A stretch of DNA of 39,353 nt from Clostridia bacterium. Lineage in GTDB: Bacteria > Bacillota > Clostridia > Peptostreptococcales > JAAYPU01. The position numbers and the translations under genes are program-made. Shown here piece by piece: positions 1-39,353 of this stretch. The stretch lies in the NCBI GenBank assembly GCA_016278615.1, contig JADQBM010000012.1, forward strand, positions 29,206 to 68,558. Reading direction: 5' to 3'. The notes below the pieces were generated by a model that saw only the letters and a list, made by a program, of their open reading frames with translations, did not search any database and was not told the DNA's origin. Position 1 is the first letter of the stretch. Each line of letters starts with the position of its first letter.

Positions 1-271
1 ATCTTTTATCTCTTATCTTCTCTTATCTTTTCTGTCCCCTGTCCCCTGTCCCCTGAACTGATAGATTGCCACGTCACTTTAAACTCCTCGCGATGACAAA
101 TATAATTATAATAGCATGACAATTAAAAATGAAGATTTTGCCCCTAAGTACTCCAAAATCAACCACAACTCTTATCTATTATCTTTTATCTCTTATCTTC
201 TCTTATCTTTTCTGTCCCCTGTCCCCTGTCCCCTGTCCCCTGTTCCCTAATCCCTAATCCCTAATCCCTAC
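1..271. repeat. Repeat mosaic at left edge (heptamer arrays, hairpin, dispersed repeat)
   Basis: Bases 1-54 and 181-234 are the same sequence in direct orientation. It starts as TTATCT-type units and passes into CTGTCCC heptamers. Between the copies lie an inverted copy of the TGTCATTGCGAG dispersed repeat (63-98) and a hairpin, GATTTTG at 134-140 with CAAAATC at 154-160. After 234 the second copy continues as CTGTCCC units that change into CTAATCC units and end near 271. No gene is visible in 1-326. The hairpin plus outward array matches elements at 9259-9322, 13131-13219 and 33082-33141. Confidence 0.85.
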
Positions 272-326
272 ATATACATACTTAATATTTCTACTGAATA
301 AAATGATAGTATGTGAGGTGAATATT

Positions 327-407
327 TTGGGAAGAAATGCGCTGTTGTGGACAATTATTTGTATAACAGGTATATGTATCATGCTTTTGATGGAAAAGAT
401 ATTATAG
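327..407 (+). CDS. Possible small membrane peptide (26 aa)
   Basis: This is a short reading frame with a TTG start behind a GAGGTG ribosome binding site (316-320). An in-frame GTG at 318 is an alternative start. The product is about 26 residues and mostly hydrophobic, with a central stretch LLWTIICITGICIMLL that could span the membrane once. It sits 66 nt upstream of ilvN. No family is recognised, and chance open frames of this size are common in AT-rich DNA, so this is only a candidate. Confidence 0.25.
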   Translation: MGRNALLWTIICITGICIMLLMEKIL

Positions 408-473
408 GTAAACTTGAAAAGCCTTTGATTATATCGTAATATTAGTAAAAGAAAGAATTCAGGGAGGAAACAA

Positions 474-956
474 ATGAGACATATTTTATCTGTATTGGTG
501 GATAACCATCCCGGCGTGCTGAGAAAAGTTGCGAGCCTTTTCAGTAGAAGAGGATATAATATCGATTCCCTTGTTGTGAGTGAGACAGAGAATACAGAAA
601 TATCAAGAATGACCATTGCGGTACATGGTGATGAAGATATCCTTGAACAAGTGATTAAACAGCTTGATAAGTTAGTAGATGTCATAAAGATTGAAGATAT
701 CACCAATAAACCCACAGTAAGTAAACAGCTTCTCATGATAAAGGTAAGTGCGGATTGGAAGACACGCATAGATATTATTACCCTGATGGATGTTTTTAGA
801 GCGAGAATCGTACATATTGGAAAAGAAAGCCTTATCGTAGAAGCCACAGGAGAACAAAGCAAAATAGACGCAATCATTGAGACCCTTCAACCCTTTGGGA
901 TACTTGAGCTGGTAAAAACAGGTACAGTGGCGATGTTGAGGGAAGTGGAAGAATAA
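474..956 (+). CDS. ilvN: Acetolactate synthase small (regulatory) subunit
   Basis: This is the regulatory subunit of acetohydroxyacid synthase, which binds valine and modulates the catalytic subunit in branched-chain amino acid synthesis in the cytoplasm. The 160-residue length is normal for the family. An ACT domain occupies roughly residues 1-75; its start, HILSVLVDNHPGVLRKVASL followed by a GYNIDSL strand, is typical. The C-terminal IlvN domain covers about 80-158 and contains RIVHIG and the ending FGILELVKTG. The start follows a good GGGAGG site. It is unusual that no ilvB lies upstream and no ilvC lies downstream: the gene is flanked by repeats on both sides, so it acts as an orphan here. 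The symbol ilvH would serve equally well. Confidence 0.93.
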   Translation: MRHILSVLVDNHPGVLRKVASLFSRRGYNIDSLVVSETENTEISRMTIAVHGDEDILEQVIKQLDKLVDVIKIEDITNKPTVSKQLLMIKVSADWKTRIDIITLMDVFRARIVHIGKESLIVEATGEQSKIDAIIETLQPFGILELVKTGTVAMLREVEE

Positions 957-1100
957 GTGGAAGTGTAAGTTTAAGTTTAAGTGTAAGAGGAAGTATAAGT
1001 GTAAGTGTAAGTATAAGTATAAGTGCAAGTCTAAGTACAAGTATTTACTTATACTTAATTTTTAAACTTAAACTTCAACTTTTAATTTATACTTCAACCT
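957..1100. repeat. Inverted pair of hexamer arrays
   Basis: The right side of the ilvN stop consists of about 14 AAGTNN hexamers (957-1045), followed after about 5 nt by the complementary type, ACTTAT, ACTTAA, ACTTCA (1047-1097). The two arms could form one long imperfect stem, either as DNA or in the ilvN transcript, and might act as a terminator. The right arm shares TTAAACTTAAACTTCAACTT with 9502-9521, where the same pair is split by further repeats. A reverse-strand open frame rich in His, Leu and Tyr here is an artefact of the array. Confidence 0.85.
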
Positions 1101-1123
1101 GCAAATTAACGGGAGGAAAAAAA

Positions 1124-2173
1124 TTGAAGATAAATAGACAAGAAATCGAAAGGTATGTTGAGAAGATGATGTTTTACTATGACATACCGGGACTTTGTGT
1201 TGGAATAAGTCATGAAGGCCAGTTAAAATATGAAATGGGTTTTGGATATAAAAATATTGAAACCAAAGAGAAGGTAGATGAACATACTATTTTTCACATT
1301 GCTTCTGTTGCCAAGCTGTTTGTTGGTACGGCCATAATGCAACTCGTGGAAAGAGGTCTGTTAGATATCGACCATCCAGTGGTAGAATACCTACCTTATT
1401 TTAAGGTTAAGGATTCCCGTTACAAAAAAATTACGGTGAAGCAGATGCTTTCTCACACTTCAGGAATGCCAGATGTAGAGGATTATGAATGGGATCATCC
1501 CCAGACAGATGAAGCAGCACTTGAAAGGTATGTGAAATCTTTAGAGGAACTAACCCTCCTTTGGGAACCGGGAGAAAAGTTTTCATATAGCAACATTGCT
1601 TATGACATATTAGGACATTTAATTGCAAAAGTATCGGGTGTTTCTTTTGAAGAATACATAGAAAATAATATATTCAAACCTCTCAATATGATAAACTCCA
1701 CCTTCCTAAGCTTTAACAGAGATATAAATGAAATAGCCTCACCTCACATAAAAGATTCAGATAAACATGTGGTTGTCAGCAAAGTATTTCCTTATAATAG
1801 GATACATGGCCCCAGTTCTACATTGACGTCCGATATAAAAGATATGCATTTATGGGCTTTTGCTAACCTTAATTTGGGCACTTTGAAAGATAGTAGAATC
1901 ATAGAGGAAAGCACCTACAAGCTTATTTGGCATCCGATAATGCCTATTAATGAAAAAGAACAAATAGGCTTAAGTTGGTTTATGAGAGCATATAAATCAA
2001 GAACCTTATTTGGGCATGAAGGTAGTGACATTGGTTTCAGATCAAGTTTCGCAATTGTTCCAGAAAACAAAGTATCCATTAGTGTTTATGCAAACCTGCA
2101 ATCTGCGCCAACAAGAAGGATACAACAAGGCATACTGGATATAATATTTCGTGAATGTGAAAGTAAAGAATAA
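1124..2173 (+). CDS. Beta-lactamase-fold serine hydrolase (class C / penicillin-binding type)
   Basis: This is a 349-residue protein of the beta-lactamase/transpeptidase-like serine hydrolase family (Pfam Beta-lactamase, PF00144 type). The catalytic SxxK is SVAK at residues 61-64, the YxN motif is YSN at 155-157, and the KTG-equivalent is HEG at 298-300. HEG rather than KTG points to the esterase or peptidase side of the family rather than a true beta-lactamase. No signal peptide or membrane segment is visible, so it is probably cytoplasmic. The TTG start is chosen because GGGAGG lies 7 nt upstream and the family alignment begins there. Its physiological substrate cannot be read from the sequence or from its neighbours. 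Confidence 0.85.
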   Translation: MKINRQEIERYVEKMMFYYDIPGLCVGISHEGQLKYEMGFGYKNIETKEKVDEHTIFHIASVAKLFVGTAIMQLVERGLLDIDHPVVEYLPYFKVKDSRYKKITVKQMLSHTSGMPDVEDYEWDHPQTDEAALERYVKSLEELTLLWEPGEKFSYSNIAYDILGHLIAKVSGVSFEEYIENNIFKPLNMINSTFLSFNRDINEIASPHIKDSDKHVVVSKVFPYNRIHGPSSTLTSDIKDMHLWAFANLNLGTLKDSRIIEESTYKLIWHPIMPINEKEQIGLSWFMRAYKSRTLFGHEGSDIGFRSSFAIVPENKVSISVYANLQSAPTRRIQQGILDIIFRECESKE

Positions 2174-2255
2174 ACCCTTTATAATCTTAAAAAATGATGC
2201 TATGAATTAATAAAATTAAACAAGAGACATATATTTGTTTAAAGGGACTGATACT

Positions 2256-2813
2256 ATGGAATGGATTACAACAATAGGAATCGCCATTGGACTGGCTATG
2301 GATGCATTTGCAGTATCCATATCTTGTGGACTTTGTATAAAGAGAAATATTTTAAGAAACGCTTTGAATGCGGGCATTACTTTTGGTATTTTTCAAGCAG
2401 GAATGACATACTTAGGTTGGCTGGCAGGATTTTTTTTCAAAGACTATATTCAGGCATATAACCATTGGGTCGCATTTGGGCTATTAACATTTATTGGTAT
2501 AAGAATGATTATAGAAGCTTTCAAAGAAGATGGAAAGCCAATTGTCTTAACGGGAATTGTTATGCTCATGACCCTCGCTGTAGCTACCAGCATTGATGCC
2601 CTCGCAGCGGGCTTGAGTTTTTCAACACTCAATACAGACATTGTTTTTGCAACCATTGTAATCGGCGTTACGGCCCTTATTTTTTCATTTGGAGGCGTAT
2701 TTCTCGGAAAGGCGGTAGGCAATACCGTCAATTTAGGCAAAAGATTTGACATTGTGGGGGGGCTGATATTAATCATAATGGGGGTTAAAATTTTATTAGA
2801 GCACACGATATAG
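2256..2813 (+). CDS. mntP: Manganese efflux pump MntP
   Basis: This is an integral membrane Mn(II) exporter of the MntP (YebN) family. The 185-residue length is normal, with about six hydrophobic segments. Two internally related halves each contain an acidic membrane motif: GLAMDAFAVSISCG with Asp16, and ATSIDALAAGLS with Asp114. These correspond to the conserved metal-pathway aspartates of the family. The ATG at 2256 is preferred over an upstream in-frame TTG at 2235 because AAAGGG lies at a better distance and known members begin near MEW. I see no yybP-ykoY-type leader in the 82 nt upstream. The gene stands alone, after the hydrolase and before the LacI-controlled operon. Confidence 0.92.
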   Translation: MEWITTIGIAIGLAMDAFAVSISCGLCIKRNILRNALNAGITFGIFQAGMTYLGWLAGFFFKDYIQAYNHWVAFGLLTFIGIRMIIEAFKEDGKPIVLTGIVMLMTLAVATSIDALAAGLSFSTLNTDIVFATIVIGVTALIFSFGGVFLGKAVGNTVNLGKRFDIVGGLILIIMGVKILLEHTI

Positions 2814-2867
2814 TTCATTAATTTTTTATTATATTTACTAAAAATTCTAATAATTCTAAAAAAGCTG

Positions 2868-2897
2868 ATGACAATCATAGGGGACCTATGCTATTAT
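2868..2897 (+). promoter_or_regulatory. Likely promoter of the codBA operon
   Basis: ATGACA at 2868-2873 and TATTAT at 2892-2897 are spaced by 18 nt and form a fair sigma-A promoter. The first LacI-type operator begins 13 nt after the -10 box, where it would cover the start of transcription. Confidence 0.5.
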
Positions 2898-2909
2898 ATA
2901 AATATTCAA

Positions 2910-2923
2910 TGTAACCGGTTACA
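2910..2923. promoter_or_regulatory. LacI-family operator O1
   Basis: This is a perfect palindrome, TGTAACCGGTTACA, with the central CG typical of LacI/GalR-family operators. It lies just downstream of the predicted promoter of codB. An identical second copy lies 74 bp away (centre to centre), close to seven helical turns, a spacing that would allow looping by a bivalent repressor. Confidence 0.85.
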
Positions 2924-2983
2924 GAGCGATTCTTTGAAATGCAGGAATATTATTGAGTTATTGTATATTTTTTTATCAAACAA

Positions 2984-2997
2984 TGTAACCGGTTACA
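2984..2997. promoter_or_regulatory. LacI-family operator O2
   Basis: This is an identical TGTAACCGGTTACA palindrome, extended to AATGTAACCGGTTACATT at 2982-2999. It lies immediately before the codB ribosome binding site (AAGGAGG, 3004-3010). The likely binder is the LacI-type protein encoded at 5688-6713 in the same operon. Confidence 0.85.
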
Positions 2998-3017
2998 TTA
3001 AAGAAGGAGGAACAATT

Positions 3018-4301
3018 ATGTCAAATGAGCCACAAAAAATTGGTCATGACGATTATGCTTCGGAGCCTGTCCCTGTGGGTTCAAGACGCGGACTATTAGC
3101 TATGTCGGCTGTAATGTTGGGATTTACTTTTTTTGCTGCCAGTATGTGGACTGGAGGGACATTAGGGCTTGGTTTTAGGATTTGGCCGGACCTTATTTTA
3201 GTCATCTTGTTCGGAAACTTGATACTTGGTGTATATGGTGCATTTTTAGGGTATGCCGCTTCCACAACGAACTTATCTACTCATATTTTAGCCCGATATG
3301 CTTTTGGTGTTAAAGGTTCAAAGCTTCCCTCTTTTATGCTTGCTTTTACACAAATCGGATGGTTCGGTGTAGGCGTAGCAATGTTTGCCTTTCCCATCAA
3401 CAAATTTACAGGAATTCCTGTTTCTGTTTTAGTTGTTATTGGGGGCGTCCTTATGACTCTTACAGTTGTCATTGGATTTAAAGCCATTGAATGGATTAGT
3501 AAAATAGCAGTCCCTGCGATTATTATTTTGGGCTTTATGTCAGTAGGTAAAGCCATTGCAAGCAGTGGAGGTATTGCACCATTATTAGCGATACGACCTG
3601 AAGAAAATTTGACGGTTGCAGTAGGTGTGGCATTAGCTGTGGGGTCTTTTATTAGTGGAGCAACCCTTACCCCGGACTTTGTTAGATTTGCCAAGACAAA
3701 GAAGGTAGGCGTTACAGCAACGGTTATTGGCTTTACATTTGGAAATAGCTTAATGTTTATATTTGGTGCTATAGGCGCTATTTCTACTGGAATTTCTGAT
3801 ATTTCAGAAGTATTGGCCATACAAGGACTTCTCGGAGCAGGAATTGCTTTACTTGCTTTAAATATTTGGACTACAAATGATAATGCGTTATATGCCTCGG
3901 GTTTAGGCTTGGCGAATATAACAGGCTTGAAAAGGAAGCATTTGACACTTGTGGCAGGTGCTATTGGAACCATTTTTGCCATTTATCTTTACAATAATTT
4001 TGTAGGATGGCTTACATTTTTAAGTGTATCGCTGCCACCTATTGGAGGAATTATTATATCTGACTTTTATATTCGATGCAAAAAGATTTATGCTCAACCT
4101 AAAGACCACAAATTCAAGCAAATAAATTGGGCATCCATTGTTGCGTGGGTAGTGGCCATTGCTGTATCTACAGTATCGCCAGAAAGTGGGTTGTTTAGTA
4201 TTGCACCATTAAACTCAATCATCACAGCAATAATCGTCTATGCCATTGCAGATAAAATGATTAATAAAGAAGAAAATGGACGTAACAATATTGTTGATTA
4301 G
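3018..4301 (+). CDS. codB: Cytosine permease-like NCS1 transporter
   Basis: This is a membrane transporter of the nucleobase:cation symporter-1 family, predicted to import cytosine or a related base or its analogues. It has 427 residues and about 12 hydrophobic helices. The N-terminal SRRGLLAMSAVMLGFTFFAASMW segment and the GSFISGATLTPDFVRFAKT segment are typical of CodB. The ATG at 3018 sits 7 nt after AAGGAGG; the frame is open further upstream but would run through both operators, so those starts are rejected. The codA ribosome binding site overlaps the end of this gene and the intergenic gap is 11 nt, so the two are cotranscribed. Substrate is inferred from codA; a related amidohydrolase substrate is possible. 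Confidence 0.88.
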   Translation: MSNEPQKIGHDDYASEPVPVGSRRGLLAMSAVMLGFTFFAASMWTGGTLGLGFRIWPDLILVILFGNLILGVYGAFLGYAASTTNLSTHILARYAFGVKGSKLPSFMLAFTQIGWFGVGVAMFAFPINKFTGIPVSVLVVIGGVLMTLTVVIGFKAIEWISKIAVPAIIILGFMSVGKAIASSGGIAPLLAIRPEENLTVAVGVALAVGSFISGATLTPDFVRFAKTKKVGVTATVIGFTFGNSLMFIFGAIGAISTGISDISEVLAIQGLLGAGIALLALNIWTTNDNALYASGLGLANITGLKRKHLTLVAGAIGTIFAIYLYNNFVGWLTFLSVSLPPIGGIIISDFYIRCKKIYAQPKDHKFKQINWASIVAWVVAIAVSTVSPESGLFSIAPLNSIITAIIVYAIADKMINKEENGRNNIVD

Positions 4302-4312
4302 GAGGGTATCAG

Positions 4313-5584
4313 ATGGATTTAATCATAAAGAATGCAAAACTAAGAGATCAAGTAGAATGTGTTGACATAGGAATTGAAAATGGAAAAATTGTAGCAATAG
4401 AAAAAGAGATCCAAAATAAGGGCAAAAAAGAAATAGATGCAAAAGGCAATTTGGTAACACCTCCATTTTGCGATCCTCACTTGCACCTGGATGCGGCACT
4501 AAGCGTAGGTGATCCAAGATATAATATGTCAGGGACGCTCCTCGAAGGCATTCAGGTGTGGGGAGAGAGAAAACCACATCTCACAAAGGAAATAATAAAG
4601 AAAAATGCCATTGAAGCGGTTAAATGGGAAGTAGCAAATGGAACTCTGAAAATAAGAACCCATGCAGATACTACTGACCCCAAGCTTCTTACAGTAGAAT
4701 CACTATTAGAAGTCAAAGAAGAACTTAAAGATCTTGTGGATATTCAGGTTGTTGCTTTTCCTCAAGATGGTATCTTTACACTTCCTGAAGGACAAAAATT
4801 AATGGAAAAGGCAATGGACATGGGCGTGGACGTTGTAGGTGGAATACCTCATATTGAATATACCAGAGAAGATGGTGTAAAAGATGTGGAATATGCCTTT
4901 GATTTAGCAGAAAAGCACGATGCCCTCATTGACATTCATGTGGATGAAACGGGAGATGATCAGTCAAGGTTTGTTGAAGTTATGGCAAAAGAGACCATCG
5001 TTAGAGGATTGCAGGGAAGAGTAACGGCCAGTCATACCACGGCGATGCATAACTATAACAACGATTATGCATTTAAATTAATTGGTATTTTGAAAAAGGC
5101 CGAAATGAATATGATTACCAATCCCTTTGATAATTCAGTTCTTCAAAACAGAACCGATGGGTATCCAAGAAAAAGAGGCCATACGAGAGTGGATGAAATG
5201 CTTAGTAGAGATATAAATGTCTGTATTGGACATGACTCTATTATGGACCCCTGGTATCCCATGGGAAAAGGAAGCATGCTTCAAGCAGCAAACCTTCTTT
5301 TGCACTATGCCCAATTGAGCGGTTATGATCAGATTTTTCAACTCTATGATATGATTACTACCCATTCAGCTAAGACCATGTGTATTTCTGATACCTATGG
5401 CATTGAAGTAGGTAAGCCAGCGGATATGATTGTCATAGATGCAACCAATGAAATGGATGCCATTAGATTAATGAGTGAATGTTTGTATGTCATAAGAAAA
5501 GGCAAAATTGTCGCAAAGACCATCCCTGCAGAAAGAAAAGTGACCTTTAAGAACCAGAGCAAAACAATGGACTTCAAACTATAA
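4313..5584 (+). CDS. codA: Cytosine deaminase (amidohydrolase superfamily)
   Basis: This enzyme hydrolyses cytosine to uracil and ammonia in the cytoplasm; relatives act on isoguanine or creatinine-type substrates. The 423-residue length matches E. coli CodA. Metal ligands and catalytic residues visible by motif are HLHLD (His56, His58), IDIHVDETGDD with His209 and catalytic Glu212, ASHTTAMH with His241, and CIGHDSIMDPW with Asp308. A C-terminal composite domain ends GKPADMIVIDA...VIRKGKIVAK. The start follows GGAGGG. The gene is cotranscribed with codB, and together they supply uracil from imported cytosine. A terminator-like hairpin follows at 5604. Confidence 0.92.
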   Translation: MDLIIKNAKLRDQVECVDIGIENGKIVAIEKEIQNKGKKEIDAKGNLVTPPFCDPHLHLDAALSVGDPRYNMSGTLLEGIQVWGERKPHLTKEIIKKNAIEAVKWEVANGTLKIRTHADTTDPKLLTVESLLEVKEELKDLVDIQVVAFPQDGIFTLPEGQKLMEKAMDMGVDVVGGIPHIEYTREDGVKDVEYAFDLAEKHDALIDIHVDETGDDQSRFVEVMAKETIVRGLQGRVTASHTTAMHNYNNDYAFKLIGILKKAEMNMITNPFDNSVLQNRTDGYPRKRGHTRVDEMLSRDINVCIGHDSIMDPWYPMGKGSMLQAANLLLHYAQLSGYDQIFQLYDMITTHSAKTMCISDTYGIEVGKPADMIVIDATNEMDAIRLMSECLYVIRKGKIVAKTIPAERKVTFKNQSKTMDFKL

Positions 5585-5603
5585 ACTATAATTATTGTAT
5601 AAG

Positions 5604-5632
5604 AGAATGCTTCCTATGGAGCATTCTTCTTT
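5604..5632 (+). terminator. Hairpin terminator after codA
   Basis: Perfect 8-bp arms, AGAATGCT (5604-5611) and AGCATTCT (5620-5627), are followed by TCTTT. The U-tract is short, so termination may be partial. This would set expression of lacI and the downstream gene below that of codBA. Confidence 0.65.
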
Positions 5633-5649
5633 GCATATGTTATAATAAT

Positions 5650-5663
5650 TGTAATTGGTTACA
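5650..5663. promoter_or_regulatory. Degenerate LacI-family operator before the regulator gene
   Basis: TGTAATTGGTTACA matches the codB operators at 12 of 14 positions. It lies 25 nt upstream of the regulator start and next to a TATAAT at 5641-5646. This suggests autoregulation with weaker binding than at codB. Confidence 0.7.
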
Positions 5664-5687
5664 GGAGTACGTTGATGGGGTGCGAAT

Positions 5688-6713
5688 ATGGTAAATATTA
5701 AAATGGTTGCAAAAGAGGCAGGTGTTTCTGTGGCTACAGTATCTCGGGTACTGAATCATCCTGAAACAGTGTCTGAAGATACAAAGAAACATGTCCTATC
5801 CATAATGAAACAGTTGAGTTATACGCCCAATAGCCTTGCAAGAGGATTGGCTCTCAATAAAAGCAATACCATAGCACTGTTGATTCCAAATATTCTAAAC
5901 CCTAAGCATATGGAAATTGCAAAAGGCGTGGAAGATGTTGCCCATCAAAAAAAATATAATATTTTACTATGTAATACAGAAGGTAAAAAAGACAAAGAGA
6001 AAGAATATATCAATATTTTAATAAATAGAAAGGTAGACGGCATCATATTTTCAAACTGCTTGCTTTCAGATAATGAAATTCAAGAGTTGGCCAGTCAAAA
6101 AGCACCAGTGGTATTAATAGGAAAGAAAACAAGGAATGACATCAATGTCGTATATACAGATTATTATAGCGGTGCATATGAGGCTACCACACATCTGGTT
6201 GAGCTTGGTTATAAAAGAATTGCTCATATTACGGGTCCCAGATGGCAAGATGAAAATATCGATAAAGAGAAAGGTTATGAGAAGGCACTACAAGACAATA
6301 ACCTACCTGTTCATAAAAAATACATTATTGCAGGGGACAATGACATTAACGGAGGGTACCTGGCAGCAAAAAAGCTAATGCGCATGAGTGAGCCGCCAGA
6401 GGCTATTTTTGCAGCCAATGATTTAATGGCAATAGCCACTTTAGATGCAGCAAGGGCATCGGGTTTTAAAGTCCCTGAAAACATAGCTGTAGTAGGCTTT
6501 GATAACATATCCATGTCAGCATTAGTAGAGCCTAAACTCACAACAGTTTCTCAACCGATCTACAAAATGGGGCTTTTAGCCGCAAGACTACTTTTTGATA
6601 ATATTGAATATGAAAGTCAGGATTATGTCCCTCAAAGCATATTCTTACAAACAAAATTAAAGATAAGAGAATCTTGTGGTTACAATAAAAGAGTACGGCA
6701 AATCTTTGATTAG
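5688..6713 (+). CDS. LacI/GalR-family transcriptional regulator of the codBA operon
   Basis: This is a 341-residue DNA-binding repressor. The N-terminal helix-turn-helix (about residues 3-25) reads IKMVAKEAGVSVATVSRVLN, followed by the hinge helix segment SLARGL. Residues 60-330 form a periplasmic-binding-protein-like effector domain with TIALLIPNI, VDGIIFSN and PEAIFAANDLMAIATL. Its own operator-like site (5650-5663) and the two perfect sites before codB make it the probable regulator of this operon. The effector is unknown; a pyrimidine base or its degradation product is a reasonable guess. The start at ATG 5688 matches the family N-terminus. Confidence 0.9.
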   Translation: MVNIKMVAKEAGVSVATVSRVLNHPETVSEDTKKHVLSIMKQLSYTPNSLARGLALNKSNTIALLIPNILNPKHMEIAKGVEDVAHQKKYNILLCNTEGKKDKEKEYINILINRKVDGIIFSNCLLSDNEIQELASQKAPVVLIGKKTRNDINVVYTDYYSGAYEATTHLVELGYKRIAHITGPRWQDENIDKEKGYEKALQDNNLPVHKKYIIAGDNDINGGYLAAKKLMRMSEPPEAIFAANDLMAIATLDAARASGFKVPENIAVVGFDNISMSALVEPKLTTVSQPIYKMGLLAARLLFDNIEYESQDYVPQSIFLQTKLKIRESCGYNKRVRQIFD

Positions 6714-6727
6714 AGGAGGTTAAATTT

Positions 6728-7843
6728 TTGAGTTTATCGGTGGATTTCATGGGAATAAAATTGAAGAATCCCATTATTGCAGCATCTGGTCCTTGGAGCC
6801 GAAACGGAGAAATGATGAAAAAAGCCATAAATGCTGGAGCAGGAGCCGTTGTCACGGAGACAATCGTTAATGAAATAAGGGACAATGTAAGACCTCGGTT
6901 AGTTATCAAAGGAAAAGGCGTTCAAAACATTAGACTATATAGCGATTTTACCTTAGAAGAGTGGGAGCGTGAGATATACGAAGTCAAGGACATGGGAGGC
7001 GTTGTTATTGCAAATATCTTAGCACATTCACCTTCTGAAATGGCCTATATAGCAAGTCGGGTTGAAAAATTTGGAGCAGATGCTATTGAACTTGGGGTTT
7101 CATCTCCTCACGGAGAAGGAATGGAAGTTATAGTTTCTAATCCTAATAGAGTCTATGAATTTACTAAGAGTGTGGTAGAAAGAGTCAAAATTCCAGTCAT
7201 GTTAAAAATGTCTCCAAGTGTCAACAATATGGCGGAAGTGGCTGTTTCTGCAGAAAAGGCGGGTGCCAAAGCAATTAGTGGTATCGATACCGTAAGGGCG
7301 ATAATAGGTGTAGACATTGAGAATGAAAAACCTTACTTGCCCACTTATGGCGGATATTCAGGAGATCCCATTAGACCTATTGGTCTTGCAGCAGTGGCAA
7401 CCATAGCACAAGCGGTAGAGGCACAAGTATGTGGCATAGGGGGAATCGAAAATTCAAATCATGTACTTGAGTATATGATGCTGGGTGCATCAACCACCCA
7501 AATAGGTACGGCCATCATGATAAACGGATTTGAAGTTATAGAAACCATTGTATATGAACTTGAGAGTTGGCTTCAAAAGAGCAGATATTCAAGCATCACT
7601 GAGACAACGGGAAAGGCGCTGGCAGAATTGAAGTCCTTTGAGGAGATGAAGGTAGAACCCTATACGGCGAGTTTAAAGAGTGAGTGTGAAAAGGAAGATT
7701 GTAAATGTTGCAGAGTATCCTGTATGTACAATGCAATTTCCTATGAGCATAATAAGATTATAATAGACAGCGATCAATGTGCAGGCTGTGGCATGTGCAT
7801 AAGCCTCTGCCCCCACAAAAAAATAGAACTTATATGGAAATAA
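6728..7843 (+). CDS. Dihydroorotate/dihydropyrimidine dehydrogenase-like flavoprotein with C-terminal ferredoxin domain
   Basis: This is a 371-residue FMN TIM-barrel oxidoreductase related to PyrD (class 1B) and to PreA, the NAD-dependent dihydropyrimidine dehydrogenase subunit. The barrel (about 1-300) has NPIIAASGPWSRNGEM, ELGVSSPHGEGMEV (121-134) and the phosphate-binding GIGGIE and TQIGTAIM. The C-terminal ferredoxin part has one complete cluster motif, Cys351, 354, 357, 361, and an irregular cysteine group at 320-332. The position equivalent to the active-site Cys of SCPN/SCPH loops is Ser here. The TTG start follows AGAGGAGG by 7 nt. Placement after codBA and lacI suggests reduction of uracil or a related base. 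No NADH/FAD partner (PreT or PyrK) is adjacent. Confidence 0.8.
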   Translation: MSLSVDFMGIKLKNPIIAASGPWSRNGEMMKKAINAGAGAVVTETIVNEIRDNVRPRLVIKGKGVQNIRLYSDFTLEEWEREIYEVKDMGGVVIANILAHSPSEMAYIASRVEKFGADAIELGVSSPHGEGMEVIVSNPNRVYEFTKSVVERVKIPVMLKMSPSVNNMAEVAVSAEKAGAKAISGIDTVRAIIGVDIENEKPYLPTYGGYSGDPIRPIGLAAVATIAQAVEAQVCGIGGIENSNHVLEYMMLGASTTQIGTAIMINGFEVIETIVYELESWLQKSRYSSITETTGKALAELKSFEEMKVEPYTASLKSECEKEDCKCCRVSCMYNAISYEHNKIIIDSDQCAGCGMCISLCPHKKIELIWK

Positions 7844-7883
7844 GGAAACAAGGAAGATTTTATAACCTTCCTTGTTTCCTTAT
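7840..7883. terminator. Bidirectional terminator between convergent genes
   Basis: Perfect 17-bp arms (7840-7856 and 7867-7883) surround a 10-nt loop. The left arm includes the TAA stop of the upstream gene. It lies between the ends of the PreA-like gene (+) and the aldo/keto reductase gene (-) and can serve both. Confidence 0.85.
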
Positions 7884-7912
7884 TTCTGTTTATGGTTCGT
7901 TGTTCGAGGTTT

Positions 7913-9055
7913 TCAATTTTTTCCTTCCAACACCGATTGAGTTTCTTTAAGCAACTCAATAATAGGAAGCTGCTGGGGACAATGCTCTTGACATTGGCCA
8001 CACTCTATACAGGCAGAAGCCCGTTGCTTTGGTTGGACAAAGGTATTAAAATCTTTTAGAGTAAGATCATTTGTATCGTAAAGGAACATATCATTATAAT
8101 AAGCAAATATTTTAGGTATATTCACTTTGGAAGGGCAAGGCATACAATAGCTGCATTCGCTGCAATTTACCTTGATTAAATTCCCATAAGTCTCTTTAAC
8201 TTTTTTGATTAAATCAACTTCTTCTGGGCTCATGGTATCAGGTTTTGCCTGACTTAGAGTTTCTATGTTTTCTTTCACCTGTTCCATTGTAGTCATACCG
8301 CTCAAAATAACTTTAACGGATGAAAAATTGGCGAGCCATTTTAGCGCCCATTCAGCGGGTTTTCGTTTTACTTTATAAGTATCCCAAACCTCTTGAACTT
8401 GTTTTGGTGGAGCAATGGCCAAACGACTCCCTTTCAATGGCTCCATGATGATCACAGGGAGTTCTTTGGAAGCAGCATATTTTAGCCCTTCAAGTCCTGC
8501 TTGATACTCTGTATCCATATAATTAAGTTGTATCTGACAGAAATCCCATGGATAAACATCCACTATTTCTTTGAAGAATTCTTCTGAATCATGGAAAGAA
8601 AAACCAATATGTTTTATTTTCCCTTCGGCCTTCTTCTTTTCTAAAAATTCGAGTATATGATACTTATTAGCGATTTTCCATATAGCCTCTGTAATATTGT
8701 GAACCAAATAAAAATCAATACAGTCTACTTCAAGTCGAGCAAGTTGGTTTTCGAATATTTGATGGGCCTCTTCCTCGGATTTTGCCATCCAAACAGGCAT
8801 TTTATCTGCAATAAATACTTTTTCTCGGTAACCATCTTTTAAGGCTTTTCCTACCACCACTTCGCTATTTCCGTCGTGATACATATAAGCTGTATCAATA
8901 TAATTAACGCCATTGTCAATAGCATAGCGAATCATTTTAATGGCTTCATCTTCATTTATTTCCCTTAAATTTCCATTTATAATAGGCAACCGCATGGTAC
9001 CAAAACCCAATAGAGATGCGTTAACGCCTATTTTTTCAAATTGACGATATTCCAT
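7913..9055 (-). CDS. Aldo/keto reductase with C-terminal Fe-S cluster domain
   Basis: This is a 380-residue oxidoreductase of the anaerobic aldo/keto reductase type that carries a ferredoxin-like tail. The AKR tetrad is visible as Asp54, Tyr59, Lys85 and His119, in YIDTAYMYHDGNSE, ADKMP and DFYLVHN. The C-terminal cysteines are Cys298, 301, 304, 307 and Cys349, 352, 355, 359; the second set is a standard CxxCxxCxxxCP motif, and the first has unusual equal spacing. It probably reduces a carbonyl compound using NAD(P)H or ferredoxin; the substrate is not evident. The ATG is preceded by AAGGAGG on the minus strand. It stands alone and converges with the pyrimidine operon. Confidence 0.9.
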   Translation of the reverse strand: MEYRQFEKIGVNASLLGFGTMRLPIINGNLREINEDEAIKMIRYAIDNGVNYIDTAYMYHDGNSEVVVGKALKDGYREKVFIADKMPVWMAKSEEEAHQIFENQLARLEVDCIDFYLVHNITEAIWKIANKYHILEFLEKKKAEGKIKHIGFSFHDSEEFFKEIVDVYPWDFCQIQLNYMDTEYQAGLEGLKYAASKELPVIIMEPLKGSRLAIAPPKQVQEVWDTYKVKRKPAEWALKWLANFSSVKVILSGMTTMEQVKENIETLSQAKPDTMSPEEVDLIKKVKETYGNLIKVNCSECSYCMPCPSKVNIPKIFAYYNDMFLYDTNDLTLKDFNTFVQPKQRASACIECGQCQEHCPQQLPIIELLKETQSVLEGKN

Positions 9056-9159
9056 AATGTCCTCCTTAGCTTATTAAATTAGAATTAATTGAACTTAATG
9101 TTAATCTTATCCATTGGGTAAATGATATCTAAGACCTTTATAAATGTCAAGGATGGTAT

Positions 9160-9224
9160 GTAGGGGCTGGCCTCGCGCCAGCCCGCAACCAAAAACATGT
9201 AGGGGCTGGCCTTGCGCCTGCCCG
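9160..9224. repeat. GC-rich palindromic repeat, two tandem copies
   Basis: The copies at 9160-9186 and 9199-9224 share the frame GTAGGGGCTGGC...GCCCG. The first can fold as GGCTGGC with GCCAGCC. Further copies are at 9324-9350 (GGGTGGG/CCCGCCC) and 13077-13104 (GGACAGG/CCTGTCC). The arms differ between copies but stay complementary, so structure is conserved. GC content is far above the surroundings. Confidence 0.8.
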
Positions 9225-9258
9225 GACAAGATATAGGTGACGGGGAACGGAGTAGCGG

Positions 9259-9322
9259 TAACAGATAACAGATAATAGATAACAGATAAGAGTTGAGGTT
9301 GATTTTGTTCCAAAATCTTCAT
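9259..9322. repeat. Heptamer array with conserved hairpin (solo element end)
   Basis: About four AACAGAT/AATAGAT units (9259-9290) are followed by GAGTTGAGGTT and the hairpin GATTTTG-TTC-CAAAATC (9301-9317), then TTCAT. It has the same order and orientation as the left end of the cassette at 33082-33654, but no four-helix-bundle gene follows. Confidence 0.8.
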
Positions 9323-9350
9323 AGTAGGGGTGGGTCCCTGTGCCCGCCCG

Positions 9351-9525
9351 TAAAAGGTAAGTGTAAGTACAAGAGTCATTTAAGATTCAAGATTGAAAGG
9401 AGAAATTTGGTTTTTCCAAATTTCCTCGATAATTCTTCATTATTCATTATTAATTCTTAATTAAACCCCAACTCCAACTTACCCTACTCCGAAGGAGTCT
9501 ACTTAAACTTAAACTTCAACTTTGC
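9351..9525. repeat. Nested inverted arrays
   Basis: The outer pair is AAGTGT/AAGTAC-type units at 9355-9375 and the complementary ACTTAAACTTAAACTT at 9501-9516. The inner pair is AAGATTC heptamers at 9382-9397 and ATTCTTC/ATTATTC heptamers at 9431-9463. The inner pair encloses a hairpin, AAATTTGG (9403-9410) with CCAAATTT (9416-9423). The outer pair resembles the empty pair at 957-1100. Confidence 0.75.
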
Positions 9526-9641
9526 AATCCCTGTAGTAAAACGTTCAACAAAAGAAGTATGTTTTCGACAAAACAAGTCAGAGAAAAAAGAAAATAGGGG
9601 GAGTATAATGTAAAAGTAATGTGTTTGAAAGGGGGTTATGT

Positions 9642-11063
9642 ATGCAAACCGAGAAAATCCTCAAAATGGAGACAAGAATACTTTTTTATGGAGTATCATT
9701 GTTTGTTATCATTTTAGGTTTTTCTAATCTTTTGGTAAATAAAGAAATTTTATATGTCTCAAAAAGCCTACGGTCCTTGTGCATGGCAATGTTTTTTCTA
9801 CTGGAAAATTCCATAGGAATGGTGACAACAATCTCGATAATTGTAGTTTTAGGGTGGAGACTTAAAAAACTACTTACAAGAAAAAATGAGAAGGGTATTG
9901 TATTTTTAAAAGAACATATCTACAGACAGTACTTTGATACAATTTCCGATGGCATCATAGCTTTTTCTCCTGACAAAGTAATCTTAATGAACGCAAATGG
10001 CAAACAGGTGATAGAAGATAATATGTTATTAAGTGATGATGCGTGTTCAATTCAAAACAATAAGAATTTTAAAGAATTGATGAATATGGTTTTCGAGAGC
10101 ACTGAATCTCTTGATATTTCAAGCTATAAAATAGTAAACAGTAAAAAAGAGGAACATTACTACCATGTCAAAACCTTTACCGATTACTATGAAAATAAGC
10201 GAATAGGTTTTGTTATTCTTAAGGAGATTGAGCATCCGGATAATACACAAATCATCACGGAATATACTGAAAGCATGAACTTGGACAACACTAAATTTGA
10301 GATATTAAATAAGATTTCCCACGAATTAAGAACGCCGATAAATATATTGCAGGGAGTACTATACAATAGCATAAATACTGTGGAGGAAATTCAAGACGGG
10401 ATTATAAAAGAAAAGCTCATGAGAGATATCTCTATATACGATAGAAATATCAGAAGAATATTAAAGCTTTCAAATAGCTTTATTGGTTTAATGGAGATGA
10501 GTACATCTGTTAATTCTTTGTATTTTCAAAATTGTGACATTATAAACATCATAAAAAGCTTATCTGAAGCATCTAAGGAATATGCCATAAAGAAAAGTCG
10601 AAAAATAGAATTTATTTCTGAAGCTGAAGAGTTATTTTGTGCTGTAGATGTAGACAAGTTTGAAAAAATGGTCCTTAACTTGTTATCTAATGCTATTAAA
10701 TTTAGCACAGTAAACAGTAAAATACGAATTAAAGTAGTGGAAAAAGATAGAGAACTTAAAATTGATGTATGTAGTACAGGTGAGATCATTGAAGAAGAAC
10801 AATTGGAAAATATTTTTAAACTTTTCAATCAAGGAGAACACCTTTTGACACGCTCTAATGAAGGGCTTGGATTAGGACTTCGTTTCGTTAAGCAGTATGC
10901 TGAGATGCATGGAGGCAAGGTTGAGGTTAAAACATTAGATAGGGAGACCAAGTTTTCTGTTAGGATACCTATCCGCATTTACGATAATTTACAACAAGTT
11001 GATTCTGCTATTGAAGCTGAAATTTGCAAACAAAAAGTAATGGTTGAGTTTTCAGATATTTAA
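9642..11063 (+). CDS. Membrane-bound sensor histidine kinase (orphan)
   Basis: This is a 473-residue signal-transducing kinase. Two transmembrane segments (about 13-33 and 46-72) with a very short outer loop are followed by a PAS-like domain (about 94-195). The dimerisation/phosphoacceptor motif KISHELRTPINIL has His227. The ATPase domain has an N box (NLLSNAIKFS, Asn350), a weak G1 box (DVCSTG rather than DxGxG) and a clear G2 box (GLGLGLRF, 408-415). ATG 9642 is chosen over GTG 9621 because GGGGG lies 6 nt before it. No response regulator is adjacent, and a terminator follows at 11073. The short extracytoplasmic loop suggests sensing in the membrane or the cytoplasmic PAS domain. Confidence 0.9.
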   Translation: MQTEKILKMETRILFYGVSLFVIILGFSNLLVNKEILYVSKSLRSLCMAMFFLLENSIGMVTTISIIVVLGWRLKKLLTRKNEKGIVFLKEHIYRQYFDTISDGIIAFSPDKVILMNANGKQVIEDNMLLSDDACSIQNNKNFKELMNMVFESTESLDISSYKIVNSKKEEHYYHVKTFTDYYENKRIGFVILKEIEHPDNTQIITEYTESMNLDNTKFEILNKISHELRTPINILQGVLYNSINTVEEIQDGIIKEKLMRDISIYDRNIRRILKLSNSFIGLMEMSTSVNSLYFQNCDIINIIKSLSEASKEYAIKKSRKIEFISEAEELFCAVDVDKFEKMVLNLLSNAIKFSTVNSKIRIKVVEKDRELKIDVCSTGEIIEEEQLENIFKLFNQGEHLLTRSNEGLGLGLRFVKQYAEMHGGKVEVKTLDRETKFSVRIPIRIYDNLQQVDSAIEAEICKQKVMVEFSDI

Positions 11064-11072
11064 TTGTACACA

Positions 11073-11097
11073 AAAGGGCAGGGATACTGCCCTTTGT
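11073..11097 (+). terminator. Terminator after the sensor kinase gene
   Basis: Perfect 9-bp arms AAAGGGCAG (11073-11081) and CTGCCCTTT (11087-11095) surround a 5-nt loop. They begin 9 nt after the kinase stop codon. The following U-run is short. Confidence 0.75.
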
Positions 11098-11251
11098 TAT
11101 ATAATAGGAAATATCGATTTCTATTATATAAAAAAGAGGGGAGTGCAGAGGGGAATCCCCTTTGTCGGTAAAGGAGGGTGCTCAGACTGTGATAGCAGTC
11201 GACGAAGGGAACCATAGGGTTCCATAGCGGAGTGGCGAAGCCACTTTTTTT
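11097..11251 (+). ncRNA. Highly structured leader or repeat upstream of crt, ending in a terminator
   Basis: Successive hairpins are packed here. An AT-rich stem is at 11097-11112/11117-11131, followed by AGGGG..CCCCT near 11137-11151, GACTG..CAGTC near 11185-11200, and GGAACC..GGTTCC near 11208-11222. A final AGTGGC-GAA-GCCACT at 11231-11245 is followed by seven T residues. The last is a textbook intrinsic terminator, and crt starts 80 nt later. This fits a cis-acting attenuator or a small RNA. It matches no riboswitch class I can name, and a structured dispersed repeat is an equally open explanation. Confidence 0.45.
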
Positions 11252-11330
11252 ATATTGGAAGATAATTAGAGGACAAAGTGGCATGAGAATTGCATTTAAA
11301 ATAACAAAGAGAAATAATGGAGGTGTTTTC

Positions 11331-12107
11331 ATGTATCGTAATATTTTACTTGAACAAGATGGCAAAATAGGAATCCTTAAGATTAATAGACCGGAAGCCT
11401 TAAATGCTCTGAATAATGATGTGCTTTTGGATCTAAACAAAGCGGTGGACGATATAGCAGCAAACGATTCCATTGAAGTATTAATTATTACCGGAGAAGG
11501 TAAAGCTTTTGTGGCAGGTGCAGACATTCTTCAAATGAAGGATTTGGATGCTGAATCCGGAAGAAAATTTGGAAATCTGGGGCAGGAAGTGTTCAGAAAA
11601 ATTGAAAAGCTGGAGAAACCAAGTATTGCAGCGGTAAACGGGTTTGCATTAGGTGGAGGATGTGAACTTGCTATGTGTTGCGATATTAGAATTGCAAGTG
11701 AAAAGGCAAAGTTTGGCCAGCCAGAAGTAGGACTCGGCATTATTCCCGGGTTTTCTGGTACTCAAAGACTCTCAAGACTTGTTGGAATTTCAAAGGCAAA
11801 GGAGCTAATCCTAACAGGAGATTACATAAGTGCACAGGAAGCTGAACACATTTGTCTTGTAAATAAGACGGTTGCCCCTGAAGTTTTAATGGAAGAAGCA
11901 AAAAAATTAGCAAAGAAGATTCTTAAAAATTCTCCATTAGCTGTAAAATATGCGAATATAGCCATTAAACATGGATATGAAACGGATATTGAAACAGGTA
12001 TTCGTATTGAGTCTGATCTTTTTGGCATGTGTTTTGCTACTAAAGATCAGAAAGAAGGCATGACTGCTTTTGTTGAAAAGAGAAAACCCGATTTTTCGGG
12101 AAAATAA
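11331..12107 (+). CDS. crt: Crotonase / 3-hydroxybutyryl-CoA dehydratase (enoyl-CoA hydratase)
   Basis: This enzyme interconverts 3-hydroxybutyryl-CoA and crotonyl-CoA in butyrate-type fermentation or CoA-ester metabolism. The 258-residue length is standard for the crotonase family. The oxyanion-hole and catalytic segments are visible: AFVAGADI (59-66), [15 protein letters not shown] with Glu112, and [20 protein letters not shown] with Glu132. The ATG at 11331 follows GGAGGTG by 5 nt; longer in-frame starts would run into the structured leader. It is followed after 26 nt by hbd, the enzyme for the next step. The usual companions bcd, etfA, etfB and thl are absent from this window. Confidence 0.92.
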
Positions 12108-12133
12108 TTCTAAGTTTAATAGGAGGTAATATA

Positions 12134-12985
12134 ATGAAGAAAATTGGTGTTCTAGGAACCGGTACAATGGGTGCAGGCATTGTGCAAGTTCTTGCTCAGT
12201 GTGGTTATGAAGTTGTTATTAGAAGCAGAAGGCAAACTTCTGTAGATAAAGGATTGGCGACTATCAATAAAAATTTAGACAGAATGGTTCAAAAGGAAAA
12301 AATAACAGCAGAAGATAAAGAACAGATTTTGACACGCATCTCAGGTTCAACAGATATTGCTATTGTTAAAGATGCAGATTTAATCATAGAGGCAGCGACA
12401 GAGGATTTAGAAGCAAAAAAGGCGTTGTTTAAGGAATTAGACGAACTATGTAAAGAGGATACGATTATTGCTACTAATACATCTTCTCTTTCCATCACAG
12501 AAATTGCTACAGCAACCAATCGACCGGGCAAAATTATTGGAATGCACTTTTTCAATCCAGTACCTATGATGAAACTGGTTGAAATCATTAAAGGCATTGC
12601 AACATCAGATGAAACAAAGAATACCATTTTAGATTTAACAAAAGCTTTAGGAAAAACAGCAGTTGAAGTTGAAGAAGCACCTGGTTTCGTAGTTAATAGA
12701 ATATTAATTCCAATGGTAAATGAAGCCGCTGGAATTCTTGCAGATGGCGTTGCCAAACGTGAAGATATAGATCAAGCCATGATGCTGGGTGCAAATCACC
12801 CTATAGGACCTTTGGCGCTAGGGGACTTGGTTGGATTAGATGTGTGCTTGGCAATCATGGAAGTATTATATGCCGAGTTCGGTGATTCAAAATACAGACC
12901 CCACCCACTTCTGAAAAAAATGGTTAGAGCCAATAAATTAGGCAGAAAAACAGGCATCGGATTCTACGACTACACTAAGAAATAA
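12134..12985 (+). CDS. hbd: 3-hydroxybutyryl-CoA dehydrogenase
   Basis: This is an NAD(P)-dependent oxidoreductase that interconverts acetoacetyl-CoA and 3-hydroxybutyryl-CoA. Its 283 residues match clostridial Hbd. The Rossmann motif [12 protein letters not shown] is at 5-16, and [13 protein letters not shown] contains Ser117. The catalytic dyad lies in [17 protein letters not shown], with His138 and Glu150. The C-terminal dimerisation domain starts near [15 protein letters not shown]. The start follows AGGAGGT. It forms a two-gene operon with crt and is closed by a strong terminator at 12990. Confidence 0.95.
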
Positions 12986-12989
12986 AACT

Positions 12990-13012
12990 AAAGAGGCGCT
13001 AAGCGCCTCTTT
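12990..13012 (+). terminator. Terminator after hbd
   Basis: Perfect 10-bp arms AAAGAGGCGC (12990-12999) and GCGCCTCTTT (13003-13012) enclose a 3-nt loop, starting 5 nt after the stop codon. Confidence 0.9.
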
Positions 13013-13289
13013 GATTTAAGATTTAAGATTTAAGGAGAGATTTTACATATTATATGTAAAATCTTTTTCTAATTTTGTAGGGACAGGTCCCTGTGCCTGT
13101 CCGCACAGTTTCTACGCTTTCCGCATAAACGAAGATTTTGAGCAACAAAATCCACCATAATTCATAACTCTTAATTCTTAATTTATAATTCATAACTCTT
13201 AATTCTTAATTCTTAATTTGAGAACGAGCATCGTTCTCACCGGAACTTTTAATAATAATAATCGTCAAATATTCATGATTATTATTATT
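13013..13289. repeat. Intergenic repeat mosaic upstream of the LCP gene
   Basis: In order: GATTTAA heptamers (about 13013-13033); a perfect 12-bp hairpin AGATTTTACATA-TTA-TATGTAAAATCT beginning near 13038; a GC-rich palindromic repeat (13077-13104); the conserved hairpin GATTTTG (13134-13140) with CAAAATC (13146-13152); and a long CTTAATT heptamer array (13158-13219). The outer arrays are roughly inverted copies of each other, so this looks like a gene-less element. GAGAACGA-GCA-TCGTTCTC (13220-13238) and a 13-bp stem (13251-13263/13277-13289) follow. No gene is seen from 12986 to 13429. Confidence 0.75.
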
Positions 13290-13296
13290 TTTTACT
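13251..13296 (+). terminator. AT-only hairpin with U-tract
   Basis: AATAATAATAATC (13251-13263) pairs with GATTATTATTATT (13277-13289), followed by TTTTT. It could stop readthrough from the repeat region into the LCP gene. Confidence 0.5.
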
Positions 13297-13429
13297 TTTC
13301 TTTAATATAAATATACTGTAAAATATTTTAATGACATGATTTTCCTAACTCAAAAGAAGATAAAAGATATTTTGCATAATTGTTTTGTGATAAAATAGAG
13401 AAAGAACTTAAGAACGGAAGGGACTAATA

Positions 13430-14407
13430 ATGAAAATATTTATTAAATATTTTGTTGTAACTTTTTTAATATTTACGTTTATATTTACAGGGAGCATGCT
13501 TGCATACGACCAAATTTTTGAACCTAAAGCACCTGGTTTGGATGAGGGAGACTTGATTACTGATAATCCTCTTGATTTGGAAGATATGGATGTAAACTCA
13601 TTTGATTATATGTTTAAAGCCAGTAACCGAATTAATGTTCTTCTTTTAGGGATGGAAGGACCTCGTACGGATACCATTATGATTGCCAGTTTTGATCCAG
13701 ACATAAAAAAGGTAGATATCATTTCTGTTCCTCGGGATACTTATTATCCCAGAGAGGGATACAATAGTCCTGATAAGAAAAAGATGAATGCGGTTTATTT
13801 TGATGAAGGCGTCGAAGGAGTTGCAGTTGCAATAAGTGATATTCTTTTAGGGATGCCCATTGATTACTATATTAGGGTTAAGTATGATGGTGTGGAAAAG
13901 GTTGTTGATTCACTTGGAGGCGTTCCAGTCTATGTGCCTTTGAACATGAGATATGATGACCCCTATGACAGTCCCCCTCTTCAAATAAGATTGGAAAAGG
14001 GAAACAAAGTACTTACAGGAAAGCAAGCTGTTCAATTTTTAAGATTCAGAAAAAATAATGATGGAACAGGGTATCCTGATGGTGATATCGGAAGAATAAA
14101 GACGCAGCAGGAGTTTATGAAGGCAGCCTTTAAAAAGACACTGAGTTATCGGCTTCCAATCGTTGCAAATACAGTTATGAAATATATTAAAACAGATATT
14201 CCATTAAGTGAAGTCGCAAAACTTGCAGCTTCAGCCGTTGGAATGAGTGCTGAGGATCTATCCACTTATTCCCTTCCAGGGGGCGCTTTTAATTCCCAAG
14301 GATTATCATACTATTTGGGAGATGTTGAAAAAACAGCAGAAATAATAGAAGGTATATATAAAGCTGGTCAGGAAGAGGATTCTCAAGAGGATGGCGAAGA
14401 AGAGTAA
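13430..14407 (+). CDS. LytR-CpsA-Psr (LCP) family protein
   Basis: LCP enzymes transfer undecaprenyl-linked glycopolymers to peptidoglycan on the outer face of the membrane. This 325-residue protein has one N-terminal membrane anchor (about 2-26), a short linker and an LCP domain (about 65-260). Conserved polar residues appear in RTDTIMIASFDP and SVPRDTYYP, and the core helix segment reads DYYIRVKYDGVEKVVDSLGGV. The tail is acidic (Glu/Asp rich). The start follows GGAAGGG. The downstream gene is an anchored protein 38 nt away, and the polysaccharide locus begins 2.7 kb downstream, so this is a plausible ligase for that polymer. Confidence 0.92.
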   Translation: MKIFIKYFVVTFLIFTFIFTGSMLAYDQIFEPKAPGLDEGDLITDNPLDLEDMDVNSFDYMFKASNRINVLLLGMEGPRTDTIMIASFDPDIKKVDIISVPRDTYYPREGYNSPDKKKMNAVYFDEGVEGVAVAISDILLGMPIDYYIRVKYDGVEKVVDSLGGVPVYVPLNMRYDDPYDSPPLQIRLEKGNKVLTGKQAVQFLRFRKNNDGTGYPDGDIGRIKTQQEFMKAAFKKTLSYRLPIVANTVMKYIKTDIPLSEVAKLAASAVGMSAEDLSTYSLPGGAFNSQGLSYYLGDVEKTAEIIEGIYKAGQEEDSQEDGEEE

Positions 14408-14445
14408 TAAGGATTTTGTCGGCCATTAAATAGGGAAGTGAAAAT

Positions 14446-15600
14446 ATGAGCTCAACAGTCTTAAAAGGAATTGGGATATTATTAGTTGGTCTAGTCGTTC
14501 TCTTAGGTGTTTACCTAGGCGTGTTTAATGGCGATGATAAAAAAGAAGACACAGAAATTATTATTGAGGAAGATGGGCAAACACAAAGCAATGAAAGCCC
14601 TCCAATAATGGTAGTGGATGATAAATTAAAAAGCAATATTATTACAGAAATCCTTAACTCAACTGATGAAATATATCTTGAGAGTTTGGTAGGTGCAGAC
14701 TACCTGGTGTATTTATCCAATGAGGACAAAGAAGGTATAGAAAGAATTCTATCTTCATTGGACATTGCCAACAAAGAGAAATCCCCTATTGATAGGAATT
14801 ATTTCTACTTTGCCCTTTACCTTCAGAGTAAAAACATCCATATATATTTTAATTCAGATAGCATCTTTATTGAAGATGACGAAGGGGCTTCTGGTTATCA
14901 TGTAGAGAGAAATGGATTAATAGAGCTTATTAATGAATTGGAAAATGCCTATTTAGATCAAATAAATGGGTACGTACAGGGGATTGCTCCTACAGGCGTT
15001 GTTATTGAAGCTGCAGATGACAATAAAAAGATTCATGCAGATGAAGAACTTATACAAGAAGTTAAAGAGCTGATACAACTCACTGAAATTATCGATAATT
15101 CTGATATGAAGCTAATATCCCCAGAATATCCACTGTATAAAGTGACCCTATTATCAGATTCCAGAAATGCAGTGTTAACTTTAATAGATGAGACAATTGT
15201 CAGTTTGAATATTATGGGGGAGACCTCATATTTTAAAAACGAACCTGAGTTGGTAAACTTAATAAAAGAACAATTTAAGGGAGAAGATGATAACGAGAAA
15301 TTATTGTTTAGTCCTTTATTTGAGTCTCACACAGTTGTTATAGATGACATGTCAGATGTGTATGATTTTGAAGATCCGTCCTACTACCGCTTAGAGCTTA
15401 TTAGAGCTCTTATGAAAGCGGACAAAGAACAGACCACAAGAAGCATTGGACCCCGCGAAGAAATACGAATGTCTTTAAGCTTCTTGCTTCAAGGGAAAGA
15501 ACTGGAAGTCCTTATATTTGATGATTATATACAGTATGATAAAAAAACATATAGAAGTCCTACAATTGCAGATAAGCTTTATAAAGTAATAAGTAACTAA
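14446..15600 (+). CDS. Membrane-anchored protein of unknown function
   Basis: I do not recognise this 384-residue protein. An N-terminal hydrophobic segment (about residues 4-25, GIGILLVGLVVLLGVYLGVF) would anchor it, with the remainder outside. A low-complexity acidic stretch (about 28-50) leads to a mixed alpha/beta region without cysteines or obvious catalytic motifs. There are possibly two or three similar 90-residue subdomains, each beginning with a strand and a turn such as DDKKIHADE or SDSRNAVLTLIDE. It is in the same orientation as the LCP gene with a 38-nt gap, so it may be cotranscribed and act in envelope assembly. Its stop lies 11 nt from the stop of the convergent gene. Confidence 0.75.
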   Translation: MSSTVLKGIGILLVGLVVLLGVYLGVFNGDDKKEDTEIIIEEDGQTQSNESPPIMVVDDKLKSNIITEILNSTDEIYLESLVGADYLVYLSNEDKEGIERILSSLDIANKEKSPIDRNYFYFALYLQSKNIHIYFNSDSIFIEDDEGASGYHVERNGLIELINELENAYLDQINGYVQGIAPTGVVIEAADDNKKIHADEELIQEVKELIQLTEIIDNSDMKLISPEYPLYKVTLLSDSRNAVLTLIDETIVSLNIMGETSYFKNEPELVNLIKEQFKGEDDNEKLLFSPLFESHTVVIDDMSDVYDFEDPSYYRLELIRALMKADKEQTTRSIGPREEIRMSLSFLLQGKELEVLIFDDYIQYDKKTYRSPTIADKLYKVISN

Positions 15601-15611
15601 ATCCACAACCT

Positions 15612-16787
15612 TTATGAAATTTTTCTTTCTTGATTGAGACATTTTAAATACAGTGCTTCTACTTTGCATCCAAAGTATTCAGAAGAAACGGTATAAGAGG
15701 TAGTTAAGCCATTATCAGAAAGTTTCTTCATTAAATCATCATCATTGATACATCTTAAAATAGCTTCTGACAGGTCCGAATCCTCTTTAAAGATGATTCC
15801 ATTATTACCATCTGTTATCAATTCTTTGATGTTGTCATCATGTCGTACGATGATAGGTGTCCCTGCTGACATGGCCTCCAATATGGTTAATCCTTGGGTT
15901 TCTGTTTTCGAAGTACTTACAAACAAATCAGCCAATTGATAATATAAGCCAGTTTCGTTCCAAGGCACTTTTCCGGTAAAAATAATTCTATCACTCAGTT
16001 TTAGCTTATGGCTTAAACTCTCCAATTCTTTTCTTTTGGGTCCATCCCCAACAATCACTAAGCGGGCATCAGGTCTTTTGCAAAGGACGTCAGGCATTTG
16101 CTTAATAATGACATCAATACCCTTTTCTTCTGATACTCTGCCAAGATAAAGAATAACTTTTTCATCAGGATTAATACCGATTTCTTTTCGCTTCCCTTCA
16201 AGTTCCTCTTTGGAATAAAGACCTTTCTTAAAATTATCTAATTTTATACCCGTAGGAATTACTTCTATATAATTCATTACCCCATAATTTCGCAGAGCAT
16301 TTTTTGTTTTTTCAGAAGGGGCTATAACTGAGGCACATTCATTTAAATACAGTTTAGAGCCTACTTTTGAGAGCTTTGTAGCAATTCTTTTGTTAAAATT
16401 TTTCTTTGCTATATAGTGGGCATAATCCTCGTACATGGTGTGGTAGGTGTGAACAACAGGAATGCCCATTCTTCTTGCAAGAAGTCGCGCCATTAGACAA
16501 ACACTAAACTCGGTTTGGGTATGAATAATATCAAGATTAAGATCTCTAATTTTTTTGATTACCGAATATGGGTATATCAACCCAATCCTAAATTCCTTCC
16601 ATTTTCTAAAAGGAATAGAAGGTATTCTAATGACCCCTGGCTTATCATCTAAGTAGCCGGGTACCCGTACTGTAATAATGGTAACATTGTGGCCTCTTTT
16701 TTCTAATTCTTCTTTAAGTGTCATGGTAGAAGTCACAACACCATTTATCTGAGGATAATAACAGTCAGTAAATAATCCAATATTCAT
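15612..16787 (-). CDS. GT4-family glycosyltransferase (diacylglycerol glucosyltransferase-like)
   Basis: This is a 391-residue GT-B fold glycosyltransferase. The N-terminus, MNIGLFTDCYYPQINGVVTS, is the hallmark of the subgroup that includes 1,2-diacylglycerol 3-glucosyltransferases and mannosyltransferases that act on lipids. The donor-binding half shows VILYLGRVSEEKGID, LVIVGDGPKR and the EX7E motif in ETQGLTILEAMSAGTPII. It probably glycosylates a membrane lipid at the cytoplasmic face. The start follows AAGGAAAG on the minus strand. It is transcribed divergently from the polysaccharide operon and converges on the unknown anchored protein. Sugar and acceptor are not determined by the sequence. 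Confidence 0.87.
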   Translation of the reverse strand: MNIGLFTDCYYPQINGVVTSTMTLKEELEKRGHNVTIITVRVPGYLDDKPGVIRIPSIPFRKWKEFRIGLIYPYSVIKKIRDLNLDIIHTQTEFSVCLMARLLARRMGIPVVHTYHTMYEDYAHYIAKKNFNKRIATKLSKVGSKLYLNECASVIAPSEKTKNALRNYGVMNYIEVIPTGIKLDNFKKGLYSKEELEGKRKEIGINPDEKVILYLGRVSEEKGIDVIIKQMPDVLCKRPDARLVIVGDGPKRKELESLSHKLKLSDRIIFTGKVPWNETGLYYQLADLFVSTSKTETQGLTILEAMSAGTPIIVRHDDNIKELITDGNNGIIFKEDSDLSEAILRCINDDDLMKKLSDNGLTTSYTVSSEYFGCKVEALYLKCLNQERKIS

Positions 16788-16904
16788 AAAATCACTTTCC
16801 TTCTTTTCAATAACATATTAATATATTACCTATCTATTACTATTTTACTACATTATTGACAATAATTTTGTTAAAAATGTGTTAAAAATTTTTAATTTGT
16901 ATTT

Positions 16905-16933
16905 TGTCATCGCGAGCATAGTGTGGCGATCTC
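16905..16933 (+). repeat. Dispersed TGTCATTGCGAG-type repeat
   Basis: TGTCATCGCGAG...GGCGATCTC is one of five copies in the window. Its end pairs are ATCGC with GCGAT, a covarying version of ATTGC with GCAAT seen in other copies. It lies in the 327-nt intergenic region between divergent genes. The rest of that region holds AT-rich sequence, a short palindrome around AGATCTTAGATCT, and the promoter at 17027-17055. Confidence 0.75.
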
Positions 16934-17026
16934 TAAAATGTTCTAAGATCTTAGATCTAAGGTGTAGGGAAAAAGTAGAAGATGTGCCCTTATCTATAAT
17001 CTAATAATCATAAAATGTTTATATAA

Positions 17027-17055
17027 TTGACGGCAAAAGCTGGCAATGCTATAAT
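17027..17055 (+). promoter_or_regulatory. Sigma-A promoter of the polysaccharide operon
   Basis: TTGACG (17027-17032) and TATAAT (17050-17055) are separated by exactly 17 nt. It lies 60 nt upstream of the regulator gene and is the strongest promoter match in the window. It probably drives the operon from 17115 onward. Confidence 0.85.
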
Positions 17056-17114
17056 ATAATCGTTCAATAAATGAACAAAATAGTTTTAAGGAAGTGTATA
17101 AAGAGGGTTTTTCT

Positions 17115-17615
17115 ATGATAAATGAATCCGATATTCTTCAGATAGTTGCAGATAACCCACAAATCAGCCAGAGAAAAATAGCAGAAAAAACAGGGGTTTC
17201 TTTGGGACAAGTAAATTTTCTGATTAAAAAATGTGTAAAAAAGGGTTTTATAAAATTAGAAGGACAAAGCTCAAAGTCCATTAGATATAACCTAACACCA
17301 AAAGGCATGAAAGAAAAAGCAGATCTTACGCTACAATATATTAAACTATCCTATAAAGCAATAATCGATATCAGTAATAAAATACGTGAAATTACAGACG
17401 AGCAAATAAAAGAAAGCAAAAAAATCTACATTCTCGGTAAAAAGGATGAAATACTTCAACTTATTAAAATAGAATTAGATGAAAAACAAGCAGACTATAA
17501 AATTATAAATAATACTTATGAGATTGACATAACAAAAGATTATATCGTATTTATTTGGGAACATGATTTAACAGAAGAATTAATAGATATGAATTATATT
17601 AATATCTTGGAATAA
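17115..17615 (+). CDS. Winged-helix (MarR-type, EPS-associated) transcriptional regulator
   Basis: This is a protein of about 166 residues. The N-terminal winged helix-turn-helix (about 1-65) reads DILQIVADNPQISQRKIAEKTGVSLGQVNFLIKKCVKKGFI. This matches the EPS-associated MarR-family regulators that open exopolysaccharide operons. The C-terminal half (about 85-166) contains KKIYILGKKDEILQLIK and ends with a short mixed domain, perhaps for sensing a nucleotide-sugar or partner protein. ATG 17115 is preferred to GTG 17094 because AGAGGG is well placed before it, whereas AAGGA is too close to the GTG. As first gene of the operon it probably controls it. Confidence 0.82.
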   Translation: MINESDILQIVADNPQISQRKIAEKTGVSLGQVNFLIKKCVKKGFIKLEGQSSKSIRYNLTPKGMKEKADLTLQYIKLSYKAIIDISNKIREITDEQIKESKKIYILGKKDEILQLIKIELDEKQADYKIINNTYEIDITKDYIVFIWEHDLTEELIDMNYINILE

Positions 17616-17660
17616 TAGGCCTGTAGTAAATATAGTAAAATGAAAGGGAGAATAAGGGTT

Positions 17661-18773
17661 ATGGCTAAAAAGATATATCTGGCTTCACCTCATATGAGTG
17701 ATGAAGGATATGAAATGGAATACATAAAAGAAGCATTCGATACCAATTGGATCTCACCTCTTGGCAAGAATATTACAGAGTTTGAGAATGAAATGGTAGC
17801 TCAAGTGGGTTCTAAAGCAGCAGCTGCACTCACAACGGGAACTGGAGCGATTCATTTAGCTTTGAGATCTGTTGGTGTAGGTCAAGGCGATGTTGTTTTC
17901 TGTCCGTCACTTACTTTTTCAGCAACAGCGAATCCAATCATTTATCAGAATGGGACACCTGTATTTATAGATAGTGATTATGAAACTTGGAACATGTGTC
18001 CAAAAGCCTTAGAAAAAGCTTTTATAAAATATCCAAAGGTAAAGGCTGTTATTGTGGTTCATCTTTATGGCCTTTCAGCAGATATGGATAAAATTGTAGG
18101 AATTTGCAACAAGCATAATGTGCCACTCATAGAAGATGCTGCAGAGAGTCTGGGCACCTATTATAAAGGTAAACATACCGGTACCTTCGGTAATTATGGG
18201 GTGTTCTCTTTTAATGGTAACAAGATTATCACCACTTCTGGTGGCGGGATGCTTGTTTCTGATAATGAGGAGAAAATAGCTAAGGTAAGATTTTGGGCGA
18301 CGCAGTCAAGAGATTCTGCGAGACACTATCAACATAGTGAGTTAGGATTTAATTATCGCATGAGCAATGTAGTTGCCGGGATCGGCAGAGGTCAGCTTAA
18401 GGTGTTAGAACAAAGAGTTGAAAAGAAAAAATACATTTTTGACTTTTATAAGAGAGAACTTGGAGGTCTTGAAGGTATTCGCTTCATGCCATCTAATGAG
18501 TGGAATGAGCCCAACTACTGGTTATCGTGTATCACCGTAAGTGGAGATGTCAAACCCCTTGATATTATGGAAGCTCTTGAGAAAGAGAATATTGAATCAA
18601 GACCCATTTGGAAGCCTCTGCATATGCAACCGTTTTTTCAGGAATACGACTTTATAGGTGAAGGCGTATCAGAAGAGTTATTTGAAAATGGCGTGTGCCT
18701 CCCATCCGATACCAAGATGTCAGATGTAGATCTTCAGCGAATTTGCTATATTATAAAGGGGTTGTGGAAGTAA
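17661..18773 (+). CDS. DegT/DnrJ/EryC1 aminotransferase (EpsN/PglE-like)
   Basis: This is a PLP-dependent sugar aminotransferase of about 370 residues, predicted to convert a UDP-4-keto-6-deoxy-GlcNAc to the 4-amino sugar. The PLP lysine is Lys188 in SFNGNKIITTSGGG, and Asp159 lies in LIEDAAESLG. The N-terminal LASPHMSDEGYEMEYIKEAF and NWISPLG segments are typical of PglE/EpsN. The start at 17661 matches the family N-terminus; an ATG at 17640 lacks a ribosome binding site. The next two genes are the PglC-like transferase and PglD-like acetyltransferase, so these three genes make and load N-acetylated bacillosamine-type sugar. The required 4,6-dehydratase is not in this window. Confidence 0.9.
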   Translation: MAKKIYLASPHMSDEGYEMEYIKEAFDTNWISPLGKNITEFENEMVAQVGSKAAAALTTGTGAIHLALRSVGVGQGDVVFCPSLTFSATANPIIYQNGTPVFIDSDYETWNMCPKALEKAFIKYPKVKAVIVVHLYGLSADMDKIVGICNKHNVPLIEDAAESLGTYYKGKHTGTFGNYGVFSFNGNKIITTSGGGMLVSDNEEKIAKVRFWATQSRDSARHYQHSELGFNYRMSNVVAGIGRGQLKVLEQRVEKKKYIFDFYKRELGGLEGIRFMPSNEWNEPNYWLSCITVSGDVKPLDIMEALEKENIESRPIWKPLHMQPFFQEYDFIGEGVSEELFENGVCLPSDTKMSDVDLQRICYIIKGLWK

Positions 18774-18775
18774 CT

Positions 18776-19408
18776 ATGGACCGTAAAAAGGGGTTATATG
18801 AGAAGCTTATTAAACGACCTCAAGATTTTATTCTAGCATTAATTGGAATTATTATTCTAAGCCCTGTATGGATGGTCGTACCAATCTTAATACGAATTAA
18901 GCTTGGTAGTCCAATTATTTTTAAACAAATTCGAATAGGACTTAATGAAAAAGCATTTGAAATTGTTAAGTTTAGAACCATGACCAGTTGGTGTGATGAT
19001 AAAGGAGAGCTCTTACCTGACCATATCAGACTTACGAAGTTTGGAAAGCTTTTAAGAGCTACAAGCATAGATGAACTTCCAGAACTATGGAATATAATCC
19101 GAGGCGATATGAGTTTTATTGGCCCAAGGCCGTTATTAGTTCAATATTTGCCACTCTATAACGACCATCAAAGACGCCGGCATGAAGTAAGACCAGGACT
19201 TTCAGGACTTGCACAAATCAGCGGAAGAAACGCCATCAGCTGGGAAGATAAATTCAACTTAGATGTTCAGTATATTGATAGCATATCCTTTATAGGAGAC
19301 TGGAAGATTATGATTTCAACTCTAAAAAAGGTCTTTATTAAAGAAGGGATTAATTCGGAAACAACAGCTACGATGGAGCCTTTTAAAGGAAATAAAAAAG
19401 GAGAGTAA
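18776..19408 (+). CDS. Initiating sugar-1-phosphate transferase (EpsL/PglC-like)
   Basis: This is a 210-residue monotopic phosphoglycosyltransferase that starts glycan assembly by moving a sugar-1-phosphate to undecaprenyl phosphate. Its length is that of the minimal PglC class. A re-entrant hydrophobic helix (about 18-41) contains LSPV. The catalytic Asp-Glu dyad is Asp99-Glu100 in ATSIDELPELWNII, followed by FIGPRPLL and RPGLSGLAQISGRN. ATG 18776 begins 2 nt after the aminotransferase stop; longer in-frame starts would overlap that gene. It is the committed first step for the polymer encoded here. Confidence 0.92.
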   Translation: MDRKKGLYEKLIKRPQDFILALIGIIILSPVWMVVPILIRIKLGSPIIFKQIRIGLNEKAFEIVKFRTMTSWCDDKGELLPDHIRLTKFGKLLRATSIDELPELWNIIRGDMSFIGPRPLLVQYLPLYNDHQRRRHEVRPGLSGLAQISGRNAISWEDKFNLDVQYIDSISFIGDWKIMISTLKKVFIKEGINSETTATMEPFKGNKKGE

Positions 19409-19412
19409 AACG

Positions 19413-20033
19413 ATGAAAGACAAGCTACTTATAATAGGCGCCAGTGGTCATGGCAAAGTTGTTGCTGATATTGCATTAAAAATGAGCAAATGGCAAACCA
19501 TAGCTTTTCTTGATGATGATGAATCCATAAAAGAATCAATGGGATTAGAAGTGATTGGCAAGTCAGCTGATGCTTATAAGTATATAGAAAGCTCTGAGAT
19601 CTTCGTTGGTGTGGGCGATAACGCTACTCGAGAGAGAATTCAAGAAAAGCTTGAAGGGGCTGGGGCTACAATACCAATTTTAGTACATCCAAAGGCTGTT
19701 GTTGGAGAGCAGGTCGAAATAGGTGAAGGGACAGCGGTAATGGCTGGAGTAGTCATTAACTGTTGCACAAAGATATCCAAAGGTTGTATTATCAATAGTG
19801 GAGTAACCATAGATCACGATAATGTAATTGAAGATTATATTCATATTTCACCTGGTGTAAATCTAGCTGGCTCCGTGAAAGTTGGAAAGAGTACATGGAT
19901 TGGTATTGGAACTGTAGTTAGTAATAATCTAAGCATAGCGAGTGGCTGTAAAGTTGGGGCAGGGGCTGTGGTGATTAAGAGTATAGCTCAGCCTGGGATT
20001 TATATAGGGGTTCCGGCGAGGAAGATAGATTAG
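19413..20033 (+). CDS. Sugar O/N-acetyltransferase (EpsM/PglD-like)
   Basis: This is a 206-residue acetyl-CoA-dependent transferase of the NeuD/PglD family, predicted to acetylate the 4-amino group made by the upstream aminotransferase. Residues 1-85 form a small Rossmann-like substrate domain (LLIIGASGHGKVVADIA). Residues 90-206 form a left-handed beta helix of hexapeptide repeats. The catalytic-base histidine is His135 in NSGVTIDHDNVI, and IHISPGVNLAG follows. It starts 4 nt after the transferase stop behind AAGGAG, so translation is probably coupled. Confidence 0.92.
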   Translation: MKDKLLIIGASGHGKVVADIALKMSKWQTIAFLDDDESIKESMGLEVIGKSADAYKYIESSEIFVGVGDNATRERIQEKLEGAGATIPILVHPKAVVGEQVEIGEGTAVMAGVVINCCTKISKGCIINSGVTIDHDNVIEDYIHISPGVNLAGSVKVGKSTWIGIGTVVSNNLSIASGCKVGAGAVVIKSIAQPGIYIGVPARKID

Positions 20034-20071
20034 AAATAAATAGTCACAGGCATAACTGAGGTGAGCTTATA

Positions 20072-21328
20072 ATGAAGAAAAAAATATGGTTATGGAATCA
20101 TTATGCGACAGATATGTATAAGAATCAAGGTGGGCGGCATTATTGGTTTGCAGAGAATTTGATTAAAGAAGGCTATGAAGTAGTAGTGTTTTGTGCTAAT
20201 ACATATCATAATAAAACTGAATATATTGATACGGGAGATAAGAAGTACGCTACAGATGTTCTAAATAACATTCCATTTGTTTTTGTAAGAACTACAACTG
20301 CCCTTGGGAATGGATTAAATAGAATTAAGAATATGAGTTTGTTTTACTTTAATTTATTTTCAGTTGCGAGGGAATATTCAAAACTTAATGGAAAACCGAA
20401 TGTTATTATTGCTTCAAGTGTGCATCCATTAACTATGGTCGCAGGTATCCAGATAGCCAAAAAAATTGGTGCCTCAATCATTTGTGAGGTACGTGATTTG
20501 TGGCCAGAAGCTATTTTCTCATTTAATAAAGTGAAAGAAAGAAGTATATTGGGAAGAATGCTTACTAGAGGGGAACATTGGATTTACAAGAAAGCAGATG
20601 CGCTTATATTTACAAAAGAAGGAGATACAGATTATATAAAAGAAAAGAAATGGGATACTCTACAAGGTGGAGATATAGATTTGAAAAAAACGCACTATAT
20701 AAATAATGGTGTTGATATTAATGATTTTAACAAATCTTCTGAAAAAAATGTACTAGAAGAAAAGGATTTAGATATAGGTAAATTCAACATTGTATATGTT
20801 GGGACCATAAGGCCTGTAAACAATGTTAAAAATATTTTAGATGCAGCAATATTATTAGAAAATGAAAAAGATATTCAGTTCTTGATTTATGGGGATGGCA
20901 ATCAAAAAGAAATGTTGGAGAAAAGAGTTTCAGATGACAACATTACTAACGTCAAAATGAAAGGTTTTGTGAATAAGAAATATATTCCATATATTTTGAG
21001 TAAGTCATCTGTAAATATTCTTAATTACTCTAAAACCCGATACAACTGGGATAGAGGGAATAGCTCAAATAAGCTTTTTGAATATATGGCTTCTGGTAAG
21101 CCTATTATTTCAACTATGAAAATGGGTTATTCGATAATTGATAAATATAAATGTGGCGTTGAGTTAGAGAATGACTCTGCAGAAGATTTAGCTAATACTA
21201 TTTTAAAGATTAAGAATATGCCAAAAGAAGAATATCAGCAAATGGGTCAGAATGCAAAAGATGGTGTTGCAGATTTTGATTTTAAGGTTTTAACAAAGAA
21301 GTTGATAGAAGTTATTGAGAAAATATAA
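20072..21328 (+). CDS. GT4-family glycosyltransferase
   Basis: This is a 418-residue GT-B glycosyltransferase. The N-terminal acceptor domain starts WLWNHYATDMYKNQGGRHYWFAENL, a form common in WbuB/PglA-type enzymes of capsule and EPS clusters. The donor domain has FNIVYVGTIRPVNNVKNIL, LIYGDGNQKE and SNKLFEYMASGKPIIS with the conserved Glu. It probably adds a sugar to the lipid-linked primer at the inner face of the membrane. The sugar is not readable from the sequence. The gene overlaps the ribosome binding region of the following lyase. Confidence 0.88.
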   Translation: MKKKIWLWNHYATDMYKNQGGRHYWFAENLIKEGYEVVVFCANTYHNKTEYIDTGDKKYATDVLNNIPFVFVRTTTALGNGLNRIKNMSLFYFNLFSVAREYSKLNGKPNVIIASSVHPLTMVAGIQIAKKIGASIICEVRDLWPEAIFSFNKVKERSILGRMLTRGEHWIYKKADALIFTKEGDTDYIKEKKWDTLQGGDIDLKKTHYINNGVDINDFNKSSEKNVLEEKDLDIGKFNIVYVGTIRPVNNVKNILDAAILLENEKDIQFLIYGDGNQKEMLEKRVSDDNITNVKMKGFVNKKYIPYILSKSSVNILNYSKTRYNWDRGNSSNKLFEYMASGKPIISTMKMGYSIIDKYKCGVELENDSAEDLANTILKIKNMPKEEYQQMGQNAKDGVADFDFKVLTKKLIEVIEKI

Positions 21329-21344
21329 TTTTATGGAGAGTACT

Positions 21345-23198
21345 ATGCTCAAATCTATTATAACTGAATATGGTTTGCCATGGGTTGTTAACCGTTCCTT
21401 ATACTCAATTAAGTTGAAGATCATGAGTGCAATGCCATTTACAGAGAGGCTTTTCGAGAAACCGGTCAATATAAAAAGAGTTGATATTTTTGATATAGAT
21501 GTAGGAAGAATTGAAAAATTTCTTAGAGATTTACCTAGTGAGAAGAAATCAGAAATAATTGCGATTGCAGATAAGGCCGTTAGAGGTAAAATTGCGGCAT
21601 TTTCTTCGATAGAACTAGATTATGGAAACCCCATTGATTGGCACTACAATCCAATAACAAAGGTAGGGGTAGATATGACCCTAAAATGGTACAAGATTCC
21701 TGATTTTGATCCTGAAAGAGGGGATGTAAAAGCCATTTGGGAAGCATCGAGATTCACTCATTTCTTATACTTTGCAAGAGCTTATCTCATCAATAAAGAT
21801 AAGAAATACTATAATGCTTTCTCTGACCAGCTTAGCAATTGGATACGAGACAATAGTTATTCATATGGCGTGAACTACAAATGTGGACAAGAAGCTTCAT
21901 TGAGAATGATGAATGCTTTAATGGCTTATTCAGTATTCCAGTCCTGTGGATTAGATGTGCGGTCAGATGAAAAAAATCTTAAAAAATTGATTGGTGGAAG
22001 CTATAAAAAAGTTTTATCAAACTTCTTTTACGCACATAAATGTATAAACAATAATCACACGCTTTCTGAGATTACTGGTTTAATTATAGGTGCGTGGTGT
22101 AGCGACGACAAAAACAGATTAGAGAAGGCTTATAAGCTATTAGAAAGAGAAATTGAAAATCAGTTTTTGTCAGATGGTGGGTATGTACAACACTCTTTTA
22201 ATTATCAAAGGTTTGCACTTCAGATTATGGAGTTTATTTTAAAATTAAGCACGAAAACAAATATTGATATTTCTAATAGAAGTAAGAAGCTCGTCACAAA
22301 TAGTGTCATGCTAATGTATCAAATGCAAGATGATACGGGAGATGTACCTAATTATGGTTGGAACGATGGGGCTTTGATTTTCCCCGTTACCACTTGTGCT
22401 TATCGCGACTTTAGACCAGTTATTAACGCAATATATGCCTTGTTAGAAGGTAAAAGATTATACAGCTCTGGGGAATATGATGAAGAGATATTGTGGTTTC
22501 TTGAAAAAAGAATAGATGAAATGCCTATTGCTCAGATAAAAAGAGTATCGTCGGAATTTAAACAATCAGGCTTTTATACTTTAAGACATAAAAATGGATT
22601 CCTGATGACTGTTATTAAGAATTTTAAAACGAGACCAGCTCACATGGATCAGTTACATATCGACATTTGGCACAATGGGAAAAACATTCTTTGTGACAGT
22701 GGCACTTATTCTTATTCTACGGATATGGGAATGCAAATGGCATTAACGGGGGCACACAATACCATAAAAGTTGATCACAAAGAACAAATGAAAAAACATG
22801 GTTCATTTTTGATTTATGACTGGACAAACGCTATAAATATTCAACATAGCCAGGATTACTTTAAAGGGACTATGATATCAAAGAATGGTTATTCCCACAC
22901 CAGAAGTATCAAAAAGACAATAAATGGATACTTAATTAAAGATATTGTAAGTGCTGATGGGAACAAATGTGAAGTTTATTTTCATACACCCTGTGAAGTC
23001 CAAGTAAAGGAGAATGGGTTTGAATTGCTTATGGATAATGTTGTTATCGTAAGAGTTGTAACAACAGGAGATATTCTTGTAAGAAAGGCAATTAGAAGCG
23101 TATATTACATGCAAAAAGAAGCTATCAATAGGGTTTCTATTTCAGATAAAATAGAAAACAAACAATGTAATATAAATTTTGAAATACAATTCTATTAA
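21345..23198 (+). CDS. Heparinase II/III-family polysaccharide lyase-like protein
   Basis: This is a protein of about 617 residues with the two-part architecture of heparinase II/III-like lyases. The N-terminal alpha/alpha toroid (about 80-350) includes WHYNPITK, SFNYQRFALQIMEF and NYGWNDGALIFPV. The C-terminal beta-sandwich (about 380-600) includes TRPAHMDQLHIDIWHNGKNI and GAHNTIKVDHKEQ. Candidate catalytic Tyr and His residues lie in HSFNYQRF and PAHMDQLHIDIW. No signal peptide is seen, so the protein may act in the cytoplasm or be a structural homologue without lyase activity. ATG 21345 with GGAG 6 nt upstream is preferred; ATG 21333 is possible. Its place between biosynthesis genes suggests editing or release of a uronic-acid-containing polymer. 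Confidence 0.85.
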   Translation: MLKSIITEYGLPWVVNRSLYSIKLKIMSAMPFTERLFEKPVNIKRVDIFDIDVGRIEKFLRDLPSEKKSEIIAIADKAVRGKIAAFSSIELDYGNPIDWHYNPITKVGVDMTLKWYKIPDFDPERGDVKAIWEASRFTHFLYFARAYLINKDKKYYNAFSDQLSNWIRDNSYSYGVNYKCGQEASLRMMNALMAYSVFQSCGLDVRSDEKNLKKLIGGSYKKVLSNFFYAHKCINNNHTLSEITGLIIGAWCSDDKNRLEKAYKLLEREIENQFLSDGGYVQHSFNYQRFALQIMEFILKLSTKTNIDISNRSKKLVTNSVMLMYQMQDDTGDVPNYGWNDGALIFPVTTCAYRDFRPVINAIYALLEGKRLYSSGEYDEEILWFLEKRIDEMPIAQIKRVSSEFKQSGFYTLRHKNGFLMTVIKNFKTRPAHMDQLHIDIWHNGKNILCDSGTYSYSTDMGMQMALTGAHNTIKVDHKEQMKKHGSFLIYDWTNAINIQHSQDYFKGTMISKNGYSHTRSIKKTINGYLIKDIVSADGNKCEVYFHTPCEVQVKENGFELLMDNVVIVRVVTTGDILVRKAIRSVYYMQKEAINRVSISDKIENKQCNINFEIQFY

Positions 23199-23226
23199 TT
23201 ATCTTGAATTGAAGGAAGGTATTGAT

Positions 23227-24447
23227 ATGATTAATGTAATTGGACTAGGCTACATAGGGCTTCCTACCGCTGTGATGTTCGCTAAAAGTGGTTTGGAAGT
23301 TATTGGGACTGACTATGACAAGAATCTTGTAGATTTGTTATCACAGGGGAAACTTACTTTTGAAGAAGAAGGATTAAAAGAACTTTTTAATGAAGCCATT
23401 TCTAATGGAATTAAGTTTACGACTGAATACCAGAAAACAGACATTAATATCATTGCTGTGCCAACACCATATATTAATTCTAGCAAAAAAATTGATCCTA
23501 AATATGTGATAGCTGCAGTCAATACAGTTTTAGATGTCTGTGAGAAAGGTGCAATCATAATCATCGAATCCACTTTGTCCCCTGGATCAATCGATAGTTT
23601 TGTAAAACCTGAAATTCAAAAAAGAGGATTTGTATTGGGAAGTGATGTCCATCTTGTTCATGCTCCTGAAAGAATTATTCCAGGCAATATGATTTATGAA
23701 CTTGAACATAATTCAAGAACAATTGGGGCAGATGAACCAGAGGTTGGTGAAAAAATAAAAAAACTCTATTCTAGTTTCTGTAAATCAGAAATTGTTGTTA
23801 CAGATATAAGATCAGCGGAGATGTCTAAGGTTGTAGAGAATACCTACAGAGATGTTAATATTGCATTTGCAAACGAACTGGCTAAGATTTGCCGTACTGA
23901 CCATATGGATGTTTATGAAATTATCAGAATTGCCAATATGCATCCACGAGTCAATATATTGCAGCCAGGACCAGGGGTTGGAGGACATTGTATTTCAGTT
24001 GATCCTTGGTTTTTAGTTGGAGACTATCCGGATTTAACGAACCTAATTTTAACGGCCAGAAAGATCAACGATTCTATGCCTACATATGTACTTGGAAGAA
24101 TTAGAGATATAATGAGAGAGCACAACAAAACTGACATTTCAAAAGTTGGTTTATATGGATTAGCCTATAAAGAGAATGTAGATGATACAAGAGAAAGTCC
24201 AACACTCCAACTTCTTGAAAGAATGGACGAGCACTTGGCATTTGGAGTCAAAGTATATGACCCATTCATTAAAAAGAAGATAGTAGCTCATCAATTCATG
24301 AACTTTGAAGATTTTCTTAATGAAATTGAAATACTTGTAATCATGACAGCCCATGATCATATTAAAAACAACACAGATTTAATTAAAGATAAACTTGTTT
24401 TAGATACAAAAAATATTTATGGGTTTGATGGTGCGTATAAATTATAG
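23227..24447 (+). CDS. wecC: UDP-N-acetyl-D-mannosaminuronic acid dehydrogenase-like enzyme
   Basis: This is an NAD-dependent nucleotide-sugar dehydrogenase that oxidises a UDP-sugar at C6 in two steps to the uronic acid. It has 406 residues. The N-terminal Rossmann motif VIGLGYIGLPTAVMFA is at 4-19. Catalytic Cys255 lies in PGVGGHCISVDPWF, and the PTP and EST segments of the family are present. The sequence resembles WecC/WbpA-type enzymes more than UDP-glucose dehydrogenase. ATG 23227 follows AAGGAAGG. The product, a UDP-HexNAc uronate, fits the lyase encoded upstream. No 2-epimerase (WecB) is seen in the window. Confidence 0.88.
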   Translation: MINVIGLGYIGLPTAVMFAKSGLEVIGTDYDKNLVDLLSQGKLTFEEEGLKELFNEAISNGIKFTTEYQKTDINIIAVPTPYINSSKKIDPKYVIAAVNTVLDVCEKGAIIIIESTLSPGSIDSFVKPEIQKRGFVLGSDVHLVHAPERIIPGNMIYELEHNSRTIGADEPEVGEKIKKLYSSFCKSEIVVTDIRSAEMSKVVENTYRDVNIAFANELAKICRTDHMDVYEIIRIANMHPRVNILQPGPGVGGHCISVDPWFLVGDYPDLTNLILTARKINDSMPTYVLGRIRDIMREHNKTDISKVGLYGLAYKENVDDTRESPTLQLLERMDEHLAFGVKVYDPFIKKKIVAHQFMNFEDFLNEIEILVIMTAHDHIKNNTDLIKDKLVLDTKNIYGFDGAYKL

Positions 24448-24463
24448 TAAGGAAGAATAATCA

Positions 24464-25555
24464 ATGAATGGTAATAATGAATTACAAAATAATAGAGTTA
24501 TGTATATAGGTAATTTTGGAAGCAAAAATAGTATAAATGGCAGTCAAGTCAAAAAGACATTATCTATATATAACTACTTAATTGCGAATGGAATTAGTGT
24601 CATTAAAATTAATTCTGAAAAGTTCAAGACCTTGTTTTTTCCGCTTGTTTTTGTCAGGTTTATATTTATACTAATTGTTTCTGATAAGGTAATCGTTTCT
24701 CTGAATAAAAATGGTCTGAAATTTGGCAAGTATTTATTGTTAAGGATTATAACCGGTTTTAAAAAAGAGAGGCTAATTTTTATAACCATAGGCGGTTGGC
24801 TACCTGAATTTATAGCTGAAAACCAAGAAACAATTAAGTATTTTAAGTCTTTTCATAAAATATATGTACAAGCAGATGAAATTAAATATAATTTAAAAAA
24901 GCTGGGACTTATTAATGGGGAAAACATGCTCAATTTTAGAGATTACGACTCAACTCTTTTAAAGGTATTTGAGGAGCGAATTAAAATAATTGATTATACT
25001 CAAAAGAGAGAACTAAAACTGGTTTTCTTTGCATTTATAGGAAAAGAGAAAGGTTTAGATATCATTATTGATGCTATAAAAGAATTTAATATTAAGCAAG
25101 GTGAAAATATATACCATTTAGATATTATTGGACCCATCGAAAAAAAATATCAAATAGAATTCGATGGTCTTACTAAAGGAAACTCCGATATATGTAGTTA
25201 TAAAGGTATAATAACGAATCAGAAAGAGATATATGAAACTTTAAACAGATACGACCTCATGGCATTTCCTACATATTATGAAGGGGAAGGATTTCCGACC
25301 GTTATTGTAGAGAGTTTTATTTCAGGCTTGCCAGTAATCGCTTCAGATTGGAAATATAACTCGGAAATCATTATAGATAATTATAATGGGCGATTATTCA
25401 AAACAAAAAGTGTAGAGGATTTAACAAAAATATTAGAGCAAATTTATTTCCATAAACAAGAATTAAAAGAAATGAGACTGAATTGTTTAAAAGAAGCTAA
25501 GAAATTTCATCCGGATTTAATATTAAATCCAATTTTAAATGGGTTAAGAGATTGA
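24464..25555 (+). CDS. GT4-family glycosyltransferase (divergent N-terminus)
   Basis: This is a 363-residue predicted glycosyltransferase. The N-terminal half is poorly conserved and rich in Lys and Ile, with a hydrophobic stretch near 60-75. The donor-binding half is clear: LVFFAFIGKEKGLDIIIDAI, HLDIIGPIEKK, and an EX7E motif in YYEGEGFPTVIVESFISGLPVIAS. It starts 16 nt after the dehydrogenase stop behind AGGAAG. Its donor and acceptor are unknown. Confidence 0.82.
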   Translation: MNGNNELQNNRVMYIGNFGSKNSINGSQVKKTLSIYNYLIANGISVIKINSEKFKTLFFPLVFVRFIFILIVSDKVIVSLNKNGLKFGKYLLLRIITGFKKERLIFITIGGWLPEFIAENQETIKYFKSFHKIYVQADEIKYNLKKLGLINGENMLNFRDYDSTLLKVFEERIKIIDYTQKRELKLVFFAFIGKEKGLDIIIDAIKEFNIKQGENIYHLDIIGPIEKKYQIEFDGLTKGNSDICSYKGIITNQKEIYETLNRYDLMAFPTYYEGEGFPTVIVESFISGLPVIASDWKYNSEIIIDNYNGRLFKTKSVEDLTKILEQIYFHKQELKEMRLNCLKEAKKFHPDLILNPILNGLRD

Positions 25556-25574
25556 TGTTAGAGAGGTGAATGGA

Positions 25575-26756
25575 TTGAAAAGAATTGCCATAATAGCACC
25601 GAATTTATCCAGCGGTGGAGCTCAGAGAGTGGTGTCCAACCTCTCATTTTATTTACCAGAAGATAAGTTTGAAAAATATATAATTGTTTACGATGCTAAA
25701 ACGAAAGACTACCCTAACAAAGGAAATCTAATAGACCTGAAAACAAGTGTCATCAAAAATCCATTGGGCAAAATAATAAATTTTATTATACGTTTATGTA
25801 AAATCAGAAGAATTAAGAAAAGGCATAAAATAGACACAACCATAAGCTTATTGTCTAGCCCCAATATTCTCAATATTTTTACAAAACAAAACGATAAGAT
25901 TATTATTTCTGTAAGAAATTTTTTGTCTAAGAGTAACGTGGGATTTTATGGGAAATTTAATAGCTTGTTAACAAAATTGCTTTATAACAAGGCAGATCTT
26001 ATTGTTGTTGTATCTGAAGCTATAAAACATGATCTAATTAATAACTTTGGTCTAGATGTGAACAAGATAAAAGTTATTTATAACCCTTATGATATAGAAA
26101 AAATACATGAACTTGCAGTACAGAGTATTGACGAAGAATACAAAGAAATTTTTTCAAAGCCCACAATTATTACTGTAGGAAGACTTTCAAAGCAAAAAGG
26201 CCAATGGCATTTAATAAGAGCCTTTAAAAAAGTGAAAGAGGATGTTCCAAATGCACAATTAGTTATTCTAGGAAAAGGCGATTTACACAATTACTTGTAC
26301 GAATTGGCTGTAGGCTTAGGATTAGAGAAGGATATTCACTTTTTGGGTTTCCAAAAGAATCCCTTTAAATTTATAGCAAGATCTACTTTATATGTTTTCC
26401 CGTCATTATATGAAGGGTTCCCCAATGCTTTGTGCGAAGCAATGGCATGCGGTACTCCAGTAATTGCAGCGGATTGCAAATCTGGACCAAGAGAGATTTT
26501 AGCACCTGATTCAGATATTAATATAGAGACGAAGGATATAGGGCATGAGAAATATGGAATATTAGTACCTGTTTGTGATGGAAAAATGTATGATTATGTT
26601 CATAAACAAACAAGCCAAGAAAAGATGTTAAGTATAAGTATTGTCGAGCTTATGGAGAACGAAGATATATTAAAAAAATATTCAGCTCAATCACTAAATA
26701 GAGTTAAAGATTTTAATAAAGAGAATATAATTAAAACCTGGGAGAAAGAGATATAA
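25575..26756 (+). CDS. GT4-family glycosyltransferase
   Basis: This is a glycosyltransferase of about 393 residues, similar to N-acetylgalactosamine- and fucose-transferring EPS enzymes. The N-terminus RIAIIAPNLSSGGAQRVVSNL is the standard glycine-rich acceptor loop of the group. The donor half has TIITVGRLSKQKGQWHLIRAF, LVILGKGDL, and the EX7E motif in SLYEGFPNALCEAMACGTPVIAADC. TTG 25575 is chosen because GAGAGGTG lies 6 nt upstream; GTG 25566 is the alternative and overlaps that site. It closes a run of glycosyltransferases needed for repeat-unit assembly. Confidence 0.88.
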   Translation: MKRIAIIAPNLSSGGAQRVVSNLSFYLPEDKFEKYIIVYDAKTKDYPNKGNLIDLKTSVIKNPLGKIINFIIRLCKIRRIKKRHKIDTTISLLSSPNILNIFTKQNDKIIISVRNFLSKSNVGFYGKFNSLLTKLLYNKADLIVVVSEAIKHDLINNFGLDVNKIKVIYNPYDIEKIHELAVQSIDEEYKEIFSKPTIITVGRLSKQKGQWHLIRAFKKVKEDVPNAQLVILGKGDLHNYLYELAVGLGLEKDIHFLGFQKNPFKFIARSTLYVFPSLYEGFPNALCEAMACGTPVIAADCKSGPREILAPDSDINIETKDIGHEKYGILVPVCDGKMYDYVHKQTSQEKMLSISIVELMENEDILKKYSAQSLNRVKDFNKENIIKTWEKEI

Positions 26757-26887
26757 AGGAGAAACCTGTTAGAGGATATTCTCTAAATAGTGGATTGTTG
26801 ATTAAACAAAAAATGTTTAAAAGCCAATTTATAATTGGAATAAGAATAATCATTTAATGTTCAAGGTAAGGGGAATGAGGCGGTAGA

Positions 26888-27789
26888 ATGATAAAAAAAT
26901 TAATTAAAGCAATAAAAAACCCAAAGTTAATTGTTTTTTATATTTTGAATTTTAAAATTTTTAGATTAATACCAGATGAATTATATCTTAAAATTTATTA
27001 CTGGCTGAGGATAAATAAAAAATTAAATTTAGATAATCCTAAAACTTTTAACGAAAAACTTCAATGGCTGAAACTATATGATAGAAACCCCGCATATGTA
27101 AATTTAGTGGACAAGTATGAGGTTAGAAAATACATAGCAGAGGTAATTGGTAAAGAATATCTTATACCGTTAATAGGAGTTTGGGATAAGTTTGAGGACA
27201 TTAATTTTTCTAAACTGCCGAATCAGTTTGTATTAAAATGTACCCATGATTCTGGAGGAATTGTAATATGTACTGACAAAAGCAAATTAGAATTCGAAGT
27301 AGCAAGGAAGAAAATAAATAATTCATTAAATAGAAACTATTTTTATCATGCTAGAGAATGGCCATATAAAGATATAAAACCGAGAATTATATGTGAAGAA
27401 TATATGGTAAATGGATCTGGAAAAGAGCTAAAAGATTATAAATTTATGTGTTTTAATGGCGAAGTAAAATGCTCTTTGTCTGCTTAAATAGATATGCGAA
27501 AAATGGACTAAACGTTGATTTTTATGATATGAATTGGAAGCCTATGCCTTTTGAAAGGCATTATCCAAGTAGTGGTACTGTAATAGCTAAACCCAAGAAT
27601 TTTAATAAAATGGTAGAATTTGCAGAAAAATTGTCTAGAAATATACCTTTTGTAAGAGTTGATTTCTATGAAGTTGATGGGAAATTGTATTTTGGAGAAC
27701 TGACCTTTTACCCAGGTTCCGGATTTGAAGAATTTGATCCAGAATCTTATGACTATTTGCTAGGCAGTTGGATAGAACTAATGAAATAG
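26888..27789 (+). pseudogene. TupA-like ATP-grasp gene broken by a frameshift
   Basis: Two overlapping frames together encode one TupA-like ATP-grasp protein of about 300 residues. The first frame (26888-27487) has NPKTFNEKLQWLKLYDRNP, the K(E)YLIPLIGVWD segment and FVLKCTHDSGGIVICTDK, which are typical of the family. It stops after YKFMCFNGEVKC. The second frame (from about 27480 to 27789) continues with FVCLNRYAKNGLNVDFYD, PMPFERHYPSS and FVRVDFYEVDGKLYFGELTFYPGSGFEEF, the C-terminal catalytic part. One missing base between TGC and TCTTTG near 27473 explains the break. It is either a real recent inactivation or a sequencing error. Such proteins ligate amino or acyl groups to polysaccharides or peptides. 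Confidence 0.85.
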
Positions 27790-27880
27790 AAAAGCCTGAT
27801 AAAATATCTAAATTATCTATAGTATGAAGAACTAAAAATTAGGGTTGCACGACTGAAAAATAAGGAGAATTGATTATAGG

Positions 27881-29377
27881 ATGAGTCATAAAAAGAGAGT
27901 GTTAGAAAATTCGTTTTTGTATATATTTAGTGCATTATTAGTAAAAGCAATTGCATTTTTTTTGTTACCAATATACACACTATTTTTAACACCAGAAGAT
28001 TATGGCATAACCAATTTAGTAAGTAGTTTTATAAATGTTGTAACATTTATTGTGGCATTTTCATTATATTCAGCTGCGATAAGATTATATGCTGATTACA
28101 AGCAAGATAAAGCGAAATTAAAATCTTTTTTTGGAACTATAATAACTTTTATCTTCATATCAGGGATTATATTTTTTGGAATAGGACTGATTTTTAAAAC
28201 AGAAATAGTGTCTTTGTTTTTCCAAGGACTCTCTTTTTATCCTATTGTTTTTATAGCTTTATCAACTTTGCCATTTGTATCTTTACACACAATGCACCAA
28301 AGCATCCTACAAGGAATGCAGCAGGGAAAGAAGCTTACTGCAATAAATTTGATTGTTTTTGGAATTACAGTTTTGCTGAACTTATTTTTTATTATAGTGC
28401 TAAAGTTTGGAGCATTAGGGTTTATTATTGCTCAGTTTATTGTTAATGTAGGCTATTTTATCTTTATGATAATTGATCTAAGAAAGCAAGATTTGTTCGC
28501 ATTTTGCATGGATTTTAGAATATTACGCGAAGCTCTAAAATATTCTATTCCCTTGATGCCACACGATTTATCAACACGTATTGCAAGCTTAGCTTCTCGT
28601 GTTTTCATAAATAGAACTTTTACGTTTGCTATAGTAGGTTTATATAGTATTTCGATGCAGTTTGGGACGCTTATAGATACAGTTCAAGTAGCAGTTAACA
28701 GAGCTTTTCAACCTTGGTTTTATGAAATGATGAATGATAAAAATCCAAAGAGTAAAAAAGAAGCAGTAAGCCTTTCTAATGTTTTACTTATTTTTTATTC
28801 ATTGATCTACATGGGTATTGGTTTGTTTTCCCAAGAAGTTGTTATTATCATGACAGATAAACGATATTTAATGTCTTGGACTATAATTCCAATTTTAGTT
28901 ATAGGTTTTTCCATAAAATCAATATACTACTTTTATGTCAATGTTATAATGTTTTATAAGCAGGCAGCTAGAAAACTTTTTATTGCAACAATTGTTGGTA
29001 GTTTTACAGATGTTCTTCTTGCTTATTTGTTAGTCCCTTCATATGGCATGTATGGTGCAGCTTTTGCATTTATTTTTGCCAAGATTATAATGGTTTCGAT
29101 AGTTGTGTTTATAAGTAATCAATATGATGATGTTGGATATCGAGTCACTAAGATGATAAGTATTATTGTACCTAGCTTATTATTTATGGGGGCGGGACTC
29201 TATTTTAGTTATACTAAATATATGATAGTTTTTAGTTGGGGTAATTTGATTTACAAGTTATTTGTTTTGTTATGTTATGTATCCTTTCTTTACTTGACTA
29301 ATAGAAAGGTAATCAAGCAGATTTTTAATTCAGGGCAAATACAACAGATGCTGAGGAGAAAAAAGGATAAAAAGTAA
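27881..29377 (+). CDS. Wzx-type polysaccharide flippase
   Basis: This is a 498-residue integral membrane protein of the MOP/MATE-like polysaccharide flippase family, predicted to move the undecaprenyl-linked repeat unit across the membrane. About 12-14 hydrophobic helices are present. The N-terminus RVLENSFLYIFSALLVKAIAFFLLPIYTLFLTPEDYGI is typical of Wzx proteins. There is no obvious Wzy polymerase or Wzz regulator in the window. The ribosome binding site (AAGGAG at about 27862) is somewhat distant from the ATG. It ends the first half of the locus; a relic-containing gap of 506 nt follows. Confidence 0.9.
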   Translation: MSHKKRVLENSFLYIFSALLVKAIAFFLLPIYTLFLTPEDYGITNLVSSFINVVTFIVAFSLYSAAIRLYADYKQDKAKLKSFFGTIITFIFISGIIFFGIGLIFKTEIVSLFFQGLSFYPIVFIALSTLPFVSLHTMHQSILQGMQQGKKLTAINLIVFGITVLLNLFFIIVLKFGALGFIIAQFIVNVGYFIFMIIDLRKQDLFAFCMDFRILREALKYSIPLMPHDLSTRIASLASRVFINRTFTFAIVGLYSISMQFGTLIDTVQVAVNRAFQPWFYEMMNDKNPKSKKEAVSLSNVLLIFYSLIYMGIGLFSQEVVIIMTDKRYLMSWTIIPILVIGFSIKSIYYFYVNVIMFYKQAARKLFIATIVGSFTDVLLAYLLVPSYGMYGAAFAFIFAKIIMVSIVVFISNQYDDVGYRVTKMISIIVPSLLFMGAGLYFSYTKYMIVFSWGNLIYKLFVLLCYVSFLYLTNRKVIKQIFNSGQIQQMLRRKKDKK

Positions 29378-29563
29378 AATCAATCAGTGGAGGGCTAGAC
29401 AGTAGAGCAAATTTAACAGAGAAACAAATAAAGTATATGTGTAGTATTATAAAACCTAAGGCTTAGGTTAAAGGAGACTGGGGCATTTCTTATTAATAGA
29501 TATTATTTTATCCTTGTTGCCTACACCTTAAATCATAGATAATACACCATACCCCTTGTTTTC

Positions 29564-29592
29564 TTGTAAAACCACATAAAATAAGATATAAT
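29564..29592 (+). promoter_or_regulatory. Internal promoter before the rhamnose genes
   Basis: TTGTAA (29564-29569) and TATAAT (29587-29592) are spaced by 17 nt. The pair precedes the rmlC relic at 29634 and could now drive the intact rml operon. The flanks CCCCTT (29552-29557) and AAGGGG (29622-29627) are complementary. Confidence 0.65.
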
Positions 29593-29633
29593 ATTGTCAG
29601 TTTTTAAGATAATTATAGCTTAAGGGGTAAGGC

Positions 29634-29774
29634 ATGATGGTAAAGATTTGTTTGATAAATACAGGAATAAAAAACCTACATCTAATCGAACCCAAAATAT
29701 TTAATGACTCCAGAGGTTATTTTATGGAGTCTTTTAATGTTCTACTTTATGATATTGTATATAATAATAAATGA
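29634..29774 (+). pseudogene. Truncated rmlC relic (N-terminal fragment)
   Basis: A 46-codon frame encodes GIKNLHLIEPKIFNDSRGYF, which matches the N-terminus of dTDP-4-dehydrorhamnose 3,5-epimerases. It is a divergent paralogue of the start of the next gene (VIIIEPKVFGDYRGWF). It stops after MESFNVLLYDIVYNNK with the rest of the protein missing. It has its own promoter, so an older rml cluster probably began here and was replaced. The rest of 29378-29883 holds a small hairpin, AACCTAA-GGC-TTAGGTT (about 29453-29469), and no other gene. Confidence 0.75.
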
Positions 29775-29883
29775 ATTAATAAAGAAACACTTCTTGCTTC
29801 AGCTAAAAATATGAAAATCTCCGTATAGATAACATATTAAAACGGTAGCTAAAGGTAATCCGATATTAAAGAGAGGGATTAAT

Positions 29884-31266
29884 ATGAATGTAATAAAGAC
29901 AGAGATTGAAGAAGTTATCATCATCGAACCTAAAGTTTTTGGTGATTATAGAGGTTGGTTTACAGAAACTTATTCGAAAGAAAAATTTGAAGAAATAGAA
30001 ATTAAAATTGATTTTGTTCAAGATAACCATTCTTTCTCTGCTCAAAAAGGTACTTTAAGAGGCTTACATTTTCAGAACAACCCTAAAGCTCAAACAAAAC
30101 TTATTAGATGTACAAGAGGAAAGATTTTTGATGTTGCAGTGGATTTACGTAAAGGTTCTTCAACATATAAGAAATGGGTCGCTGTTGAGCTTTCTGAAGA
30201 TAATAAAAAGCAACTTCTTATACCAAAAGGATTTGCTCATGGTTTTATTGCATTAACAGACAATGTGGAGGTACAGTATAAGGTTGATGAATACTATTCA
30301 CCGGAAAATGATCGAAGTATTAGATTTGACGATCCTGAAATTGGGATTGAGTGGGGAATAGAAAATCCCATTTTATCCGAAAAAGATTCAAATGCACCAC
30401 TCTTAAAAGATAGTGATGCTAATTTCAGTATTAGAGTTCTAGTAACAGGAGTAAAAGGCCAGCTAGGGTATGATGTCGTAAAAAGACTTAATGAACTTGG
30501 CATTGAAAACATTGGTACTGACATAGATGATTTTGATATTACCAATAAACTTCAAACTGAAGAATACATTTTAAACTATAAACCAGCTGTTGTAGTACAT
30601 TGTGCAGCATATACAGCGGTAGATAAAGCAGAAGAAGATAAAGATAAATGCTATGCAATTAATGTCGACGGTACAAAAAATATTGCTGAAGCTTGCAAAA
30701 AGATAGATGCAAAGATGGTATATATAAGCACTGATTATGTTTTTGATGGAAAAGGTGAAGAAGCTCATCATGAAGATAAGTTAACAAACCCTGTCAATTA
30801 CTATGGTTATTCTAAAGAACAAGGCGAAAAAGTCGTCAGAGAATTATTAGGCAAACATTTCATTATAAGAACTTCTTGGGCATATGGTAAAAATGGGAAT
30901 AATTTTGTTAAAACAATGCTGAAGCTAGCTGAGTCTAGGGCTGAATTAAATGTAATTTATGATCAGGTAGGGGCTCCCACCTATACGCCTGATTTAGCAG
31001 TATTAATATGTGATATGATTCAAACAACAAAATATGGAACATACCATGGCGTGAATGAGGGTTATTGTAGCTGGTATGATTTTGCAGGTGCTATATTTAA
31101 AAAGGCAAATATTAATATGAGAATAAATTCAATACCAACATCAGAATATCCAACCAAAGCCAAAAGACCTTTAAATTCAAGATTATCTAAAGCAAGACTA
31201 GATGAGAACGGATTTCCAAGATTGCCAAAGTGGGAAGATGCTTTAGATAGGTATTTTGAAAGTTAG
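29884..31266 (+). CDS. rmlC-rmlD: Fused dTDP-4-dehydrorhamnose 3,5-epimerase / dTDP-4-dehydrorhamnose reductase
   Basis: This 460-residue bifunctional protein carries out the last two steps of dTDP-L-rhamnose synthesis. Residues 1-178 are RmlC: DYRGWFTETY, TLRGLHFQ with catalytic His62, and IPKGFAHGF. Residues 183-460 are RmlD: VLVTGVKGQLGYDV (Rossmann, 185-198), CAAYTAVDKAE, ISTDYVFDG and the SDR Tyr307/Lys311 pair in YYGYSK. The C-terminus ends RLPKWEDALDRYF. The short linker (about 178-183) indicates a true gene fusion rather than readthrough. The start follows GAGAGGG. rmlB and rmlA follow, each separated by a repeat-bounded cassette. Confidence 0.93.
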   Translation: MNVIKTEIEEVIIIEPKVFGDYRGWFTETYSKEKFEEIEIKIDFVQDNHSFSAQKGTLRGLHFQNNPKAQTKLIRCTRGKIFDVAVDLRKGSSTYKKWVAVELSEDNKKQLLIPKGFAHGFIALTDNVEVQYKVDEYYSPENDRSIRFDDPEIGIEWGIENPILSEKDSNAPLLKDSDANFSIRVLVTGVKGQLGYDVVKRLNELGIENIGTDIDDFDITNKLQTEEYILNYKPAVVVHCAAYTAVDKAEEDKDKCYAINVDGTKNIAEACKKIDAKMVYISTDYVFDGKGEEAHHEDKLTNPVNYYGYSKEQGEKVVRELLGKHFIIRTSWAYGKNGNNFVKTMLKLAESRAELNVIYDQVGAPTYTPDLAVLICDMIQTTKYGTYHGVNEGYCSWYDFAGAIFKKANINMRINSIPTSEYPTKAKRPLNSRLSKARLDENGFPRLPKWEDALDRYFES

Positions 31267-31848
31267 TAGTTCGAGGTTCGAAGTTTGAGGTTTGAGGTTC
31301 ATAGTTCGAGGTTCGAAGTTCGGTGTAGTTCAGAATTAAAGAATCACCGAATTGGAATGTAAAAGAGGGATAATATGCATATTTTTGGATTCGAAAAATT
31401 GGATACATGGCAATTTGCTAAAAAATTAGTTTTAGATGTGTACAAGATAACAAAAAAATTCCCAACAACAGAACAGTTCGGGCTTGTTTCACAAATGAAT
31501 CGGGCTGCAATTTCAGTTCCTTCAAATATTGCAGAAGGGGTTGGTAGAAGCAGTTCTAAAGAACAAGTTCACTTTTTAGATATTGCTTATGGCTCTTTAA
31601 TGGAACTAGCATGTCAATTAAGCATTAGTTGGGAATTAGAATATATAATAACCAAAGACTATGAGCAAATAAGGAAAGATATTCTAGTACTTACAAAGAT
31701 GTTACTAAAACTAAAATCTTCTCTGAAAAAATGAAACACGAAATACAAACTACGACCACAAACCACGAACTACGTACCGTAAATACAAACTACGAACCAC
31801 GAACTACAAACCGTAAATACGAACCACGAACCACGAACCACGAACCAT
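31264..31848 (+). mobile_element. Cassette 1: four-helix-bundle gene between inverted heptamer arrays
   Basis: The left array (31264-31332) is built of TTCGAGG/TTCGAAG/TTTGAGG units. The right array (31738-31848) is built of ACCACGA/ACTACGA units, which read TTCGTGG on the other strand, so the two arrays form an imperfect inverted pair. A 7-bp stem TTCGGTG/CACCGAA lies inside the left end (31319-31325/31345-31351). The only gene is the four-helix-bundle ORF at 31375-31734. The total of about 585 bp is close to cassette 2. It sits in the rml operon between rmlCD and rmlB, in the operon's orientation. Confidence 0.7.
31375..31734 (+). CDS. Four-helix-bundle protein (S23 / Avd-like family)
   Basis: This is a 119-residue protein of the family first described as encoded in 23S rRNA intervening sequences (TIGR02436 type), which shares its fold with Avd of diversity-generating retroelements. 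The family signature is complete: FEKLDTWQFAKKLVLDVYKITKKFP (6-30), NRAAISVPSNIAEGVGRSS (42-60), then FLDIAYGSLMELACQL. Such proteins form basic pentameric barrels that can bind nucleic acid; the function of free-standing members is unknown. The ATG follows AGAGGGA. No reverse transcriptase, template repeat or rRNA is present nearby. It is flanked on both sides by inverted short-repeat arrays, which suggests it belongs to the cassette rather than to rhamnose synthesis. Confidence 0.9.
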   Translation: MHIFGFEKLDTWQFAKKLVLDVYKITKKFPTTEQFGLVSQMNRAAISVPSNIAEGVGRSSSKEQVHFLDIAYGSLMELACQLSISWELEYIITKDYEQIRKDILVLTKMLLKLKSSLKK

Positions 31849-31869
31849 TTTGAAGGGAGCGAAAGCGAA

Positions 31870-33090
31870 TTGAAAAATATCTTAATAACAGGTGGTGCAG
31901 GCTTCATAGGAAGTAATTTTGTAAAACGAATGTTAGAAAAACACCCTGAATATAAGATTATCAATGTTGATGCTTTGACATACGCAGGAAATTTGGAAAA
32001 TCTTAAAGATATAGATCATAATAAAAATTACACTTTTATAAAAGCTGATATTCGAGATAGAGAAAAGATTAGAGAAATCTTTAATACTTATGACATAGAT
32101 AGCGTTGTTAATTTTGCTGCGGAATCTCATGTTGACAGAAGTATAGAAGAACCGGAAGTATTCTTAACTACAAATATTATAGGTACTCAAACATTACTCG
32201 ATGCAGCAAAAAACCACTGGAAAATAAATCCTAATGATAAGTATTGTAGGGATTATAAAGCAGGAGTAAAGTTTCTCCAAGTATCTACCGATGAGGTTTA
32301 TGGTGCTTTGGGTGAAACAGGCATGTTTGTTGAGACCATGCCGCTTATGCCAAACAGTCCTTATTCTGCTTCAAAAGCAAGTGCAGATATGATTGTCAGA
32401 GCTTACAATGAAACCTTTGGTTTGCCTGTTAATATTACCAGATGCAGTAACAATTATGGTGCATACCAATTTCCAGAGAAACTCATTCCTCTAATGATCA
32501 ATAATTGTCTGAATGAAAAAGAATTACCCGTTTATGGAGATGGAATGCAAATAAGAGATTGGCTTCATGTAAAAGATCATTGCTCTGCCATTGATACAGT
32601 TCTTCATAAAGGAGAAGATGGAGAAGTTTATAATATTGGAGGCAACAACGAAAAAGCAAATATAGAAATTGTGAAGTTGATTATTGACACAGTCCGCGAG
32701 AAAATTTCCTCTGTCATTGCGAGGAGCGAAAGCGACGTGGCAATCTCTGATATGTCATTACAAGGAGCAAAGCGACATAGCAATCTCCAGCCTGACACTT
32801 CGAACTCCGAACCACAAACTGTTTCCAAACCACAAACCACGAACCACGAACCAAACTTAATCAATTATCAACTGATTAAGTACGTCAAAGACCGCCCAGG
32901 CCATGACAAGCGATATGCCATTGACAACACAAAAATCACCACAGAGTTAGGCTGGGAGCCCAAATATACCTTTGAACAAGGAATAAAAGAAACCATCCAA
33001 TGGTATCTAGACAACACTGAATGGATTGATAATATCGTATCTGGTGATTATATAAAGTACTATGAGAAAATGTACAGTAATAGAGGTTAG
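31870..33090 (+). CDS. rmlB: dTDP-glucose 4,6-dehydratase with an in-frame repeat-derived insertion
   Basis: This enzyme converts dTDP-glucose to dTDP-4-keto-6-deoxyglucose. It has 406 residues against about 350 in the family. NAD-binding GGAGFIG is at 8-14, and the active-site Thr140-Asp141-Glu142 lies in STDEVYG. Tyr165/Lys169 lie in SPYSASK, and YVKDRPGHDKRYAID forms the C-terminal conserved block. The excess of about 53 residues (about 279-331) lies between VKLIIDTVREK and INYQLIKYVKDRPGHD and is encoded by dispersed repeats and heptamers; it has no stop codon or frameshift. The TTG start follows GAAGGGAG. Whether the protein remains active is open, but the frame is intact and the catalytic residues are all present. 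Confidence 0.92.
   Translation: MKNILITGGAGFIGSNFVKRMLEKHPEYKIINVDALTYAGNLENLKDIDHNKNYTFIKADIRDREKIREIFNTYDIDSVVNFAAESHVDRSIEEPEVFLTTNIIGTQTLLDAAKNHWKINPNDKYCRDYKAGVKFLQVSTDEVYGALGETGMFVETMPLMPNSPYSASKASADMIVRAYNETFGLPVNITRCSNNYGAYQFPEKLIPLMINNCLNEKELPVYGDGMQIRDWLHVKDHCSAIDTVLHKGEDGEVYNIGGNNEKANIEIVKLIIDTVREKISSVIARSESDVAISDMSLQGAKRHSNLQPDTSNSEPQTVSKPQTTNHEPNLINYQLIKYVKDRPGHDKRYAIDNTKITTELGWEPKYTFEQGIKETIQWYLDNTEWIDNIVSGDYIKYYEKMYSNRG
32704..32863 (+). repeat. Repeat insertion inside rmlB
   Basis: Two tandem copies of the TGTCATTGCGAG dispersed repeat (32712-32747 and 32753-32787) are followed by ACCACAA/ACCACGA heptamers (about 32797-32855), the same units as the right array of cassette 1. 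All of it lies inside the rmlB reading frame and is translated as a Ser/Gln/Asn/Pro-rich segment. Confidence 0.88.
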
Positions 33091-33654
33091 AGGTTAAGGG
33101 TTAGAGGTTAGTGAAGGTTGATTTTATTCTAAAATCTTCATGAATAATCATTTGAGAATGGGGGACAAGAGATTAGTTTTTTGTAAACTGATAAAAGGGG
33201 GATATTCAAATTGAATAGCAAGTATAGAAAAGTTATTGTATGGGAAAAGGCGCATAAATTAACTTTAGATATATATAGATTAACCTCGACGTTCCCTCGG
33301 AGTGAGATGTATGGAATAACATCACAATTAAGAAGGTCAACTAGTTCAGTACCCGCGAACATTGTGGAAGGCTATTCAAGAGGGGGTACGAAGCAATACA
33401 TTAACTTCTTGACAATAGCGAATGGCTCTTTGGCAGAAACCTCATATTTTTTACTTTTAGCTTATGAATTAGATTATATAAAAGAAAAAGAATATATCAA
33501 ACTGGAAGAGAAATGTGAAGAAATAGGTAAGATGCTTAATGCAACAATAAAAACATTAAGAAATAGAGAAGGGATTGGATAAGTTATATATGATGAAAAT
33601 TTTGTTTACAAAATTCTACCATCACTAACCTCTAACCTCCAACCTCTAACCTCT
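33082..33654 (+). mobile_element. Cassette 2: four-helix-bundle gene with about 60-nt terminal inverted repeats
   Basis: The left outer array (33082-33117) and right outer array (33619-33654) are 36 nt each and match as an inverted repeat at 32 of 36 positions. They are built of AGAGGTT heptamers. Just inside each lies a hairpin: GATTTTA-TTC-TAAAATC (33120-33136) on the left, and AATTTTG-TTTA-CAAAATT (33598-33604/33609-33615) on the right. The hairpins are also inverted relative to each other, so the terminal repeats extend to about 60 nt. The 573-bp unit contains one gene, the four-helix-bundle ORF at 33211-33582. It lies between rmlB and rmlA. No target-site duplication is obvious. Confidence 0.82.
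33211..33582 (+). CDS. Four-helix-bundle protein (S23 / Avd-like family), second copy
   Basis: This 123-residue protein is of the same family as the one at 31375 but clearly divergent, so the two cassettes are not a recent duplication. Signature segments are VWEKAHKLTLDIYRLTSTFPRSEMYGI (10-36), RRSTSSVPANIVEGYSRGG (41-59) and FLTIANGSLAETSYFL. The many Lys and Arg residues make it basic, as expected for nucleic-acid binding. The TTG start follows GGGGG by 9 nt. It lies inside the inverted repeats of cassette 2 and is oriented with the operon. The cellular role is unknown; action on its own transcript or on the flanking hairpins is a hypothesis. Confidence 0.9.
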   Translation: MNSKYRKVIVWEKAHKLTLDIYRLTSTFPRSEMYGITSQLRRSTSSVPANIVEGYSRGGTKQYINFLTIANGSLAETSYFLLLAYELDYIKEKEYIKLEEKCEEIGKMLNATIKTLRNREGIG

Positions 33655-33676
33655 TTTCTGAAAGGAGTAAAAGGAA

Positions 33677-34549
33677 ATGAAAGGTATCATTCTCGCCGGC
33701 GGTGCCGGCACTCGACTTTATCCAATAACAAAATCTGTATCCAAGCAAATACTTCCCATATATGACAAACCTATGATATACTATCCTTTGTCAGTATTGA
33801 TGCTGGCAGGAATAAGGGAAATATTGATTATTTCGACCCCAAGAGATGTAAGTGTTTACGAAGAACTTTTAGGGGATGGATCGCAACTGGGTTTGACGTT
33901 TGAGTATGCCATACAAGAGAACCCCAGAGGGTTAGCAGATGCATTTATCGTAGGAGAAAAATTTATTGGTAATGACAAAGTAGCATTAGTACTTGGTGAC
34001 AATGTTTTCTATGGATATGGCTTTACTGGTAGATTAGAAGCTGCAGTAACAAGAGAATCCGGAGCAACCATTTTTGGATACCATGTCAGCAACCCAAGAG
34101 ATTTTGGTGTTGTAGAATTTGATCAAGAGGGAAATGTTATTTCCATAGAGGAAAAACCACAAAACCCCAAATCAAGCTATGCAGTTCCTGGACTTTACTT
34201 TTATGATAATGACGTAATAGAAATCGCAAAAAATGTAAAACCTTCTGATAGAGGCGAAATAGAGATTACTTCAGTAAATAACGAATACTTGAGAAGAGGC
34301 AATTTAAAGGTAGAGCTATTTGGCAGAGGCATGGCATGGCTGGATACAGGAACCCATAGAGGACTTTTAGAAGCTGCAAACTTTGTAGAAGCTATACAGA
34401 CAAGACAGGGATTATATGTTTCTTGTATCGAAGAAATAGCTTATAGAAAAGGCTTTATTAATAGAGATCAATTATTGAAACTTGCTAAAGAATTAGATAA
34501 GACAAGCTATGGAGAGTATTTGAATGCAGTAGCAGAAAATAGGGAATAG
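33677..34549 (+). CDS. rmlA: Glucose-1-phosphate thymidylyltransferase
   Basis: This is the first enzyme of dTDP-L-rhamnose synthesis, joining glucose-1-phosphate and dTTP. The 290-residue length is standard. The nucleotide-binding motif [17 protein letters not shown] is near residues 8-24, followed by [23 protein letters not shown] supplies the metal-binding Asp, and later blocks are [18 protein letters not shown] and MAWLDTGTH. The start follows GAAAGGAG. With rmlCD and rmlB it completes the whole rhamnose pathway in one operon, though interrupted by cassettes. Confidence 0.96.
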
Positions 34550-34555
34550 GCGGCA

Positions 34556-34735
34556 GAGGACAGAGGAAGAATCCATACTCGATATGTCATTGCGAGGAGC
34601 AAAGCGACGTGGCAGTCATTCACTAGCTTCCAACCTACTAACCTCAAGCTATCAACTTTAAACTACGAACTACGAACTACAAATAATAATTTATACTCCA
34701 TACTCTATTATACTAACTATAACTATCGAGGACAA
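34556..34735. repeat. Gene-less repeat spacer between rmlA and wzm
   Basis: Contains a TGTCATTGCGAGGAGC dispersed repeat (34585-34617), CCAACCTACTAACCTC similar to the cassette 2 heptamers, then AACTACG heptamers (about 34661-34682) and ACTCCAT/ACTCTAT units. No gene is present. It looks like a decayed or solo version of the neighbouring cassettes. Confidence 0.75.
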
Positions 34736-34739
34736 AAAA

Positions 34740-35543
34740 ATGACAGGACTATTTATTACAATAAAAGATTTATTTCAAAGTAGGAAGCTTCTTTTTTCAC
34801 TTGCTAAAAATGATTTTAAAAATAAATTTGTAGGATCCTACTTTGGTTTACTATGGTCATTTGTACAACCATTAGCGACTATCGCAGTATTCATTTTTGT
34901 TTTTCAGGTAGGTTTCAGGTCAGCGCCTATAGAAGGAGACTTTCCTTTTGCTTTATGGCTAACAGCAGGTCTTATTCCATGGTTTTACTTTTCAGAAGCA
35001 TGGAATACTGCTACCAATAGCTTCTTTGATTACAGCTTTTTAGTAAAAAAAGTGGTGTTTAAAATAAGCATAATACCGATGATTAAGATCTTATCGGCAC
35101 TGTTTTTACATGTTATTTTCATAGGAATCATGGTTAGTATTTTTATATTGTATGGATACTACCCCAATATATATTATTTGCAACTTATTTACTATGCATT
35201 TGCTATGACGGTATTTCTTATATCCTTAAGTCTAATCACTTCATCTATTATAATATTTTTTAAAGATATTGGGCAGATTTTAAATATTATCCTACAGTTT
35301 GGCATGTGGTTGACGCCTATATTATGGAGATATACGATGATTCCCGAGCAGTACAGATGGATATTAAAATTAAATCCAATGTATTATATCGTAGAAGGCT
35401 ACAGAGATTCACTGATTTTTAATGTTGCCTTTTGGCACAAATATAACCAATCCATGTGGTTCTGGGGCATGACAGCACTATTCTTTATTATAGGGCTATA
35501 CTGCTTCAAGAAATTGAAACCACACTTTGCGGACGTTTTATAA
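34740..35543 (+). CDS. wzm: Polysaccharide ABC exporter, membrane subunit (Wzm/TagG-like)
   Basis: This is the permease of an ABC-2 type exporter that moves completed lipid-linked polysaccharide across the membrane. It has 267 residues and about six transmembrane helices. The N-terminal amphipathic region, LAKNDFKNKFVGSYFGLLWSFVQPL, is the standard signature of the family, and WLTPILWRYTMIPEQYRWILKLNPMYYIVEGYRD marks the C-terminal half. It pairs with the ATPase encoded at 35657. In this pathway chain growth finishes in the cytoplasm before export, unlike the Wzx route also present in the locus. Confidence 0.93.
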   Translation: MTGLFITIKDLFQSRKLLFSLAKNDFKNKFVGSYFGLLWSFVQPLATIAVFIFVFQVGFRSAPIEGDFPFALWLTAGLIPWFYFSEAWNTATNSFFDYSFLVKKVVFKISIIPMIKILSALFLHVIFIGIMVSIFILYGYYPNIYYLQLIYYAFAMTVFLISLSLITSSIIIFFKDIGQILNIILQFGMWLTPILWRYTMIPEQYRWILKLNPMYYIVEGYRDSLIFNVAFWHKYNQSMWFWGMTALFFIIGLYCFKKLKPHFADVL

Positions 35544-35650
35544 ACAATTGATAATTGAGAATGGAAATTGGAAAAAAGAAATTCTCAATTTGAATTTCAA
35601 CATTAATTATCAATTGTCAACTATCAATTTTCAATTGACAAGTCGAGGGA
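35544..35650. repeat. Palindromic array between wzm and wzt
   Basis: CAATTGATAATTGAGAATGG units on the left are mirrored by TTATCAATTGTCAACTATCA units on the right. A perfect 8-bp stem, TTGAGAAT/ATTCTCAA (near 35554 and 35580), lies inside the left half. The array separates two subunit genes that are normally tightly coupled. An open frame crossing it is rejected as a gene. Confidence 0.75.
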
Positions 35651-35656
35651 ATAACA

Positions 35657-36901
35657 ATGGACAATGGCATTGCTATAAAAGTAAAAACCCTATCAAAAGT
35701 GTACAAGCTTTATGATAAGCCTATAGATAGATTAAAGGAAGCGATGAATCCTTTAAAGAAAAAATATCATAAGGATTTTTATGCTCTTAACAATATATCT
35801 TTTGAAATAAAAAAAGGTGAGACGGTAGGGATTATTGGTAAAAATGGTTCTGGAAAGTCTACGCTTCTTAAGATTATTACAGGAGTGTTATCGCCAACAA
35901 GCGGGGCAGTAAAGGTTAATGGAAGAATATCAGCTCTACTTGAGCTAGGTGCAGGATTTAATCCTGAACTTACTGGAATTGAAAACATATATCTAAATGG
36001 AACAATGATGGGATATTCTCATGAGGAGATGAGGGAGCGAGTACATAAAATTATAGAGTTTGCAGATATAGGAGAATTTATTTATCAACCAGTTAAGACA
36101 TATTCAAGCGGTATGTTTGTGAGACTTGCCTTTGCCGTTGCTATAAATGTAGAGCCAGAAATTTTAATTATTGACGAGGCACTGTCTGTTGGAGATACAA
36201 GGTTTCAGCTTAAATGCATGAACAAGATGAAAGAGATGATGTCGGGCGGTACTACTGTACTTTTTGTATCACACGATATAAATGCTGTAAAAAGGTTCTG
36301 TACAAGGGCTATATGGCTTAACAGCGGTGTAATGCTTGAGGACGGGGCCGTTAATAAGGTTACAGATCAATACCTTGACTATCTTAAGATGGGAGAAAAG
36401 GTTGTTGACCGTGAGGATAAAGCAGAAAAAAATATTGACGACGATATTCCTTTTGTGCCAGGTGAAAACATTGCAGAAATAGTAGCGTTTCATATGTATA
36501 ATAGCAAGAAAAAAGATGTATCAAGGGTAGATTTTAACGAAAGAGTTGTTATTGAGGTAGTGTACGATGTTTATGAAGAAAGCATAGAAAGTCCTGTTTT
36601 AGGCGTTGCAATTAGAGGTATGGACGATGATTATGTATGCGGGCTTAATACGCTTTTGGATAAGTTGGTAATACCGTGGGAATATGGAAGAAACAGATTT
36701 TACATTGAATACAGTGAGGGTATCAGAGCCGTTGGGGGGAAATATTATTTCGATGCCGCACTTATGGATCAGACAGCAACGGTTAACATAAGCTACAAGG
36801 CAATGATAAGAGAGTTTGTTGTAATAACTAATTATGTTGGTGAGGGAAGATATATAATACCTCATAAATGGAGCGGGGCAGTAGAAATAGAGGAAAACTA
36901 A
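35657..36901 (+). CDS. wzt: Polysaccharide ABC exporter ATPase with C-terminal substrate-recognition domain (Wzt-like)
   Basis: This 414-residue ATPase powers Wzm. Walker A GKNGSGKST is at 61-69, the signature YSSGM at 149-153, Walker B ILIIDEAL at 169-176, and the switch His lies in FVSHD. Residues beyond about 260 form an extra beta-rich domain (AEIVAFHMYNSKKKDVSRVDF to the end), the Wzt C-terminal type. In E. coli O9a and related systems that domain binds the chemically capped end of the glycan. Its presence predicts a modified chain end, and a methyltransferase lies 1.2 kb downstream. Leucine codon choice appears to shift to CTT in the second half. Confidence 0.92.
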   Translation: MDNGIAIKVKTLSKVYKLYDKPIDRLKEAMNPLKKKYHKDFYALNNISFEIKKGETVGIIGKNGSGKSTLLKIITGVLSPTSGAVKVNGRISALLELGAGFNPELTGIENIYLNGTMMGYSHEEMRERVHKIIEFADIGEFIYQPVKTYSSGMFVRLAFAVAINVEPEILIIDEALSVGDTRFQLKCMNKMKEMMSGGTTVLFVSHDINAVKRFCTRAIWLNSGVMLEDGAVNKVTDQYLDYLKMGEKVVDREDKAEKNIDDDIPFVPGENIAEIVAFHMYNSKKKDVSRVDFNERVVIEVVYDVYEESIESPVLGVAIRGMDDDYVCGLNTLLDKLVIPWEYGRNRFYIEYSEGIRAVGGKYYFDAALMDQTATVNISYKAMIREFVVITNYVGEGRYIIPHKWSGAVEIEEN

Positions 36902-36952
36902 CAATTGACAATGAGTGGATTTGAATAAAATCCTAATAATAGGTGGATTGAA

Positions 36953-37248
36953 ATGGCTGATAAATACAGCATAGTAATTGTAAATTGGAATTCCGGCGAG
37001 CAACTTAGGAATTGTTATCAATAAATAATATCGATGATGTGGAAACACATATTAACAAAGTTGTGGTTGTTAATAATGCCTCGTCAGATGGTTCTTACAA
37101 AAGTATTGACGAAAACACAATGGAAAGGCTTCCTTATTGGGATGATGCACTTAAAAGATTTCTTACAGAAATTAATGTTTGGGTTTTAGGCATTAAGGTC
37201 GTAAGACGATGCCTTCGGTTTATGGTTTTAGAATTTGTATTACGGTAA
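36953..37248 (+). pseudogene. Chimeric relic: GT2 glycosyltransferase start joined to an rmlD tail
   Basis: The first frame, from ATG 36953 behind AGGTGG, encodes MADKYSIVIVNWNSGEQLRN, the start of a GT2-family glycosyltransferase, and stops at 37024. One missing base near 37016 explains the stop: the next frame continues INNIDDVETHINKVVVVNNASSDGS, the adjacent conserved part of the same family. Around 37115 the homology switches to RLPYWDDALKRFLTEI, the C-terminal end of an RmlD reductase (compare RLPKWEDALDRYF at the end of the intact fusion). The piece ends at 37248 with unrecognised sequence. This is the scar of a recombination that deleted most of both genes. Confidence 0.75.
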
Positions 37249-37259
37249 AGGGGTATATT

Positions 37260-38111
37260 ATGAAAAAAATATTGGTAACTGGTGCTGGAGGATATATAGG
37301 TAGACATGTTGTTTCTAAGCTGCTTGATATTGGCGCTAAAGTTATTGCATGTGATTTTAACCTTTCGGGTGTAGATGATAGAGCGGAAAAATTGGTGTAT
37401 GACATATTTTCGGGTGACCCTAATGTTTTTGAAGCTGTTGCAAAACCTGATGTCTGTCTTCATATGGCATGGAAAGATGGCTTTGTTCATAATTCTGATG
37501 CACATATGGAATATTTGTCAAAGCATTACAAGTTTATAAGGCAAATGACAGATGGCGGGCTTAAACACATAGCTGTAATGGGAACTATGCACGAAATAGG
37601 TTATTACGAGGGAGCCATTGATGAGGATACACCTTGCAATCCAATAAGTATGTATGGTATTGCTAAGGATTCCCTTAAAAGAAGTGTATTTTTAATGCTC
37701 AAGGACAAGGGCGTTATTGTTCAATGGCTTAGAGCGTACTATATTTATGGCGATGATAAAAAGAATAATTCCATATTTGCAAAAATTACGGTTGCGGCAG
37801 AGGATGGGAAAAAATTTTTCCCATTTACATCTGGAAAAAATAAATACGATTTTATTCATGTAGACCAATTGGCACAGCAGATTTCAGCTTGTATAATGCA
37901 GGAGGAGATAAGCGGTATTATTAACTGCTGTACAGGGAAGCCGGTAAGCCTTGCTGATAAAGTAGAGAGCTTTATAAAGGAACATGAATTAAAAATTAAA
38001 TTGCAGTATGGAGTTTATCCTGACCGTCCTTATGACTCGCCTCAAATTTGGGGGAACAGTGAAAAAATAGAAAAAATATTGGGAAATAGGACAGTATGTA
38101 GGAGTGATTAA
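37260..38111 (+). CDS. NAD(P)-dependent sugar epimerase/dehydratase (SDR family)
   Basis: This is a 283-residue extended-SDR enzyme acting on a nucleotide sugar. The Rossmann motif VTGAGGYIGRHV is at 6-17. The catalytic Tyr and Lys lie in SMYGIAKDSLKR, and MGTMHEIGYYEG replaces the more common S(S/T)xxVYG block. The C-terminal half includes YDFIHVDQLAQQI and GIINCCTGKPVSL. The start at 37260 follows AAAGGGG; the longer frame would run into the relic upstream. The sugar substrate is unknown; a dTDP- or GDP-deoxysugar 4-reductase or epimerase is likely. The methyltransferase gene starts 1 nt after its stop. Confidence 0.87.
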   Translation: MKKILVTGAGGYIGRHVVSKLLDIGAKVIACDFNLSGVDDRAEKLVYDIFSGDPNVFEAVAKPDVCLHMAWKDGFVHNSDAHMEYLSKHYKFIRQMTDGGLKHIAVMGTMHEIGYYEGAIDEDTPCNPISMYGIAKDSLKRSVFLMLKDKGVIVQWLRAYYIYGDDKKNNSIFAKITVAAEDGKKFFPFTSGKNKYDFIHVDQLAQQISACIMQEEISGIINCCTGKPVSLADKVESFIKEHELKIKLQYGVYPDRPYDSPQIWGNSEKIEKILGNRTVCRSD

Positions 38112-38112
38112 G

Positions 38113-39353
38113 ATGAACTTGGTTAACGGAGAGAAAAATAAGTTTTTTTCTTTACCAGAAGACAGTGAGAACAGGTATTTTATTGAAAACAAAGAGTCTG
38201 AACATGCAAAAATTATGACGGAACATATTGCAGAAAATTCTGCTGTTTTGGACATTGCGTGTGGTCAGGGATATTTTGGAAGATATTTAAGAGGTAAAAA
38301 TTGCAAAATATATGGTATAGATATTGACGGAAAGGCAATCCAGTGTGCATTAAAAACAGGAGATTATGAGTGGGTAGAGACTATAAATATTACAAATTAT
38401 GTATGGATTGATGATGAAAAAATAAAAGAAATACAAGGGAAACTTGACGTAATTATTTTGGCAGATATTATTGAACATTTATCAGACCCTACTGCACTTA
38501 TTGTTCAGTGTAAAAAGCTGTTGAAAAGGGATGGCATAATATTGATCAGTGTGCCAAATATAGCACATATAAATATCGAACTAATGCTTTTGAACGGAAT
38601 TTTCAACTATGAGCAGATGGGGATTTTGGACAATACGCATTTGAAGTTTTTTACAAGACGTTCTTTTAAGCAGTGGATAGAATTAATTAATAGTTCATAC
38701 GAAGATTTCAACTTGATAGCTGAATATATTGACGAAACAGAATATATTGATGAGTACAGCAAGAAGATTGAAAATAAATACCCTGAACTATATTCTATCT
38801 TAAGCAGAAGAAAAAATACTAATGCTTTGCAAATTATATTTAAACTAGTTCCAGAGGGTTTAGCGTCTATACGTAGTGAGGACGAAGATGCGGATGTTAT
38901 TGAAATTCTTGGTGGTGCCTTACAGGGGCAGGAGAATATTCAAAGTTTGTTGAAGAAATCAACTTATGGGTTAGATGAAAAAATTAAGATGCTGACCAAG
39001 CATGTAACAGAAAAAAATGACTATATAAATGAACTTGAAAAAGGAATCAGATGGCATTTTGAAAAAGAAAATGATTTACAAAAAAGCATTGAGGCAAAGG
39101 ACAGTTATATAAAAGAACTTGAAAGCGGAGTAGCGTGGCAGAAAGAAAAAATAGCGCAAACAGAGCAAGTAATAGAAGCAAAGGTCAGATATAAAAAAGA
39201 GCTTGAAAGCGGAGTAGAGTGGCAGAAAGAAAAAATAGCACAGGCAGACCAAGCAATAGAAGCCAAGGATAGCTATATAAAAGAGCTTGAAAGCGGAGTA
39301 GAGTGGCAGAAAGAAAAAATAGCACAGGCAGACCAAGCAATAGAAGCCAAGGA
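38113..39353 (+). CDS. SAM-dependent methyltransferase with tandem coiled-coil repeats (partial)
   Basis: At least 413 residues are present and the gene runs off the right edge. The class I SAM methyltransferase domain is at about 20-230: motif I AVLDIACGQGYFG (44-56), IYGIDIDG, VIILADIIEHL and LISVPNIAHINIE. From about residue 302 the protein becomes a charged helical region of 28-residue tandem repeats. The consensus is like DSYIKELESGVEWQKEKIAQ followed by ADQAIEAK, at least four units, with 28 equal to four heptads. Next to a Wzt with a C-terminal domain, this matches the layout of WbdD-type chain terminators, which cap the glycan and set its length through a coiled coil. A kinase domain has not been seen before the window ends. 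It starts 1 nt after the SDR stop. Confidence 0.85.
   Translation, partial: MNLVNGEKNKFFSLPEDSENRYFIENKESEHAKIMTEHIAENSAVLDIACGQGYFGRYLRGKNCKIYGIDIDGKAIQCALKTGDYEWVETINITNYVWIDDEKIKEIQGKLDVIILADIIEHLSDPTALIVQCKKLLKRDGIILISVPNIAHINIELMLLNGIFNYEQMGILDNTHLKFFTRRSFKQWIELINSSYEDFNLIAEYIDETEYIDEYSKKIENKYPELYSILSRRKNTNALQIIFKLVPEGLASIRSEDEDADVIEILGGALQGQENIQSLLKKSTYGLDEKIKMLTKHVTEKNDYINELEKGIRWHFEKENDLQKSIEAKDSYIKELESGVAWQKEKIAQTEQVIEAKVRYKKELESGVEWQKEKIAQADQAIEAKDSYIKELESGVEWQKEKIAQADQAIEAK
39016..39351 (+). repeat. Four tandem 84-bp coding repeats in the methyltransferase gene
   Basis: Units are 39016-39099, 39100-39183, 39184-39267 and 39268-39351. Each encodes 28 residues with a central Trp and the ending IEAK. 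The last two units are identical at DNA level over about 70 of 84 bases, which indicates recent duplication. The array continues beyond the window edge. Confidence 0.9.

Follow-up and report, generated by a model that had tools for sequence, protein, structure and literature searches.

The closest described systems are the intervening sequences (IVSs) of 23S rRNA that carry an S23 open reading frame, as in Coxiella and Leptospira. The Avd proteins of diversity-generating retroelements belong to the same fold family as S23. Short heptamers are known from other settings, among them the STRR of cyanobacteria, which are heptamer direct repeats. TAACTGA repeats have been described from Beggiatoaceae in a paper that we take to be MacGregor (2015). 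In Coxiella, the 23S IVS is excised by RNase III and has two to three tandem GACAGAT heptamers at its 5′ end; production of its S23 protein is improbable (Warrier et al. 2016, PMC4990558); the accessible part of that paper also cites a homopentameric S23 of Xanthomonas. In CPR bacteria, IVP ORFs are present in both 16S and 23S inserts, and the accessible part of the report terms S23/IVP proteins functionally uncharacterised (PMC11270868). As far as the accessible text of PMC4679880 goes, heptanucleotides form the commonest repeat class in most surveyed genomes and are attributed to polymerase slippage, and the TAACTGA repeats are 7-bp units in intergenic DNA.

The window, that is, the whole stretch of DNA analysed here, comprises 39,353 nucleotides of a Clostridia bacterium genome (assembly GCA_016278615.1, contig JADQBM010000012.1, positions 29,206 to 68,558 of the forward strand). 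The unit under study is located in the rmlB-rmlA spacer, and its features are listed in Table 1. The preliminary description of this DNA had claimed inverted AGAGGTT-type arrays at both ends of the unit, and the recount bore this out, with 32 of 36 positions identical between 33082-33117 and 33619-33654 as inverted copies; a repeat tool lengthened the arm pair to 47 nt at 85%. The pattern AGGTTAGAGGTTAG, which was derived from the very arrays it was counted in, had six sites in the window at two mismatches or fewer, all inside the two arrays (expected 0.22; 0 of 100 shuffles reached six). The rmlB frame ends with TAG at 33088-33090, inside the first heptamers of the 5′ arm. The two subterminal hairpins that had been described as inverted to each other are both present (GATTTTA/TAAAATC and AATTTTG/CAAAATT), and their mutual likeness is only partial. 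The predicted RNA fold of 33075-33660 showed a closed stem on both arrays (-153.2 kcal/mol, z -6.4, 0 of 100 shuffles), and in this pairing of the ends the unit resembles a 23S rRNA IVS. Because it is located in an mRNA spacer and not inside an rRNA gene, the unit is set apart from the 23S IVSs; Rfam found no rRNA in the window.

The gene of the unit had been assigned to the S23/Avd fold, and the profile search confirmed the assignment: the match to PF05635 (23S_rRNA_IVP) had an E value of 1.9e-40 and 137.8 bits, the curated cut-off being 33.8. The bAvd profile matched at 1.1e-8, under its own cut-off. At the sequence level, two solved structures are relatives of the protein: 2gsc (3.7e-19), whose entry contains five chains, and 2rld. 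Viral contigs were scanned with the window protein, a scan that detects close relatives only, and no relative was found, which leaves viral carriage unsupported. Rfam at gathering scores gave only a Clostridiales-2 RNA in the window and no group I or II intron core in the unit, which speaks against a self-splicing intron. The genome has one RVT_1 match, which lies on contig C63 rather than C37 and is not beside the Avd-like gene; a diversity-generating retroelement, or a reverse transcriptase in cis, was rejected on this ground.

Table 1. Coordinates of the S23 cassettes and heptamer structures in the window
Feature	Position	Strand	Basis or remark
Second cassette, 5′ arm, GTTCGAG-type heptamers	31261..31322	+	locus L010, score 23, above all its swaps
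Second cassette, S23/IVP gene, 119 aa, between rmlCD fusion and rmlB	31375..31734	+	PF05635 9.7e-37
Second cassette, 3′ arm, CGAACCA-type heptamers, inverted to 31261-31322	31741..31847	+	repeat analysis, fold
Unit, 5′ arm, AGAGGTT heptamer array, core 33082-33117, running into AAGGTTGATTTT	33079..33125	+	pairs with 3′ arm in fold
Unit, left subterminal hairpin GATTTTA-TTC-TAAAATC	33120..33136	+	type of the genome's 168 GATTTTG..CAAAATC hairpins
Unit, S23/IVP four-helix-bundle gene, 123 aa, TTG start	33211..33582	+	PF05635 1.9e-40; 2gsc 3.7e-19
Unit, right subterminal hairpin AATTTTG-TTTA-CAAAATT	33598..33615	+	read from sequence
Unit, 3′ arm, inverted copy of 5′ arm, core 33619-33654	33611..33657	+	repeat tool, fold
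Gene-less heptamer stem-loop, AATTGAT type, later gap of same gene row	~35545..35645	+	z -3.2

Two structures that are absent from the preliminary description were found in the window. The second S23 cassette lies 1.8 kb upstream of the unit and was closed by its own arms in the predicted fold (z -4.6, 20 shuffles). The gene-less stem-loop occupies another gap further along this gene row, and 2 of 200 shuffles folded equally well. The source genome has four S23 genes, all with matched flanks and with a different heptamer in each (AGAGGTT, GTTCGAG, AATAATG, and AAGATTT). Their own-flank scores were 29.5, 23, 42, and 40, and swaps among the four gave 9 to 17.

The cassette ends had been proposed as a query for copies with or without the gene elsewhere in the genome, and gene-less relatives proved abundant. 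The left end of the window cassette matches several other places in the source genome, and the hairpin GATTTTG..CAAAATC has 168 exact copies there (reversed control, 0). As judged by eye, 15 of 18 printed gene-less stretches had the layout of array, hairpin, hairpin, and inverted array. Some of the gene-less units are located between or beside tRNA genes. In 258 kb of the source genome there were 36 period-7 arrays, and other periods from 4 to 15 gave 0 to 8, the count of 8 belonging to period 14.

Flanks of S23 genes were surveyed in two sets. The first set consisted of 94 distinct S23 loci (up to L119) with 400-nt flanks; these were drawn from the sequence fetched in the phylum, and not from all S23 matches listed for it. 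A census of the phylum gave 78 of 398 genomes with an S23/IVP match, 63 of them over the family cut-off. For each locus, the best inverted match between its own flanks was scored against the flanks of other loci (swaps); before scoring, a locus was discarded if either flank was shorter than 400 nt, as was any domain matching fewer than 70 profile positions. In the first set, own flank pairs had a median of 17.5, and swaps had a median of 9.5 and a 95th percentile of 12.5; 65 of the 94 loci were above 95% of swaps and 47 above 99%. The second set came from named genomes, where there were at least 539 relatives and the best 80 of them were taken; 79 loci were scored, with 62 above 95% of swaps and 44 above 99%. 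Three first-set genes are repeated in it (L164 = L092, L165 = L096, and L190 = L083), all of which pass; without first-set genes the counts were 59 and 41 of 76. These three duplicates were retained in the combined count of 127 passing loci out of 173, in the heptamer count, and in the tree. Two armless loci, L091 and L094, overlap in part of one gene.

Random positions passed the 95% level in 8 of 144 cases in other S23 genomes and in 1 of 108 in the source genome. When swaps were made within genomes, the own pair scored higher than every swap in 31 of 39 loci. The passing loci of the second set include Bacillota, Chloroflexota, Bacteroidota, Pseudomonadota, Acidobacteriota, Planctomycetota, candidate phyla, and two archaea (Methanophagales L197 and Methanosarcinales L238). 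Flanks without matched arms at the 95% level were found at 46 of the 173 loci. One clade of 15 had 14 armless members, and five DPANN archaeal loci, forming one clade, were armless; a 16S gene adjoins one of the five, and 23S rRNA lies upstream of the other four. Overall, the survey suggests that heptamer-armed S23 cassettes represent a single kind of inserted element that is widespread in bacteria, occurs in some archaea, and has received little notice.

Self-identity of the arms was 0.62 at lag 7 and 0.58 at lag 14, and 0.22-0.31 at all other lags; of the 127 passing loci, 104 had their best lag at one of these two values. Among 90 arms of clear period there were 77 different consensus heptamers. 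Arm length peaked at 30-39 nt (52 of 127), and the 5′ arm on the inward-reading strand was C-poor (519 of 4691 letters). A few loci deviate in period; in L078, L086, and L089 it was about 11 nt instead of 7, as read by eye. The arm started a median of 6 nt from the end of the co-directional upstream frame and overlapped that frame in 31 of 95 cases. Neighbours of S23 loci were co-directional in 86 of 109 cases and those around other genes in 241 of 323; co-direction was thus not commoner at S23 loci, and an orientation effect was dropped.

The order of heptamer variants was mirrored between arms beyond the shared unit in 16 of 66 loci (above 95% of order shuffles). The in-register pairing gained over a shift by 7 in 77 of 81, a biased figure, as the register is chosen by the aligner. 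Among the arm mismatches, 153 were compatible with G-U pairing and 159 were A-C. There is thus no overall G-U bias that would point to selection for pairing as RNA, and copying of one arm from the other at the DNA level is consistent with the arms. In the six 23S inserts described below, the counts were 14 versus 6, which are too few, and a G-U bias was rejected as proof of RNA selection.

A further idea is that S23 is an ordinary chromosomal gene with slippage-born heptamers in its flanks, where hairpin-templated mutation would passively produce the inverted match, with no function or mobility. The attribution of heptanucleotide repeats to slippage (in the accessible text of PMC4679880) and the fast variation of the arms agree with this idea. 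We consider it improbable, however, since the arms track S23 genes and not random positions, the control used here, and since the pattern was seen in two sets and in many phyla.

The preliminary description had also entertained a MITE-like cassette or one mobilised by an outside enzyme. The MITE-like reading failed on one defining feature, because most copies have a terminal heptamer of their own, matched between the two ends of the copy; a terminal inverted repeat shared across copies, as in MITEs, was not seen, given the number of different heptamers among the arms, and only the subterminal hairpins are shared between copies in the source genome. A candidate for the outside enzyme was sought among the six Y1_Tnp genes of the source genome, and none had matched heptamer ends, although only 272 and 145 nt of upstream DNA were visible for L141 and L142. 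Four of the six (L140, L130, L142, and L144) had inverted ends of their own, with scores of 19, 29, 18, and 13, of non-heptamer sequence. L144 had two unlike heptamer arrays beyond its inverted ends (inverted score 8.5), and one GATTTTG-type hairpin was located 1.4 kb from it. With no Y1 transposase flanked by the same ends, an IS200/IS605 or REP/RAYT element failed as an identification, as did an origin from a Y1 transposase.

A broader DNA-level account is that the arms and hairpins are DNA ends, double- or single-stranded, for a transposition or recombination machine, that hairpin-mediated copying at replication keeps them matched, and that RNA pairing is a by-product. The mismatches without G-U bias would agree with it, as would the abundance of gene-less copies in the source genome that have these subterminal hairpins, some of them beside tRNA genes. 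Nevertheless, we regard it as rather unlikely, because heptamers mostly unshared between copies are unlike recognised transposon ends, and no enzyme was found among the Y1 genes or in the sole RVT_1 match, which is on another contig.

The rml junctions of relatives were compared, by reading their sequences, for the borders of the cassette. Genome G042 has about 16 nt from the rmlD stop to the rmlA start and is empty. The rmlD-rmlA gap of G007 is about 88 nt and resembles a gene-less heptamer stem-loop of the TTAGAGA type, with a weak fold (z -1.7, 13 of 200 shuffles as good). In G001, a decayed S23 cassette occupies the rmlD-rmlA gap, its arms being of the AATTGAT type, and the rmlB-rmlD gap holds remnants of two S23 genes; one of these ends in a C-terminus, hairpin, and AACCTCT arm nearly identical to those of the window cassette. 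These empty, gene-less, and decayed states indicate that cassettes come and decay in the rml gaps. An exact empty rmlB-rmlA site, for which the preliminary description had proposed this comparison, was not found among the junctions examined. Instead of one spacer at the same place in all relatives, with no empty sites or other copies, the junctions vary.

The gene-less stem-loops raise the question of whether heptamer hairpins came first, as genomic repeats in their own right whose loops S23 genes enter later, so that the arms belong to the target. Such stem-loops are common in the source genome, and one is seemingly present at the G007 junction. At L011, two complete gene-less units bracket the S23 gene, and its matched flanks are these units. 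On the other side, 7 of 11 other S23 genomes (16-20 kb each) had no period-7 arrays in the background, and the rest had 1, 1, 2, and 7; the stretch with 7 contains an S23 gene, and the G001 stretches, which are S23 neighbourhoods, were excluded. All seven genomes with an array-free background hold at least one S23 gene with arms. Since the background of other S23 genomes is mostly array-free, the arms accompany the S23 gene. In addition, the S23 genes of L067, L068, and L070 are 83-90% alike in unrelated flanks, where DNA similarity stops at or within the arms, and these close relatives retained their arm type at unrelated sites. On this evidence, we judge the hairpins-first order to be decidedly unlikely.

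S23 cassettes were also found inside genes for structured RNAs. Rfam placed cassettes inside 23S rRNA genes at L069, L079, L093, L103, and L109/L110. L166 (Candidatus Formimonas warabiya) was called a 23S insert by conserved 23S motifs on both sides with the same spacing, whereas L169 had 23S motifs on the downstream side only. In L168 (Daviesbacteria), the S23 gene is immediately 5′ of a 16S match, and the S23 matches of G277 and G074 adjoin 23S matches and are partly masked. At L069, the insert is in place of the loop of one 23S helix, and its arms prolong that helix. We take this helix to be helix 45, an assumption made partly also from the Coxiella site in PMC4990558.

At L090, L096, and L092, the host is an RNase P RNA that is complete apart from being interrupted by the cassette (RF00010, model positions 1-367). 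L092 is the same as L164 and comes from one Clostridia genome. The insert of Carboxydothermus islandicus (L165 = L096) is at one helix tip, between model positions 136 and 141, and the hosting helix is presumably P12. In the mainly open-access and partial coverage of the literature that was searched, no report of S23 inserts in RNase P RNA was found. All host RNAs with a full model, a two-sided 23S model, or two-sided motifs are in the sense direction with the S23 gene.

In a tree of 170 rows, three duplicate loci included, a single 15-row clade (support 97/90) contained both the 23S and the RNase P inserts, and all of its members were armed. Three of the 15 (L105, L167, and L170) were in no RNA gene by Rfam. 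RNase P inserts appeared at two places in the clade, close to 23S inserts. This pattern fits moves between RNA hosts, as far as partly supported inner forks and few columns in the sequence alignment may indicate.

When the arms of six 23S inserts were anchored gap-free on the host helix, 91.7% of the cells in 26 columns paired. In the derangement control, the mean was 69.0% and the best 75.6%, and 0 of 265 reached the observed pairing. Two-sided changes between standard pairs were found in 15 of the 26 arm columns. Since the 23S flanks are homologous where compared, this is one insertion site at which the arms changed together. The inserts in these two host RNAs, 23S and RNase P, whose stems stand on the host helix, and the compensated columns further argue against slippage-born flanks; and the location of the inserts at helix tips of structured RNAs is simpler to explain at the RNA level than by DNA ends. 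A scan for a hidden RNA host at twenty loci, mostly armless, gave only an RT-14 RNA beside L034.

Taken together, the evidence makes it somewhat more probable than an even chance that the window unit is an intervening-sequence-type S23 (IVP) cassette in an mRNA spacer, including the following working. Two inverted arrays of about five heptamers each would pair in the transcript, and the stem would lift the S23 gene off the host RNA. The paired arms may offer double-stranded RNA to RNase III, so that the cassette would be removed or insulated and tolerated by the host RNA, as its anatomy and a published 23S IVS lead us to infer. The S23 protein, which is a pentameric ring in a solved relative, may grip the arms, perhaps with one heptamer per subunit, a number suggested by arm length. 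The cassette would be an occasional selfish mover that settles at RNA helix tips and in intercistronic gaps, its movement being seen only as phylogenetic scatter. Excision and mobility are inferred. The arms are matched within copies; as the heptamer drifts, the match might be kept because selection favours compensatory changes in the RNA stem, or because one arm serves as the template for the other, both of which are proposals as to cause. The IVS-like reading of the preliminary description, in which a paired stem within an mRNA operon bears the S23 gene at its tip, is largely supported and extends further than was claimed, as the design recurs in 23S rRNA and RNase P RNA.

A more far-reaching view, which we hold to be quite doubtful, is that S23 cassettes are cross-domain RNA-tip elements. 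They would settle at the helix tips of any transcript, with private self-matched heptamers; each subunit of the pentameric S23 ring would read one heptamer, which amounts to about 35 nt for each arm, the arms would be rebuilt pairwise at each jump by templated copying, and gene-less offspring would be moved in trans by S23.

Private matched heptamers provide a nucleic-acid partner that differs predictably between copies, and binding or processing can be tested with swapped arms. The RNase P inserts make an essential ribozyme the host of a protein-coding cassette and raise the question of a two-piece ribozyme.

Compared with known systems, the cassettes share short gene-less copies, inverted ends, and subterminal hairpins in the source genome with MITEs and REP-type repeats, but their ends are mostly private per copy, and no partner transposase was found. 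The TAACTGA repeats are almost all direct repeats of one sequence, unlike the cassette arms, and have no S23 link in the accessible text of PMC4679880. The CPR rRNA inserts have IVP ORFs as here, while the accessible part of PMC11270868 mentions no heptamer, inverted repeat, or hairpin. No paper on heptamer-armed S23 cassettes as a general rule was found in the partly listed, mainly open-access literature, and matched inverted heptamers as a general end rule are not described in the accessible part of PMC4990558. The 23S IVSs with an S23 ORF, as in Coxiella and Leptospira, have an S23/IVP gene and paired ends like the window unit, but their host is an rRNA gene instead of the rmlB-rmlA spacer. 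According to the accessible part of PMC4990558, the Coxiella IVS has 428 nt, a length similar to the 573 of the window unit, and both have tandem heptamers at the 5′ end. The IVS, seen so far as a curiosity of 23S rRNA, may be a general kind of insert that mostly resides in mRNA operons.

In rmlB of the window, positions 32700-32860 hold an apparent in-frame insertion, in which a REP-like sequence (cattgcgaggagcgaaagcgacgtggcaatctc) is joined by CGAACCA heptamers. The reading frame of the protein continues through this insertion, and the RmlB of genome G001, a relative with decayed cassettes at its rml gaps, was shorter at the matching site. Other features of the window are listed in the table.

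Further features of the window, with positions counted within it
Feature	Position	Description
RmlC-RmlD fusion	29884-31266	single 460-aa frame, reads as RmlC then RmlD
Clostridiales-2 RNA, RF02937	11131-11212	
Arrays near window start	1-270	TCTCTTATCT and CTGTCCC arrays, duplicated, plus TCCCTAA heptamers
84-nt tandem repeat	39084-39353	extends up to window end

The remaining observations concern fetched loci, each numbered in its own coordinates. Locus L137 carried 11 tRNA genes at 2929-5086, and some of the intervals between them held gene-less units, that is, heptamer arrays and hairpins without an S23 gene. In three genomes (loci L104, L113, and L117), tmRNA genes adjoined S23 cassettes and did not enclose them. 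Four S23 genes of DPANN archaea (L175, L176, L187, and L211) lay about 130-520 nt downstream of the 3' end of the 23S rRNA, and comparison of the flanks at these four loci revealed no matched arms (own flanks pairing better than swapped flanks). On a Daviesbacteria contig (L168), a 16S rRNA piece adjoined the S23 gene, and a group II intron domain was located 0.4 kb beyond.

One of the six Y1 transposase genes of the source genome (L144, 1131-1882) had inverted ends of the GTAGGGGTGGGTCC type, and two heptamer arrays, unlike each other, were located outside these ends. The S23 locus L024 had nested double arms around one gene, at 1359-1427 and about 1870-1945, with an AACTAAT-type array outside and an AGATGAT-type array inside; the order of both was mirrored across the gene. 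At one S23 locus, L082, the repeat unit of the inverted arms was about 30 nt long (GGTCGGTRTGACGTC) and took the place of the heptamers.
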